Source: an uncultured Deferribacteres bacterium
Lineage (GTDB): Bacteria > Zhuqueibacterota > JdFR-76 > DREG01
Reading direction: 5' to 3'
Assembly (NCBI GenBank): GCA_913009825.1
Contig: CAJVYQ010000006.1
Span: 1 to 64,000, forward strand
Length of the DNA stretch: 64,000 nucleotides
The notes beneath the pieces are model-generated. The model was not told the origin of the DNA. It was given only the letters and a program-made list of their open reading frames with translations, and did not search any database. The position numbers were made by a program, and so were the translations under genes. Below, piece by piece: positions 1 to 64,000 of the stretch (position 1 is its first letter; every line of letters begins with the position of its first letter).

Positions 1-64
1 TCTCTGCGTCTCTGCGTTTTAAAGCGCCTGTTTTTTTAACGCAGAGACGCGGAGGGCGCAGAGA
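1..64. repeat. Palindromic repeat P, copy 1 (cut by window edge)
   Basis: Imperfect palindrome whose left arm reads tctgcgtctctgcgtttt and whose right arm reads aacgcagagacgcgg followed by a gcgcagaga tail. It belongs to the family seen intact at 7895-7974 and 8401-8480, with further copies at 17951-18027 and 48219-48304. The left part is probably missing because the window begins inside it. It could form a long hairpin in DNA or RNA. No coding content is seen. Confidence 0.8.
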
Positions 65-252
65 AATTGAAAAAATCGTCTGCCTGTTCAGCCCGCGAAT
101 TACACGAAATCATACGAATAGGACAAAGTAGTTAACGATTCTCGTTTTTTAGCGATATTAGCGGGCAACCTGAATAGTTACATAAAATGTTACAATTAAT
201 TGAAATACATTTTATTATTTTACAACAGACGGGAATAAATTGAAATGTTTTT

Positions 253-312
253 AGCCACTGAAATGGAAATGCCACAGAAAAAAATGTTCTGTGGCATTTC
301 CATTTCTATGGC
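253..312. repeat. Strong hairpin (19-bp perfect arms)
   Basis: Arms aaatggaaatgccacagaa (261-279) and its exact reverse complement (287-305), extended on both sides by imperfect pairing (agccact / atggcc), with a 7-base loop. Related 'ccacagaa...ttctgtgg' hairpins occur at 17828-17897 and 18248-18305. It lacks a clear T-run on either strand, so I treat it as a dispersed hairpin rather than a terminator. Confidence 0.7.
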
Positions 313-325
313 CAAATATTGTTTG

Positions 326-963
326 ACTCAAGTTTCGCATTATTAATAACTCAAGTATTGTAACTTGTCAGTATCCGAAAAATACAGTTGTCCGGAATAT
401 CTTTTGTTCCATTCTTCGATGTTTATCATCCTGTGCATAAAACAAATATCCGTATGTTTCCGGGACAATCCCTGTTCATTGATTTATATCCTGTGAGCCC
501 TGAAAGGGGGGAATATACCAGCCCGGGGCAACGCCCCCGGGGGAAAAAAACAACGGGGTCAAGCCCTGAAGGGGCGGAATACAAAATTCAAATGAACAGA
601 TCGTACCGGCACCGGTAAATATTCCGCCCTTTCAGGGCTTGTTATTCTTTTTCCTCTTCCCCCCCCCCGGGGCGTTGCCCCGGGCTATTTTATTTCACCC
701 CGTTGGGACGGCTGAAAATGTATTTTAAATGCTATGAATGTCTCACTGATATCTGAAAGAGTATCACCGGCTTTTTCACGTTGGGTAAAAAATCCTTTTA
801 AGTCGTACAATTTTGTAATACCTTTAATATACAGCATATAACCTCTGTTTTGGAATTATGTATTAACATATTATAATTTATTAAGTTGTGAGGTTGTATG
901 CTGCTTATTTTTATGCTGGTTTCCCTTATTTTTATGCCGGTTAACTAACTGCGAAACTTGAGT
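326..963. mobile_element. MITE-like element A, copy 1 (638 bp, complete)
   Basis: Bounded by perfect 14-bp terminal inverted repeats, actcaagtttcgca (326-339) and tgcgaaacttgagt (950-963). It is flanked by near-identical 6-bp sequences, tgtttg (320-325) and tgttta (964-969), as expected of a target duplication. The interior holds GC-rich inverted segments (cctgaaaggg / ccctttcaggg and ccggggcaacg / cgttgccccgg). It encodes no transposase. A 76-codon frame inside (388-618, TTG start) recurs in the other copies but accumulates amino-acid changes freely and looks non-coding. Full-length relative at 15391-16017 and truncated relative at 4273-4573. Confidence 0.8.
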
Positions 964-977
964 TGTTTAATATCGTT

Positions 978-1096
978 GTCGAATTCGTAAAAAGTCCAAA
1001 ATATATGTCATACGTCCACATATAGTAGATAGTGAAATGTTTTCAGTACTGTATGTTGATCGTGTTTACCATTTCATGACTTTTTACGAATTCGAC
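978..1096. repeat. 19-bp perfect inverted repeat with 81-bp loop
   Basis: gtcgaattcgtaaaaagtc at 978-996 is repeated as its exact reverse complement at 1078-1096, with further imperfect pairing outward (cgttgtc / gacatcg). It lies in the gap between element A and the glycosidase gene. It may be the two ends of a small non-autonomous element or a structured leader. No second copy was found in this window. Confidence 0.6.
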
Positions 1097-1190
1097 ATCG
1101 TTCAGTTTGCGGCGTTTTGAACAATTGGGAATTGAATAATTACGTTTTTCTTTGTAACTTAAATAATTATTTCAATTTGGGAGACAAATT

Positions 1191-4127
1191 ATGCTTAAAC
1201 CAACCAGAAGAGAATTTCTCCAAACCGCAGGAACCGGCATTATGGCAGGCAGTTTATTACCATCGCTGAGTGCATTCTCAAAAGACAAAAAAGAAAATGT
1301 GCAAAACAACCTACAGGCCAAATGGATCTGGAAAAAACACTCGTCGTACCGGATTTACAACCAAACCATCATCGTCCGGAAAACATTCCACACCGGCCAA
1401 TTCAGTTCCGCTAAAATCAAAATTACCGCCGACAGTTTTTACCGTTTGTTCATCAACGGACAATGGGTGAACGACGGCCCGGCCCGCAGTTGGCCGGAAC
1501 ATTATCGCTACGATGAGGTCGATTGTACGTCCTATTTGCAGGAAGGAACAAACCAAATTCGCATTGTTGCCAGGTACTGGGGTGTCGGCACTTTTCACAA
1601 TGTTTGTCAACAGGCGGGGTTGCTGACTCAACTTGAAATCAGGTCCCGCAGCGGCGCGGTTCAAACTGTAGCTACCGACGAAACATGGGAAGCTGCCCAA
1701 GCGCCGGCCTGGCTGCGAAATACGCCAAAAGTGAGTATTCAGATGGAACCGCAGGAATTTTACGACGCCCGTCTGGAAGACCGGCTTCGCTATAAAAAAG
1801 CAGCGGTTCTGTTTACCGCCGGCAACGGTCCCTGGCAGGATTTACAGCCGAGAGATGTGGCGCTGCTGACGAAAAAGCCGTTCCCGCTGCATGCCTTCTC
1901 CGGGGCGAATCTGATCAAACGGAATCCCGATCTTCATTTTTGTATTCCGACTACCCGGTTAACCCACCCGGGTCTCATCGAAGCCAACCACAACATCAGC
2001 AACACCTGCGGCATAGCAACAATTTTGCAAACGGACAACACGGTGGAACTTCAATTTGAAATGGACGGCATGGAAATCAGCGTGGACGGACAACGCCTGG
2101 CAGAAAATCGCCATAAACTGAATCCGGGGCGTCATTTTGTTCTTGCATTTGTCACGGAGGTTACCGGCCACCGCAGGGAAAAAGCCGTCGGCATCATCGA
2201 TCCTCCCGGTTCTCTGAAGCTGCTCAATCCGTTGGAGGCAACGTACGAAAATCCCTGGTGCTGGATCAATTTCCCGGAATATTCCTTCGCTTCGGACGAT
2301 TTGGGCGGCAAGAAACCCGCAGATAAAAAGAAAGTGAACAGCTATTTAACGGAGATCAAAGCTTATTTCCGCAAGGTGAAAGATGCTGCCGGGTTTCGTG
2401 CGTTTTTAGGAGAAAGGGTGAAGAATATGCCGTCAGGAAAAATGTTCGTTCCGGATAATCATTGGCTATTCACTAACCGAAAGGTTTTACGCCCGGCAGA
2501 CAGTCTTCTCCGCAATCCCGGGGCGCTGCTGCAAAATGCCCATGGCGCCACGGGGATTATCCCTTCTACTGACGGTGATATCGAGTTGATTTATGATCTT
2601 GGCGAACAGAATATCGGCTATTACGATTTTGAACTAACCGCCGAAGAGGGTGTCATCATCGACATTTTCGGCATCGAATACATTGCGCCCGGCGGCCGCA
2701 TTCAGCACACCCGCCACAATCGCAACGGCATGCGGTATATCACCAAAGCCGGTTTGAACCGCTTCACCTCGCTGAAACGGAGATCGGGACGCTATCTTTT
2801 TATCACACTGCGCAACCAGGAATCGCCGGTGCAGTTTCACAAGTTTCAATTGATAGAATCCACTTATCCGGTAAATCCCATCGGCGCTTTCACCTGCAGT
2901 GATGAACGTCTGGACAAAATATGGGATATTTCCGCCCGGACATTGAAATTGTGCATGGAAGACACCTTTACCGATTGCCCGCTTTACGAACAGACTTTGT
3001 GGGTGGGTGACGCCCGCAACGAAGCAGTTTTTGCATTTTCTGCTTTTGGCGCCGCGGATATTGCCAAAAGATGTATCCGGTTGGCTGCCCAATCGCTGGA
3101 ACGGTTTCCCATCACCGGTTGTCAGGTGCCTTCCGGCTGGGAAATTTTGCTGCCGGCGTGGAGTTTTCTGTGGGGCATTTCCGTTTGGGACTATTATTTT
3201 TATTCCGGCGATAAAAATTTTCTCCGGGAAATTTGGCCGGATGTATTGCGCAATCTGGCGGGAGCACGAAAATATCTCAACCGGGATGATTTGTTCAGCC
3301 TTTCGGCCTGGAATATGTTCGACTGGTCAGGCATCGACGACCGGCACAAAACGGTTCTGCACAACAGTATGCTGCTGACCGGAGCGGTTCAGGCGGCCAT
3401 CCGGTGCGCCGATGTGCTGGAAGATCAAAAGAGCCGGGAATGGCTGGATGATTTTCGCAACCGCCTGAAAGAGGGTATAAATAAGTATTGGGATGAAGAA
3501 AAACAGGCCTATCCGGACAGCATCCATGAAGACGGATCGGTGAGCGATTCCACATCGCAGCACACCAATTTTCTTTCCATTTTGTATGACATCGTCGAAA
3601 AGAAGCATTTCAACGCGGCGTTAAAAAATATTCTATCCCCGCCCGAAAAAATGGTGCCCGTAGGCTCGCCGTTTGCCATGTTCTATCTCTACGAAGCGCT
3701 GGAAAAAACGGGTCGGGAGGACGATATTATCCGGTCGATTTATGAAAGTTACCTGCCCATGTTAAATGCCGGCGCCACCACTGTTTGGGAAACTTTTCCG
3801 TCCAGCAGTTACCGGCCCGGAGAATTTCCCACCAGAAGTCATGCTCACGCCTGGTCATCTTCGCCGCTTTTCTATTTGAACCGTGTCATTTTGGGGATCA
3901 AGCAGACCAAACCGGGTGGGAGTGGATTTGACATCAGTCCGCGTTTGCACGGATTAAACAGTGCAAGCGGAACTGTGGCGACAATCGAAGGGCCACTCTC
4001 TGTCTCATGGCGTGCGGCAGGTAAAAAACTCACCATCCGCATCGACGCCCCCAAAAATGTGAAAGTGAAATTTGTTAAAAATGAAACCCACAAAAATTTG
4101 GCTGTGGAAATTTTATCCGGCGCTTAA
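1191..4127 (+). CDS. GH78-type alpha-L-rhamnosidase-like glycosidase, Tat-exported
   Basis: 978 residues. The start has a good Shine-Dalgarno (GGGAG, 7 bases upstream). The N-terminus carries a twin-arginine signal (TRREFLQ, residues 5-11, then a hydrophobic stretch ending near SLSAFS), so export of the folded enzyme is likely. The architecture resembles family GH78: beta-rich N-terminal domains, then a six-hairpin catalytic domain from about residue 570. The motif DCPLYEQTLWVGDARNE (~595-611) matches the family's DCP..E...W.GDA signature, and a HAHAWSSSPLFYL stretch occurs near 885. GH78 enzymes remove terminal L-rhamnose from plant or bacterial glycans; the exact substrate cannot be read from sequence. 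Transcribed alone between two repeat-rich gaps. The neighbouring BNR remnant suggests a former carbohydrate-utilisation cluster. Confidence 0.8.
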   Translation: MLKPTRREFLQTAGTGIMAGSLLPSLSAFSKDKKENVQNNLQAKWIWKKHSSYRIYNQTIIVRKTFHTGQFSSAKIKITADSFYRLFINGQWVNDGPARSWPEHYRYDEVDCTSYLQEGTNQIRIVARYWGVGTFHNVCQQAGLLTQLEIRSRSGAVQTVATDETWEAAQAPAWLRNTPKVSIQMEPQEFYDARLEDRLRYKKAAVLFTAGNGPWQDLQPRDVALLTKKPFPLHAFSGANLIKRNPDLHFCIPTTRLTHPGLIEANHNISNTCGIATILQTDNTVELQFEMDGMEISVDGQRLAENRHKLNPGRHFVLAFVTEVTGHRREKAVGIIDPPGSLKLLNPLEATYENPWCWINFPEYSFASDDLGGKKPADKKKVNSYLTEIKAYFRKVKDAAGFRAFLGERVKNMPSGKMFVPDNHWLFTNRKVLRPADSLLRNPGALLQNAHGATGIIPSTDGDIELIYDLGEQNIGYYDFELTAEEGVIIDIFGIEYIAPGGRIQHTRHNRNGMRYITKAGLNRFTSLKRRSGRYLFITLRNQESPVQFHKFQLIESTYPVNPIGAFTCSDERLDKIWDISARTLKLCMEDTFTDCPLYEQTLWVGDARNEAVFAFSAFGAADIAKRCIRLAAQSLERFPITGCQVPSGWEILLPAWSFLWGISVWDYYFYSGDKNFLREIWPDVLRNLAGARKYLNRDDLFSLSAWNMFDWSGIDDRHKTVLHNSMLLTGAVQAAIRCADVLEDQKSREWLDDFRNRLKEGINKYWDEEKQAYPDSIHEDGSVSDSTSQHTNFLSILYDIVEKKHFNAALKNILSPPEKMVPVGSPFAMFYLYEALEKTGREDDIIRSIYESYLPMLNAGATTVWETFPSSSYRPGEFPTRSHAHAWSSSPLFYLNRVILGIKQTKPGGSGFDISPRLHGLNSASGTVATIEGPLSVSWRAAGKKLTIRIDAPKNVKVKFVKNETHKNLAVEILSGA

Positions 4128-4272
4128 TTTGCTCAATTGTAGATCGGGTCGCCGACTCGACTCACAAGTTGGGACAGGAGTACAACTTCTGCTCCAGCAT
4201 TGATTACTATATAGAGGCTGAATGAAAAGTATCTAAATTGTATATCAAACATCTTGTTTGAATTATAATCTT
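4128..4272. other. Intergenic gap, no gene
   Basis: Between the GH78-like gene and element A copy 2. It contains small imperfect repeats (gtcgccgactcgactcac; gacaggagtacaacttctgctcc) but no open frame with a ribosome-binding site and no convincing terminator. Confidence 0.5.
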
Positions 4273-4573
4273 ACTCAAGTTTCGCATTTATAATAACTCA
4301 AGTATTGTAACTTGTCAGGATCCGAAAAATACAGTTGTCCGGAATATCTTTTGTTCCATTCTTCGATGTTTATCATCTTGTGCATAAAACAAGTATCCGC
4401 ATGTTTCCGGGACACTCCCTGTTCATTGATTTATATCCTGTGAGCCCTGAAAGGGGGGAATATACCAGCCCGGGGCAACGCCCCCGGGGGAAAAAAACAA
4501 CGGAGCCGGGCCCTGAAGGGGCGGAATACAAAATTCAAATGAACAGATCGTACCGGCACATGTAAATATCCCG
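4273..4573. mobile_element. MITE-like element A, copy 2 (3'-truncated)
   Basis: Starts with the same perfect 14-bp terminal repeat as copy 1 (4273-4286) and follows it closely for about 300 bases, through the GC-rich inverted segment. Similarity stops abruptly near 4573 (aaatatcccg), where the remnant of a protein-coding gene begins. The right half and the right terminal repeat are missing, so this copy should be immobile. Confidence 0.75.
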
Positions 4574-4575
4574 AC

Positions 4576-4908
4576 CGGTGTCTTCTTTACAGCAGCATCA
4601 CTTTTGACTCGCAAGGTTATCTGTATATGGCCTCTGTGACGCAAAAAAATGGTGTGGATAAATATTGGGGCGATCCGTCTGCGGAAATCATTTTGTTGAC
4701 TTCTGCCGACCGCGGCAAAACGTTCGATGTCGTCCCCATCTCAAAACCGGATTCCAATCTGCCCAACTGGATGCCGGGCATTGAGCGTCCCTTCGGCCCG
4801 CATCCCATTGCCGGCGTGCCTGCCTTTTTATATACACACGGCGGCCCCGGTGAAAGTCTAACCGGCGGCGCCGGAACCGAAGTGATATTTGTCCGGCTGG
4901 CAAAATAG
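4576..4908 (+). pseudogene. C-terminal remnant of a BNR/sialidase-like protein
   Basis: An open frame runs from the junction with truncated element A to a TAG at 4906-4908 and has no proper start. The first ATG (4627) lies within coding-like sequence that is already in frame upstream (LLYSSITFDSQGYLYMASVT). The stretches SSITFDSQGYLYMAS and ILLTSADRGKTFDV resemble BNR/Asp-box beta-propeller repeats of sialidase-like proteins (S-x-D-x-G-x-T-F type box). About 110 residues survive; the N-terminal bulk is absent. I infer that element insertion or recombination at its edge removed the 5' part. Family assignment is by eye and moderate. Confidence 0.5.
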
Positions 4909-4929
4909 GGAGATGGAAATTATCTTTGG

Positions 4930-5046
4930 CCGCAATTGAGTGATTCTCCTTTTTTTGATCTTATTACCGTTACCAGATGTGTTTTCATTTTTAGTGTAAA
5001 TCCTGTTGGCGATTCAGCGAATCGCCTTACAATCGCTTAATTCAGA
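4930..5046. mobile_element. MITE-like element B, copy 1 (diverged)
   Basis: About 117 bp. Ends ccgcaattgagtgatt and aatcgcttaattcag are degenerate forms of the family ends (CCTGAATTGAGCGATT). The core ggcgattcagcgaatcgcc is shared with copies at 15265, 44945 and 61647. No clear target duplication remains here, consistent with age. It lies in the 5' gap of the M16 peptidase gene. Confidence 0.65.
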
Positions 5047-5265
5047 CACTAATTACTTGTTTCTTATCATAAAAATTTTAATTTCATCCTGTTTTCCCCG
5101 ATAATAGCAATACGTAATGTGCACTCAGGAACAGTTTCTCAGTTCATCCAATCAGAGATATTTGATTAAGAGACTGAAATTTATAATTTCTTGATATTCA
5201 TCAATAAATTTTGTAAAATTAATGATTAAAAAATAAATATTTACAAATCTGTGGAGAGTTTTACT

Positions 5266-7884
5266 ATGATGAAAAAAATGTTTTCGCTGATCCTTTTTGT
5301 CGCATTACTGTCGTCTGTTTTTCCCAAAACTCCCGTTTTATTTGCGGTTGAAACAGGACAGGATCAAAAAATACAACCTTTGCCAAAAGGCGTTTCCATC
5401 CACCGGTTGGGTAACGGAATGAAGGTGCTGCTGATTGAAAATCCGGCGCTGCCCATGATTGGAGTGAATGTTGTGGTGAAGGTAGGATCGGCTTACGAAA
5501 CCTTCGCTACCAGCGGCATGAGCCATTGTCTGGAACATCTGCTTTTCAACGGCACCACGAAGCGCACACAAAAACAACTTTACGATGATGTGGATCGCAT
5601 CGGCGGTTACAACAATGCCAACACTTCCGAGTTTTACACCAATTATATGATGGTTACGCCGGCTGAACATATCTACAAAGGGATGGAAATTCAGGCGGAT
5701 ATGCTCTTTAATTCTACCATCCCGCCGGAAAAATTTGTCAAGGAAAAAGGAATTGTCCTGGAAGAGATTTCCAAAAGCTTAGTCAATTCCGGCGAGCAGA
5801 TGGAGCGCAATATTATCTCTATTCTGTACAGCGGTCATGCGCTTTCACTGCCCACTCTCGGCACTTATTCCACGGTGGAATCACTGTCCCGCGACCAAGT
5901 GTATGCTTTCTACAAAAACAACTATGTGCCCAACAACATGGTGATGAGCGTCATCGGTAATTTTCAAACCAAAGAGATGTTAAAAAAAATTAAGGAAATT
6001 TATGGCGCTGCAAGTCCCGGAAATATTGTCCGGAAAACAGATCCGGAATGGAGCACCGGTTTTCAGACCAGACCGGCATCGCAATTCCGGCATGAAAAAG
6101 TTTACCACCGGTTCTATGACGGCAAGAACAGAATTTGTCAACTTTTTTTCCAACTACCCCAAACCCAATCCAGCGAATTTTTTGATCTGTTGAATATTAT
6201 TCTGGAAAAGAGGCAGGCTCAAATTCAAAAAGATTTGGAATCCGAATTTCCCAAACTGATTAAGTCGGTGAAATTATCGGCGCGGCCGTCTCCGCTGACC
6301 AGCTATGTTGTCGCCACGGTCACAATAAACGGTGATCTCGATTATGATGCCATGGTGAAATCGTTGTCGGCAAAAATTGCTGCGGTCGATTATGTTTTGC
6401 CGGAGGAAACGGTAGATGTTCAGGTTACCAAAACCCGCACCGCATTTCTAAAAAATATCGAAAAGCCGCACATGTTCGGTATTTACAATGCGGATGAATT
6501 TGCAACTAAAGGGATCGAAGCGGTGCTGGCTTCGTACAGCGGCCAACGTTTTTATAAATCGGCGGAACAGTTGAAGACTGTAAAATTAAATTCCGAGCCG
6601 ATTGTGATTATTCAGAATCCAAATGCGTTACTGAACCGGGAGAAAATAAAATCTACGGAAAGCACCAAATTGTTCACGGATCAGTCTACCGGCAAAACCG
6701 TCATTGCGGTGCAGAACAGCGCCGGCAATTTATTGGCCGTTCATTATCTGGTGAAGCATAAAGCCTATTATGAATCAAAATATGGTAAAGACGCGGCAAA
6801 GATTTTACACGACTGTCTGGGTCAACGGCTCGATTCGGATAAGAATCAAAAAATAAGCAGCCGCTTCGGGTTTACTTATGTTGTGAATGACAACCCCTAT
6901 TTCCCGATGGATGACATCTATCTGCATCCCGATTTCGGCTACATCCGCGTGGAGGGACTGGCAGACGATTTGCCCGGCGCTATCGGTTACCTCAACAGTC
7001 AGATAAAAAATTTTAAACCCACACAGACGGAATTCAAAAAAGCAATCGGAAAGTCCAAACATACTGCATCGATGGCCATGATGGGCGGCGGCGACAAGGC
7101 AAGAAAACTTTTCGATAAAACTTACAAACCTTTGGTTTTTGAACCGGCATTGTATCCCGAAGGAGAAAAAAAACTAACATACGAAAATTTGCTTGCATTC
7201 GCAAAAGCGTATTTCCGTCCGGCCAATATGATCGTTTCTGTCGTTTCACCGGCAAGTCCGGACAGCATTAATAAACTTTTTGCCGGATTTAACGGCGAAC
7301 CGGTTGGCAGAGAGCCGCAGATTTATAACAAAACATTGCGTTTAAATGACAAAGACGTTAAAATTGACAAAGACGGCGGCGGGAACCGTTCCTACCTCTA
7401 TTGGGGTTTCACCCGGAAAATCGATCCGGAGGATAAGCCGGCGTTGAAAGCTCTCTCCCTGATTCTTTCTGATATCATCGTATTTGATATTCGGGAAAAA
7501 CAGGGGATGGCCTACCGCATGAGCGCAGGTATCGATCTGGTGCAGAACAGGGCGGCATTTTACATTCGTCAGGGCACGCGTCCGCAGAATGTGGCTAAAT
7601 TACTGCCGCGTTATCCCGGTTTTTTCAAAATGAAAATTTTAGATTCCGTAACGGCGGACGATCTGGCGAAATCCGTTAATATGTATTTGGGCAGAATGAT
7701 GTTTCGCCGTCTGTCCAGTATCAACCGGGCCTATTACCTGGCCCATTCGCTCTATTTCTATGGCGATATCACCTATGACAAGCAGTTTCTCGACCGGTTA
7801 AAAACCGTGACACTGCAGGATGTGAAACGGGCAGCAAAAAAATACATGAAAATAAAAAATACGGTTTCGGTGGTAGTGAGATGA
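5266..7884 (+). CDS. M16 family zinc metallopeptidase (secreted insulinase/pitrilysin-like)
   Basis: 872 residues from the ATG at 5266, chosen because GGAG lies 9 bases upstream; a GTG at 5251 would overlap that site. The N-terminus is a signal peptide (MMKKMFSLILFVALLSSVF), placing the protein in the periplasm or outer membrane. The inverted zinc motif HCLEH is at residues 87-91, with acidic EE near 166-167 as the expected distal glutamate ligand, so the N-terminal half is the catalytic M16 domain. The C-terminal half has the second, non-catalytic M16-like repeat, including the REKQGMAYRMS segment (R..Y pair) seen in active family members. Length and two-half layout are typical. It sits just before another large secreted peptidase, suggesting a role in protein or peptide breakdown. 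Confidence 0.88.
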   Translation: MMKKMFSLILFVALLSSVFPKTPVLFAVETGQDQKIQPLPKGVSIHRLGNGMKVLLIENPALPMIGVNVVVKVGSAYETFATSGMSHCLEHLLFNGTTKRTQKQLYDDVDRIGGYNNANTSEFYTNYMMVTPAEHIYKGMEIQADMLFNSTIPPEKFVKEKGIVLEEISKSLVNSGEQMERNIISILYSGHALSLPTLGTYSTVESLSRDQVYAFYKNNYVPNNMVMSVIGNFQTKEMLKKIKEIYGAASPGNIVRKTDPEWSTGFQTRPASQFRHEKVYHRFYDGKNRICQLFFQLPQTQSSEFFDLLNIILEKRQAQIQKDLESEFPKLIKSVKLSARPSPLTSYVVATVTINGDLDYDAMVKSLSAKIAAVDYVLPEETVDVQVTKTRTAFLKNIEKPHMFGIYNADEFATKGIEAVLASYSGQRFYKSAEQLKTVKLNSEPIVIIQNPNALLNREKIKSTESTKLFTDQSTGKTVIAVQNSAGNLLAVHYLVKHKAYYESKYGKDAAKILHDCLGQRLDSDKNQKISSRFGFTYVVNDNPYFPMDDIYLHPDFGYIRVEGLADDLPGAIGYLNSQIKNFKPTQTEFKKAIGKSKHTASMAMMGGGDKARKLFDKTYKPLVFEPALYPEGEKKLTYENLLAFAKAYFRPANMIVSVVSPASPDSINKLFAGFNGEPVGREPQIYNKTLRLNDKDVKIDKDGGGNRSYLYWGFTRKIDPEDKPALKALSLILSDIIVFDIREKQGMAYRMSAGIDLVQNRAAFYIRQGTRPQNVAKLLPRYPGFFKMKILDSVTADDLAKSVNMYLGRMMFRRLSSINRAYYLAHSLYFYGDITYDKQFLDRLKTVTLQDVKRAAKKYMKIKNTVSVVVR

Positions 7885-7894
7885 TTTAAATAAA

Positions 7895-7974
7895 CTCTGC
7901 GAACCTCTGCGTTCTCCGCGTCTCTGCGTTTTAGAGGAGCTTTTTTTAACGCGGAGACGCAGAGGCCGCAGAGA
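7895..7974. repeat. Palindromic repeat P, copy 2
   Basis: 80-bp imperfect palindrome: left arm ends ctccgcgtctctgcgtt, right arm begins aacgcggagacgcagag. It is identical over all 80 bases to the copy at 8401-8480; together they bracket the GxxExxY gene. It starts about 10 bases after the M16 stop codon and could also act as an mRNA 3'-end hairpin. Confidence 0.9.
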
Positions 7975-7995
7975 TGCGCAGAAGGAGATTGGAAA

Positions 7996-8388
7996 ATGCA
8001 CGAAAATGAGATTTCGGAGAAAATAATCGGAGCTGCCATTGAAGTGCATCGGATATTAGGTCCGGGACTCCTGGAATCTGTTTATGAGGAAGCTCTTTGC
8101 CATGAATTGCATTTGAGAGGATTGGCATTTGGAAGGCAGAAAAGTGTACCGATTCCATATAAAGGGATTAAACTGGGAACAGATTTCCGTCTTGATTTGA
8201 TAGTGGAAGACAAAGTGATTGTGGATTTGAAAGCCAAAGAGAAGCTTTCCGAAATAGAGAAGCCGCAATTATTAACCTATTTACGGCTTACCCAAAAACA
8301 TTTAGGCTTAATCATAAATTTTCATGTTAAAATATTGCGTGATGGTATCTTCCGTGTCGTCAACAAGTTAAGGGAACCTGCAGAATAA
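7996..8388 (+). CDS. GxxExxY family protein (PD-(D/E)XK-like)
   Basis: 130 residues; AGGAG lies about 12 bases before the ATG. The family signature G-x-x-E-x-x-Y is exact at residues 24-30 (GLLESVY). Downstream, a conserved DFRLDLIVEDKVIVDLKA segment has the D...(D/E)xK spacing of restriction-endonuclease-like folds. The molecular function of this family is not established; it is small, scattered across unrelated bacteria and often multicopy. Here it is a lone gene between two identical 80-bp palindromes (7895-7974 and 8401-8480), only 21 and 12 bases away, so gene plus repeats look like one inserted unit. It is not operonic with the flanking peptidase genes. Family call is firm; nuclease activity is inference. 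Confidence 0.88.
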   Translation: MHENEISEKIIGAAIEVHRILGPGLLESVYEEALCHELHLRGLAFGRQKSVPIPYKGIKLGTDFRLDLIVEDKVIVDLKAKEKLSEIEKPQLLTYLRLTQKHLGLIINFHVKILRDGIFRVVNKLREPAE

Positions 8389-8400
8389 ATTTTATAAAAA

Positions 8401-8480
8401 CTCTGCGAACCTCTGCGTTCTCCGCGTCTCTGCGTTTTAGAGGAGCTTTTTTTAACGCGGAGACGCAGAGGCCGCAGAGA
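8401..8480. repeat. Palindromic repeat P, copy 3
   Basis: Identical to 7895-7974 over 80 bases and in the same orientation, immediately 3' of the GxxExxY gene. Since other copies in the window (1-64, 17951-18027, 48219-48304) are clearly diverged, the identity of this pair points to recent joint duplication or mobilisation, or to gene conversion. Confidence 0.9.
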
Positions 8481-8593
8481 TATGGATAAGCATTTACTTT
8501 GTCCTCAAATGTTGAATAATTGAATAACAACACATAACTACTAATGACGGCGAAACCAAATAACTTTTTTTCTGAAAAACGAAGGAGAAAAAT

Positions 8594-11500
8594 ATGTTGC
8601 TGAGGATGTTGTCGATCACACTTGCGCTAATTTTTTACACAGCCGCTTCGGCGCAGGAAAAATATATTCACCATCGAATAACGGCTGCTGTTGAGCCGGA
8701 GAAGCATTTTATCGAAGCTGTCGATAACATCACGATTCCGCCGGATCAGATGAAAACGGAATTGCATTTTCTGCTGGTCAGCGATTTGACGGTGGCTTCG
8801 GAAACACCGGGCGTTACCATCCGAAAGGATGAAAGCAAAATAAAAGCCAAAGATTTTGGCATGGATCAGGAAGATTTTGAAGTATCTTCCAGCATCACGC
8901 AAAATAAATATTCCATCGTTTTTGCAAAAGGGATCACTGCGTTTGCTTTAAAACTTAGCGGCAAAATTCATTACACCATCAAACAAATGGGCGCGGAATA
9001 TGCCCGCAGTTTCAGTCAGTCGCCCGGCATCATCGACGAAAAGGGCGTATTTTTAGGCGGTTCAACCTATTGGGTGCCCTGGTTCAACGATCGATTGATC
9101 ACCTTCGAATTAACTACATCGCTGCCGGAAACATGGGACGCGGTTAGTCAGGGCAAAAGGACGCGCCATGAAGTGAAAAACGGGAGGCGCATGACGCGCT
9201 GGGATTCTCCGGAGCCAATGGAAGAAATTTTCCTCATCGCCGCTAAATTTTCGGAATACAGTACCAGCGCCGGCGCGGTGAATGTGATGGCGTTTTTGCG
9301 CACACCCGCTGAAAATCTGGCCAATAAATATCTGGAAACCACCGCCCAATATCTGGAGATGTACCGCAAGCTGGTTGGTCCCTATCCGTTTTCCAAATTT
9401 GCACTGGTTGAAAATTTTTGGGAAACCGGCTACGGTATGCCGTCCTTCACCCTGTTGGGCCAACAGATCATCCGTTTTCCTTTCATTTTGCACTCTTCCT
9501 ATCCCCATGAACTGCTGCACAACTGGTGGGGAAACAGCGCTTATGTGGATTTTAAAACCGGCAACTGGTGCGAAGGGATCACCGTTTACATGGCGGATTA
9601 CCTGATAAAGGAACAGCGGGGGCAGGGGATGGAATACCGCCGCTCCACCTTGCAAAAATACACCGATTACGTGAATCCGGCCAACGATTTTCCATTGAAT
9701 AAATTCCTTTCCCGTCACAACGCATCTTCCGAGGCCATCGGTTACGGTAAATGTATGATGATGTGGAACATGCTGCGGGAAGATGTGGGGGATCAACTTT
9801 TTGTCAAGGGATTTCAAACGTTTTACCGGAATAACAAATTTAAAGCGGCTTCCTTTGCCGATATCAGAAAGGCCTTCGAATCGGTAACCAACCGGGATCT
9901 GGCGGCGTTTTTTCACCAATGGGTAGATCGAACCGGAGCGCCGGAATTGGCGCTTTCCGGAGTATCTGCGAAAAAAACCGGGGATGGATACCGTTTGCAA
10001 TTTACCGTCGGACAAATACAGGAGGGAGACGTTTTTGTTTTAAATATTCCGGTTGCCATCTCTTTGAAGAAAAAGGCTGAGATTAAAAAAGTGAAAATGG
10101 CCCAAAAACAGCAGTCATTTTCATTCGATTTACCGGCTGAACCGTTGTCTGTCCGGGTTGATCCTCAATTCGATCTTTTTCGCAAACTGAATTACAACGA
10201 AATTTCACCTTCGTTGTCCAAAATTTTTGGCGCCGAAGATATTTTAATCCTGTTGCCGTCCCGGGCTGATAAAAGTCAATTTAAGATTTATGAAAATCTG
10301 GCAAATATCTGGGCCAAAGACAAGAGTAAAAAAATCCGGATTATACCGGACAGCCGGGTTTCCGAACTCCCGGCCGATAAACCGGTTTGGCTGTTCGGCT
10401 GGCAAAATTTATACCGGTACCTGATCGAACAAGGATTGCAGGATTATAATGCGGAAATTCAGGGAAACTCGGTGCGCTTGGGCAAATCCACTTTTTCCGG
10501 GAACAGCAACAGCTACATTGTTTCCGTTCGTCATCCCCGGAATCACGGTTCGGTCATCGTCTGGCTGGCGGCGGAGCGGGAGAAAGCAATTGACGGTCTG
10601 GCACGCAAACTGCCCCACTACGGCAAATACAGCTATCTTGTGTTCGAGGGAGACGAACCGGCCAACATTGCCAAAGGGCAGTGGCCGGCGGTAAATTCTC
10701 CTTTGCATATAAAACTTACGGACAAGCAGCCGGACAATATCAGTCTGCCGAAACGTCCGGCGCTGGTGAAACCGGCGCCCCTTTTTTCCGCCAAAAGAAT
10801 GCTCGCCACTGTGAAATATCTGGCCGGCGACGAACTGGAAGGAAGAGGACTCGGTTCGGCCGGTATCGAAAAAGCGGCACAGTACATCGTGGAGCAATTC
10901 AAAAAGGCCGGATTGAAACCTGCCGGAGAAAACGGCACTTATTTTCAAACGTGGCAGGAAACGGTCGACAATAAGGGCAATAAGGCGCCGGTGAAAAATA
11001 TTATCGGTTTCATACCGGGCGAAAAAAAGGAGTTTGCCGGCGAATCTGTTGTTGTGAGCGCTCATTACGATCATCTGGGCTACGGTTGGCCCGATATGCG
11101 GAAAGGCAACGAAGGAAGAATCCACCACGGTGCAGATGATAACGCCAGCGGTATTGCGGTCATGCTGGAACTGGCCAGACTGCTGGGCAAAAATTTTCAG
11201 CCGGATCGAACCGTTATTTTTGCCGCGTTCACGGCGGAAGAGAGCGGTCTGTTAGGTTCGCAACATTATGTGAAAACCATGCAGCAATTTCCCGTTAAAA
11301 AAGTGATTGCCGATTTAAATCTGGACACGGTCGGCCGTTTGGGCGAAAATAAGCTGCTGGTGCTCAACAGCTCCAGCGCCAAAGAATGGAAGTTCATTTT
11401 TATGGGCACCGGCTATGTAACCGGTGTCGATGCCGACATGGTTACACAGGAACTCGACGCCAGCGATCAGATGAGTTTTATCAAAGCCGGTGTGCCTGCC

Positions 11501-11959
11501 GTTCAGTTTTTTTCCGGACCGAACCTTGATTACCATCGCCCCAGCGACACGGCGGATAAAATTGATGCAGCCGGAATGGTAAAAATTGCCGCATTTGTCC
11601 GGGAAGCGCTGGTTTATCTTTCGGAACGGGAGAAGTCGCTAACTTTTACCGGCGGCGGGATGAAAAAAGCCCCGCAAAAAGTTGCCCGGACCGGTCGCCG
11701 GGCTGCCACCGGAACTATGCCGGATTTTGCCTTTTCCGGCAAAGGCGTGAAAATAGGCGGCGTAGCGCCGGATTCTCCCGCCGTAAAAGCCGGATTGCAG
11801 AAAGGAGATGTGATTATCAGACTGGGGGGGAAAAATATCCTCGACCTTCGTGACTATTCCAATGCTTTGAAAACATACAGCCCGGGAGATGAAGCGATGC
11901 TTGTTTATATCCGCAACGGGAAAAAAACAGCCGTGAAAATTAAATTCGGTGAGAGGTGA
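8594..11959 (+). CDS. Secreted M1 aminopeptidase - M28 peptidase - PDZ fusion
   Basis: 1121 residues. GAAGGAG precedes the ATG by 9 bases; residues 1-21 form a signal peptide ending SAQ. The first half is an M1-type (gluzincin) peptidase: HELLH at 305-309 and the third zinc ligand in WCEGIT near 327. A middle region of about 250 residues (~560-740) has no motif I recognise. From about 760 an M28 zinc aminopeptidase domain follows, with ligands or catalytic residues in HYDHLG (~824), GADDNASG (~849), EES (~883), NLDTVGR (~910) and DYHRPSDT (~980). A PDZ domain closes the protein (~1050-1121, VAPDSPAVKAGLQKGDVI). Both peptidase centres look intact, so the protein may trim peptides in the periplasm or at the surface using two metal sites. 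The three-part fusion is unusual. Confidence 0.88.
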   Translation: MLLRMLSITLALIFYTAASAQEKYIHHRITAAVEPEKHFIEAVDNITIPPDQMKTELHFLLVSDLTVASETPGVTIRKDESKIKAKDFGMDQEDFEVSSSITQNKYSIVFAKGITAFALKLSGKIHYTIKQMGAEYARSFSQSPGIIDEKGVFLGGSTYWVPWFNDRLITFELTTSLPETWDAVSQGKRTRHEVKNGRRMTRWDSPEPMEEIFLIAAKFSEYSTSAGAVNVMAFLRTPAENLANKYLETTAQYLEMYRKLVGPYPFSKFALVENFWETGYGMPSFTLLGQQIIRFPFILHSSYPHELLHNWWGNSAYVDFKTGNWCEGITVYMADYLIKEQRGQGMEYRRSTLQKYTDYVNPANDFPLNKFLSRHNASSEAIGYGKCMMMWNMLREDVGDQLFVKGFQTFYRNNKFKAASFADIRKAFESVTNRDLAAFFHQWVDRTGAPELALSGVSAKKTGDGYRLQFTVGQIQEGDVFVLNIPVAISLKKKAEIKKVKMAQKQQSFSFDLPAEPLSVRVDPQFDLFRKLNYNEISPSLSKIFGAEDILILLPSRADKSQFKIYENLANIWAKDKSKKIRIIPDSRVSELPADKPVWLFGWQNLYRYLIEQGLQDYNAEIQGNSVRLGKSTFSGNSNSYIVSVRHPRNHGSVIVWLAAEREKAIDGLARKLPHYGKYSYLVFEGDEPANIAKGQWPAVNSPLHIKLTDKQPDNISLPKRPALVKPAPLFSAKRMLATVKYLAGDELEGRGLGSAGIEKAAQYIVEQFKKAGLKPAGENGTYFQTWQETVDNKGNKAPVKNIIGFIPGEKKEFAGESVVVSAHYDHLGYGWPDMRKGNEGRIHHGADDNASGIAVMLELARLLGKNFQPDRTVIFAAFTAEESGLLGSQHYVKTMQQFPVKKVIADLNLDTVGRLGENKLLVLNSSSAKEWKFIFMGTGYVTGVDADMVTQELDASDQMSFIKAGVPAVQFFSGPNLDYHRPSDTADKIDAAGMVKIAAFVREALVYLSEREKSLTFTGGGMKKAPQKVARTGRRAATGTMPDFAFSGKGVKIGGVAPDSPAVKAGLQKGDVIIRLGGKNILDLRDYSNALKTYSPGDEAMLVYIRNGKKTAVKIKFGER

Positions 11960-12031
11960 GAATTTTACGTATCCAAAGCTAAGTGGATAAAATGAGTTAA
12001 AACGGAAAGGAAAGTAACATTTTATTTCCTT

Positions 12032-12070
12032 CCTGAATTGAGCGATTGCAGGGCGATCCGCTGAATTAAC
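12032..12070. mobile_element. MITE-like element B, partial copy
   Basis: cctgaattgagcgattgcag followed by ggcgatccgctgaatt matches one end and the core of element B; the remainder is absent. A fragment left by deletion. It lies in the 524-bp gap after the peptidase fusion. Confidence 0.6.
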
Positions 12071-12091
12071 AATCTGATTTCATTTGATTTA

Positions 12092-12463
12092 TGCAAAAAA
12101 TTAAATAAGGGCGAATCATGTCCCCAAAAATACCGGCATGCCGGGAAAAAGTGTTTTGGCGGTAAAGAGTTTTATGATGTTAAAATCACTAACCGGCTTA
12201 AGGTTGCCTTAGATGAAGATAAATGGCAAACTTTTCAGGATGATTTGCAGGATTTTGAGAACCGGCTTCAATCGGTAAAAGGGAGATCGTTGCCGGTTTG
12301 GGGTGAAATCGATGCCGTCAAACCCAATCTGCTGCAATCTTTTCCCACTCCGAACCGGTTAATCCTGAGGGATTTATCCTCATATTTAAAGAGTGTTATT
12401 CCGGCTCCGGAAAAAATCGAAAATGATGAATGCTCGAACGAACCGGTTTTACACGAGTTATAA
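12092..12463 (+). pseudogene. Unrecognised open frame lacking a normal start
   Basis: A frame stays open through 12463 and reads like real protein (KYRHAGKKCFGGKEFYDVKI; then VALDEDKWQTF, LPVWGEIDAVKPNLL, LILRDLSSYLKSV), but has no ATG or GTG with a ribosome-binding site. The only near-cognate start is a TTG at 12245. Upstream it runs into the element B fragment. It could be the 3' part of a gene beheaded by the repeat, or a small gene with an unusual start. I do not recognise the family. It ends 20 bases before the symporter gene. Confidence 0.3.
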
Positions 12464-12483
12464 TTGGAAAATGGAGGTAATGA

Positions 12484-13836
12484 ATGAATCAGCAGGGTTT
12501 GTTGAATTTATTGACCCAAATCAGCGATTTTATCTGGGGTTTGCCACTGACCATCTTACTGGTCGGAACCGGTATATTTTTAACCATTTTGCTGCGCGGC
12601 GTGCAGTTTCGCAAGTTGGGATATTCGTTATACCTGGCGCTGATCAAGCGAAAGGAGGACAGCGATCAACCGGGTGACATTACACACTTTCAGGCGTTGA
12701 TGACCGCTCTGGCTGCTACAGTCGGTACCGGCAACATTGCCGGTGTTGCCACGGCTATCGCTGCCGGCGGTCCCGGCGCGCTCTTTTGGATGTGGATTAC
12801 CGGATTGTTCGGTATGGCGACAAAATATTCGGAAGCCGTACTGGCGGTAAAATTTCGTGAAAGTGATAAGCTGGGCACCATGAGCGGCGGCCCCATGTAT
12901 TACATTGAGAAAGGTTTGGGATGGAAATGGCTGGGAATCCTTTTTGCCGTCTTTGCCTCTGTTGCCGCGTTCGGAATCGGAAATATGGTTCAGTCAAATT
13001 CTGTTGCCGATGCCATGGAGAGCACCTTTAATGTGCCATTCTGGGCAACCGGTCTCATTTTGGCTGCGGCAACGGCACTGGTAATTTTAGGCGGAATTAA
13101 GAGTATCGGTAAGGTAACCGGATATCTGGTGCCGGTCATGGTGGTGTTTTACATCGCCAGCAGTCTGGTGATTATTGTGATCTATTTTGCCAAGATTCCG
13201 GAAGTATTCATGCTGGTTTTTCACTCCGCATTTACGCCTACCGCCGCTTCCGGCGGTTTTCTGGGCGCTACCGTCATGTACACGGTGCGCATGGGCGTTG
13301 CCCGCGGCGTCTTCTCCAACGAATCCGGATTGGGCAGCGCGCCTATCGCCGCGGCTGCAGCGCAAACCAAACATCCGGTCACCCAGGCACTGGTTTCCAT
13401 GACGCAGACTTTCATCGATACTATTGTGATCTGTTCCATGACCGGTTTTGTCATCATTGCCACCGGCTTGTGGGACAGCGGCCAGACCGGCGCTCAACTA
13501 ACTTCAGTCGCTTTTGAAACCGGATTCGGTCATTCATTCGGCAGCATGATTGTGAGCATCAGCCTGATTCTTTTTGCTTACTCAACAATTCTGGGATGGA
13601 GTTATTACGGCGAAAAATCCATCGAATATCTTACCGGTGAAAAATGGGTGCTGCCTTACCGGATTGTTTTTACCCTGTTTGTTTTTGTTGGCGCTGTGGC
13701 GCAGTTGGATCTGGTCTGGAAATTTTCCGATGTGATGAACGGCCTGATGGCTGTGCCCAACCTGATCGGTCTGATCGGCTTATCCGGAATTATTGCCGCG
13801 GAAACAAAAAACTATTTCGACAATCATTTAAAATGA
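12484..13836 (+). CDS. AGCS family sodium:alanine/glycine symporter
   Basis: 450 residues; GGAGG precedes the ATG by about 7 bases. Multiple hydrophobic helices and family motifs are clear: [20 protein letters not shown] (~80-99), [37 protein letters not shown] and [17 protein letters not shown] carriers import alanine or glycine with Na+ across the inner membrane. Length is normal. It is followed by repeat DNA rather than a partner gene, so it is probably transcribed alone. Substrate choice between alanine, glycine and related amino acids cannot be decided here. Confidence 0.92.
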
Positions 13837-13895
13837 AATTTGTTGTTTTGAAAAACGGGAAAGTAGAAATTAGGTTCATCATGCCATCTGTTAAA

Positions 13896-14019
13896 AATGT
13901 CATTTCGAACGGAGTGAGAAATCTCCAACTGATGGAGCCCAATTATGAAAAAATAACTCAGCAGAAAACGGCATTCTTCGGCAGGAGATTCCTCGTCACT
14001 TCTCTCCCCGGGATAACAA
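13896..14019. repeat. Imperfect inverted repeat (tgtcatttcgaac type)
   Basis: Left arm tgtcatttcgaacggagtga with gaaatctcc, right arm ggagattcctcgtcacttctc. Similar arms occur inside the repeat at 48315-48474. It fills most of the gap between the symporter and rnhB. No coding potential is seen in this gap. Confidence 0.55.
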
Positions 14020-14161
14020 AATGCCGTTATAGTATTAATTTAAAAAGAAATGAAATGCTGCGATCGAAAAATTTCCAATTTCTAATTTCAATTTGACAAT
14101 TTTTTTACAAAATATGCACAAAAGCACCTTTACTGTTTCAATGGCTGAAGAGTTCAAAACT

Positions 14162-14761
14162 ATGTTGAGTTATGACCGGCTACTTTACGAGCAAAAATAC
14201 TGGCAGGACGGTTTCCGGAACATCGCCGGCGTGGATGAAGCCGGCAGAGGACCCCTGGCCGGCCCGGTTGTCTCCGCTGCTGTCATTCTTTCGCCAACAA
14301 ACTTGCTGTTGGGAATCAACGATTCCAAAGTTCTTTCCGATAAAAAACGGCGAAAATTTTATGAATGGCTGCTGGAAAACGCCCTTGCGTTCGGTATCGG
14401 TGTGGTCTGGCAGAGGGAAATCGATCTAATCAATATTTTTAATGCTGCAATGAAATCTATGGCGCTTGCTGTTGCACAACTTAAAATTAAGCCCGATTTT
14501 GTTTTGGTGGATGGCAACAGGGCGCCCCGGTTGCAAGCGCCGTCGCGCGCAATTGTAAAGGGAGACGCCAAATCTCTCAGTATCGCTGCCGCTTCCATTA
14601 TTGCCAAAGTTACCCGGGATGATGTCATGATCGAGTTAGATGAGAAATTTCCGGTTTATGGGTTCAAAAAAAATAAAGGCTATCCTACCCGGGAACACCG
14701 CGAGGCAATTCGCCGGTATGGCTCTTCGCCGCTGCACCGTCAATCTTTTCGTTTGGTCTGA
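14162..14761 (+). CDS. rnhB: Ribonuclease HII
   Basis: Endonuclease that nicks RNA-DNA hybrids and misincorporated ribonucleotides during replication. The four acidic active-site regions are present: [14 protein letters not shown] near the N-terminus, [18 protein letters not shown], and the C-terminal VTRDD, with the usual [12 protein letters not shown] tail. I place the start at ATG 14162 (GAAGAG about 9 bases upstream, ~22 residues before GVDEAGRG, normal length of 200). Upstream in-frame ATGs at 14141 and 14114 lack good ribosome-binding sites but cannot be excluded. Followed after 3 bases by yraN, a common pairing. Confidence 0.92.
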
Positions 14762-14764
14762 ACC

Positions 14765-15139
14765 ATGGACAATTACCGGCAAAAATTAGGAAAAATCGGC
14801 GAGGATCTGGCAACGAAACATCTGCAGCAAAAGGGGTATGAAATTTTAGTACGGAATTACCGCCGTTACCGCGGAGAAATTGATATTATCGCCCGCGATG
14901 GAAATTGTCTGGTTTTTGTTGAAGTAAAAACAGCCAGGAGCCGGCGGTTCGGCCCCCCTGTTCTACGCGTGGATCAGCGAAAGAAAAAACAGCTTGGCAA
15001 AATTGCCATGGCATACTACCAGGAATGCGACCTGTATGATCAGGACAGCCGTTTTGACATTGTTACCGTCACCTTTCAGAATGGAGTCGCTAAAATTGAA
15101 CAGATCGAAAATGCATTCTGGCTGGAACCACCGGAATAG
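14765..15139 (+). CDS. yraN: YraN/UPF0102 family endonuclease-like protein
   Basis: 124 residues, matching the family's usual size. It shows the restriction-endonuclease-like core GEIDIIARD...CLVFVEVKTA (about residues 38-60), with the acidic and lysine residues in place, and the N-terminal GEDLATKHLQQKGYEIL helix typical of the family. A DNA-processing role is suspected but the biochemical function is not settled. Directly follows rnhB, with which it is often linked, so the two are likely co-transcribed. Confidence 0.9.
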   Translation: MDNYRQKLGKIGEDLATKHLQQKGYEILVRNYRRYRGEIDIIARDGNCLVFVEVKTARSRRFGPPVLRVDQRKKKQLGKIAMAYYQECDLYDQDSRFDIVTVTFQNGVAKIEQIENAFWLEPPE

Positions 15140-15264
15140 CGTGATTCAGGTAACTGGAAAAATGAGAAAGGAAATTAATCTGAACAGATGATTCTGTTGA
15201 CTAATGCCGGGGAACCCTCCTGCAGGTTAATAACAATCGAATAATCTGAATCCGGATATTCTAA

Positions 15265-15381
15265 CCTGAATTGAGCGATTCTTTTGTTTTTAAGTTTGTT
15301 ACTGTTATCAAACGGGTTTATGGTTTTAGTGTAAATTCTGTTGGCGATTCAGCGAATCGCCCTACAATCGCTCAATTAAGG
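15265..15381. mobile_element. MITE-like element B, copy 2 (117 bp, with 5-bp TSD)
   Basis: Ends CCTGAATTGAGCGATT (left) and aatcgctcaattaagg (right) are inverted repeats. The core ggcgattcagcgaatcgcc is itself palindromic. The flanking pentamers are identical: tctaa at 15260-15264 and 15382-15386. It is the same length as copies at 44945 and 61647, in opposite orientation. Non-coding. Confidence 0.85.
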
Positions 15382-15390
15382 TCTAATTTA

Positions 15391-16017
15391 ACTCTAGTTT
15401 CGCATTTATAATTGTAACTTGTCGGGAGCCGAAAAATACAGTTGTCCGGAATATCTTTTGTTCCATTCTTCGATGTTAATCATCCTGTGCATAAAACAAG
15501 TATCCGTATTTTTCCGGGACAATCCCTGTTCATTGATTCATATACTGCGAGCCCTGAAAGGGCGGAATATACCAGCCCGGGGCAACGTCCCCGGGGGAAG
15601 AAAACAACGGAGTCAAGCCCTGAAGGGGCGAAATACAAAATTCAAATGAACAGACCGTACCGGCACAGGCAAATATCCCGCCCTTTCAGGGCTTGTTATT
15701 CTTTTTCCTCTTTCCCCCCCGGGGCGTTGCCCCGGGCTATTGTATTTCACCCCGTTGGGGCGGCTGAAAATGTATTTTAAATGCTATGAATGTCTCACTG
15801 CTGATATCTAAAAGAGTATCACCGGCTTTTTCAGGTTGGGTAAAAAATCCTTTCAATTTGTACAATTTTGTAATACCTTCAATATACAGCATATAACCTC
15901 TGTTTTGGAATTATGTATTAACATATTATAATTTATTAAGTTGTGAGTTTGTATGCTGCTTTTTTTATGCTGGTTTACCTTATTTTTATACCGGTTAACT
16001 AACTGCGAAACTTGAGT
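15391..16017. mobile_element. MITE-like element A, copy 3 (627 bp, complete)
   Basis: Terminal repeats actctagtttcgca (one mismatch to the family) at 15391-15404 and tgcgaaacttgagt at 16004-16017. Exact 6-bp target duplication aattta at 15385-15390 and 16018-16023. The interior matches copy 1 closely, including GC-rich inverted segments and the AT-rich right third. It abuts element B copy 2, whose target duplication it overlaps by two bases. It encodes no protein I can support. Confidence 0.85.
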
Positions 16018-16086
16018 AATTTAATATCAAAAAAACCTGCTGGAGGGTTTTCAAATAAATCATGATTACAAAAAAGGGAGGTTGTC

Positions 16087-16380
16087 ATTAAACTCGAGGT
16101 AGAAGTCATTGAAATTAACGGCACCTGTGCCGTTTATGAAGCCGGTGATAAATTTGAACTGATCGATGGCTATAAGTTGCAGCATTCTGAAGGAAAACTT
16201 ATCTGTATGCATGCGCTTGCTTCTTTGATGCCGTTTTACAATGCCATGGCGAAAGGTGTCAAACCGGAAAAAATGGGTCTGGCCGGAAAAAAAGAGGGAC
16301 AACTCTATTTTCAATGCATGGATCCGGAGCGGATCACCGGAGGCGGTACAGCGGTGTTCAAAGTGAAAAAAGTTCTTTAA
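16087..16380 (+). CDS. TIGR04076 family protein with an apparent ATT start
   Basis: About 98 residues. The sequence follows the TIGR04076 pattern: INGTCAVYEAGDKFEL near the N-terminus, then ICMHALASLMPF, YFQCMDPERITGGGTAVF and a basic C-terminus. Function is unknown; conserved cysteines (Cys in GTC, ICMH and FQC) could bind metal. The frame is open from 16066 but contains no ATG, GTG or TTG before residue ~31. A strong Shine-Dalgarno (GGGAGG, 16075-16080) lies 6 bases before ATT 16087, which would give a full-length family member. Starting at TTG 16177 would delete a third of the domain. Alternatively a 1-base indel has shifted ATG 16062 out of frame. Confidence 0.7.
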   Translation: MKLEVEVIEINGTCAVYEAGDKFELIDGYKLQHSEGKLICMHALASLMPFYNAMAKGVKPEKMGLAGKKEGQLYFQCMDPERITGGGTAVFKVKKVL

Positions 16381-16518
16381 CCTGAAAAATTCATTTGCCG
16401 CAAAGGTACAAAGACTCAAATGTTACAAGAATTCGCAAAATATACCGGGCTTAAATTATTAAGCTGTCTTACTGTTAATATTCTTAGTGACTTTGTGTTT
16501 TACTGTCAGGAGTTTATA
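16381..16518. other. Short gap with degenerate repeat
   Basis: Contains gccgcaaaggtacaaagac near 16397, a sequence resembling the gccgcaaagacacgaag at 44911, then AT-rich DNA up to element B copy 3. No gene or promoter can be supported. Confidence 0.4.
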
Positions 16519-16523
16519 AATAA

Positions 16524-16677
16524 CCTAAATTGAGCGATTCTTAGTTTGAAACAACCACCCAAAGAGTTTTATCATTCTGCCTGCCCGACGAACCGCAGGC
16601 GGGAAAGAATCTTGTTAGTTCTGTGCACTAAACCAACAAGATTCCTACGGAATGACATGAGAATCGCTCAATTCAGG
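16524..16677. mobile_element. MITE-like element B, copy 3 (154-bp variant, with TSD)
   Basis: Ends cctaaattgagcgattct and agaatcgctcaattcagg are family B ends, but the interior is different and longer and carries its own hairpin (gcctgcccgacgaaccgcaggc). Flanking pentamers are identical: aataa at 16519-16523 and 16678-16682. It shows that only the ends are needed for whatever mobilises the family. Confidence 0.8.
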
Positions 16678-16746
16678 AATAATATAGGTTAACGGGTTGG
16701 AAAATCCGGTTAATCAGGCAGAAAAAGGTTAATCAGGCAGGAAAAA

Positions 16747-17763
16747 ATGAAACCAAAATCGTTCTACCCACCGGGCAAACTACCCCTGGAAAAATTAGAA
16801 ACCCTGCTCAAACAGAATAAGGCTTTTGCGCCGGAAATTGTGGTTGGTCCGGGGATTGGCCGGGACGCGGCAGTCATCGATTTCGGAGAAAAATATCTGG
16901 TAGCCAAAACGGATCCCATCACCTTTGTAACTGATGAGATCGGCTACTATGCGGTGAACATCAACGCCAACGATATCGCCTGCACCGGTGCCCGGCCCGG
17001 CTGGTTTCTGGTAACCGTTTTACTGCCGGAGGGCAAAACGGACGAAGCGCTGGTCGATTCCATTTTCCAACAAATTTCCGCTGCCTGCCGGGATTTGGGC
17101 ATCGGTCTGGCAGGCGGCCATACGGAAATCACCGCCGGAATCGACCGCCCGTTGATTGTAGGGCAGATGCTGGGCGAAGTAGAAAAAGACCGGTTGGTGA
17201 AACCGGAACGCATCGAAATCGGGGACCTGGTGATTCTCAGCAAAGGGATTGCCATCGAAGCAGTTAGTATTTTGGCGCGGGAAAAAGAGGAAGAACTGGC
17301 GAAAAAATTTGGCTCTCTGTTTGTGGAAAAAAGCAGAAACTTTCTTTTTGAGCCGGGGATCTCCGTGCTTGAAGATGCGATGATCGCCGCAGAAACGGTT
17401 CCCGTGCATGCGTTTCATGATCCCACGGAAGGCGGCCTCTCCGGTGGACTGTATGAACTGGCGCGGGCAGGACTGGTTGGTTTGGCTATCGACAAAAACA
17501 GAATTCCAATTTTCCCGGCAACGGAAAAATTTTGTGACTATTTTCATATCGATCCGTTCGGCGTCATCGCTTCCGGCGCTTTGCTGATAGTTACCACTGC
17601 CGTCGATGCCGATTCGGTTGCCGGTGCCCTGCAGAAAAATAAGATTTCTGCCGAAATCATCGGCGAGGTGATTTCGCCGGAGAACGGCGTGCTGCTGCTG
17701 AATGGCAATCAATCGGCACCGTTCCCCAAATTTGACCGGGATGAGATTACGAAAATTCTGTAA
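16747..17763 (+). CDS. AIR synthase-family (PurM/HypE-like) protein
   Basis: 338 residues, AGGAAAA before the ATG. It has the two-domain PurM-like ATP-grasp-free fold signature: GPGIGRDAAVIDFG (~37-50), VNINANDIACTGARPGWFL (~75-93), GGHTEIT (~130), and the C-terminal DPTEGGLSGGLYELA segment (~225-239). HypE proteins end in an invariant cysteine for nickel-hydrogenase cyanide synthesis; this one ends in ...ITKIL and no hyp genes are nearby, so it is not HypE. PurM, PurL and ThiL are also poor matches. It belongs to the uncharacterised AIR-synthase-like group, presumably an ATP-dependent enzyme making a phosphorylated intermediate. Confidence 0.8.
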   Translation: MKPKSFYPPGKLPLEKLETLLKQNKAFAPEIVVGPGIGRDAAVIDFGEKYLVAKTDPITFVTDEIGYYAVNINANDIACTGARPGWFLVTVLLPEGKTDEALVDSIFQQISAACRDLGIGLAGGHTEITAGIDRPLIVGQMLGEVEKDRLVKPERIEIGDLVILSKGIAIEAVSILAREKEEELAKKFGSLFVEKSRNFLFEPGISVLEDAMIAAETVPVHAFHDPTEGGLSGGLYELARAGLVGLAIDKNRIPIFPATEKFCDYFHIDPFGVIASGALLIVTTAVDADSVAGALQKNKISAEIIGEVISPENGVLLLNGNQSAPFPKFDRDEITKIL

Positions 17764-17827
17764 AGTTGCGATTCGGGATGGCTGGTTGAAATGCCTGTAA
17801 AGCACTGGTAGGAACCAATTCATTTTG

Positions 17828-17897
17828 TCCACAGAAAAGAGATGCCACAGAATTGTTTTATTATTTTGATTTCAGCGGCTTCTCACTTCTGTGGCTA
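17828..17897. repeat. Hairpin repeat, ccacagaa type
   Basis: ccacagaa (17830s) pairs with ttctgtgg near 17886-17893. A closely similar segment is found at 18248-18305 (agataccacagaatt ... ggcatctcacttctgtgg), and the same arms form the hairpin at 253-312. It is part of the 642-bp gap before recD2, which holds only repeats. Confidence 0.5.
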
Positions 17898-17950
17898 AAG
17901 TAAATATTTTGAACTATGATTTTTGGTAACACTTTAGTTTTTTGATAAAA

Positions 17951-18027
17951 TCTGCGTCCTCTTCTCCTCTGCATCTCTGCTTTTTTGCGCGCTCGTTTTT
18001 AACGCAGAGGCGCAGAGGACGCAGAGA
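17951..18027. repeat. Palindromic repeat P, copy 4
   Basis: Left arm tctgcgtcctc...gcatctctgc and right arm aacgcagaggcgcagaggac form a diverged palindrome of the family flanking the GxxExxY gene. It lies mid-gap between the AIR-synthase-like gene and recD2, followed at 18060 by a partial family C end (gtgtctgaccgaaaac). Confidence 0.8.
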
Positions 18028-18247
18028 AATTGAATATAAAGAACTGTCGGTAACTATTTAGTGTCTGACCGAAAACTCTGTTTTTCTGTCACTTTCGTAT
18101 GATTTAAGTGGAAATCCACATCAATCCGGAAAATGTATTCCCTGTCTGCAACAGGCAGGCCGATAAAAACGTTCTGGAATGAAAGATTATCGGATAATTA
18201 TTGTTTATCGAAAAACTAAAGTATTACGATTTTTTTAGCTTTTTTCT

Positions 18248-18305
18248 TCACAAAAGAAAGATACCACAGAATTAGTTTGTATTCAGCGGCATCTCACTTC
18301 TGTGG
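18248..18305. repeat. Hairpin repeat, ccacagaa type, second copy
   Basis: Shares agataccacagaattagttt and cagcggcatctcacttctgtgg-type arms with the copy at 17828-17897. Dispersed hairpin in the recD2 upstream gap; no promoter could be assigned confidently here. Confidence 0.45.
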
Positions 18306-18405
18306 ATAGAAAGAAGACTGAATAGATGGATAGGGAAGTTGAATAGTACTGTCGGTCATTTCGCGTTTATCCGTGTCTTTCGCGGACTGTTTAATAAGTG
18401 AATTT

Positions 18406-20642
<2,237 letters not shown>

Positions 20643-20646
<4 letters not shown>

Positions 20647-20900
20647 AAAAGCTCATTCACGTTTCCTGCACTTCGGCGTATAAATACCCGGAAAGGCCGC
20701 AATATTTATTGGTCAGGGGAAAGAAATATACGGTGATCTCCGTGTTGGCTGCGGCAAAAATTCAAACTGCAAAGCCGCCGTTTAATTTGATTCACTCATA
20801 CCGGGTTGAATTGAAAAACGGCCGCATTGCAGAGATTCAGTACGAGGAACAAAAAGGAGAATGGTACTTACTGAACGCTGAAGATTTTGATGAAGAATGA
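20643..20900 (+). CDS. Small conserved-looking protein coupled to recD2, function unknown
   Basis: 85 residues from ATG 20643, which overlaps the recD2 stop (ATGA). The protein begins MKKLIHVSCTSAYKYPERPQ and ends in an acidic tail (LNAEDFDEE); it is predicted soluble, with no membrane segment or known motif that I recognise. The tight overlap argues that it is real and made with RecD2. It could be a helicase accessory factor or just a small co-transcribed protein; nothing in the sequence decides this. Confidence 0.65.
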
Positions 20901-20940
20901 CCCCGAAATGTTGTGATATATTTTTGCACCGGAAGAAAAT

Positions 20941-21285
20941 ATGAAAATTACAGCTTACCAATTCGGCCGTTTAAGTACGGAAGAACAAACTTATGACAAA
21001 GACTTTCTGCTGACGGCGGACAAAGTGTTTCCCCGGTGGTGGCGGAAAGAGAGTCATAAATTATATTGGCAGGATATCGCCCTGTTTGTCGATGAAACCG
21101 CGCCGGAAATTTTAATTGTGGGACAGGGCAAATTTGGCTTGATGAAGGTGATGCCGGAGGTGAAAGAAAAATTGAGTTTACAGAATATTGAACTGTTTGC
21201 CGCGAAAACCGGCCGGGCTGTGCAGGAATTTAACAAGCTTTGTGGCCAAAGGAGGGTGTTGGCGGCTTTTCACCTGACCTGCTGA
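20941..21285 (+). CDS. Mth938/NDUFAF3-like domain protein
   Basis: 114 residues; GGAAG about 9 bases before the ATG. The compact single domain matches the Mth938-like family: RWWRKESHKLYWQDI, PEILIVGQGKFGLMKV and the C-terminal NKLCGQRRVLAAFHLTC. Eukaryotic relatives (NDUFAF3) help assemble respiratory complex I; the bacterial role is undefined. Third in a row with recD2 and the 85-residue protein, and followed by a probable terminator at 21375-21400. Confidence 0.85.
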   Translation: MKITAYQFGRLSTEEQTYDKDFLLTADKVFPRWWRKESHKLYWQDIALFVDETAPEILIVGQGKFGLMKVMPEVKEKLSLQNIELFAAKTGRAVQEFNKLCGQRRVLAAFHLTC

Positions 21286-21374
21286 AACAAATTTTCAAAG
21301 GGAAAATGGTCTTGCTTTTTTCCGGTGAATTGCTTAATTTAATTCACGTTTTTGACATAAAAAATTTTCATGGA

Positions 21375-21400
21375 AGCGGCTTTTTTGAAGTCGCTTTTTT
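21375..21400 (+). terminator. Probable rho-independent terminator
   Basis: Stem agcggctt (21375-21382) / aagtcgct (21388-21395) with one G-U pair, 5-base loop, followed by a run of T. It is located 90 bases after the Mth938-like gene and before the promoter of the gatC-pyrG run, so it probably ends the recD2 transcript. Confidence 0.6.
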
Positions 21401-21433
21401 ATTACAAAAATTGTGCCAATGTAAAATTAAGGC

Positions 21434-21462
21434 TTGACAATATGCGGTAGATGTTTTAAATT
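21434..21462 (+). promoter_or_regulatory. Candidate sigma-70 type promoter
   Basis: TTGACA (21434-21439), 17-base spacer, TAAATT (21457-21462). It is the best-looking housekeeping promoter in the window and sits between the terminator and gatC, about 240 bases upstream of its ATG. The rest of the gap to 21704 shows nothing else I can name. Confidence 0.5.
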
Positions 21463-21704
21463 ATTCCAGCCGGTATGTAAAAAAAGGGTGTTATTCAGTA
21501 TTGTGTTATTCCGGCTCCTCAATTTGTTGGGGCGGGAGCCGAAACGTAATTGAGTCGATATATTGAGCATACCTGAATAGTGCCCAAGACGCTGGTGGTT
21601 GCATTGTAATATAACAAATATCAAGGAGTTACAAATTGAAATCCACAGGGTCTGAACCCGGGATTTCCTGAGGATTACAAAAAAACGGCTATTGCGAGTT
21701 TAAG

Positions 21705-21998
21705 ATGAAGATCACCAAAAAAGAAGTGAAAAAGATTGCAGACCTTGCCAAACTTGCCCTCACTGATGAGGAAAAAGAAAAATTCACCCGGCAATTAGGG
21801 GAGATTTTGGCTTATATGGAAATTCTGAACCGTGTGAATACTGAAAATATTCCACCGGCCTATCATATTCACGAAACGAAAAATGTATTTCGCAAAGATC
21901 AATCGGAGAAATGGTTAAACCAGGACGAAGCGACAGCAAATGCACCGAAAAAATTTAAAGGCTATTTCAGCGTGCCTAAAGTGATACGGAAGGGCTGA
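21705..21998 (+). CDS. gatC: Asp-tRNA(Asn)/Glu-tRNA(Gln) amidotransferase subunit C
   Basis: 97 residues, the usual GatC length. Typical N-terminus (KKEVKKIADLAKLALTDEEKEKF), helical LGEILAYMEILNRVNTENIPPAYH, and the C-terminal hydrophobic FSVPKVIR. GatC wraps around GatA in the GatCAB complex that converts misacylated Glu-tRNA(Gln) or Asp-tRNA(Asn). No gatA or gatB is adjacent, so the complex is encoded at split loci. Confidence 0.92.
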   Translation: MKITKKEVKKIADLAKLALTDEEKEKFTRQLGEILAYMEILNRVNTENIPPAYHIHETKNVFRKDQSEKWLNQDEATANAPKKFKGYFSVPKVIRKG

Positions 21999-22096
21999 AT
22001 TCTTTTTATTTTGTGGAACAAGGCAATTAAAACGGCAACTAAAAAAGCAGGACTTAAAATAACCGGCAGATGTACCGGCCGGCGGAACAATTATAA

Positions 22097-23779
<1,683 letters not shown>

Positions 23780-23789
23780 GCTTACTCAG

Positions 23790-24623
23790 ATGAACTCTAA
23801 AATTGTGGAAATAGACGGCATTAAAATCGGCGGCGGGAATCCCATTGCCCTGATTGCCGGGCCTTGTGTTATTGAAAGTCAGCAGATTTTAATGGATACG
23901 GCGGGAGAGATCCAGCGAATATGCCGGAAATTGGCGATGCCGTTCATTTTCAAATCCTCCTTCACCAAAGATAACCGTTCCTCGGTGGATTACTACCAGG
24001 GACCGGGACCGGATGAAGGTTTGGTTATGCTGGCGAAGGTGAAAGAAACCTTCGGCGTTCCGCTTCTTTCCGATATACATCATCCGGATCAGGCGGTAAA
24101 AGCTGCGCGGGTTTTAGATGTGATTCAGATTCCGGCTTATCTTTCCATGCAGACGAGTCTGGCGTTGAGTGCGGCAAAAACCGGCAAAGTGGTAAATGTG
24201 AAAAAGGGGCAGTTTTTGCATCCGCAGGATATGGCCAAAGTGGTTAAAAAAATTGAAAGTGCCGGCAACGGGAAAATTTTACTCACGGAACGGGGCAGTG
24301 TTTTCGGCTACCATAATCTGGTGGTCGATATGCGCTCGTTCCCAATGATGAAAGAAACCGGTTGCCCGGTTATTTTTGACATTACTCATTCCATCCGGAT
24401 TTACGGCGTCCCCTCCGGCAATCCCGAAGGCGGCACGCCCTATTTTGTGCCGTACCTGGGACGCGCCGGCGTTGCCGCCGGCTGCGATGCAGTCTTCATC
24501 GAAACCCATCCGGATTGCAAAAATGCGCTGTGTGATGCATCCAGCATGTGGCCGTTGCAAAAGTTGGCCGAATTACTGACTCAATTGAAAGAGATCGATC
24601 GGGTTGCCAAAAAATGGCTTTGA
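23790..24623 (+). CDS. kdsA: 3-deoxy-8-phosphooctulonate (Kdo-8-P) synthase
   Basis: 277 residues from ATG 23790. It condenses arabinose-5-phosphate with phosphoenolpyruvate to make Kdo-8-P for the LPS inner core. Signature segments: IAGPCVIESQQ, FKSSFTKDNRSSVDYYQGPG, QIPAYLSMQTSLALSAAKTG, VNVKKGQFLHPQDM, LTERGSVFGYHNLVVDMRS and GVAAGCDAVFIETHPDC. Follows pyrG by 10 bases, the common pyrG-kdsA arrangement. With kdsD nearby, it makes the organism a Kdo producer and hence a diderm with LPS. Confidence 0.95.
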   Translation: MNSKIVEIDGIKIGGGNPIALIAGPCVIESQQILMDTAGEIQRICRKLAMPFIFKSSFTKDNRSSVDYYQGPGPDEGLVMLAKVKETFGVPLLSDIHHPDQAVKAARVLDVIQIPAYLSMQTSLALSAAKTGKVVNVKKGQFLHPQDMAKVVKKIESAGNGKILLTERGSVFGYHNLVVDMRSFPMMKETGCPVIFDITHSIRIYGVPSGNPEGGTPYFVPYLGRAGVAAGCDAVFIETHPDCKNALCDASSMWPLQKLAELLTQLKEIDRVAKKWL

Positions 24624-24654
24624 AAATATAGCTATTGGTGTAGGTTAGGAAATA

Positions 24655-24714
24655 CCCTCCGTACCCTCCTCAAGGTGAGACTATCAGAGTCGGGGGGTAC
24701 GGGGGGTGTAAAGA
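24655..24714. repeat. G/C-run hairpin (accctccgtaccc type)
   Basis: ccctccgtaccctcc pairs imperfectly with ggggggtacggggggtg across a short loop. Similar elements stand at 28031-28066, 50218-50249 and 61512-61549. It falls between kdsA and the transaldolase gene and may attenuate or merely interrupt the transcript. Confidence 0.5.
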
Positions 24715-24772
24715 ACTTTGGCAATTAAAATGAACTTGTAAACAATGTCACATCGAATAATGTGGAGCGGAA

Positions 24773-25420
24773 ATGAAATTTTTTATCGATTCGGCTGAGA
24801 TTGAGGATATCCGGGAAGCGAAAAGTCTGGGCATCGCCGATGGTGTCACCACAAATCCTTCATTGATGGCAAAATCCGGCAGAGAATTAAAAGATGTAGT
24901 GTCGGCAATCAGCCGTGAGATTGACGGACCGGTTTTTTCCGAGGTGATCAGCGGCGATGAGACCGGTATTTTGCAGGAAGGCTACCAGATGGCCAAATGG
25001 TCGGATCAGGTTGTGATAAAAATCCCTGCTACGCTGGCCGGTATCAAAGCGGCACACAAACTGGAAGCGGACGGCATTCCCACCGGCATCACACTGATCT
25101 TTTCACCTATGCAGGCATTGCTGGCGGCAAAAGCCGGGGTCTCGTATATTATCCCTTTTGTCGGCAGGTTGGACGACATCTCATCCGACGGCATGGAAAT
25201 GGTGGAGCAGGTGATAGCTATCATGGATAATTATCCGGATTTAACCTGTAAGGTACTTGCCGCAAGCGTGAGAACGCCGGTGCATATTTTACAAAGCGCG
25301 CTGATTGGTGTTGATATTGTCACGGCGCCGTTGTCGGTTTACAAGCAATTGGCGGCGCATCCGTTAACAGATGCGGGCATTCATAAATTTCTGCAGGATT
25401 GGCAAAAAGTAAAAAAGTGA
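24773..25420 (+). CDS. Transaldolase / fructose-6-phosphate aldolase-like protein
   Basis: 215 residues, the short type (TalC/FSA). ATG preceded by GGAG. It has the class I aldolase core: GVTTNPSLMAKSG (~24-36), the Schiff-base lysine in VVIKIPAT (~79-86), ITLIFSPMQALLAAKAG and PFVGRLDDISSDG, then VLAASVRTPVHI. The position before ITL, usually Asn in the NVTL motif, is Gly here. It could supply sugar phosphates for the pentose phosphates from which arabinose-5-phosphate is made, fitting its place between kdsA and kdsD. Transaldolase and F6P aldolase activity cannot be separated from sequence alone. Confidence 0.88.
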   Translation: MKFFIDSAEIEDIREAKSLGIADGVTTNPSLMAKSGRELKDVVSAISREIDGPVFSEVISGDETGILQEGYQMAKWSDQVVIKIPATLAGIKAAHKLEADGIPTGITLIFSPMQALLAAKAGVSYIIPFVGRLDDISSDGMEMVEQVIAIMDNYPDLTCKVLAASVRTPVHILQSALIGVDIVTAPLSVYKQLAAHPLTDAGIHKFLQDWQKVKK

Positions 25421-25426
25421 TTTGCG

Positions 25427-26395
25427 ATGATCAATAATATTGTGGCACGTGCCAAACAGGCGATCAGAATCGAAGCTGAAGCGGTGAAGGCACTGGAAGA
25501 TAGAATCGGCGATGAATTTGAGCGCGCCGTGGAAATCCTGAACGGTTCAAAAGGAAAAGTGGTTTTAACCGGCATCGGCAAGTCCGGTTTAATTGCAAAA
25601 AAAATTGCCGCCACTTTTACCAGTTTGGGCAAAGCCGCCTATTTTTTGCATCCCACGGAAGGCGTGCATGGCGACCTGGGTATGGTGCTAAAAGAGGATG
25701 TAGTGATTTGCATCTCGAAAAGCGGCAATACGGGAGAGATGGAACAATTGATACCTATCTTCAAACGGTTGGGGCTAAAAATCATCGCCATTACCGGAAA
25801 CATTCACTCCGATCTGGCGGAGCACAGTGACGTGGTTTTGGATGTGAGCGTTAAGGAGGAAGCATGCCCTTTCGATCTGGTGCCCACTGCCAGTACTACG
25901 GCTGCGCTGGCCATGGGGGACGCTTTGGCGGTTTCGCTGATCCATCTGCGCAATTTTGGCCTGGAGGATTATGCCCTGTTGCATCCGGCCGGTTCAATCG
26001 GAAAAAAACTAACCCTGCGTATCGACGATCTCATGTATTCCGGAGATCGTTTGGCTGTAGTCCATGATGATACGCCGTTAAAAGAAGTTGTATTCGAAAT
26101 CACTTCCAAACGGTTCGGCGCTACCTGTGTTGTCGATAGGACAGGGGAGTTGATCGGCATCATTACGGACGGAGATTTGCGCCGGCTGCTGAAAGAACAG
26201 CAGGATTTTTGGGCATTTACCGCCCGGGATTTAATGGCCGGCGATCCCATTACAGTGAAAACCGGCATGATGGCTGTGGATGTGGTTAACATAATGAAAA
26301 TTAACGCTATCAACCAGATTATTATTGCCGATCATAACAAGCGGCCCATCGGTATGATTCATCTTCACGATTTGCTGAAAGCGGGTGTGGCGTAA
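25427..26395 (+). CDS. kdsD: Arabinose-5-phosphate isomerase (KdsD/KpsF/GutQ)
   Basis: 322 residues. The N-terminal SIS sugar isomerase domain has GKVVLTGIGKSGLIAKKIA, the STGT-like site in FTSLGKAAYFLHPTEGVHGD, and ICISKSGNTGEM. Two CBS domains follow (from ~205; LMYSGDRLAVV..., ITDGDLRRLL..., MAVDVVNIMKINAINQIIIAD). The enzyme turns ribulose-5-phosphate into arabinose-5-phosphate for KdsA. The neighbouring kdsA and lipid A/LPS-export genes support the KdsD role over GutQ. Starts 6 bases after the transaldolase stop and ends 3 bases before the acyltransferase. Confidence 0.93.
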   Translation: MINNIVARAKQAIRIEAEAVKALEDRIGDEFERAVEILNGSKGKVVLTGIGKSGLIAKKIAATFTSLGKAAYFLHPTEGVHGDLGMVLKEDVVICISKSGNTGEMEQLIPIFKRLGLKIIAITGNIHSDLAEHSDVVLDVSVKEEACPFDLVPTASTTAALAMGDALAVSLIHLRNFGLEDYALLHPAGSIGKKLTLRIDDLMYSGDRLAVVHDDTPLKEVVFEITSKRFGATCVVDRTGELIGIITDGDLRRLLKEQQDFWAFTARDLMAGDPITVKTGMMAVDVVNIMKINAINQIIIADHNKRPIGMIHLHDLLKAGVA

Positions 26396-26398
26396 ACT

Positions 26399-27319
26399 AT
26401 GAGCAGATTCAATAAAAAAATAAAAAATACGTTGATCTACTGGCTGGTTCTGTATCTGATTTTACTGGTTCGCTTGATTTCCCGCCCGGCGGCATTTTTA
26501 TTTTTCCGCAAGTTGGGTATTCTTGCCTTTCATGTGCTCCGTTTGGAGCGGGAAAAAGTGCTGCGCCATCTGCGAATCGCTTTTGGAAATGAAAAAAGCG
26601 AAGTGGAAATACTGAAACTGGCCAAACAGGTGTTCATCGACCTGGGCAGAAATGGCGCCGATGCTTTGCGGGTTCCACTCCTGAACCGGAATAACCTGGA
26701 AACGCTGGTCTATTTTGAGGGGATCGAATATCTGGATAAAGCGTTGCAGCGAGGGAAGGGCGCTGTTCTTGTTACCGGCCATATCGGCTGCTGGGAATTA
26801 TTGGCTGCGGCCGTTGCAATGAAAGGTTATCCGCTGTTTGTTATCGGCAAACCCCTTTACGATCCCCGGCTGGATCGGATTATCGTCAGAACGCGACAGG
26901 GATCCGGAGCGAAAAATATTCCCCGCGGCGGCAGCGTGCCGCAGATTTTAACGGCGTTGCGGGAAAACGGGATACTTGGTATTCTTATCGATCAGGATAC
27001 AAATGTGGACGGCGCTTTTGTTGATTTTTTTGGCAAACCGGCATTCACGCCCATCGGCGCTACTGCGCTTGCTCTGAAGACCGGCGCAACTGTAATTCTA
27101 TTGGCTATCCATTTGATGGATGATAATCGTCACCGTATTTTAATCCGCCCGCCGGTGAAATTGGAATTAACCGGTAACAAGCGAAAAGATATTGTGGCGA
27201 ATACGCAGAGACTTTCCGATTTTTTAGAAGAGATGATCCGTCTCCGGCCCTCTCAGTGGGTTTGGATGCATGAACGCTGGAAAACCAGACCGGAAGATAT
27301 TCAGGATAGAAAAAAATGA
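26399..27319 (+). CDS. LpxL/HtrB-like lipid A acyltransferase family protein
   Basis: 306 residues. One N-terminal membrane segment (TLIYWLVLYLILLVRLI). The HX4E acyltransferase motif is HIGCWE (~124-129), followed by VIGKPLYDPRLDRIIVRTRQ and LIDQDTNVDGAFVDFFG, and the C-terminal PSQWVWMHERWK typical of LpxL/LpxM proteins. These inner-membrane enzymes add secondary acyl chains to Kdo-lipid A. Its place between kdsD and lptC agrees. Overlaps lptC by 4 bases (ATGA). Which acyl chain it transfers is unknown. Confidence 0.9.
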   Translation: MSRFNKKIKNTLIYWLVLYLILLVRLISRPAAFLFFRKLGILAFHVLRLEREKVLRHLRIAFGNEKSEVEILKLAKQVFIDLGRNGADALRVPLLNRNNLETLVYFEGIEYLDKALQRGKGAVLVTGHIGCWELLAAAVAMKGYPLFVIGKPLYDPRLDRIIVRTRQGSGAKNIPRGGSVPQILTALRENGILGILIDQDTNVDGAFVDFFGKPAFTPIGATALALKTGATVILLAIHLMDDNRHRILIRPPVKLELTGNKRKDIVANTQRLSDFLEEMIRLRPSQWVWMHERWKTRPEDIQDRKK

Positions 27320-27924
27320 AGCAACCCTGTTTTCTGAATTTGACTAAAATATTTTTGATTTGCTCACTTTTTCTCGCAGGATGCTCCGGGAAAAAAGCGG
27401 ATAACCGGGTTGTTGCAGCGGAAGATACTCGTGAAGAAGTCCGTATTCCGGATCAGGAAAGCTGGAATTCCACGCTGGTGACCACAAATTTCGGCAAAAT
27501 CACTGCCCAAATAAGCTTTGGTCACATGGCAAAATATGAAGAGAGGAATGAGTACAATTTTGATCAGAATATCAGGGTGCTGTTCTATGATAAGAAAGGG
27601 AAGTTAAAAAGCTCTGTGAAAGCGGATAGCGGCTTTATGAATGAAAGCATGAAAATTATGGAAGTTTTCGGCCATGTGGTTGCCCATTCGGACAGCGCCG
27701 ACATGACCCTTTACACCGCGCGGCTTGTCTGGAATGAGAGGTTGAATAAAATTATTTCCGATGGATCCGTGAAAATCACCACCGATATGGATACGCTGTA
27801 CGGCATCGGATTCGAGTCGGATGTCGATTTGAAACACTGGCAGATCAAAAAACCAAGGGGCCATTCTTCCCGGCCTATCGATTTGGATATTGATAAACGG
27901 ATCGAAGGGAAAAAGAAGGAATAA
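27316..27924 (+). CDS. lptC: LPS export protein LptC
   Basis: 202 residues. Lipoprotein-type N-terminus with lipobox LAGC (Cys ~23), unlike the E. coli version, which keeps an uncleaved anchor. The beta-jellyroll region follows (TAQISFGHMAKYEE, NIRVLFYDKKGKLKSSVKAD, MEVFGHVVAHS, LNKIISDGSVKITT, YGIGFESDVDLKHWQI), closely matching LptC/YrbK. LptC links the LptB2FG ABC transporter to LptA in the periplasm. Position between the acyltransferase and the OstA-like gene fits the usual lptC-lptA-lptB order. Confidence 0.88.
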   Translation: MKQPCFLNLTKIFLICSLFLAGCSGKKADNRVVAAEDTREEVRIPDQESWNSTLVTTNFGKITAQISFGHMAKYEERNEYNFDQNIRVLFYDKKGKLKSSVKADSGFMNESMKIMEVFGHVVAHSDSADMTLYTARLVWNERLNKIISDGSVKITTDMDTLYGIGFESDVDLKHWQIKKPRGHSSRPIDLDIDKRIEGKKKE

Positions 27925-28030
27925 AGGGAAGCGGAGTTTATGGGTTAAAATGATTCCGAACGAAATTGAGCGATTGCGGCAATTGATTTTGAGATGAAAT
28001 ATACTGAGGTCTAATTTAAATACAGCGGTA

Positions 28031-28066
28031 CTCCCCGTACCCCCAAGAGGTGAGTACGGGGGGGTA
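28031..28066. repeat. G/C-run hairpin between lptC and lptA-like gene
   Basis: ccccgtacccccaagaggtg pairs with gtacggggggg. It belongs to the dispersed group also seen at 24655, 50218 and 61512. A small element B-like scrap (aaattgagcgattgcgg) precedes it at 27963. Confidence 0.5.
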
Positions 28067-28130
28067 AAAAATAAGGCATCGTTCACAAACCGGAAACGAC
28101 CCGGTTCGAACGAAAAATGCACTGGTTTTG

Positions 28131-29258
28131 ATGAATATTAAAATAAGAATCTTTTTCCGGTTATTGGCGGCAATGGTTGCCATTCTGTGGAATGTGACGC
28201 CGGTTTTTGCCCAGGGGATGCCGAAGTATCTTAAACTGGTACATGCTAATTCCATGCGGTTCGATGAGGATGGCACAGCTAAAATCACCAAAATTATTGG
28301 CAATGTGTATTTCAAAAAAGGGAAAAAAGAGCTGCGTTGTGATCTGGCGATTTACTACCAGGATTCTGAAATAACCGTTTTCGAAGGGAATGTCCAATTC
28401 CAGGACAGCAGCCGGTCTCTGTATGCAGACCGGGTAGACTACTACTCACAGCCGGAAAAGGAGATTGCCAAAGGGCGGGTTCATATGATTTTGGATCAAA
28501 AAGAGATTTATGCGGGGAAGCTGACATACGACGTGGAACATGAATTTGTGTACGCAGAAAAAAATGTTCGCTTCAAGGATTTTAAAAATCATGTGCGGCT
28601 TTATGGCGGCAATATTACTTATGACCGCAATGAAGAGATCGGCCATGCTCAGGTTAAACCAAAACTGGTGAAATTGGACAGTTTGGGAAACGTCGATGTG
28701 ACCATCACGGCCAGGGATTTACGTTACAACGGCAAAGAGAACCAGGCGGCGGCAAAGGATAGTGTGGTCATCAGGCAGGACGATGCCGTTTTGTATTCAC
28801 AAACGGCGAATTATTTTGATGCGGAAAATAGAATTGAAATTACCGGTAAACCCAAAGTTGTTCAGGGAAGCGAACGGATGTCGGCCGAAAAAATTGAACT
28901 TTTTTTACAGGATAACAAACTGGAAAGAGTCCATCTAAATGGAAACAGCAGGATGATTTCCAACTTTCTCATCGAAAATCAAAAGGCTTCGGATATTGTT
29001 TCCGGCAAGGAAATTTGGATCGATATCAAAAATGATTCGTTACGGGATATTCATGTTTTTGATCAGGCCTCCAGCACCTATCATGTCATCGAAGATAACC
29101 AGGTTCAGGGCGTAAACCGGGTGATGGGCGACGAAATGGAAATCATATTCGAGTCCGGAAAGGTTCGATTTGTGAAAGTTCGCAGTAAACCGGGATTATC
29201 GCAGGGGAATTATTCTCCTGCGGGTTCTTCTGTTGAAGCTATAAACGGATTAAATTGA
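28131..29258 (+). CDS. OstA/LptA-like LPS transport protein
   Basis: 375 residues with a signal peptide (ends VFAQ). It contains repeated OstA-like beta segments, e.g. [50 protein letters not shown] and [13 protein letters not shown]. It is about twice the length of E. coli LptA, so it may hold two jellyroll modules and span more of the periplasm. LptA-type proteins form the bridge that carries LPS to the outer membrane. A TTG at 28128 precedes the ATG chosen here. The stop overlaps the next ATG (TGATG), so it is translationally coupled to the LptB fusion. The 206-base gap from lptC contains a G/C-run hairpin. Confidence 0.85.
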
Positions 29259-30571
29259 TGGCAAAAAACTACCACGCTCTTGCACTGAAGGCGGTAAAGG
29301 CAGGTAAATACAGGGAAGCGATCGGACTGTGGGAGAAGCAGTTGGAGGAAGATCCGGAAAATGCCAAAGCGCTTTCTCACCTGGGAGCGATTTATTACGA
29401 ACGAAGGATGTACAGCAAAACAGCCCATTTTTTAACGAGGGCAATCGCAGTGGGAAATACCGGTTTGTCTATCCATATTTTGTTAGCTTATTCACTGACT
29501 CATCTGGAAAAATACCAGGAAGCCGTCTCCTATTTTGAAGGTGTGATTCAGCGTGATTCTGCCAATATTGCCGCCTATCTGGGGCTTGCTAAAACCTATT
29601 TGAAACAGCAGAAAACAGAACAGGCAATTGAAGCCCTGAAAACCGCTTTACAATTTAAACCCAACGATACAAATGTTCATTGGCGGCTTGCTAAAATTTA
29701 TGAAGCGCTTGGTGAAAAAGGAAAGACCGAGGAATATTATCGGAAAATCGCATTGAATAAGAGCGATAGCCCTATTGTAAAAAAAGCACATGATATTTTA
29801 ACGGAAAATTATATCAAAGAAAGGGGGATCGATCTTGCCGATTTACAAACACTGCGATCCGAAAATCTGGTTAAAATATACGGAAAACGCCAGGTTGTAA
29901 AGCAGGTAAGTATCGAGGTACGACAGGGAGAAATTGTCGGTTTGCTTGGCCCTAACGGGGCGGGAAAGACAACTACTTTTTACATGATTACGGGTATGAT
30001 CCGGCCCAATGCCGGCAATATTTATTTGAACCGTGTTTTAATTACAAAAATGCCCATGTATCGCCGGGCCAGGCTGGGCATCGGATATCTTGCGCAGGAA
30101 CCTTCCATCTTCCGTAAACTAACGGTTGAAGAAAATATTCTCGCCATTTTGCAAACCTTAAATTTGTCGCGCAGCGAGAGAGAAGAACGGTTGCATGAAT
30201 TATTGGCAGAATTTAACATCGGCCATATTCGGAAAAGCAAGGGGTACAATCTGTCGGGCGGAGAAAGACGCCGGGTGGAAATCTCCCGGTCGCTGGTGCT
30301 GCACCCTAAATTTTTACTATTAGATGAACCGTTTGCCGGAATCGATCCCATTGCGGTGGAGGATATCCAAAATATTGTGCATGAGTTACGGAATAAAGGG
30401 ATCGGTATCCTGATTACCGACCATAACGTGCATGAGACGCTGGCGATTACCGACCGCGCCTATCTGCTGTTTGACGGCCGTGTGTTAAAATCGGGATCTG
30501 CTGAATATCTGGCCAATGATAAAGAAGCAAAAACCCTTTATCTTGGCGATAAATTTAAGTTGGATCGCTAA
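29258..30571 (+). CDS. lptB: TPR domain - LptB ABC ATPase fusion
   Basis: 437 residues. From ~195 on it is a full LptB, the ATPase that powers LPS extraction from the inner membrane: Walker [10 protein letters not shown] (~231-239), Q-loop [15 protein letters not shown] signature [16 protein letters not shown], Walker [15 protein letters not shown]-loop TDHNVHE. Residues 1-~185 are helical TPR repeats ([76 protein letters not shown]). Normal LptB is ~240 residues with no TPRs. The frame is uninterrupted across the junction and no good internal start is visible, so this appears to be one protein. The TPRs presumably recruit a partner to the cytoplasmic face of the transporter. Coupled to the upstream OstA gene; rpoN follows. 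Confidence 0.92.
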
Positions 30572-30654
30572 CGGATTTTTTGTAAATTATGGTATGATGG
30601 TAACTATTCAGAATTAGCTGTAATCACGCTTCTATTCCGCTAAGCATGGCTATT

Positions 30655-30712
30655 TAAGCCAGCCTGAGCCCTTCGTCAAGCTCAGGATAAACTCAGTCGA
30701 AGGCTTTTCTGC
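30655..30712. repeat. Inverted repeat upstream of rpoN
   Basis: cctgagcccttcgtcaagctcagg forms a hairpin (cctgag / ctcagg), followed by a partial second stem (actcagtcgaaggcttttct). It is a short dispersed-repeat-like sequence in the 197-base lptB-rpoN gap. Conceivably a weak attenuator; no stronger statement is possible. Confidence 0.4.
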
Positions 30713-30768
30713 ACATCAAACAATAAGCATACTTGAGTAGTTAAGTATGATGTAAATAAAGGTGAATG

Positions 30769-32211
30769 ATGGAACTTGGTCAAAGATTACAGATGAGGCT
30801 TCAACAATCACCGCAGCAGGTGTTGTTGTCTACTTTGTTGCAACTGCCTGTCCTTGCGCTGGAACAGAGAATTAAGGTGGAGTTGCAGGAAAATCCTCTT
30901 TTGGAAGAAGTGCAGGAATCCGAATTGGAACTGGAAGAAAAGGAAGAACCGGAATTGAGTCCCGATCAGGATGATAAAGATGAAGATGAGGATTCCGGGG
31001 AGAAAGAGGAAACGGAAGATGCGGTTACTGAAGAAGACAAGGAGGAGATCGACTGGGATCTGATTTTGGATGAGGATGAATACACATTTAAGATTCCGGT
31101 AGATAAAAGCGCCGAGGTATATGATCGCCCCGAAGTGAGTGTGACCACATTGTCGGATCATCTGCTGGACCAGTTACATCTTCTGCCGGAATTGACCGGG
31201 ACTGAGCAAAAGATTGGTGAAAATATTATTTGGAATGTCAATGAAGATGGTTACCTTGCCTGCAGTTTGACGGAAATTGCGGATCAGCTTGGCGTTGCCG
31301 AGCAAGACGCAGAAAAAGTTTTGAAATTTGTGCAATTCTTTGATCCGGTTGGCATTGCGGCGCGGGATTTGAAAGAATGCCTGTTGATTCAATTGGAAGA
31401 ATACAAGGGCAGCGAAATTGCCAAAACGATCCTTTTGGAATATTACGATGATTTCAAAAACAAGCGGTTCGAGAAAATTGCTAAAAAAATGGAGGTCTCT
31501 CTGCAGGAAATCAAAGAGGCCATGGAAGAGATTGCCAAACTGAATCCTAAACCTGGTGAAGGATATATTTCACAAAATGAAAATTATGTGCTTCCCGATG
31601 TGATTGTAGAAAGGGTGGATGATGATTTTGTTGTGGCTTTGAATGATTACAACATCCCCAATTTAAGAATCAGTCCGGCGTATAAGAAAATGTTATCCGA
31701 CCGAAAAAAAACCGCCAAAGATGTGAAAAACTACCTCCGGAAACGGCTCGAATCAGCGCGGTGGCTTATCAGTTCCATTCATCAGCGCAGGTCGACCATT
31801 TATCGGGTTGTGTGTGAAATTGTGGAAAAACAACGGGAATTTTTTGAAAAGGGTCCCGGACATATCAAACCGATGATTTTGAAAGATATCGCAGACGAAG
31901 TGAATATGGATATCTCGACCATCAGCCGGGTTACAAACGGCAAATATGTGCAAACCGATCACGGCGTTTTTGAATTGAAATATTTTTTCACTGAAAGGAT
32001 GAAAACCACAGAGGGAGAAGATATTTCCAACCGGGAGATCAAAGATAAAATCCGCCAGATCATTGAAGAGGAAGATTCTAAAAAACCTTATAACGATGAT
32101 AAAATTGTGAAACTGCTAAAAAATTATAATTATTCTATTGCGCGACGAACGGTGGCTAAATACCGGGAACAAATGAAGATACCGGTCGCCAGGTTGCGGC
32201 GGCAAATTTGA
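30769..32211 (+). CDS. rpoN: RNA polymerase sigma-54 factor
   Basis: 480 residues. AAAGG is 6 bases before ATG 30769; the adjacent ATG 30766 is the alternative. Region I is glutamine- and leucine-rich (QRLQMRLQQSPQQVLLSTLL) for activator contact. Region II is extremely acidic (~40-90). The core-binding domain follows. The C-terminal helix-turn-helix (MDISTISRVTNGKY) and the RpoN box ARRTVAKYREQ bind -24/-12 promoters. It implies enhancer-dependent regulation in the organism, though no activator is encoded here. Location next to lptB is a widespread arrangement. Confidence 0.95.
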   Translation: MELGQRLQMRLQQSPQQVLLSTLLQLPVLALEQRIKVELQENPLLEEVQESELELEEKEEPELSPDQDDKDEDEDSGEKEETEDAVTEEDKEEIDWDLILDEDEYTFKIPVDKSAEVYDRPEVSVTTLSDHLLDQLHLLPELTGTEQKIGENIIWNVNEDGYLACSLTEIADQLGVAEQDAEKVLKFVQFFDPVGIAARDLKECLLIQLEEYKGSEIAKTILLEYYDDFKNKRFEKIAKKMEVSLQEIKEAMEEIAKLNPKPGEGYISQNENYVLPDVIVERVDDDFVVALNDYNIPNLRISPAYKKMLSDRKKTAKDVKNYLRKRLESARWLISSIHQRRSTIYRVVCEIVEKQREFFEKGPGHIKPMILKDIADEVNMDISTISRVTNGKYVQTDHGVFELKYFFTERMKTTEGEDISNREIKDKIRQIIEEEDSKKPYNDDKIVKLLKNYNYSIARRTVAKYREQMKIPVARLRRQI

Positions 32212-32347
32212 AGATGATATAAAGGAAGTTCGGGAAAACCTTCTGAAAGTTTTCGTATCAATTTGAATATTTAATTTCCCGGTCAGGAAAAATTTTCGGA
32301 AAGGTGTTTAATGAACAAACTCAAATAATGAGGAGGTTACAAAACGT

Positions 32348-33334
32348 ATGCGAAAGAAAAAAATTATCATTGGAGACTCCGAGGTAGAAGTACCGGACTT
32401 GTCTCCGCAATGGATTATCTGGGGGATACTTGCCATCTTTCTGCTCATCGCGGCATATAGTTCATTTTATACGGTTGAAACAAACGAAATGGCGGTGATT
32501 CAGCGATTCGGCCGATTCATACGGGTTGCCACGCCCGGTTTGCATTTTAAATTACCGTTTGGTATCGAGACCAATAAAAATGTTCGCACACTGCTTATTT
32601 TTAAGGAAGAGTTCGGCTTCCGCACCTTGAAGGCCGGCATCAGAACACAATACGACAAGAAAAAATACGCCAACGAATCGCTTATGTTAACCGGCGATCT
32701 TAATTCTGCCGAGGTGGAATGGATCGTCCAGTTTCGTGTGGAAGAACCGGCAAAATTTTTATTCAATATTCGCAGTCCGGAAAAAAATTTGCGTGATCTC
32801 TCCGAATCGGTTATGCGGCAAATTGTGGGAAATCATAGCGTCGATGAAGTGATCAGCCTGTCCAGAAGGGAAGTGGAAGATTCCGTGGAAGTGGAATTGC
32901 AAGCTATTCTGGACCGGTATAACTCCGGTATTCACATTCAGACGGTACAATTGCAGGATGTGTTTCCACCGGATCCGGTTCGGCCGGCGTTCAATGAAGT
33001 GAATGAGGCGGAGCAGCAGAAAGAAAAAATTCGCAATGAAGCTTTGGAAGCGTATAACAAAATCATTCCCAAAGCGGAGGGAACTGCCCAAAAAACCATC
33101 GAGAGTGCCAAAGGGTATGCTATAAAGCGGGTGAACAACGCCAGAGGTGACGCCGAGCGGTTTATTTCGATTTATAAAGAATATGCCCGGGCGAAAGATG
33201 TAACCCGGCGGAGGCTTTATCTGGAAGCATTGAGCGATATTCTTCCCCAGCTTGATCAGATTTTTATCATCGATCCCAGTCAGAAGAATGTTATTCCCCT
33301 TTTACAGATGATAAAGAAAGGAGGTCAAAAATGA
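32348..33334 (+). CDS. hflK: HflK, FtsH protease modulator
   Basis: 328 residues; GAGGAGG lies 11 bases before the ATG. One membrane helix (WIIWGILAIFLLIAAYSSFY, ~23-42), then an SPFH/band-7 domain (AVIQRFGRFIRVATPGLHFKLP) and a coiled-coil ending in an Ala/Glu-rich helix. HflK and HflC form a large membrane cage around FtsH and limit its action on membrane proteins. Overlaps hflC by 4 bases (ATGA), consistent with stoichiometric synthesis. Confidence 0.93.
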   Translation: MRKKKIIIGDSEVEVPDLSPQWIIWGILAIFLLIAAYSSFYTVETNEMAVIQRFGRFIRVATPGLHFKLPFGIETNKNVRTLLIFKEEFGFRTLKAGIRTQYDKKKYANESLMLTGDLNSAEVEWIVQFRVEEPAKFLFNIRSPEKNLRDLSESVMRQIVGNHSVDEVISLSRREVEDSVEVELQAILDRYNSGIHIQTVQLQDVFPPDPVRPAFNEVNEAEQQKEKIRNEALEAYNKIIPKAEGTAQKTIESAKGYAIKRVNNARGDAERFISIYKEYARAKDVTRRRLYLEALSDILPQLDQIFIIDPSQKNVIPLLQMIKKGGQK

Positions 33335-34275
33335 AAAAATATATTTATCTTTTTGGCGTTCTTCTGTTTGTTGTCATCATTATTCTGGTTAATGGCGCTT
33401 ATGTTGTGGACGAAACACAGCAGACTATTATTACACAATTTGGGAATCCGATTGGTCAACCGAAAACGAAAGCCGGTCTGTATTTTAAAATCCCTTTTAT
33501 TCAGGATGTTCATTTTTTTGAAAAACGGTTGTTGGAATGGGACGGGGACCCTAACGAAATTCCCACGTTGAAGAAAAAGCTGATCTGGGTGGATACTTTT
33601 GCACGCTGGCGCATAGTTGATCCGTTGAAGTTTTATCAGTCGGTTCATACGGAAGCAGAAGGTCAGGCCCGGTTAGATGATATAATCGATAGTATCACCC
33701 GGGAACAGATATCTTCCCATTTGTTGATCGATGTGGTGCGGAATTCCAATCGTAAAATGGCGATGGAATCGGAAGAATTGCAGAAAGAAGTCGAATCTTC
33801 ATTGGAACCGGTTGCCATTGGCCGGGAAGAAATGACCCGTATGATATTGGCGTTAGCGGCCAAATCGATGCCCAATTTTGGTATTGAATTGGTTGATTTT
33901 CGCATCAAAAGAGTGAATTACATCGAGAGAACCCGTGAAGAGGTGTACGGCAGGATGATTTCCGAACGAAAAAGAATTGCCGAAAAATACCGTTCCGAAG
34001 GTGAAGGAACGCGGGCGGAAATTGAAGGCCGGAGAGAGAAGGAACTGCTGCGGATTCAATCGGAAGCTTATCGTCAGGCGCAGGAGATAAAGGGTAAAGC
34101 CGATGCGGAAGCAACACAAATCTATGCAAATGCGTACAACCGGGATCCGGAGTTTTATTCTTTCACGCAAACATTGGAAATTTACCGCACGACGCTAAAA
34201 CAGAACGGAAAATTAATCATCTCCACGGATAGTGATTTTTTCAAATATCTGAAGAGTATTCGGGGAAATAAATGA
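33331..34275 (+). CDS. hflC: HflC, FtsH protease modulator
   Basis: 314 residues. N-terminal membrane anchor ([21 protein letters not shown]), SPFH domain ([20 protein letters not shown]) and long coiled-coil with the [20 protein letters not shown] segment and C-terminal [11 protein letters not shown] typical of HflC. Partner of HflK; both face the periplasm. Good AAGGAGG 9 bases upstream within hflK. Overlaps hslV by 4 bases, tying membrane-protease control to the cytosolic HslUV protease. Confidence 0.93.
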
Positions 34276-34820
34276 CAACACTTCTGCCCAAAATATATGC
34301 TACCACTATTTTAGGGGTTCGAAAAGATGGCAAAGCCGCCATTGCCGGCGACGGACAGGTTACGTTGGGTAATACGGTGATGAAAGCCAATGCCCGTAAA
34401 ATCCGCAAAGTATACAATGATTCTATCCTGACCGGTTTTGCCGGTGCCGCGGCGGATGCTTTTACGCTATTCGAAAAATTCGAAGGAAAATTAGAGCAGT
34501 ACAGCGGTAATCTGTATCGCGCCGCGGTGGAACTGGCCAAAGAGTGGCGCACGGACAAATATCTGCGTCGTTTGGAAGCGCTGTTGGCAATTATCGATAA
34601 GGATCATGCCTTAATTATTTCCGGAACCGGTGAAGTGATAGAGCCGGACGATGATATTCTGGCCATCGGTTCCGGCGGCCCGTATGCTCTTGCCGCGGCC
34701 CGCGCCTTGATGAATTATACGGATATGAACGCGGAGCAAATTGCCGCCAATGCTTTAAAAATTGCCAGTTCCATTTGTATTTACACCAATGAACATATCA
34801 CGGTCGATACGCTGGATTGA
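34272..34820 (+). CDS. hslV: HslV (ClpQ) protease subunit
   Basis: 182 residues. Threonine protease of the HslUV complex. The family core is [20 protein letters not shown], with the catalytic Thr expected at residue 11. Ten residues ([10 protein letters not shown]) precede it, unlike the many HslV proteins where Thr follows the initiator Met directly. This implies autoprocessing or a longer start region as in Bacillus ClpQ. The rest is canonical ([36 protein letters not shown]). ATG overlaps the hflC stop. hslU follows after a 261-base gap that shows no gene. Confidence 0.94.
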
Positions 34821-35081
34821 GATAGAAGGTACAAATTACTGCGCTGTAGAAGAGCCTCCGGTGAAGATGTTTAACATCCGGACGTGGCGTGAGGATTCCT
34901 GCTTTATACATGAAACTTCGCAAAAAGAGGATAAATTTCTCCACTACATTGCGTAGAAAAAATGATGGCCTGTTCACAGAGTAGGCGAAGATAGCGAGGA
35001 CCGCTTGTGGTGTAAAGAATTTACCGGAATTGTTGGCCGAAAAATTTATGTTTAAAATAATGTACTATTGAAGGAGAATCA
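34821..35081. other. hslV-hslU gap, no gene
   Basis: 260 bases with a weak stem (cctccggtgaagatgttt / aacatccggacg). It does not fold as a tRNA by eye. The hslU ribosome-binding site AAGGAG is at its end. No independent promoter is clear, so hslU may be read through from hslV. Confidence 0.45.
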
Positions 35082-36458
35082 ATGGAGGAATTTACCCCTC
35101 GTCAAATTGTTGCCGAATTAGATAAATATATTATTGGTCAGGACAATGCCAAAAAGTCCGTTGCCATTGCACTGCGAAATCGCTGGCGCCGCTTACAGGT
35201 ACCCGAAGATTTGCGGGAAGAGATTACGCCGAACAATATCATCATGATCGGTCCCACAGGCGTTGGTAAAACGGAAATATCCCGCCGCCTGGCGAAATTA
35301 TCCAAAGCCCCTTTTATCAAAGTTGAAGCGTCCAAATTTACAGAAGTGGGCTATGTAGGCCGGGATGTGGATTCCATGATCCGGGATTTGGTTGATATCT
35401 CTGTCAATATGGTGAAGCAGGAGCAGACCGAAGCTGTGAAGGAGAAAGCCAGGCAGAATGCAGAGGAGAGAATTTTAGATCTGTTGCTGCCTCCGGCAAA
35501 ATCCCGCAAACCAACTGTCAAGGAGCAGGAAGAGAGCGATTTTTCAACATCTCTCTTGGCGCTGGAGGATGATACTTATTTTGAAACCCGGGAGAAATTA
35601 CGGGATTTGCTGCACAAGGGAAAATTCGAGAAACGGCAGGTTGAATTGGATGTGCCGTTGGAATCATCGCCCATGATGCAGATTATCTCCCCGATGGGAG
35701 TGGAAGAGATGGGCATGAATTTACAGGATATCTTCGGAAGTATGATGCCCAAGAAAGTGAAAAAAAGAAAAATGACGATTGACGAAGCGCGCAAATATTT
35801 GGAGCAGGAAGAAGCGCAAAAATTGATCGATATGGAGGAAGTGGTTGCCGAGGCCATCAAAAGGGTGCAAAATTCGGGGATTGTTTTTTTGGATGAAATC
35901 GACAAAATTGCCGGCGAGCGATCCAAAGTGGGGCCGGATGTTTCCCGTGAAGGCGTGCAGCGGGACCTGCTGCCGGTTGTGGAAGGCACCAATGTGATTA
36001 CCAAATATGGCATGGTTAATACGGATCATGTCCTGTTTATTGCTTCCGGTGCTTTTCATGTATCAAAACCGTCCGATCTTATTCCCGAGCTGCAAGGCCG
36101 GTTTCCCATACGGGTTGAGCTGAATAGTCTGACAACAGAAGATTTTATTCGGATTCTAACTGAACCTGAAAATGCTCTGACACTGCAATATACGGCACTT
36201 TTGGCAACCGAAGATGTAAAACTCAAATTCACGAAAGATGGTATCCGTGAAATTTCTAAAATGGCCACCGAGGTAAATTCCCAAACGGAAAATATCGGTG
36301 CCCGGCGATTGCATACCATCATGACAACTTTGCTGGAGGATGTGCTTTTTAAAGTTCCGGATGATGACATCAAAAAAGTAGTGGTATCAGCCGATTTAGT
36401 GAAAGAGATTCTGGATAAAATTGTAAAAGACCAGGATCTAAGCCGTTATATTCTTTAA
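35082..36458 (+). CDS. hslU: HslU (ClpY) ATPase subunit
   Basis: 458 residues; AAGGAG precedes the ATG. AAA+ unfoldase that feeds HslV. N-terminal [20 protein letters not shown], Walker [11 protein letters not shown] (~64-73), the pore motif GYVGRDV, an intermediate I-domain (~110-240), Walker [12 protein letters not shown], and the sensor/arginine region [11 protein letters not shown]-type segment [11 protein letters not shown]; the C-terminal YIL-like tail (SRYIL) inserts into HslV. All catalytic features are intact. argF starts within 2-20 bases of its stop. Confidence 0.95.
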
Positions 36459-36477
36459 TATGAATTTGGAGGCAGCG

Positions 36478-37389
36478 GTGAGAAAAGATTTTTTAGCTAT
36501 TTCAGATTTGAGCAGAGAAGAAATTTACGAACTGTTTGCATTGACAAAAGAAATAAAAGATAAGCGAAAAAAGGGGGAGACGTATCATCCGCTTAAAGGT
36601 AAAACCATGGCCATGATATTTCAAAAACCCTCGGCCCGAACCAGAATCTCTTTTGAAACCGGTATATATCAGTTGGGCGGGCACGCCCTGTACCTGGGCC
36701 CGAACGATGTACAGATTGGCAAACGGGAAGCTGTTAACGATATTGCCCGGATCATTTCCGGATATAATGATATTATCATGGCGCGTGTCTTCGGCCACGA
36801 AGATATTCTGGAATTGGCAGAATATGCGTCGGTGCCGGTAATTAACGGACTTACCGATCTGCTGCATCCCTGCCAGATTATGGCTGATGCTTTTACTATC
36901 ATTGAACACAAAGGTAAATTGGCGGGACAAACCATCGCATTTATCGGTGACGGAAATAACATTTGTAATTCGTGGTTGAATCTATCTGCCAAAATTCCGT
37001 TTACGCTTAACCTTGGCATTCCGGAGGGGTACGAACCGGACAAAGAAATTCTCTCTATGGCAAAACGCGCCAATGTGAGCAAGATCAAAATTTATCACAA
37101 TCCCAAATTGGCGGCAAATGGTGCGGATGTAATCTACACGGACGTCTGGACCAGCATGGGTCAGGAAAAAGAAACAGAGCAGCGGAAAGTGGATTTCAGC
37201 GGTTTTCAGGTGGATGACGCGCTGCTATCACATGCTGACGATGATGCCGTCGTTCTCCATTGCCTGCCGGCGCACCGGGGCGAAGAAATTACAGACAGCG
37301 TGATCGACGGCCCTCAATCCGTGGTTTTTGACGAGGCCGAAAACAGAATGCATATTCAGAACGCCATCATCGTTAAATTGATGAGCTGA
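36478..37389 (+). CDS. argF: Ornithine carbamoyltransferase
   Basis: 303 residues from GTG 36478, chosen because GGAGG ends 5 bases upstream and the product then begins (M)RKDFLAISDLS, as in the family. The ATG at 36460 has no ribosome-binding site. It makes citrulline from ornithine and carbamoyl phosphate in arginine synthesis. Carbamoyl phosphate motif KPSARTRISFE, HPCQIMADA, ornithine-side DVWTSMGQE and HCLPAHRGEEI are all present. No other arg genes are adjacent. It follows hslU closely and is probably in the same transcript. Confidence 0.94.
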   Translation: MRKDFLAISDLSREEIYELFALTKEIKDKRKKGETYHPLKGKTMAMIFQKPSARTRISFETGIYQLGGHALYLGPNDVQIGKREAVNDIARIISGYNDIIMARVFGHEDILELAEYASVPVINGLTDLLHPCQIMADAFTIIEHKGKLAGQTIAFIGDGNNICNSWLNLSAKIPFTLNLGIPEGYEPDKEILSMAKRANVSKIKIYHNPKLAANGADVIYTDVWTSMGQEKETEQRKVDFSGFQVDDALLSHADDDAVVLHCLPAHRGEEITDSVIDGPQSVVFDEAENRMHIQNAIIVKLMS

Positions 37390-37413
37390 ACGGGTTTAAG
37401 GTAAATTTTACAA

Positions 37414-38382
37414 ATGCTTGAATTAGAACCCTATTCTTCCAATCTGCAGGAAACCTGGGACCGGTTTGCGGCCCATTCTAATAACGGCACCATTTTTCAC
37501 ACCCGGAAATTTTTAAATTACCATCCATCCGATCGTTTTTCCGATCATTCGCTGGTCTTTAAAAATAATGGGAAAATCGTTGCTCTGTTTCCCGCCGCGT
37601 TATCGGCTGATGGGGAAGATGCATTGCTTGTCTCCCATCCGGGAGCATCCTTTGGCGGCTTTGTCGTTCGGGAAGAGATCAACCTGCGTCTATCTTTCGA
37701 TCTGGTTGAAACTCTGATTGAATACTCCCGGTTGCATGATTTTGCCGGGATCGATCTGACGCTGCCGCCCATTTTTTATTCCCGCAAGATTGAAAACTAT
37801 CTGGATTTTGCCCTGTTCAAAAACCGGTTTTCATACCGCAAGCGGGAAATATCCAGTTTTGTCACGCTGGATTTTTCTCCCGATGATGTGTTGCCGGCTT
37901 TTAAACCGGAAGCAAGAACGGCCGTGCGCCGCGCGAAAAAACTAAATATTGTAGTAAAAAAATCAACCGATTTTGCCGCTTTTTATCGAATTCTGAAACG
38001 GAATCTGAAGATGCGCCACAATGTAACTCCCACGCATTCGCAGGCCGAATTGGAACAATTGCACGACATTTTCCCGGAAACTGTTCAGCTTTACGGTGCG
38101 TTTTTACAGAATCAGATGATCGCCGGTGTGGTGATGTTCCATTGCAACCCGCTGGTTACGCTGGCTTTTTATATCAGCCACAACGAGGATTTTCAGGAAT
38201 ATCGACCCGTAAATTTGCTGTTCTACGAAATATTCCGTGAGTCGATTCAACAGGATTTTCGTTACCTTGATTTCGGCATTTTTACCGTCGATATGGAACC
38301 AAACTGGGGACTGGCGCGGTTTAAAGAAAATTTTGGTTCCAAAGGAATCTTCCGGGACAGTTTCAGGCGCATGTTCACCTGA
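37414..38382 (+). CDS. FemAB/GNAT-like acyltransferase (acetyltransf_6 type)
   Basis: 322 residues, soluble. The N-terminus NLQETWDRFAAHSNNGTIFHTRKFLNY resembles the WD..V..s..gt.fh..ef start of FemAB-like proteins. The C-terminal GNAT domain includes GAFLQNQMIAGVVMF, NLLFYEIFRESIQQDFRYLDFGIF and GLARFKENFGS. Relatives add amino acids to peptidoglycan peptides or acylate surface glycans. Placed at the head of a glycosyltransferase run, modification of a surface sugar is plausible. Substrate unknown. Confidence 0.8.
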   Translation: MLELEPYSSNLQETWDRFAAHSNNGTIFHTRKFLNYHPSDRFSDHSLVFKNNGKIVALFPAALSADGEDALLVSHPGASFGGFVVREEINLRLSFDLVETLIEYSRLHDFAGIDLTLPPIFYSRKIENYLDFALFKNRFSYRKREISSFVTLDFSPDDVLPAFKPEARTAVRRAKKLNIVVKKSTDFAAFYRILKRNLKMRHNVTPTHSQAELEQLHDIFPETVQLYGAFLQNQMIAGVVMFHCNPLVTLAFYISHNEDFQEYRPVNLLFYEIFRESIQQDFRYLDFGIFTVDMEPNWGLARFKENFGSKGIFRDSFRRMFT

Positions 38383-38576
38383 TTTTTTGCCCATCTGCCT
38401 TTTTGTTTTGATGAATGGTAATTAGTTGCGGCGCTGCTGTGATACAAAAGATTTTGTACTTTATTGCCATTTTAAGTTTGGCAGCTAAAAAAAACGGAAA
38501 AATTGGAAACCAAAATATACCAACATCCCATGCGGGTCAGATGTTCAAATATCAAAATTTCTAATTTCTTTTTCTA

Positions 38577-39665
38577 ATGAGCCGAATTCTTCACATCGCT
38601 CCTTTCAATACGGCCAACGTTCCTTACATGTTTGTTCAGGCGGAACGGAAGTTAGGGTACGACAGCCGTCTAATTACGCTGGCAAAGAATCCGTTCGGAT
38701 TGCCCGAAGATATCTGTTTGAATCTGCCTCTCTTAAAAACCCCGGGCCTTAAGCGGGTGAAGGGATTTGTTTCGTCGTCGGAACGGCTTCATGTGGATAA
38801 TATTCATCGTATTCCGAATGTCATTCCCAAAAAGTGGCGGCCAAATGGCTGGCTTGAGAAGAGATTGATTCAAATGCGGGAGAAACTCTGGCGGCCGGCA
38901 ATCCGGAAACTGCTGCTCGAGATTGATATCGGCAATGTGGATGTGATCCAGTTGGACGGCGGTCTGGAATTTTATCGCGATGGTCGTGTCGTAAAAGGTT
39001 TAAAAGAGGCCGGCAAAAAAATAATTTGCTGTTACACCGGCAGCGATTTGCGTGTACGCGGTGTTATTCCTGAAATCGATGAAATTTCCAATCTGAATGT
39101 AACCGTAGAATTTGACCACCTGCTGTTCCATCCCAATATTACCCATATTTTTTTCCCTTTCGACATCTCTTCCGTCAAGAAGTTAAAAAAGAATAATGAC
39201 GGTAAATTGAGAATTGGACATGCCCCAACCAATCGGCTGGCGAAAGGCAGCGACCGGATTATTGCCGAATTGAAGAGGCTGCAATCTTATCATGCTATCG
39301 AGATTGTGCTTATTGAAAATCTACCTTATGCAGATGCAGTTAAGCTAAAAGCAACCTGCGATATTTTTGTCGATCAGATCGGTGACCTGGGTTACGGCAT
39401 CAATTCTTTGGAAGCTTTCGCCATGGAGATCCCGGTGGCCTCTTCGCTGGCGCGGGATTTTTCTTTGCATTATCCGGATCATCCCTTCATAGAAGTTTCT
39501 GCTCAGACGCTGGCATCCCAATTGAAACCTTTGTTAGGCAATCCGGTGTTGCGGGAAAAATTGGGGGAGAAGGGAAGGCGATGGGTGAAAAAATATCACG
39601 ACCCGGTGAAGGTAGTGAAGAAAATTCATCAATTGGCAGGTATCTCGGATGATGAAAACGGATAG
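38577..39665 (+). CDS. Glycosyltransferase-like protein (GT-B fold)
   Basis: 362 residues. N-terminus SRILHIAPFNTANVPYMFVQ. The C-terminal half has the GT4-like GHAPTNRLAKGSDRIIAELKR, IFVDQIGDLGYGINSLEAFAMEIPV, and the tail LREKLGEKGRRWVKKYHD. The canonical E-x7-E is shifted to NSLEAFAMEIPVA, and an acidic ANH-type donor site is weak, so it is a divergent member. Likely transfers a sugar in surface polysaccharide assembly. It overlaps the next gene by 17 bases. Confidence 0.75.
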   Translation: MSRILHIAPFNTANVPYMFVQAERKLGYDSRLITLAKNPFGLPEDICLNLPLLKTPGLKRVKGFVSSSERLHVDNIHRIPNVIPKKWRPNGWLEKRLIQMREKLWRPAIRKLLLEIDIGNVDVIQLDGGLEFYRDGRVVKGLKEAGKKIICCYTGSDLRVRGVIPEIDEISNLNVTVEFDHLLFHPNITHIFFPFDISSVKKLKKNNDGKLRIGHAPTNRLAKGSDRIIAELKRLQSYHAIEIVLIENLPYADAVKLKATCDIFVDQIGDLGYGINSLEAFAMEIPVASSLARDFSLHYPDHPFIEVSAQTLASQLKPLLGNPVLREKLGEKGRRWVKKYHDPVKVVKKIHQLAGISDDENG

Positions 39666-40458
39666 CTGCAAAATATTGGTTGGTACTTCCGGCTACAGTT
39701 TTGCCGATTGGCGCGGCGTTTATTATCCCGCTGAAATTCAGAAAGGGAAAATGCTGGATTTTTACGCCGGGGATTTTCCCGCTGTCGAAATCAATTCGAC
39801 CTACTATTGCATTCCAAACCGGGCTGTTTTTTACCATTTGGCAAAAAAAACCGGGGGAAATTTTGAATTTATTGTGAAGGTGAATCAAGAGGTCACGCAC
39901 AAGTACAAAGAACCATTTGCAAGTATGGAAGCATTAAAAGAATCCGTGCAGCCGCTTATAGAAGCAGGGAAAATGTACGGCTATCTGGCGCAATTTCCCT
40001 GGCGGTTCAAGTATCATCCGACCAAATTGGGCTACCTCAACGGCATCGCCAAGACCTGCCGGCCCTATCCTTTGTTTGTGGAATTCCGTCATGAAAGCTG
40101 GCTGCGTGCCGTTGTTTACCGCTTTCTGCACGATAATCAGATCGGTTATTGTTGCGTGGATGAGCCGCAACTGAAAGGATTGATGCCGCCACAGGAAATG
40201 GTTACCAACGGCATCGGCTATGTGCGTTTCCACGGACGGAATGTAAAAACCTGGTGGGATACCGACAAAGGGGACCGGTATGATTACCGGTATTCAACTG
40301 AGGAATTGGGAGAATGGCTGCAGCGAATTCGCGTGATGCGGGAAAAATCGGATAAATTGTACTTGTTTTTCAATAATTGTCACATGGGACAGGCGGTGAT
40401 CAATGCCGGGCAGATGACGGAACTTTTAAAACAACACGCTTTGTTTGATTTGGATTGA
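39649..40458 (+). CDS. DUF72 (YecE-like) protein
   Basis: 269 residues. TIM-barrel-like DUF72 features: ILVGTSGYSFADWRGVYYP at the start, YAGDFPAVEINSTYYCIP, FEFIVKVNQEVTH, VEFRHESWL, YCCVDEPQLKG and YVRFHGRN. The function of the family is not known. It overlaps the upstream glycosyltransferase by 17 bases and is probably co-transcribed, but DUF72 genes turn up in many contexts, so a glycan role should not be assumed. Confidence 0.9.
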   Translation: MMKTDSCKILVGTSGYSFADWRGVYYPAEIQKGKMLDFYAGDFPAVEINSTYYCIPNRAVFYHLAKKTGGNFEFIVKVNQEVTHKYKEPFASMEALKESVQPLIEAGKMYGYLAQFPWRFKYHPTKLGYLNGIAKTCRPYPLFVEFRHESWLRAVVYRFLHDNQIGYCCVDEPQLKGLMPPQEMVTNGIGYVRFHGRNVKTWWDTDKGDRYDYRYSTEELGEWLQRIRVMREKSDKLYLFFNNCHMGQAVINAGQMTELLKQHALFDLD

Positions 40459-40509
40459 GCTGATGGCAGAGACAGGCTGACGGGAATGCAGAAAGATGAA
40501 TGCTGAATA

Positions 40510-41667
40510 ATGAATGTTGCTTTGATGAAAACCAAATCCCCGGCAAATAAACTGCGTATTCTTTTCATGAATTCCATCCAGATGTTCGGCGGCGGTGAAA
40601 TCTGGATGCTTGCCGCAATGGAGAATTTGCGGGCAAAAGGCCATCAAACAGGTTTGATCTGTCGTCCGGGAATAAAACTTGCGGAAAAGAGTGCAGAGAA
40701 AAATTTTACTACATTTACTATTCCCATGCGGGGCGATTTTGACCCCGTGACGGTTTGGCACTTTTACCGGACCATCCGGAAGTTCCGGGCTGATGTTTTG
40801 TTGGCCAATATGGACAAAGAATTTCGCCTTGCCGGACTGGCAACCCGGTTTCTGTCCGGCGTTGTGCTGGTACCCAGAAGAGGCGTTGATTATCCGCTAA
40901 AAAGTCATTTGATTTACCGGATTTCTTACCGGCACTGGGCCGATGGTGTCATCGCAAATTCTCTAGCCACAAAGAAATCACTATTGAAAAATGCTCCCTG
41001 GCTGCCGCCGGAGAAAATCAGGTTGATTTACAATGGGATCGAACCGCAGCGGTTCAGGAAAAAATCCGATTCATTGCGGCGGCGCTTTAAAATTTCACAG
41101 GATGAATTTGTCTTCGGTTTCGCCGGACAGTTGGATGAGAGAAAAGGGTTACATACTTTACTACCCGCATTTACCCGTTTGCATCAAACCGGAAAAGAGG
41201 TAAAATTATTACTTGCGGGTGAAGGCGTTATGCAGCAGACTATCGAGACTTTTATCCGTGAGCATAAACTTGGGGAGGCGGTGCATCTTCTGGGATTCTA
41301 TGAAAATATTCCTGAATTTATGGCCAATATCGATGCCCTGGTTCTGCCCTCTCTCTGGGAGGGGTTTGGCATTGTTTTAATTGAAGCTATGGCTGCAGGG
41401 AAACCGGTGATCGGAACCCGTACCAGCAATATTCCGGAAGTTGTGCCGGATGGGAAAGTCGGCTGGCTGGTTCCGCCGCAGGATGAACGTCGCTTGACCC
41501 GCGCAATGGAGAAAATGGTTGCCGTGCCGGAAACAGCAGCTCGAATGGGAAGAGAAGGCCGCAGGTGGGTAGCGGAAAAATTCACTGCCGAAAGAATGAC
41601 TTCCCAACTGGAGGACTATTTTTATACATTAACGGATCGAAAAAAAGGAAAACAGAACCGACCTTGA
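40510..41667 (+). CDS. Glycosyltransferase family 4
   Basis: 385 residues. GT-B fold: N-terminal LRILFMNSIQMFGGGEIWMLAAMENLRAKGHQTGLI; donor domain FGFAGQLDERKGLHTLLPAF, VKLLLAGEGVM, VHLLGFYENIPEFMANIDALV, and the nucleotide-sugar motif LPSLWEGFGIVLIEAMAAGKPV with the E-x7-E pair. Retaining transferase using an NDP-sugar. With the family 9 enzyme next to it, LPS core or O-chain assembly is likely. Stop overlaps the next start (TTGA). Confidence 0.92.
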   Translation: MNVALMKTKSPANKLRILFMNSIQMFGGGEIWMLAAMENLRAKGHQTGLICRPGIKLAEKSAEKNFTTFTIPMRGDFDPVTVWHFYRTIRKFRADVLLANMDKEFRLAGLATRFLSGVVLVPRRGVDYPLKSHLIYRISYRHWADGVIANSLATKKSLLKNAPWLPPEKIRLIYNGIEPQRFRKKSDSLRRRFKISQDEFVFGFAGQLDERKGLHTLLPAFTRLHQTGKEVKLLLAGEGVMQQTIETFIREHKLGEAVHLLGFYENIPEFMANIDALVLPSLWEGFGIVLIEAMAAGKPVIGTRTSNIPEVVPDGKVGWLVPPQDERRLTRAMEKMVAVPETAARMGREGRRWVAEKFTAERMTSQLEDYFYTLTDRKKGKQNRP

Positions 41668-42776
41668 AATTCTGGACGAGAATCGAGCAGGCTTTTAAAC
41701 GAAACGGTCTGCGGTTTTTGGAATCTTTATGCGGAAGAAAAGTCCTGACCGCCGCCGGGATGGACAAACAATCAATCAAACGGGTGCTGGTAATCCGGCA
41801 GCATGACCAGTTGGGTGATTTTTTGTTGACCACACCGGTGCTGCGTGCGGTGCACGAAACCTGGCCGGCGGCGTCTGTAGCCGTTTTGGTGCGCAGTTAC
41901 ACCGAGCCGGTCGTGCGGCGCAACCGGTATGTGGATGATATTCTGGTGTTGAATGAGGTTGGTTATGCCTGGTCGCCGGCAAAAATTAAAAAATTTTGGC
42001 GGCAATTGCGTTCCGGTTTTGATCTCACCATTGTGATCAATACAGTCTCACACTCGCTATCCACGGATCTGCTGGTCTGGCTGAGCAGCGCCCGCTATAC
42101 ATTGGGGCCGTCTCACCATCTTTTCCCGGGCACGTCACGCAATTTTTTTTACAATCTTATCGCCCCATTTTCGGATGATGACCGCCATCAGGCAGAGAAA
42201 ATTTTATCCATCGTTCGGTATGTGGGTATCGATACCCGGGATCTGAGCAGCCATATCACGCTGACCGGGGATGAAAAAGCAGAAGCCCGGAACGAGTTGG
42301 AGAAAATGGGATTTGATTTGTACCGCGCCATCATCGGCATTCATCCGGGGGCAGGCAAGTTGAAAAACAGGTGGCCGACGGCTAAATTTGTTGAAACGGC
42401 AAAAATATGCCGCCGGGAGTTGGACGTGCAAATTCTTATGTTTCACGGACCGGCGGAAACGGATCTTCGTGATCAGTTTTTGCGGGAACTGTCTGTTCCG
42501 GTTTATTTTGGCCGGGATTTGCGAAAACTCGCCGCCATTTTTTCCTGCCTTTCTTTTTTTATTGGGAATGATACCGGTACTACCCACATGGTGGCGGCTG
42601 TCGGCACGCCGTTGATTGTAATTTTTGGTCCCACACCGGCACAGGAATGGAAACCGTGGGGCGATAAAATTTCCGCTCTGCAGGGCAAAAACGGGGATTG
42701 TGAAAATGTTGCCGTCGAAACGGTTCTTGAGATAGTGAAACAAAAGTATACAGCGAAAAACCCGACGATTAGCTGA
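41664..42776 (+). CDS. Glycosyltransferase family 9 (heptosyltransferase-like)
   Basis: 370 residues from TTG 41664, which overlaps the preceding stop (TTGA). ATG 41761 is an alternative that still keeps the core MDKQSIKRVLVIRQHDQLGD. Family 9 motifs: LVIRQHDQLGDFLLTTPVLR, VDDILVL, IGIHPGAG near the sugar-nucleotide site, ILMFHGPAE and FIGNDTGTTHMVAAVGTPLI. These enzymes add heptose from ADP-heptose to LPS inner core. It fits the Kdo genes upstream, though the exact sugar is not proven. Confidence 0.9.
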   Translation: MKFWTRIEQAFKRNGLRFLESLCGRKVLTAAGMDKQSIKRVLVIRQHDQLGDFLLTTPVLRAVHETWPAASVAVLVRSYTEPVVRRNRYVDDILVLNEVGYAWSPAKIKKFWRQLRSGFDLTIVINTVSHSLSTDLLVWLSSARYTLGPSHHLFPGTSRNFFYNLIAPFSDDDRHQAEKILSIVRYVGIDTRDLSSHITLTGDEKAEARNELEKMGFDLYRAIIGIHPGAGKLKNRWPTAKFVETAKICRRELDVQILMFHGPAETDLRDQFLRELSVPVYFGRDLRKLAAIFSCLSFFIGNDTGTTHMVAAVGTPLIVIFGPTPAQEWKPWGDKISALQGKNGDCENVAVETVLEIVKQKYTAKNPTIS

Positions 42777-42857
42777 ATCCGGCAGGTAACAGTTAGATTT
42801 TTGCCCTGATTGTAACCTTTTAGTTTTTTGCATCGATCGAATGAAATCAGATCGACA

Positions 42858-42892
42858 ATTCAGCGAATCGCCCTGCAATCGCTCAATTCTGG
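42858..42892. mobile_element. MITE-like element B, end fragment
   Basis: attcagcgaatcgccctg followed by caatcgctcaattctgg matches the right end of element B. The left two-thirds is missing. It lies just 5' of the start chosen for the transglutaminase-like gene, and may have supplied upstream sequence. Confidence 0.6.
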
Positions 42893-42921
42893 TAAGAGAT
42901 AGTCGAATAACAAAAATAATC

Positions 42922-44886
42922 ATGAAAACGATTTCCGCTTTTCAAAGTCATAAACTTCTTTTCCGAATTCTTCTTTTAGGTCTGATCCTCTTTCTGTTCC
43001 ACGCCTGTGCCGCCAACAAAGAATGGGCAAGCAGGATAAAATGGAAGGGACTGGAATTAAACAATCTTCCCAGGCAGGCGGATTATCCGGATCAGGGTGC
43101 GCTCATTTTGTGGGACGAAGGAGAGATGGAGACGTTTGGCGATGCAGAAACCGGATTTAGTGAATTCAGACGGCATCGCATTTTGAAAGTTTTCAACCGG
43201 CGTGGCAGGAGATATGCAAATATTGTGATCCCTTATTCATCGGATTCAAAAATTGAAAATATCCGTGCCCGCACCATTTCTGCGACCGGAAAAATTACCG
43301 CTCTAAAAAATAAAGACATTTATGATGTGAATCTGTACCCTAATTTTATTCTTTATTCCGATCAACGCGCAAAAATATTTACGTTTCCTGCCGCTGAGGA
43401 TGGCGCCGTTTTGGAATATAAATACAAAGTCACCATCGGCAACCGCACGCTGTGGCATGCCTGGAGTTTCCAGTCTAAAATCCCCACCCTGTATTCCCGC
43501 TTTACGCTCATCAAACCGGTGGAATGGCATCTGAAATATCAGGTATATGCCATTCATATCCAACCGGACAGTATTGTTAACCAGGTCAGTTCCAAATCGA
43601 CCTACATTTGGGAAGCACGGAATGTGCCGGCTCTGCAATTTGAATTTGGTATGCCGCCGGGCAGCGAACTGGCGGCTTCCATTGCGCTGGCGCCAAACTG
43701 GTCTCACTCGTGGGACGATATCACAAACTGGTATCATGAGTTGGCAGCCCCCAGGATGAAAGCCGGAAAAGAGATCAGGAAATATGTGGAATCGATAACT
43801 AAAGATGCCCCATCCGACTTTGAAAAGATAAGAAAAATCCGGGAATGGATCAGAAAAAAAGTGCGTTATATTGCGGTGTCTGTGGGTATTGGCGGCTATC
43901 AACCTCATTTTGCCGATGATGTGTTTACCAATCAGTACGGCGATTGTAAAGATATAACCACTCTAATCTGCACCATGGCCAAGGAAGCGGGAATTCCGGG
44001 CTACCAGGCCATTGTCAGCACCTGGCAAAACGGAATGCCGGATACGACACTGCCCACGCCGTTTCAGTTTAATCATGTGATCAGTTATTTTCCCACTCTG
44101 GGGGACAGCGGCCTCTGGATAGATGCTACGGATAAAAGTTGTCCCATCGGTCAGCTTCCCTGGTACGACCAGAATCTGCCTGTTCTTGTAGTGGGCAAGA
44201 ATGGGGAAGCGAAAATCATCAAAACCGCCAAAAGCGCTCCGGAAGCCAATCGAACCGTGGTAACATGGCAGATAAATTTAGCGGCTGACGGCGCCGCACA
44301 GATAGCAGGAAGGGAACAGAGATGGGACGCTCCGGCTGCCGAGATGCGCGAATCGTTAAGTTACTTTTCCAATGCCGATAAAAAACGGTGGTTAGAACTT
44401 AGCCTGGCTCAACGCTGTTCCGGCGCTATACTGGATTCATTTACCGTAGCTAACGTCGATGAGCCGGAAGATCCCATGTCTGTAATGTACTCTTTTCACA
44501 GCAAAACCTTTGCGTTACCACAAATGGGACAAATAACTTTCAAACCTCATGAGATCCAATCCTTGCAGCTACCCGACTTTTTCCGTTCCGATAAACGCCG
44601 TCATCCCATTCGTTTTAATTATGGTGCCAAAACGGAACTGAATTTGATTGTGACTCTGCCCGAAGGATGGGTGATGAAAAATAAGAACCGGAAAGATTCG
44701 CTCAGTTCCGAATTCGGCACGGCCTTCTGGCGCTGGGAAAAGGGGGAGAGTGGACTGACGATCCGCTCCGCCTATCTGTTAAATGGGAAAGATGTTTCTC
44801 CGCAGAAGTACAGCTCGTTTCAACAATTTCTGGATGCGGTGCGGGAAAACGATCTGCGGGAAATTGTTTTGGTTGAGGAGAAATAG
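42922..44886 (+). CDS. DUF3857-transglutaminase-like lipoprotein
   Basis: 654 residues from ATG 42922; earlier in-frame ATG 42841 lies in repeat DNA. The N-terminus is a lipoprotein signal (LILFLFHACAANK, Cys ~22). A beta-rich DUF3857 domain follows (FSEFRRHRILKVFNRRGRRY, EYKYKVTIGNRTLWHAWSFQ). The transglutaminase-like core has a complete triad: YGDCKDITTLICTMAKEAGI (Cys), FNHVISYF (His), WIDATDKSC (Asp). A C-terminal DUF3858-like region closes it. Such proteins sit on the cell envelope and may cut or link peptides; the substrate is unknown. Isolated gene between repeat elements. Confidence 0.85.
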   Translation: MKTISAFQSHKLLFRILLLGLILFLFHACAANKEWASRIKWKGLELNNLPRQADYPDQGALILWDEGEMETFGDAETGFSEFRRHRILKVFNRRGRRYANIVIPYSSDSKIENIRARTISATGKITALKNKDIYDVNLYPNFILYSDQRAKIFTFPAAEDGAVLEYKYKVTIGNRTLWHAWSFQSKIPTLYSRFTLIKPVEWHLKYQVYAIHIQPDSIVNQVSSKSTYIWEARNVPALQFEFGMPPGSELAASIALAPNWSHSWDDITNWYHELAAPRMKAGKEIRKYVESITKDAPSDFEKIRKIREWIRKKVRYIAVSVGIGGYQPHFADDVFTNQYGDCKDITTLICTMAKEAGIPGYQAIVSTWQNGMPDTTLPTPFQFNHVISYFPTLGDSGLWIDATDKSCPIGQLPWYDQNLPVLVVGKNGEAKIIKTAKSAPEANRTVVTWQINLAADGAAQIAGREQRWDAPAAEMRESLSYFSNADKKRWLELSLAQRCSGAILDSFTVANVDEPEDPMSVMYSFHSKTFALPQMGQITFKPHEIQSLQLPDFFRSDKRRHPIRFNYGAKTELNLIVTLPEGWVMKNKNRKDSLSSEFGTAFWRWEKGESGLTIRSAYLLNGKDVSPQKYSSFQQFLDAVRENDLREIVLVEEK

Positions 44887-44944
44887 AAATTTGGGTAACT
44901 ATTCAGATATGCCGCAAAGACACGAAGTAACTAAGAATGTAATA

Positions 44945-45061
44945 CCGGAATTTAACAATTGTAGGGCGATTCGCTGAATCGCCAACAAAATTTTCGTAAA
45001 AAATAAAAACCTGTTTGATAACGGCAACAAATATAAAAATACGAGAATCGCTCAATTCAGG
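44945..45061. mobile_element. MITE-like element B, copy 4 (117 bp, with 5-bp TSD)
   Basis: Right end aatcgctcaattcagg is exact; left end (ccggaatttaacaattg) is degenerate. Core ggcgattcgctgaatcgcc is intact. Flanking pentamers taata at 44940-44944 and 45062-45066 are identical. Located in the 582-base gap before valS. Confidence 0.8.
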
Positions 45062-45070
45062 TAATATCAG

Positions 45071-45263
45071 ACCTCGTTAAATCAGGTATTTTATTGTTCA
45101 TTAAGTTCTTGATTACCAGTCAATTGTGAGAAAATCCATGGATAATTGAACACTGCATGTTTGATTTTAAACTAAAAAACAAGTACTTACGCAATATATA
45201 GTGCAAATTCATTATAATTTTTATCCCGTTATTCAACCTAATATTTATCAAATTTAACGAGGT
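45071..45263. repeat. 12-bp inverted repeat bounding a 193-bp AT-rich segment
   Basis: acctcgttaaat (45071-45082) and atttaacgaggt (45252-45263) are perfect inverted copies, directly beside element B copy 4. The interior is AT-rich and non-coding. It could be a small insertion with terminal repeats or a looped leader. No second copy is present for comparison. Confidence 0.4.
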
Positions 45264-45468
45264 TTGAATATAAATCTTTTGAGAGCATCTTTGATGAGCG
45301 ACACATTAACATATCTCATTTTTTTCAAGTAACCTCCTGCATAATTTCTTACGCACACCGGAGAAATAATTCATTGATTAATGGCGCTTATTTTTTTATA
45401 TTTAACGTTTGTGTATGGAGAAAAAATTTATAGAATATAAATCGGAACAGGAAACCGTGAAGGAACCA

Positions 45469-48147
45469 ATGGCTACTGAAATACCCAGGATTTACAATCC
45501 GAAAGATGTGGAAGATCGTTTGTATTCCTACTGGGAAGAGAAAGGTTTTTTCAGGATGGAACCGGATGAAAGAAAAGACGCGCTGAAATACTCGATCGTT
45601 ATTCCGCCGCCAAATGTGACGGATCGTTTGCACATGGGCCATGCCTACAACAACACCATTCAGGATATTCTCATTCGTTACAACCGGATGCTGGGCAAAA
45701 ATACATTGTGGCTGCCGGGCACGGATCATGCCGGCATCGCCACGCAAAATGTGGTGGAGCGGATGCTGAAAAAAGAGGAAAAAGTTACCCGGCATGAATT
45801 AGGCAGAGAAAAATTTGTCGAGCGGGTGTGGCAATGGCGGGAGAAATACGGCGGCATTATCATCAATCAGTTGAAAAAGATGGGCAGCTCCTGCGACTGG
45901 ACACGCACTCGCTTCACTATGGACGAGGGGTTGTCGCGTGCGGTTGTGGAAGTGTTTGTCCGGCTTTACGAAAAAGGACTGATCTACAAAGGAAAATACA
46001 TCATCAACTGGTGCCCGCGATGCGAAACCGCCCTTTCCGATGAAGAGGTGGTTCATAAAGATAAACCGGGTTCGTTATGGCATATTCGCTACCCTGTCAA
46101 GGATTCTAAACACTATATTGTAGTAGCGACCACACGACCGGAATCCATGCTGGGGGACACAGCCATCGCGGTTCATCCCAGCGATACACGCTACAAAAAA
46201 TTTGTAGGGAAAACGGCGGTTCTGCCGGTGATGAACCGGGAAATCCCTATCGTCGCCGATATGTATGTGGACCCCAAATTCGGCACCGGAGCGGTCAAAG
46301 TGACGCCGGCGCACGATCCCAACGATTTTGAGATCGGCCAACGCCACCATTTGCCATCCATCACGGTGATTGATGAAGACGGCAAAATGAACGAGAATGC
46401 GGGTAAATATGCCGGAACGGATCGTTTCAGGGCCAGAAAGCAGTTGGTTGAGGAACTACGCCAATTGGGACTGCTTGAGAAAATTGAAAAACATGAGCAT
46501 TCTGTCGGCCATTGTCAGCGGTGCGACACGGTGATCGAACCCTATCTTTCCGAGCAGTGGTTTGTCAAAATCAAACCGCTGGCCGAACCGGCGATGCGGG
46601 TAGTAAAAGAGGGCAAAGTCCGTTTTGTGCCGGAAAGATGGACCCGTACGTATGAAAACTGGATGGAAAATATCCGCGACTGGTGCATCTCCCGTCAGCT
46701 CTGGTGGGGGCACCGCATTCCGGTTTATTATTGCCGCTCCTGCGGCGAGGTGATGGTGCTGCGCGACAAACCGGCACAGTGCACAGCGTGCGGCAGCAAA
46801 GATGTCTACCAGGATTCCGATGTGCTGGATACCTGGTTCTCCGCCTGGTTGTGGCCCTTTTCCACCATGGGCTGGCCGGAAAAAACGCCGGATTTGCAGT
46901 TCTACTATCCCACCGATGCCCTGGTGACAGGACCCGACATCATCTTTTTCTGGGTCGCCAGAATGATCATGGCCGGGCTGGAATTTATGGGCGATATTCC
47001 ATTCCGGGATGTTTATATCAACGGTATCATACGGGATGAGCAGGGTCGTAAAATGAGCAAGTCGCTGGGCAACGGCATCGATCCGCTGGAAATGATTGAA
47101 AAATACAGTGCCGATGCAGTGCGCTTCTCCCTGATGGCGCTGACCTCCGAAGGGCAGGATGTGAATCTTGCCGAAAGTAAATTTGAGATGGGACGGAATT
47201 TTTCCAACAAAATCTGGAATGCGTTTCGTTTTTTAAGTATGAACCGTGAAGACGCCGCGCTCGATCCGGATTTCGATCCCTCAGCGCTGAAAAATTCTTC
47301 TCATGCGGAACTGGCCGATTTGTGGATTCTGAGCCGGTTGAATCAAACGGTTCAAAAAATTACTACGGCGTTGGATGAATATCGTTTCAATGAATACATC
47401 GAACTGTTCTATTCATTTTTCTGGGGTGATTTTTGCGATTGGTATCTGGAACTGATCAAACTCCGCCTGTATCAATCGGAATCGCAAGATGAAAAGAAGT
47501 TGGTTCTCAATCTTGGTTTCCATATTCTGAAGAAAAGTATGCAACTGCTTCATCCGGTGATGCCGTTCATCAGCGAAGAGATCTGGCAGAAAGTGCGGTT
47601 GGAACATGAAGCGGAGAGCATCATGATTTCCTACTGGCCTGAAGCCGCGGTAAGCATGATCGATGAAGCGGCGGAGAACGAGATGACGTTTCTACAGACT
47701 GTCATTTCCGCTATTCGCAACATCCGCAGCGAAATGAATGTGCCGCCGGGGAAACCGGCTGCCGTTCATATTCGCACGGATCAGGCGGAACAGATTGCGC
47801 TGCTGCAGCAAAATAGCGCCTATTTAACTCAATTAGCTAAAGTAGAAATTGAGCAGATCGGCTCCGGAGTAAAGAAACCGGCTCAGAGCGCTTCTGCGGT
47901 GGTGCACGGTACTGAATTGTTCATACCGCTGGCCGGATTAATCGATATCGAGACGGAAAAAGCACGTCTGCAAAAAGAGATTGACAGACTGGAAACGCTG
48001 TTGGAAAAGTCGAATGTGAAACTGGCAAACCAAAATTTTATCAGCCGCGCGCCCAAAGAAGTAGTGGAAAAGGAACAGAAGAAAAAGGAAACCTACGCAG
48101 AGAATCTGGCCAAGTTGAAAAATAATTTTGCCTCATTTGCCGATTGA
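45469..48147 (+). CDS. valS: Valyl-tRNA synthetase
   Basis: 892 residues from ATG 45469, which has AAGGA 6 bases upstream and begins MATEIPRIYNPKDVEDRLYS, a normal ValRS start. In-frame ATG 45415 and TTG 45409 lack such a site. Class I signatures: HIGH box as HMGH in PPPNVTDRLHMGHAYNNTIQ (~55-58), and KMSKSLGNGIDPLEMI (~528). The editing domain includes TTRPESMLGDTA, and DHAGIATQNVVE is present. The C-terminal coiled-coil arm (IDIETEKARLQKEIDRLE) binds tRNA. Note the DR where most ValRS have GS before the HIGH box. All domains intact. Confidence 0.95.
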   Translation: MATEIPRIYNPKDVEDRLYSYWEEKGFFRMEPDERKDALKYSIVIPPPNVTDRLHMGHAYNNTIQDILIRYNRMLGKNTLWLPGTDHAGIATQNVVERMLKKEEKVTRHELGREKFVERVWQWREKYGGIIINQLKKMGSSCDWTRTRFTMDEGLSRAVVEVFVRLYEKGLIYKGKYIINWCPRCETALSDEEVVHKDKPGSLWHIRYPVKDSKHYIVVATTRPESMLGDTAIAVHPSDTRYKKFVGKTAVLPVMNREIPIVADMYVDPKFGTGAVKVTPAHDPNDFEIGQRHHLPSITVIDEDGKMNENAGKYAGTDRFRARKQLVEELRQLGLLEKIEKHEHSVGHCQRCDTVIEPYLSEQWFVKIKPLAEPAMRVVKEGKVRFVPERWTRTYENWMENIRDWCISRQLWWGHRIPVYYCRSCGEVMVLRDKPAQCTACGSKDVYQDSDVLDTWFSAWLWPFSTMGWPEKTPDLQFYYPTDALVTGPDIIFFWVARMIMAGLEFMGDIPFRDVYINGIIRDEQGRKMSKSLGNGIDPLEMIEKYSADAVRFSLMALTSEGQDVNLAESKFEMGRNFSNKIWNAFRFLSMNREDAALDPDFDPSALKNSSHAELADLWILSRLNQTVQKITTALDEYRFNEYIELFYSFFWGDFCDWYLELIKLRLYQSESQDEKKLVLNLGFHILKKSMQLLHPVMPFISEEIWQKVRLEHEAESIMISYWPEAAVSMIDEAAENEMTFLQTVISAIRNIRSEMNVPPGKPAAVHIRTDQAEQIALLQQNSAYLTQLAKVEIEQIGSGVKKPAQSASAVVHGTELFIPLAGLIDIETEKARLQKEIDRLETLLEKSNVKLANQNFISRAPKEVVEKEQKKKETYAENLAKLKNNFASFAD

Positions 48148-48218
48148 AACCGGAGAATCTCCTGTCAATAGTCTGTCCGGCACACGGAAGGAGATTATTC
48201 CATCCTAAAATGGAATAT

Positions 48219-48304
48219 CTCCGCGTTCTTTGCGTCCTCTGCGCCTCTGCGTGAAAAAATGTCTGAACAACGCAGAGACGCAGAGAGCGCAGAGATTCGC
48301 AGAG
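48219..48304. repeat. Palindromic repeat P, copy 5
   Basis: ctccgcgttctttgcgtcct with cctctgcgt, loop, then acgcagagacgcagagagcg. A diverged copy of the palindrome that flanks the GxxExxY gene. Lies 70 bases after the valS stop. Confidence 0.8.
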
Positions 48305-48314
48305 TTTTTGTAAT

Positions 48315-48474
48315 TAATGCTTGAACAAAAACCGGCAAAACTTGTCATTCCGAGCGGAGCAGAGCGAAGTCGGGGAATCTATATACTTCGGTAAATTAGT
48401 GAGTTAAGCAGATTTCTCTCCGCCTTTTGGCGGATCGAAATGACAAAAACGGACGTTTTCGTTAAGGCACTATT
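48315..48474. repeat. Repeat family C, copy 1
   Basis: Ends aatgcttgaacaaaaacc and gacgttttcgttaaggcac are imperfect inverted repeats. The interior carries gtcattccgagcggagc and its partner ggcggatcgaaatgac, so a nested hairpin. Related elements at 56761-56955 and 63265-63400. Non-coding, in the gap before the DUF4139 gene. Confidence 0.6.
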
Positions 48475-48655
48475 CGCCTGGGTTTTCGGTTCTGTAGTTC
48501 AAAGTTTAGGAGTTAGCGGCATAGATACGCAGGAAGTGCAATCGGATTTTAACCGGGAACTTTTGCCGAAAATATTCTTTGGGGGAACGATGAACCTGTT
48601 ACCCGGGTAATTAAACCTGAAATAAAAATGTACCTAATCAAAGCAGGTGACTGCC
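48475..48655. other. Remaining upstream gap of the DUF4139 gene
   Basis: AT-rich, without recognised repeats apart from the end of family C copy 1. No clear promoter; AGGTG near 48643 is the ribosome-binding site of the gene. Confidence 0.35.
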
Positions 48656-50023
48656 ATGCAAAAGAAAATTTTATTTTTCATCGCCGTGAGTTTTATCTCC
48701 GGGCTGCCGCTTTTCGCGCAGAAATCTGATGTATCGGTTACGGTTTACAATCAGAATCTGGCGCTGGTGCGTGATGTGCGGGAACTGTCCGTGAAAAAAG
48801 GGGAGCAGTTGCTTTATTTCCGGGATGTGGCCGCTCAGATCGATCCCACTTCCGTTCATCTTCGTTCATTGACCGCGCCGCAATCTTTTGCTGTGCTGGA
48901 GCAGAATTTTGAGTACGATCTGGTCAACGGGGACAAAGTATTGCGGAAATATGTGGATCACGAAATCGAGCTTTTCACCGCCGGCAAAGACACCCTGCGC
49001 GGTGTGCTGTTAAGCGCCGGCAATGAACTGGTACTTAGCCTGCCGAATGGCGAAATCCGTATGCTGCCAAAGAAGGATGTTCGCGCGATGAATTTCCCCC
49101 GTTTGCCCGAAGGATTGATTACGCGTCCCACGCTGGTCTGGTTGGTGCGCAGCAACAAAAAGCAGGATCACCGGATCGAAACGGAATATTTAACCAAAGG
49201 ACTAAACTGGCATACGGAATATGTGAGCATTTTGAATGATGCCGAAACCAAAATGGACATTACCGCCTGGGTGAGTGTCGAGAACAATTCCGGAGCGATT
49301 TACCATGACGCTCGTTTGAAATTGGTGGCCGGAGATGTGAATATAGTAAGGCGGTTAGCCAGGCCGGCATACAAGATGGCTCGTACTGAAAAATTGATGG
49401 CGCAACCACCTGTTTCACAAAAAGAATTTTTTGAATATCATCTGTACACAGTAGAACGAAAGACAACTTTGAACAATCATCAGGTGAAACAGATAACCCT
49501 GTTCGATGCCTCCGGTGTAAGTTTTAACAAAAAATATTTATATGAAGGCCAGCGCCGGCGCAACCAGGTGAAAATTTACATCCGGTTCAAAAACAGCGCG
49601 AAAAACAAACTGGGCATGCCGTTCCCCGCCGGAAAATTTCGTGTATACAAAAAAGACAGCGACGGCAGTATGGTGTTCATCGGTGAAGATCTGATTTCGC
49701 ACACGCCCAAAGATGAATGGGTGGAAACGCTGCTTGGCAATGCGTTCGATATCAAGGCGGAACGGAAACTGCTCAGTGCCGAAAATATCAGCGGAAACAA
49801 ACGCCGGGAAAGAGTGGAAATTACACTGCGTAACCATAAAAAAACGCCGGTTACCGTGCATGTTGTGGAACATTTCAACTTCCGCTCGCCGGACAGCCGG
49901 TGGAAAATTATCGAATATTCCCATGCCGTGTCGAATAAAGAAGTTAGAAGCGCTGAGTGGCTGATGAAAATGAAAGCAGATCAGGAAAGCAAGTTGACTT
50001 ACACCGTGGAATACCGATGGTAG
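48656..50023 (+). CDS. DUF4139 domain protein, exported
   Basis: 455 residues from ATG 48656 (AGGTG upstream). Signal peptide ends LPLFAQ. The protein is beta-rich: VTVYNQNLALVRDVRELSVKKG, YLTKGLNWHTEYVSILNDAETKMDITAWVSVENNSG and a C-terminal DSRWKIIEY...ESKLTYTVEYRW, matching DUF4139-containing (mucoidy-inhibitor-like) proteins. Function is unknown; probably periplasmic or outer-membrane. Stands alone between repeat-rich gaps. Confidence 0.85.
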   Translation: MQKKILFFIAVSFISGLPLFAQKSDVSVTVYNQNLALVRDVRELSVKKGEQLLYFRDVAAQIDPTSVHLRSLTAPQSFAVLEQNFEYDLVNGDKVLRKYVDHEIELFTAGKDTLRGVLLSAGNELVLSLPNGEIRMLPKKDVRAMNFPRLPEGLITRPTLVWLVRSNKKQDHRIETEYLTKGLNWHTEYVSILNDAETKMDITAWVSVENNSGAIYHDARLKLVAGDVNIVRRLARPAYKMARTEKLMAQPPVSQKEFFEYHLYTVERKTTLNNHQVKQITLFDASGVSFNKKYLYEGQRRRNQVKIYIRFKNSAKNKLGMPFPAGKFRVYKKDSDGSMVFIGEDLISHTPKDEWVETLLGNAFDIKAERKLLSAENISGNKRRERVEITLRNHKKTPVTVHVVEHFNFRSPDSRWKIIEYSHAVSNKEVRSAEWLMKMKADQESKLTYTVEYRW

Positions 50024-50038
50024 GGAGCAGGCATATTT

Positions 50039-50293
50039 AGTGCCTGAGTGAAAACCCCGGAAATAGTAAAGAGTGTCATTCCCGTTGTGCCCGATGCAGG
50101 CGGGGTGTCTTCGAGGTAAAAAGAAACCAAGCTGAATAGTTACAATTTTTTTGCCGTATTTGTCGATTTTTTAGAAACTATTCAGGTTGAAAGAAAAATG
50201 GGGTAAAAGTTGTTTTACACCCACCGGAGGGGAGTACGGGGGGTATTCCTTTACTTTTCCTGCGTAGTTTCATTTTTGTAACATTTTAGTTTT
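50039..50293. other. Repeat-rich gap before recG
   Basis: Contains a family C-like end (tagtgcctgagtgaaaacc, from 50039), an inverted pair ctgaatagtt / aactattcag (50130-50185) and a G/C-run hairpin (ccaccggaggggagtacgg, 50218-50249). No gene, no clear promoter. The recG coding start lies at 50381 or slightly upstream (50351). Confidence 0.45.
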
Positions 50294-50380
50294 TTGAAAC
50301 GACACACCAAGCTGTTTTTCAAAGGACTAAAATGTCACCATTTTTTTTACATGACAATTGCAAATTCCGTGATCGGGTTT

Positions 50381-52495
50381 ATGGATTCACAGCCCACAGA
50401 CATACAGACAAATAATTTGCAGCAATCCGTTCAATTTTTGCGCGGGATCGGAGACCGCCGGGCTGAATTGCTGGGGCAGATTGGTATCGTTTCCGTTTAC
50501 GATCTGCTCACCTATTTTCCGCGCAAATATCTGGATCGGACCAAAATCGACCGTATTGCGAACCTGCGTTTGGGAGGTGAAGTAACGGCCATCGGCAGAG
50601 TCTCTTCGTTTCGGATCTTTCCGGGCCGGAAAGCGCGGTTCATTTTAATTCTGAAAGACGATTCCGGTGAGTTGAAGTGCATCTGGTTTCGAGGCGCCCA
50701 TTACATGAAAAATGCCTTTCGTATCGGTGAATGGCTGGCGGTGCACGGGAGGGTAAAATTTTTTGACGGATTGCAAATCGTGCATCCGGAATACGACCGC
50801 CTGTCCGATGGAAAAGAATCGGAAAATTACGGGAAGAGACAAATTATTCCTCTCTATCCCGGCACTGAAAAATTGAGTGAAGCGGGGCTGGATAGCAGAG
50901 GCTTCCGCCGCCTGATCCGGCGCACAGTCCTCGATTTTTCCGGCGCCATTGAAGAAAATTTGCCCGTGAAACTGGTAGCAAAATACAAGCTGCCGGGTGC
51001 AAAAGCGGCGCTCAATATGATCCATTTTCCGGATTCGCAGCAGCAACTGCAGGATGCCATCCGCCGGTTGAAATTTGAAGAGCTTTTTTTCCTGGAATTG
51101 ATGATGGCGCTGCGGCGCACACAGCGAAAAAAAGTGCATAAAGGTATCTCTTTTACCAAAGTGGGGGAGCGCACCCAAAAGTTAGTTGAAAACCTGCCCT
51201 TCGAATTGACCGGCGCGCAGCGAAAGGTGCTAAATGAAATCTGGCAGGATATGCAGACGGAAGTTCCGATGAACCGGTTGTTGCAGGGAGATGTGGGTTC
51301 CGGGAAAACCGTTGTTGCACTGACTGCCATGCTCATTGCTGTTGAAAACGGTTTCCAGGCCGCTTTGATGGCGCCCACGGAAATTCTGGCCGAACAGCAT
51401 TATCTGACTTTTCTGCAAATGCTTGCCGGTTTCGAAGTGCGCGTGGTTTTGCTCATCGGCGGCCGGAAAAAAAAGGAGCGCACCGCCTTTAACGAAGAGA
51501 TTGTTACCGGGGATGCACAAATTATCATCGGCACCCATGCGTTGATCCAGCAAGGAGTGCACTTCAAAAAACTGGGATTGGTCATCATCGATGAACAACA
51601 CCGCTTCGGCGTAATGCAGCGGGCAAATCTGCGTTTCAAGGGACAGAATCCGGATGTCCTGGTGATGACCGCCACCCCGATCCCACGCACCCTTTCGCTG
51701 ACTATTTACGGAGATCTGGATATTTCCCTCCTGGACGAAAAACCGGAAAACAGGCAGCCGGTGCAAACTGCCTGGCGTTATGATAAAAAAAGAGCGGATA
51801 TCTATCGATTCATTCGGGAACAGTTGGAGAAAGGACGGCAGGCTTACATTGTTTTTCCGCTGGTGGAAGAGTCGGAAAAAATGGATTTGCAAGCCGCCAC
51901 AGAAAGTTATGAAAAATTAAAATCAACTGTTTTTTCTCAGTTTAATGTGGGGCTGCTGCACGGCAGGATGAGAGCCGAAGAGAAAGAACAGGTAATGCGC
52001 CGGTTTAAACAGAGAGATTTGGATGTTTTGGTTTCAACGACGGTGATTGAAGTGGGCGTCGATGTGTCTAATGCTACCATCATGGTGATCGAAGAAGCCC
52101 AGCGTTTCGGCCTGACTCAATTGCACCAACTGCGCGGCCGGGTTGGTCGCGGTTCAGACAAAAGTTACTGTTTTCTCATCGTCTCTCCGCCGCTCAGTAA
52201 AATTGCCCGGGAGCGGTTGCAAACCATGGCCGTAACCGGGAATGGTTTTGAAATTTCGGAAGTCGATCTGAGGTTGCGGGGGGCCGGTGAATTTTTTGGC
52301 GTTCGGCAGCACGGCTTTCCCAATTTAAAGATCGCAGACATCATCAACGATGTGCGGATTTTGCAGGCGGCCAGAAAAGAAGCGTTTGAGTTGGTGAAAA
52401 CCGATCCCGCTTTATCCGCGGCAGCGTTGGCGCCGTTGAAAAGATTTTTCATTCTGCATTATAAAGATAAATTTCAGTTAAGCAGGGTGGCGTAG
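50381..52495 (+). CDS. recG: ATP-dependent DNA helicase RecG
   Basis: 704 residues from ATG 50381; ATG 50351 and TTG 50294 are longer alternatives. Wedge/OB domain at the N-terminus ([34 protein letters not shown]), then superfamily 2 motor: Walker [12 protein letters not shown] (~300), Walker [28 protein letters not shown], and the C-terminal [53 protein letters not shown]. RecG remodels stalled replication forks and Holliday junctions. Normal length and complete motifs. Confidence 0.95.
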
Positions 52496-52559
52496 GAATA
52501 ATGGCATTTTATGCCGGAAAAAGAGCGGGCAGTGGAATTTGGCAAAATCGGGCAACAAA

Positions 52560-53459
52560 ATGAAGAGGAAATTTGAGAACACTCCTTGCCTGATCTGTGG
52601 TTCATCACAACGGCTGCCGTTTTTAATTGTGCCGAACCGTTTCGAACCCGGCGAAAAATTTACACTGGTTCAATGCCGGAAATGCGGATTTGTCTACCTG
52701 AACCCGCGGCCGGATTCTCAGTTAATCGGCAAATATTATGAGGATGAACAGTATCAGCCCCATCGGTTGCATGAGCAATCCCTGCTCGACAGAATGTATA
52801 AATTCGTCCGGATCTGGAATAACCGGTATAAGCGATATTTGATTGAAGCAAATATCAGGAAGGGAGTGTTGCTGGATTTTGGTTGTGGCGGCGGTGAATT
52901 TGCTGCGCAGATGAGCCGGGCAGGCTGGCAGGTTAGCGGAGTTGAGCCGGCTCCTGGTCCCCGGCAACATGCAGTTGAACAGGGTTTATCTGTAAAAGCG
53001 AATATCGATGAAGTGACGCAGAAATTTGATGTGATTACCTTGTGGCACGTGCTGGAACATATTCACCAGGCCCGGGAACTCATCGGTAAATTGCAGGAAC
53101 GTTTAACTGATTCGGGAATCTTACTACTGGCCCTGCCCAATCTGAAAAGTAGTGATGCCCGGGCCTATCAAAGCAATTGGGTTGCGTACGATGCTCCCCG
53201 GCACCTTTATCATTTCAGTCCGGTTGATGTGAAACGGTTGTGTGCTCAATACAATTTTCAAATAAAAGAATATTATACCTTGTTTCTTGACACTTGGTAC
53301 AATATTTTATTATCCCGGCAATTGGAAACAATGCAGGGTGGAAATTTTTTAACCGGAGCAGTGAAAACAAAATGGACGGCGTGGCGAGCAACAATTAAAG
53401 AAACCATCGATTGTTTTGATAGTTCAAGTATCGTATATTTATTGCAACCTAAAAGTTAA
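52560..53459 (+). CDS. Zinc-ribbon SAM-dependent methyltransferase
   Basis: 299 residues from ATG 52560. N-terminal zinc ribbon: CLIC (~9-12) and CRKC (~40-43). The class I methyltransferase core follows: motif I LLDFGCGGGEFAAQM, then GVEPAPGPRQHAVEQG, DVITLWHVLEHIHQAREL and ILLLALPNLKSSDAR. This architecture is common near glycan clusters, where it methylates sugars or lipid-linked intermediates. Clearly paralogous to the gene at 58115. Substrate unknown. Confidence 0.88.
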   Translation: MKRKFENTPCLICGSSQRLPFLIVPNRFEPGEKFTLVQCRKCGFVYLNPRPDSQLIGKYYEDEQYQPHRLHEQSLLDRMYKFVRIWNNRYKRYLIEANIRKGVLLDFGCGGGEFAAQMSRAGWQVSGVEPAPGPRQHAVEQGLSVKANIDEVTQKFDVITLWHVLEHIHQARELIGKLQERLTDSGILLLALPNLKSSDARAYQSNWVAYDAPRHLYHFSPVDVKRLCAQYNFQIKEYYTLFLDTWYNILLSRQLETMQGGNFLTGAVKTKWTAWRATIKETIDCFDSSSIVYLLQPKS

Positions 53460-53499
53460 CAAATGAAAAAAGAGATGAAAAGATTGTCCGGAGGGAGAG

Positions 53500-53823
53500 A
53501 TGGCGGAAATATCGAAAAATGATCTTATGTTTTCTCAACTTGTGGTGACCTTTCAGAGCGCCGCTTTGATTCAGTTGGGTCGGGTAAAAAATCCGCAGTC
53601 GGATAAAATGGAAAAAGATTTGCGTCGGGCGCAATATTCCATCGACATGCTGGATATGCTGGATGTCAAAACCAGAGGCAATCGGAGCGAAGAAGAAGAT
53701 AAGATGTTGAAGAGCGCATTGATGAATCTGAAAATGAGTTATGTGCAGGAATTGGCAAAAGAAAAACAGTATAAAGATACGGATGGTGGAAAAGAAAATC
53801 AAGCGGAGCCAGAAAAGAAATAG
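53500..53823 (+). CDS. DUF1844 family protein
   Basis: 107 residues; GGAGGG directly precedes the ATG. The family core is FSQLVVTFQSAALIQLGRVK (~12-31) with RRAQYSIDMLDMLDVKTRGN; a charged tail (KEKQYKDTDGGKENQAEPEK) follows. Function unknown; usually a small helical protein in diverse bacteria. Located 40 bases after the methyltransferase and 41 bases before the DUF2723 gene, likely one transcript. Confidence 0.9.
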   Translation: MAEISKNDLMFSQLVVTFQSAALIQLGRVKNPQSDKMEKDLRRAQYSIDMLDMLDVKTRGNRSEEEDKMLKSALMNLKMSYVQELAKEKQYKDTDGGKENQAEPEKK

Positions 53824-53864
53824 AAATGTTTAACGGCTCAGTAGTTCTTAGTTTGGAGGTATGA

Positions 53865-56486
53865 ATGGATCAAAATCGAGTAGTGAATAGATGGGTTGCA
53901 ATTGCCACATTTATTATCTCGGAAATTATTTACATTATCACAATTTCACCGGATGTTTCTTTCTGGGATTGTGGTGAATTTATTGCCTGTTCCTTTACTA
54001 TGAGTGTAATGCATCCACCCGGATCGCCGTTGTACACCATCCTGGGGCGCATTTTTACTCTGTTTCCCATCGGTAATATTGCCTGGCGTGTGAACATGAT
54101 GTCGGTCATTGCAGCCGGTTTAACGGTGATGCTGCTCTATTTGATCATTGTCAGGTTGATCAACGAGTATCGCGGTCAACCCGAAAACCAGATGGCACGG
54201 TTGCTGACTTTTGGCAGCGCTTTTTTAGGCGCGATGACCTTTGCCTTCACTGACAGCCACTGGTTCAATTCCGAAGAAGCCGAAGTGTACGCGATGAGTA
54301 TCTTTTTTACCGCACTGGTGGTCTGGATGATTCTTTATTGGGGTGACAGAGCGGAGGATGCAAAAGCTGAAAAATATCTTCTCCTGATTGTTTACCTGAT
54401 GGGATTAGCTACCGGTATTCACATGTTGAACCTGTTGGCTTTCTCTTTTATTCTGTTTATTGTTCATTTCAGAAACAATGAATCTGCCAGACGGCTGGTT
54501 TGGGTGGTCTTGATTCAGGTGGCGGTTCCGCTGCTTTTGTATATGCTGTTTTTTCATTACGATCCCAGAACCAAGGGCTATGAAGATATGCTGACTTTTC
54601 AGGCGAAAGCGGGAAAATTTATGGAGGTTGTCGGTTTAATCACGCTGGTGAGCAGTTTGTATTATCTCTATGTTAAAGACCGGCGGGCGTTTAAACTTTG
54701 GTGGTTCATTCCCCTGTTGATCTTTATCGGCTATTCTTCCTACCTGATCATCTTCATCCGATCCGGTTTGAATCCTCCCATCGATGAAAATAATCCGGAG
54801 CTCTGGAGCAGTATGAAAGATTACCTGGCCAGAAAACAGTACGGCGAAAACAGCCTTTTGTTAACCATGTTTCATAGGAAAGCGCCGTTCTGGACCTATC
54901 AGATTAAAAAAATGTACATCCGCTATTTTGGCTGGCAGTTTATCGGTAAAGGTACAATCATCGGCTCAGATGGATATATCATGGAAACGCTGAGCCTGCG
55001 CGGTCTGGTAATGCTGCCGTTTCTTGTCGGTGTGGTGGGAGCCTATTACCATTTCAGGCGGGATTGGCAGCACGCGTTGCCCGTTCTTGCCCTGTTCATC
55101 ATGACTGGGGTTGCCGTCCTTTTGTATCTTAACCAGGATGATCCACAGCCAAGGGAACGGGATTATGCCTATGAAGGCAGTTTTTTTGCTTTTTCCATTT
55201 GGATCGGCATCGGTGTCTATGCCTTGTTGGAAAGCGCACAGGGGCTTTTGGCTAAAAAGAAGGAGATGTTCAAACCGGTTACGCTGGGTGGATTGGCCCT
55301 GCTATTTGTGATTCTGCCGATCAATATGTTCCGGGTTAATTTTAACGAGCATGACCGCACCGGAAATTATGTCCCCTATGACTATTCGTACAATATTCTG
55401 CAAACATGTGAACCGAACGCCATCATCTTTACCAATGGCGATAACGATACATTTCCTCTCTGGTATTTGCAATATGTAGAGGGTGTTCGTACGGATGTAC
55501 GCCTTGTGAATCTATCTTTGTTGAACACGCCCTGGTATATCAAGCAGCTTAAGGATGAGGAACCGAAAGTACCAATCTCCCTGACCGACCAACAAATTGA
55601 AAGGATCAGTATCATTCCCTGGCTGAAGCCTAAAAAATTTAGGATTCCGGTTCCTGCCGAAGTATATAACCGGGAGAAACAAGACCTGCAGAAAAGAGGG
55701 GAATGGAGGGATACCTATCCGGAAGTCACCTCTGCCGATATTACCGTGAAACCCACCGTAGGACGGCCGAAAAAACAACTGCTCCGCGTGCAGGATTTGA
55801 TGGTTTTAAATATTATTTCCACAAACCAATGGAAGCGTCCCATCTATTTTGCCGTCACCGTTTCCGACGAAAACAAAGTCGGTCTGGGCAGGCATTTGCG
55901 CATGGATGGCATGGCTTTCAAAGTTGTCCCAATTCCCGGCGAAGATATTTCTGCCTCCAGATTGCAGGAAAATCTGATGAAAAAATTCAAATTCCGTAAT
56001 CTGAACAATCCCAGTGTCTATTATGATTACAAAACTCAGGGTTTGTTGATCAATTACCGGTCTGCTTTTTTACGACTGGTAAATCACTATCGCCAGAAGG
56101 GCGAGAAGAAACTGGCGCTAAAAACCCTGAACAGAATGGAAGAGATGATTCCGGAAAAACTTTTTCCTCTGCCCAGCGGACAATTGGAAATGTCGGTTGG
56201 CAAGATGTATGAAGACGTAGGTAAACCGGAAGAATTTGAACGGCGCCTCAAAAATGTTTTAAAGAAAGATCCGCAAAATATTCAGGTTTATTATTGGTTA
56301 TTGGATTATTATCAGCGGCATCAAAGATATCAGGATGCCATCAACTTGTTGACCCAGTGGATTGAAATGCATCCGAACGATAAAAATGCACAGAAGATCA
56401 TAGCTGATTTTCAGCAAAAATTAGCGGGAATCGATTCGAGTGCCCAACAAGCTCCGGAAAAGGAAAAAACTCCCCAAAAGGAATAG
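53865..56486 (+). CDS. DUF2723 membrane protein with C-terminal TPR segment
   Basis: 873 residues; GGAGG before the ATG. Many membrane helices in the first ~500 residues with the family motif FWDCGEFIACSFTMSVMHPP (~33-52), an acidic residue pair as in PMT-type O-mannosyl/glycosyltransferases; GT-C fold with a lipid-linked sugar donor is presumed. A soluble region (~520-760) follows, containing the loop AIIFTNGDNDTFPLWYLQY. The last ~130 residues have TPR-like helices (KLALKTLNRMEEMIP, VYYWLLDYYQRHQRYQDAI). DUF2723 proteins are associated with protein O-glycosylation in Bacteroidetes relatives. An inverted repeat at 56540-56581 probably ends its transcript. Confidence 0.88.
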   Translation: MDQNRVVNRWVAIATFIISEIIYIITISPDVSFWDCGEFIACSFTMSVMHPPGSPLYTILGRIFTLFPIGNIAWRVNMMSVIAAGLTVMLLYLIIVRLINEYRGQPENQMARLLTFGSAFLGAMTFAFTDSHWFNSEEAEVYAMSIFFTALVVWMILYWGDRAEDAKAEKYLLLIVYLMGLATGIHMLNLLAFSFILFIVHFRNNESARRLVWVVLIQVAVPLLLYMLFFHYDPRTKGYEDMLTFQAKAGKFMEVVGLITLVSSLYYLYVKDRRAFKLWWFIPLLIFIGYSSYLIIFIRSGLNPPIDENNPELWSSMKDYLARKQYGENSLLLTMFHRKAPFWTYQIKKMYIRYFGWQFIGKGTIIGSDGYIMETLSLRGLVMLPFLVGVVGAYYHFRRDWQHALPVLALFIMTGVAVLLYLNQDDPQPRERDYAYEGSFFAFSIWIGIGVYALLESAQGLLAKKKEMFKPVTLGGLALLFVILPINMFRVNFNEHDRTGNYVPYDYSYNILQTCEPNAIIFTNGDNDTFPLWYLQYVEGVRTDVRLVNLSLLNTPWYIKQLKDEEPKVPISLTDQQIERISIIPWLKPKKFRIPVPAEVYNREKQDLQKRGEWRDTYPEVTSADITVKPTVGRPKKQLLRVQDLMVLNIISTNQWKRPIYFAVTVSDENKVGLGRHLRMDGMAFKVVPIPGEDISASRLQENLMKKFKFRNLNNPSVYYDYKTQGLLINYRSAFLRLVNHYRQKGEKKLALKTLNRMEEMIPEKLFPLPSGQLEMSVGKMYEDVGKPEEFERRLKNVLKKDPQNIQVYYWLLDYYQRHQRYQDAINLLTQWIEMHPNDKNAQKIIADFQQKLAGIDSSAQQAPEKEKTPQKE

Positions 56487-56539
56487 CGTCTTTCATTCCG
56501 GGAATGTGCAGACAGAATTTATGGTGATAAAATTATAAA

Positions 56540-56588
56540 CAATAAACGATTCCTTCGTCTGCTGTGATGGGATCGTTTATTGGTTTAA
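56540..56588 (+). terminator. Probable transcription terminator
   Basis: Stem caataaacgat (56540-56550) / atcgtttattg (56571-56581), ~20-base loop with additional pairing tcc/gga, then ggttt with few T residues. Located 54 bases after the DUF2723 gene. The weak T-run leaves doubt. Confidence 0.45.
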
Positions 56589-56654
56589 AATTGGCAGGTC
56601 GATAGTCAAACATTTGGTTTTTCTTTGATTTTTATCGTTTAGATAAGGTGAGAG

Positions 56655-56725
56655 AACATCCCCCTTCCCCCCCCTCAAGGCGGGATTTCTAAAATCCCGC
56701 CTTGAGGGGGGGGAAGGGGGATGTT
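56655..56725. repeat. 71-bp near-perfect hairpin with 34-bp arms
   Basis: Left arm 56655-56688 begins aacatcccccttccccc and ends caaggcgggattt; the right arm 56692-56725 is its exact reverse complement; loop cta. The strongest single hairpin in the window. Arms contain C8/G8 runs. It lies in the 571-base gap between the DUF2723 gene and the GT2 gene, followed by repeat family C copy 2. Confidence 0.9.
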
Positions 56726-56760
56726 AAAAAATCTACCTAATCACATCTTACCTGAATAAT

Positions 56761-56955
56761 TAGTGTCTGTCCGAAAACTATAAAAAATAGTAAAAACCGT
56801 CATCCCTGCCGTGCCCGAGGCAAGCGGGCGAAAGCAGCCTGCCCGCCGCAGGCAGGGAATTTGAAGAAAATAAGAGGTTATGGATTCCCGCTTTTGCCTG
56901 TTTGTCTCTGGAACGGCGGGAATGACAGAAAAAGAGAGTTTTCGTTCAAGCACTA
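56761..56955. repeat. Repeat family C, copy 2
   Basis: Ends tagtgtctgtccgaaaact and agttttcgttcaagcacta are imperfect inverted repeats; the inside carries cgtcatccctgccgtgcccg and a partner ending gggaatgacagaaa, plus a gcctgcccgccgcaggc hairpin. Similar to 48315-48474 and 63265-63400. Confidence 0.65.
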
Positions 56956-57057
56956 GTTACAAATCTTTTTTTGACCGAATCACCCGGATTCAGAAAATGA
57001 ACCACTTGTTATCCCTGTTGAAAAAAATACGCTTTTTGTAAGATCAGGTACCGGAAT

Positions 57058-58122
57058 TTGCAAATTAAAAAAGAAGAAAAATATCCTCTTGTCAGTATTG
57101 TAATTCCTCATTTTGGTCCCAGTGAAATTCTGCATTCCTGTTTAAAATCTGTGGCAAAATCAACTTTCTCCGATTTTGAAATTGTTCTGGTTGACAATGG
57201 TTCAGATTTTGATGAATCTTTTTTGGCTGAGATCGCATCCGGTTACCAATATATAAAAAATGCGGAGAATTTGGGTTTTGCCGGCGGATGCAATATGGGG
57301 ATTCGTGCGGCAAAAGGGAAATATGTACTTCTGTTGAACAATGATACCACCGTTGAGCCGGGTTGGCTTGAGCCGTTGGTGAATGCGATGGAGAAGGATG
57401 AAACAGTTGCCGCTTGTCAACCCAAATTGTTGTCTTCCCGTTTTGCCGGGAAATTAGATTATGCCGGTGCTATGGGTGGGTTAATCGATATTTTTGGTTA
57501 TCCTTTCGCTATTGGCCGGGTTTTTGAAACCACCGAAACCGATGCTGGGCAGTACAGAGGTGTTTACCGGATTTTCTGGGCATCAGGAACGGCGTCGATA
57601 TGGCGGAAGTCGTTGTTTGACCAGACCGGTTATCTGGATGAAGATTTCTTTGCCCACATGGAGGAGATCGATCTGAATTGGCGGTGTCAATTGCGGGGGT
57701 ACAAGGTTTTGGCCATATCCGATTCGGTTGTGCATCACTATTCGGGTTATTCGCTGGGGCATGAAACCTGGAAGAAAATGTATTTGAATCATCGCAACAA
57801 TCTGATCATGTTACTGAAAAATCTTGCTTCTTTCTCCTTGTTGTGGATTTTTCCGGCGCGACTACTGCTTGAATTGTCGACCGTGTTGTTTGCTCTTTTC
57901 ACTTTAAACTGGCGCAGAGTGGGGGCGGTAATTACTGCATTTTTTTATTTGATTTTTCATATTCCCTCCGTATGGCGGAAAAGAAGAACGGTTCAAAAAA
58001 ACAGAATTGTTCCGGACCGGGAAATATTTGACCGGATGTATAAAGGCAGTGTTGTTTGGCAGTCGTTTTTCCGGCGGCGACATGATGTGAACATGTTTTT
58101 GGAGATATTGCCCGTTGAATAA
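57058..58122 (+). CDS. Glycosyltransferase family 2
   Basis: 354 residues from TTG 57058; no ATG exists before the first motif. GT-A fold: VSIVIPHFGPSEILHSCLKS, VLVDNGSDFDESF, NLGFAGGCNMGIRAAKGKYVLLLNNDT with the DxD-like NND, GASWASGTAS-like WASGTASIWRKSLF, and MEEIDLNWRCQLRGY. One hydrophobic C-terminal segment (LRLLLELSTVLFAL region) may be membrane-associated. Transfers sugars for surface glycan. Its 3' end overlaps the next gene by 8 bases, so translation is coupled. Confidence 0.9.
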   Translation: MQIKKEEKYPLVSIVIPHFGPSEILHSCLKSVAKSTFSDFEIVLVDNGSDFDESFLAEIASGYQYIKNAENLGFAGGCNMGIRAAKGKYVLLLNNDTTVEPGWLEPLVNAMEKDETVAACQPKLLSSRFAGKLDYAGAMGGLIDIFGYPFAIGRVFETTETDAGQYRGVYRIFWASGTASIWRKSLFDQTGYLDEDFFAHMEEIDLNWRCQLRGYKVLAISDSVVHHYSGYSLGHETWKKMYLNHRNNLIMLLKNLASFSLLWIFPARLLLELSTVLFALFTLNWRRVGAVITAFFYLIFHIPSVWRKRRTVQKNRIVPDREIFDRMYKGSVVWQSFFRRRHDVNMFLEILPVE

Positions 58123-59059
58123 TGCGGTTCCAACTTTTACCTGTCGCTTGTGTGGCAGTCACGATGCCACACAGTTTCTTAAAACCCGTGATCGCTACGC
58201 GTTCTCAGCCGGCGATTTTCATCTGTACCGGTGCAGCAGATGCGGGCTTGTCTCTATTCATCCTTTTCCGGATGAAAAATTTGTAAAGTCTGCCTATCCG
58301 GAGAAGATTACAAATCCATTTCTCTATTTTCAGAATACGGATAAGGATTTTCTGGAACATATTTATTCCTTTTTCCATCCCTATTCGGTAAAGTGGCGCA
58401 TGGCTCAAGTGGAGAAAGCTGTCGGCACCGGCAGATTATTGGATGTGAATTGTGGCAACGGCCGCTTTTTGTACGAATTACGACAACATTTATGGGAAGT
58501 GGCCGGCGTTGAATCGAGGGCGGATCAGGCCGGTTTTGCCAGAGAAACGATGGGGTTGAAAGTTTACGCTTCCCTTACCGATCTGGAAGAAAAGTACAAA
58601 AACTCCTTTGATGTGATAACTTTCTGGCACAATTTCGGTCAATTTTCGGATTTCAAAAAAATTTTACAATTGACTGTCGATCTGCTCCACCCGGGTGGAT
58701 ATATTTTACTGGCGTTACCGAACTGGAAAAGTCTTGATTTCGGTTTCTACAGACAACATTGGGCCGCCCTGGATGTTCCCCGGCGTTTTTTCCATTTTAG
58801 TCCGCGGCAGGTACAGCTTCTTGCGGCGCGCCATTATTTAAAAGTTCAAAAAAGTAAAGTGATTCCGTTCGATATTTACTACAATTCGTTGTTGAGTGAA
58901 AAAATCATCATGGAAAATTCCCGGGCGAGCCGGGTTTTCAAGGCTTTTCGTTATTCCCGGTCTCTTTTTGTTGCTATTATAGCGCATATTTTTAGTCTGG
59001 CCGGTACCGGTTCCGGAATGTTGTATTTTCTGCGGAGAAAAGAAAGACATGAAAAATAA
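58115..59059 (+). CDS. Zinc-ribbon methyltransferase paralogue with altered core motifs
   Basis: 314 residues from TTG 58115, which overlaps the GT2 stop. Zinc ribbon CRLC / CSRC at the N-terminus. It resembles the gene at 52560 throughout (LALPNWKSLDFGFYRQHWAALDVPRRFFHFSP), but SAM motif I reads LLDVNCGNGRF rather than DFGCGGG and the HVLEH motif is replaced by HNFGQF. It may bind SAM weakly or have another role. It overlaps the next membrane protein by 11 bases, so three genes are closely packed. Confidence 0.8.
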   Translation: MNNAVPTFTCRLCGSHDATQFLKTRDRYAFSAGDFHLYRCSRCGLVSIHPFPDEKFVKSAYPEKITNPFLYFQNTDKDFLEHIYSFFHPYSVKWRMAQVEKAVGTGRLLDVNCGNGRFLYELRQHLWEVAGVESRADQAGFARETMGLKVYASLTDLEEKYKNSFDVITFWHNFGQFSDFKKILQLTVDLLHPGGYILLALPNWKSLDFGFYRQHWAALDVPRRFFHFSPRQVQLLAARHYLKVQKSKVIPFDIYYNSLLSEKIIMENSRASRVFKAFRYSRSLFVAIIAHIFSLAGTGSGMLYFLRRKERHEK

Positions 59060-60008
59060 AATTCTCATTGGTGTTAAACTGATTGTAAGTTTTGGTTTGC
59101 TCTATTTCCTGGTACATAAAATTGGTCTGCGGCCGGTTTTAATCCAATTGGAAAACGCAAAAATATCCTGGCTTTTACTGGCGATCGTTGTTTTTACTTT
59201 TAGCAACCTGTTAGGTTCTTTGCAGTGGTACCTGTTGCTGCGGTATGCCGGTGTGCAGCTTCATTTTTTTCGTGTAGTGCAGTATTATTATATCGGTTTG
59301 TTTTTTAATAATATTTTTATCAGCAATATGGGGGGCGATTTTTTCCGGCTGTTCTACATCTCCAAACAGGCGAATAATAGCTCTGCGGCTGTTTCAACCG
59401 TTTTTCTGGACCGATTTTTAGGCTTTACTATGTTGACATTTCTGGCAATTATGGGGGGAATTTATTGGTCGGGTGCGGGAGGATTGGCCCAAATATGGCC
59501 TATTTTGCTTGTTTTGATGTTCACCTGGGTTTTGGTTATCTTTGTTTTGTTCAACAAAAAATTGGGCACCTTTTTTCGCTTTCTGTTGAAATGGTTCGTC
59601 TCCGAAAAAATCTTGATTAAACTGAGAGATATTTATAATTTAATATATGATTTTTCGAGAGATAAACGCTTGTTGGCGTATCTTTTCAGTATCAGTTTTG
59701 TTATTCAGCTCAGCCGGGTGTTCATTCACTATTTTGCCGGAAGAGCGGTGGGTGTGGAAATCGGATTTGTCCCGTTTTTGATTTTTATTCCTATCATTGC
59801 CTTGTTTGCAAGTTTGCCTATTTCTGTGGGCGGTTTGGGTGTAAGAGAACAAACGGGAGTGATTCTCTTCCGACGTGTGGGGATCCCCATGGCAGTAACC
59901 ATTCCGATGGAGTTTTTGGCCTATCTTCTTACGGTGGTTTGCAGTTTGCCGGGAATTCTCTTTTTTGTGCTCATCGACAAAAGGAGGAACCAAGATGAAA
60001 AAAGTTAA
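59049..60008 (+). CDS. Flippase-like/LPG synthase TM family membrane protein
   Basis: 319 residues with about eight hydrophobic segments (VKLIVSFGLLYFLVHKIG; LLLAIVVFTFSNLLGSLQWY; ILLVLMFTWVLVIFVLF; FVPFLIFIPIIALFASLPIS). Motifs NMGGDFFRLFYISK and SVGGLGVREQTGVILF match the UPF0104/lysylphosphatidylglycerol synthase transmembrane family. These include lipid-flipping proteins; an enzymatic synthase domain is absent here. It may translocate a glycolipid for the neighbouring glycosyltransferases. Overlaps the DUF4837 gene start by 14 bases. Confidence 0.82.
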   Translation: MKNKILIGVKLIVSFGLLYFLVHKIGLRPVLIQLENAKISWLLLAIVVFTFSNLLGSLQWYLLLRYAGVQLHFFRVVQYYYIGLFFNNIFISNMGGDFFRLFYISKQANNSSAAVSTVFLDRFLGFTMLTFLAIMGGIYWSGAGGLAQIWPILLVLMFTWVLVIFVLFNKKLGTFFRFLLKWFVSEKILIKLRDIYNLIYDFSRDKRLLAYLFSISFVIQLSRVFIHYFAGRAVGVEIGFVPFLIFIPIIALFASLPISVGGLGVREQTGVILFRRVGIPMAVTIPMEFLAYLLTVVCSLPGILFFVLIDKRRNQDEKS

Positions 60009-61035
60009 TTTTCTCACTGCTATCCCGCTGCTTTTTATTCTAACAGTAACAGGATGCTATCGGGTTCAGTCGGTGAAAGGGCCGGAATATAATTTGTATG
60101 TTTTCGCCGAAGATTCGGATTATGCCGTCCTGAAAGAAACCCTGCATGAAACATTTGAACGGGAAATTTTCACACCTCAGCACGAAAGCCACTTTAAAAT
60201 AATACACGTGAAACCTGCAGATTTTGGCAGCTACCTGACGTATAAACAGTTGCTGTTTGTGGCCAGTCTTCAATCTGAAGGCTCGATTGCCGACCTGGTG
60301 AAACGTTCCATTACCCGGCAGAACATGATGGAAAAAGTGAAAAAGGGTGAAAATTTCCTGTTTAAAAATGAAGATCAATGGATCAAGAATCAATTAATCA
60401 TCACACTTGTGGCACCAACTCTGGATTCTTTGACGAAAAAAATTGAAGAGAACAAAGATTTTATCTACAATTATTTTTTTAATTTTCAGCAGAAAACCGT
60501 GCTCGATTATGTTTACAGCCGTCTGGAAAATAAGAAGCTGCCCGGGGAATTGATGGAGAAATTTCAATGGACGGTGCGTGTGCCCCATGATTATTTCATC
60601 GACAGTGAGGATCTGGAAAATCATTTTGTGCTGTTACGGCGCCGTATTCCCGAGCGCTGGTTTATGGTGAAATATTTTGACGGCCTTCAGCCCGATGTGG
60701 TTACCGAAGAATGGGCTCTGGATCTGCGTGACAGCCTTGGAGTGCAATATTTTAAAGGAATCAAAACGAACCGGAAATATTGCAGCAGTAAAGAGATCAA
60801 TTTCTTAGGCCGGCGTTGTTTGCGTGTGGAAGGTCTCTGGGAACACGATAAACAGGTTGTCGGCGGGCCGTTTATTTCCTATGTGTTCTATGACGAAGGT
60901 ATGCAGCGTGTTTACCTGCTTGATTGCGCTACGTTTGCACCGAACCGCGAGAAAATTCCATTTTTAGATCAGATCGATGCTATGGCGCATACATTTAAAA
61001 CCAAATTAGAAATTCAAAGAGAGGAAGCGAAATAG
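59995..61035 (+). CDS. DUF4837 family lipoprotein
   Basis: 346 residues from ATG 59995, preceded by AAGGAGG at 59981-59987; an upstream in-frame start at 59965 is rejected. Lipobox TVTGC (Cys ~19). Features of DUF4837: ETFEREIFTPQHESHFKIIHV, FGSYLTYKQLLFVASL, VPHDYFIDSEDLENHFVLLR, PFISYVFYDEGMQRVYLLDC. Function unknown, envelope-located. The family is typical of Bacteroidetes-like phyla. Its stop overlaps the purE GTG by one base. Confidence 0.87.
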   Translation: MKKVNFLTAIPLLFILTVTGCYRVQSVKGPEYNLYVFAEDSDYAVLKETLHETFEREIFTPQHESHFKIIHVKPADFGSYLTYKQLLFVASLQSEGSIADLVKRSITRQNMMEKVKKGENFLFKNEDQWIKNQLIITLVAPTLDSLTKKIEENKDFIYNYFFNFQQKTVLDYVYSRLENKKLPGELMEKFQWTVRVPHDYFIDSEDLENHFVLLRRRIPERWFMVKYFDGLQPDVVTEEWALDLRDSLGVQYFKGIKTNRKYCSSKEINFLGRRCLRVEGLWEHDKQVVGGPFISYVFYDEGMQRVYLLDCATFAPNREKIPFLDQIDAMAHTFKTKLEIQREEAK

Positions 61036-61505
61036 TGGCGGAAAAGAGTACTGAAATTGCTATCATTATCGGCAGCAAATCGGACGAAGAGATCATGAAA
61101 TCTTGCATAAAATATTTGGATCATTTTGGTTTAGGTTACCAAATGAAGGTGCTCTCTGCACATCGTAATCCGGAGGCATTACAAAAGTATATTTCCCAAT
61201 TTCCCGGGATAGGCGTAAAAGTGGTCATCGCCGCAGCCGGCATGGCAGCTCATCTTCCCGGGGTTATTGCCGCTCAGGTAACGATTCCTGTCATTGGCGT
61301 TCCCCTGCCGGGTTCGGCAGTACAGGGGATGGATGCCCTATTTTCCATTGTGCAAATGCCCACCGGTATCCCCGTGGCCACTGTGGCAATTGGCAAAGCG
61401 GGCGCCGCAAATGCAGCGGTTCTGGCGGCGGAAATTTTGTCCCTTTCCAATGCAGCGCTGCAGGAAAAAATTGCTGATTTTCGGGCTGCCGGCTCAAAAT
61501 TGTGA
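61035..61505 (+). CDS. purE: N5-carboxyaminoimidazole ribonucleotide mutase
   Basis: 156 residues, GTG start overlapping the preceding TAG. Class I PurE: IIIGSKSDEEIMKSC (~10-24) phosphate-binding loop, SAHRNPE, AAAGMAAHLPGVIAAQ, PVIGVPLPGS...GMDALFSIVQMPTGIPVATVAIGKAGAANAAV. Isomerises N5-CAIR to CAIR in purine synthesis. No purK is adjacent. The permease for purine bases lies 345 bases further on. Confidence 0.95.
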   Translation: MAEKSTEIAIIIGSKSDEEIMKSCIKYLDHFGLGYQMKVLSAHRNPEALQKYISQFPGIGVKVVIAAAGMAAHLPGVIAAQVTIPVIGVPLPGSAVQGMDALFSIVQMPTGIPVATVAIGKAGAANAAVLAAEILSLSNAALQEKIADFRAAGSKL

Positions 61506-61511
61506 AACCCG

Positions 61512-61549
61512 GGAACATCCCCCGTACCGGGGGGTACGGAGGATGTAAA
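61512..61549 (+). repeat. G/C-run hairpin after purE
   Basis: aacatcccccgtacc pairs with ggtacggaggatgt (short ggg loop). Same class as 24655, 28031 and 50218. Position 7 bases after the purE stop would allow it to work as a 3'-end stem, but no T-run follows. Confidence 0.5.
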
Positions 61550-61599
61550 ACAACTGCCAATATAATCGTATTGTATCCTGAATGGTTACAAACATCATC

Positions 61600-61818
61600 A
61601 CTATTCAGCCCGAGAAATACACTAAATACACGAAAAGTAATAATAACCTGAATTGAGCGATTGTAGGGCGATTCGCTGAATCGCCAACAGAATTTACACT
61701 AAAACCATAAACCCGTTTGGTAACAGTAACAAACTTAAAAACAAAAGAATCGCTCAATTCAGGAATAATTAAAAATAGTTTAGAATTTTTCGTGTATTTA
61801 TTGGGCAGTCTGAATAGT
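61600..61818. repeat. Repeat E (ctattcag ends) interrupted by element B
   Basis: Left actattcagcccgagaaat with aaatacacgaaaa; right ttttcgtgtatttattgggc then ctgaatagt. The two halves are inverted copies, and element B copy 5 sits between them. A related pair of halves occurs at 87-180 (cagcccgcgaattacacgaa / gcgggcaacctgaatagtta). Confidence 0.55.
61647..61763. mobile_element. MITE-like element B, copy 5 (117 bp, with 5-bp TSD)
   Basis: Best-preserved copy: left end cctgaattgagcgattg, right end gaatcgctcaattcagg, core ggcgattcgctgaatcgcc. Flanked by aataa at 61642-61646 and 61764-61768. Inserted within repeat E. Confidence 0.85.
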
Positions 61819-61849
61819 TAAAAACATCCTTAAAATTGGAAATTGAACC

Positions 61850-63139
61850 ATGAAAGCTTATTTCCGTTTTGAAGAATTCAATACCGGTTACCGGCAGGAG
61901 ATCATTGCCGGGATCACTACATTCATCACCATGTCGTATATCATGGTGCTAAATCCGGCTATCCTCAGTGTTGCCGGTATCCCCAAAGGCCCAACCCTGG
62001 TAGCGACCATTCTGTCTGCGATTTTCGGGACGCTTGTCATGGGCGTTTATGCCAAACGGCCTTTCGCCATCGCGCCGTACATGGGGGAGAATGCTTTCAT
62101 TGCCTATACGGTTGTGAAAGTACTGGGTTATTCCTGGCAGACGGCTCTTGGCGCCATTTTTATCGGGGGTGTGCTTTTTGTGCTGTTAACCGTTTTTAAA
62201 ATTCGCAGTTGGTTGATTGAAGCCATTCCGGAAAATCTTAAATATGCTTTTGCAGCCGGAATCGGTTTGTTTCTGATCTTTATCGGCCTGAATGAAACGG
62301 GATTGGTTGTGGCCGGCACTCCCCTCAAATTAGGCGATATTCGCAGTTTATCAATTTTGCTCTCTGTTGCCGGTTTTTTTATTATCGCTATCCTGATGAT
62401 CTACAAAATAAAGGGCGCTATTTTATGGGGAATTATGTTAACCGCTCTCCTCTGTTTTCTCTTTGGTACCGCACCGGCGCCGGAGAAAATTGTCAGTATG
62501 CCGCCGGGTATTACGCCGATATTTTTAAAACTGGATATTGCCGGTGCACTAACCTGGGGATTCTTTTCCGTCATTCTCACGGTTTTTGTGATGGATTTTG
62601 TGGATACCATGGGCACGCTCATTGGCGTGTCCGCCCGCGCCGGACTTTTGGATGAAAATGGAAACCTGCCGGAAATAGAAAAGCCTCTATTGGCGGATTC
62701 ATTGGCTACTGTGGCCGGCGCTCTGTTGGGAACGACTACAACCGGAACCTACATCGAATCGGCAGCGGGAATTGAAGCGGGCGGCAGAACAGGATTTACT
62801 TCGGTGGTTGTAGCTGTTCTGTTTGCATTTTCCCTCTTTTTTACTCCTGTTTTTACCGCCATTCCTGCTGCCGCTTACGGACCCGCCCTGATATTGGTTG
62901 GTATTTTTATAATGGAACCGATACGCCGCATCGATTTTCAGGACTTAACGGAATTGATTCCGGCTTTGATTGTGGTTGTTCTCATGAGTTTTACCTACAA
63001 TATCGGTGTGGGTATGACAGCCGGATTTGTTCTCTACCCGGTTTTTAAACTTTTTAACGGCCAGGCGGGGATAATCAAACCCGGATTGTGGGTTTTGTTT
63101 TTATTGTCACTGCTGTTTTTTATTTTTTATCCGTATTAA
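61850..63139 (+). CDS. NCS2/AzgA-like purine (hypoxanthine/guanine) permease
   Basis: 429 residues, mostly membrane. Motifs: NTGYRQEIIAGITTFITMSY, NPAILSVAGIP, PYMGENAFIAYTVV, AFAAGIGLFLIFIGLNETGL, VMDFVDTMGTLIGVS, and the QFGTTTTGTYIESAAGIEAGG-like segment GTTTTGTYIESAAGIEAGGR. This is the AzgA/PbuG branch that imports hypoxanthine, guanine or adenine with protons. Proximity to purE fits purine balance, but there is no riboswitch visible in the upstream gap, which holds repeats only. Confidence 0.9.
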   Translation: MKAYFRFEEFNTGYRQEIIAGITTFITMSYIMVLNPAILSVAGIPKGPTLVATILSAIFGTLVMGVYAKRPFAIAPYMGENAFIAYTVVKVLGYSWQTALGAIFIGGVLFVLLTVFKIRSWLIEAIPENLKYAFAAGIGLFLIFIGLNETGLVVAGTPLKLGDIRSLSILLSVAGFFIIAILMIYKIKGAILWGIMLTALLCFLFGTAPAPEKIVSMPPGITPIFLKLDIAGALTWGFFSVILTVFVMDFVDTMGTLIGVSARAGLLDENGNLPEIEKPLLADSLATVAGALLGTTTTGTYIESAAGIEAGGRTGFTSVVVAVLFAFSLFFTPVFTAIPAAAYGPALILVGIFIMEPIRRIDFQDLTELIPALIVVVLMSFTYNIGVGMTAGFVLYPVFKLFNGQAGIIKPGLWVLFLLSLLFFIFYPY

Positions 63140-63264
63140 TTATTCTGTTGATTAATTAAACTTGCAAGGTTTTTTCCGGAGTACACTTCAACATATTGTA
63201 TGTTTTAAAAATTTTGAATATATTTTACCAAATTGCTCAAAAACTTTAGGAATTTTTTTTATTT

Positions 63265-63400
63265 TGTGTCTGACCGAAAATGTTGCTTTTCTGTCATTCC
63301 CGTGAAAACGGAAATCTATAACGTTCTGTTTTAATTGGATTTTTGCTTTCACAGGAATGACGCTTGTGCGGAAATTTTTTGGTTTTCGTTCAAGCACTAT
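63265..63400. repeat. Repeat family C, copy 3
   Basis: Ends tgtgtctgaccgaaaatg and ggttttcgttcaagcact; inner pair tgtcattcccgtgaaaacgg / cacaggaatgacg. Lies in the 308-base gap between the permease and the rmlD-like gene; nothing else is seen there. Confidence 0.65.
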
Positions 63401-63447
63401 TTAATCGATAAACTCATTAATGATAGATCATTACTAAAAGAGGAATT

Positions 63448-64000
63448 ATGGACAGAGTCAAAATTCTGATTGTGGGCAGCAACGGTTTGCTGGGGCAGAA
63501 AGCGGTTCAAACCTTCCGAAAAAATTATGAAGTTGTAACGGGGGGCATCGAGGCCGAACCTTTCGTGAATCACGATCTCGCTTACCATCATTTGGACATC
63601 ACGGATTGGCGCAGTCTGCAGCGGAAAATCGTTGAAATCGATCCGCGCATCATTTTCAATGCCGCCGCTTACACACAGGTCGACCGGGCGGAAACAGAGC
63701 GGGAACTTTGTTACGCCGTGAATGTGACCGGTGTAAAAAATCTGGCTAAAATCTGCAAAGCGCAGGATGCGGAACTGATTCATATTTCCACGGATTATGT
63801 TTTTGACGGTGTAAAAGGAAACTATTCAGAAACGGATGAACCTAATCCGTTGGGCTATTACGGCCAAACCAAATGGGAGGGAGAAAAAGCAGTGCAGGCG
63901 GTGGGCTGTCGTGCCATTATTGCCCGCACGGCCGTTCTGTTCGGTTACGGTGTGCGGGTTCAAATGAATTTTGCTCTTTGGGTGATCCGTGAATTGACAG
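63448..64000 (+). CDS. dTDP-4-dehydrorhamnose reductase-like protein (3' end outside window)
   Basis: Open from ATG 63448 (AGAGG 8 bases upstream) to the window edge, 184 residues. NAD(P)-binding extended SDR fold: KILIVGSNGLLGQKAV (~5-20), FNAAAYTQVDRAETE, the catalytic STDYVFDG, and YYGQTKWEGEKAV with YxxxK. This is the RmlD pattern; RmlD makes dTDP-L-rhamnose for surface glycans. The bacterium also encodes a rhamnosidase-like enzyme, so rhamnose use is possible. Related reductases cannot be excluded without the C-terminus. Confidence 0.85.
   Translation, partial: MDRVKILIVGSNGLLGQKAVQTFRKNYEVVTGGIEAEPFVNHDLAYHHLDITDWRSLQRKIVEIDPRIIFNAAAYTQVDRAETERELCYAVNVTGVKNLAKICKAQDAELIHISTDYVFDGVKGNYSETDEPNPLGYYGQTKWEGEKAVQAVGCRAIIARTAVLFGYGVRVQMNFALWVIRELT

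Follow-up and report, generated by a model that had tools for sequence, protein, structure and literature searches.

A GxxExxY gene between two identical palindromes

Does a small gene that lies between two copies of the same palindrome form one unit with these repeats, and if so, to what kind of unit does it belong? The question arises from a stretch of 64,000 nucleotides (hereafter the window) in the genome of an uncultured Deferribacteres bacterium, whose assembly comprises 5.1 Mb in 123 contigs. The gene encodes a protein of the GxxExxY family, which is common and without an assigned function. The initial annotation described the locus as a candidate REP/RAYT-like unit whose protein may recognise or spread the palindrome, here called P.

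The two flanking copies of P, P1 and P2, were confirmed (Table 1). Their identity extends to 84 nt, and the gaps of 21 nt from P1 to the ATG and of 12 nt from the stop codon to P2 are as described. The three further copies that had been reported in the window are all present. Each of P1 and P2 is predicted to fold as a DNA hairpin (-28.8 kcal/mol, z -7.0), and none of 200 shuffles folded as well. The gene lies between genes for an M16 and an M1/M28 peptidase, and no rRNA match was found in the window. An Acido-Lenti-1 RNA match above the gathering score was observed at 15550-15595 on the minus strand.

Table 1 Features of the window related to the GxxExxY gene and palindrome P.
Feature	Position	Strand	Description
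P copy within truncated high-copy MITE	1..181	.	P copy at 1-64; MITE ends with CTGAATAGTTAC at 181
Palindrome P1	7895..7974	+	Identical block 7892-7975; outer half 7895-7928, loop 7929-7947, inner half 7948-7973
Left arm adjoining the gene	7948..7973	+	AACGCGGAGACGCAGAGGCCGCAGAG; heptads CGCGGAG, CGCAGAG, CGCAGAG
GxxExxY gene, 130 aa	7996..8388	+	PD-(D/E)XK nuclease fold; conserved E27, D67, D77-x-K79, Q91, Y95
Palindrome P2	8401..8480	+	Identical block 8398-8481; direct repeat of P1
Right arm adjoining the gene	8401..8434	-	Inverted array, same heptads: CTCTGCG AACCTCTGCG TTCTCCGCG TCTCTGCG
Loop and outer half of P2	8435..8479	.	Further left-type array
Diverged P-type palindrome	17951..18027	.	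Adjoins GTAAC-type repeat sequence
Solitary P-type palindrome	48219..48304	.	Without gene

The gene-side halves of P1 and P2 constitute a pair of arrays that point toward the gene on both sides. The polarity of the left arm and its AACGC start match the arms of the closest named relative of the window protein, L126, which is 80% identical and is found in a metagenome-assembled genome of candidate division KSB1. The loop and outer half of P2 are as expected if units were joined head to tail, as in the tandem units around other copies in this genome, and the outer halves of both palindromes may be the remains of such neighbouring tandem units.

The protein is a predicted PD-(D/E)XK nuclease under purifying selection

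The window protein belongs to the GxxExxY/PDDEXK_3 family, with matches to TIGR04256 (E 8e-43, 145.6 bits versus a cut-off of 35) and PF13366 (E 3e-40, 137.9 bits versus a cut-off of 22). Its AF2 model is confident (pLDDT 92.9, pTM 0.85) and PD-(D/E)XK-like. The best PDB matches found by Foldseek were Cas4 SSO0001 and lambda-type exonucleases, at weak significance (E about 1e-2 to 1e-3, prob 0.92-1.0), and tRNA splicing endonucleases ranked lower than these DNA exonucleases and Cas4. A sequence search of the PDB returned no relative. D67 and K79 are nearly invariant, and a dN/dS of 0.07-0.12 shows that the ORF is under purifying selection. Judged by its model, the protein has the core fold of the PD-(D/E)XK superfamily and is a predicted nuclease. 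The PD-(D/E)XK-like region noted in the initial annotation is supported by the model and by the conserved D67 and D77-x-K79, but membership in REP/RAYT is not, since no Y1/HUH protein is present.

Most copies of palindrome P lie in a separate MITE

A search of the source genome for P gave about 40 scored P-like places (130 candidates), which were mostly located within a separate MITE. This element has the terminal inverted repeats GTAACTATTCAG..CTGAATAGTTAC, with 8-9 bp direct repeats at the ends of several copies (read by eye), and P occupies its centre. The MITE also forms the end of several contigs. Every MITE copy with both flanks resolved has P-sized DNA between them, and no copy without P was found among the genome copies. 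P itself can therefore be carried by another mover, with its own terminal inverted repeats and direct repeats. Because most P copies sit in the MITE, the abundance of P in this genome is no measure of GxxExxY activity, and the copy number of P, whose relation to the presence of the gene had been proposed as a check, was discarded as evidence of spread by the gene.

The other GxxExxY places of the source genome also adjoin palindromic repeats, but these differ in sequence; three of the places lie within or next to tandem repeat units, and one consists of a truncated fragment. P specifically is therefore not the partner of the gene family, contrary to what had been proposed.

Inverted heptad arrays flank GxxExxY genes in many phyla

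GxxExxY loci were compared across genomes. Among 32 loci of the source genome, its relatives and a few outgroups, 26 had inverted arms better than those of all 60 shuffles. Such arms were also present at 55 of 77 loci in a broad set that spans many phyla and takes in methanogenic archaea as well as cyanobacteria. When pooled with a wider flank over KSB1-type genomes and many phyla, significant inverted arms flanked 106 of 133 single-domain loci, compared with 0/29 for SmpB and 4/70 for random ORFs of the same loci. The expectation that GxxExxY genes are flanked by palindromes far more often than control genes was thus borne out. Arm-bearing genomes were also enriched among GxxExxY carriers (41/75 versus 2/24, Fisher 4e-5), including inside the phylum alone (39/73 versus 1/9, p 0.03). 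GxxExxY nuclease genes between inverted heptad arrays occur in many bacterial and some archaeal phyla. In many loci, 0-30 nt separate the arms from the ORF, and the loci that were inspected lie between protein genes, often directly after a stop codon.

The arms are arrays of heptads, and 247 of 313 adjacent word pairs are spaced by 8-9 nt (137 and 110, respectively). In 60 of 133 loci, the closest array on either side is directed toward the gene, and both flanks lack a word array in 18 of 133; the gene-pointing orientation holds in most loci that have arrays. The two arms of one element, although about 400 nt apart, share heptad letters at position 2 (92.5% versus 50% between elements) and at position 5 (86.6% versus 50%). 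Position 2 changes 22 times on the protein tree versus 29.6 times after shuffling, which indicates that it tracks the protein weakly.

Two further groups of genes were found in comparable arms. Two-domain GxxExxY loci had inverted arms in 9 of 11 cases, with a period of about 14-18 nt (nine loci only). Genes for four-helix-bundle proteins (TIGR02436) had inverted arms at 20 of 28 loci, with a period of exactly 7 (lag-7 identity 0.71 versus 0.31 shuffled). The two-domain proteins (L271-L283, about 270-300 aa) were observed with arms of longer words, such as CCAACGGATAGATTAAG and GGCAAAACCATT.

The heptad word follows the nuclease clade

The words in the arms differ between two protein clades. 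Clade I, with the tail LKDGIKR, has the word CRCNRAG, and clade II, with the tail NFG..KR without DG, has CRCNRAT, ACAGGAT or CACRAAA. For the set in which this rule was first tested, the protein tree requires a single change of the G/T label, versus 19.9 in shuffles. The combined tree comprises 156 labelled elements; on it, the four-state word undergoes 7 changes, compared with a shuffled mean of 46.3 and a minimum of 42; within the non-RAG set (clade II), there are 6 changes versus 15.0 in shuffles (minimum 12). The clade test rests on the protein tree; assignment by regular expression misplaces a few truncated tails.

When the rule was applied to nine loci of another small phylum, the one clear clade II locus was T-type, and the clade I loci were G-type or undecided. 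A second set of 30 loci was then considered, which was fetched with a clade II profile from 50 named genomes with a G-type clade I copy and which includes two clade I loci already in the earlier set, as well as L362, a clade II locus with a read-through tail that the regular expression labelled I. Among the loci scored as clade II, 24 were T-type, 3 were undecided by pattern and none was G-type. A T-type clade II copy was paired with a G-type clade I copy in 23 genomes and the opposite pairing was seen in none, every readable clade I copy being G-type. The feature common to these loci is the architecture, namely iterated heptads in inverted arms with a word that follows the nuclease clade. Linkage alone could explain part of the agreement between word and clade.

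Gene and arms are inherited and transferred together

Comparisons between related loci showed that the unit has been transferred between phyla and between gene contexts. Among 88 pairs of loci at least 70% identical, 69 share no flanking gene and 19 share one (5 of 12 pairs and 14 of 76). Amino acid identity between phyla reaches 76%, versus a cross-phylum maximum of 68% for SmpB. When L031 is aligned with L158, homology sets in with the outermost base of the left arm; for L143/L166 and L167/L174, the right arm is where it ends. Other aligned pairs lose homology within the arms or before they are reached. The change of context and the edges of homology at the arms show that the unit is transferred as a whole. 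Some pairs, namely L031/L037 and L032/L042, are in conserved places, and vertical inheritance therefore also occurs.

Orthologous sites yielded no clean empty site, and no target-site duplication was derived; other palindromes, remnants or a relBE-like module were found there instead. The site of L234 has a 55-nt arm-like remnant in genome G024, and the dnaE site of genome G056 has the relBE-like module. Loci L288-L293 represent a single intergenic site ahead of an RND pump gene: two genomes have a GxxExxY unit there, and three relatives have other palindromes or remnants, which would fit a reuse of such sites. In two betaproteobacterial genomes (L141 and L149), the unit was seen by eye just after a trpE-like gene, and in L149 the next gene resembles the partner trpG. 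Other carriers were also considered. When 2.9 million viral contigs were scanned for the pattern, no relative was confirmed, and a viral origin was dismissed; for plasmids, there were only 8 records.

Comparison with known repeat-associated elements

In REP/RAYT systems (REPtrons, BIMEs), the RAYTs are Y1/HUH transposases and the REPs carry a conserved tetranucleotide. The GxxExxY units are similar in that a nuclease gene is flanked by inverted copies of genome-dispersed palindromic repeats, which also occur alone, and in that the type of repeat pairs with the type of nuclease. In contrast to REP/RAYT, the protein here is of the PD-(D/E)XK type and the repeats are iterated heptads; a genome has several copies that differ from one another, and homologous units occur in different contexts. 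Instead of short palindromes tagged by GTAG/CGTC, the arms consist of CRCNRAG/CRCNRAT words spaced by 8-9 nt. A RAYT relationship was ruled out, as the window gene matches only PF13366/TIGR04256, with a PD-(D/E)XK fold, and a Y1/HUH protein is absent.

MITEs and DDE insertion sequences share the terminal inverted repeats and the short gene-less relatives, but GxxExxY units lack a DDE transposase; no transposase of a known class was found inside the unit, whose sole recognised ORF is the GxxExxY gene. The predicted model shares its fold and presumed active site with Cas4 and lambda exonuclease, whereas the GxxExxY protein is a small stand-alone protein inside its own repeats, and the PDB contains nothing closely related to it in structure or sequence. 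Cyanobacterial STRR repeats consist of tandem 7-nt words and resemble the arms of the four-helix-bundle genes, but the GxxExxY words are spaced by 8-9 nt; STRR repeats are not known to be coupled to a gene family.

In the intervening sequences of 23S rRNA, terminal inverted repeats that form a 28-bp stem enclose an S23 four-helix-bundle ORF (PMC4990558). These sequences are likewise a suspected mobile element with a small ORF and a sporadic distribution, and the four-helix-bundle family studied here has analogous heptamer arms. Unlike the GxxExxY units, they lie in 23S rRNA, from which RNase III excises them; the window unit is between peptidase genes and the other loci are between protein genes.

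No description of a GxxExxY gene-repeat unit or of the arm strings was found in the open-access literature searched. The unit belongs to none of the known kinds considered. Of the mobile, previously undescribed system suggested by the initial annotation, the repeat-flanked gene unit stands, but P itself as the partner does not.

Possible mechanism and alternative explanations

The window probably holds one copy of a widespread mobile or homing-like unit, composed of a left arm, a GxxExxY gene and a right arm, in which a clade-matched nuclease reads its own arms. We infer DNA binding, DNA cutting and a role of the nuclease as the mover of the unit. The PD-(D/E)XK protein would most likely bind the heptad array of its own clade, probably in an extruded hairpin or cruciform, and would then cut the DNA there; repair or copying of the break may spread the unit and leave short gene-less palindromes. 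If so, the working principle would resemble that of REP/RAYT or of an autonomous/non-autonomous pair, with a different enzyme and repeat grammar.

Alternatively, the arms could be moved by another enzyme with the GxxExxY gene as linked cargo, and word and clade would agree through joint descent. P does ride in a MITE with the repeat GTAACTATTCAG and 8-9 bp direct repeats, and the four-helix-bundle genes appear as cargo of similar, heptamer-based arms. However, words remain distinct between the nuclease clades and the two-domain form over many phyla, an unrelated mover is not expected to follow the clade of its cargo, and the active site is conserved with a dN/dS near 0.1, which together make such a passenger role rather unlikely. 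It is less probable still that the arrays are operators or marks read by the nuclease for autoregulation or as a chromosome guard, with movement not being the function. The short distance between arm and ORF and the existence of solitary copies fit this explanation, but the arms are symmetrical and also lie downstream, related genes mostly change place, and the homology ends at the arms in the best cases.

The layout shared by the TIGR02436 family and the intervening sequences of 23S rRNA, with its ORF inside a long stem (PMC4990558), would suit an RNA-level element in which the arms form the stem of a transcript stem-loop and the protein acts on RNA. We consider this improbable to a high degree, given the position of the inspected loci between protein genes, often immediately behind a stop codon, and the better fold matches to DNA exonucleases and Cas4 than to tRNA splicing endonucleases. 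An artefact of composition in these palindrome-rich genomes is scarcely credible: controls with SmpB, random ORFs and shuffles, taken from these very genomes and loci, were negative, which refutes a chance origin of the arms, and the word-clade code held in the second genome set.

For the mobile unit read by its own nuclease, a wider generalisation can be framed, which is about as likely as not: in a cross-domain class of mobile elements, a single PD-(D/E)XK nuclease would be the driving enzyme and would read heptad arrays via clade-specific words (RAG, RAT, AGGAT and RAA, with a longer period for the two-domain form), with a parallel four-helix-bundle class that uses exact 7-nt words. The readable word code turns a family without an assigned function into the subject of a direct binding and cutting experiment. 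The unit also offers an origin for many anonymous palindromes of the CACAGAG, CGCAAAG and ACGGAT types in bacterial and archaeal genomes.

The elements with four-helix-bundle genes, relatives of the 23S rRNA intervening sequences, are suggested to follow the same plan with 7-nt words. At loci L096-L125, the TIGR02436 genes are framed by inverted arms whose words measure exactly 7 nt; the proteins of this analogous system are related to those of the intervening sequences.
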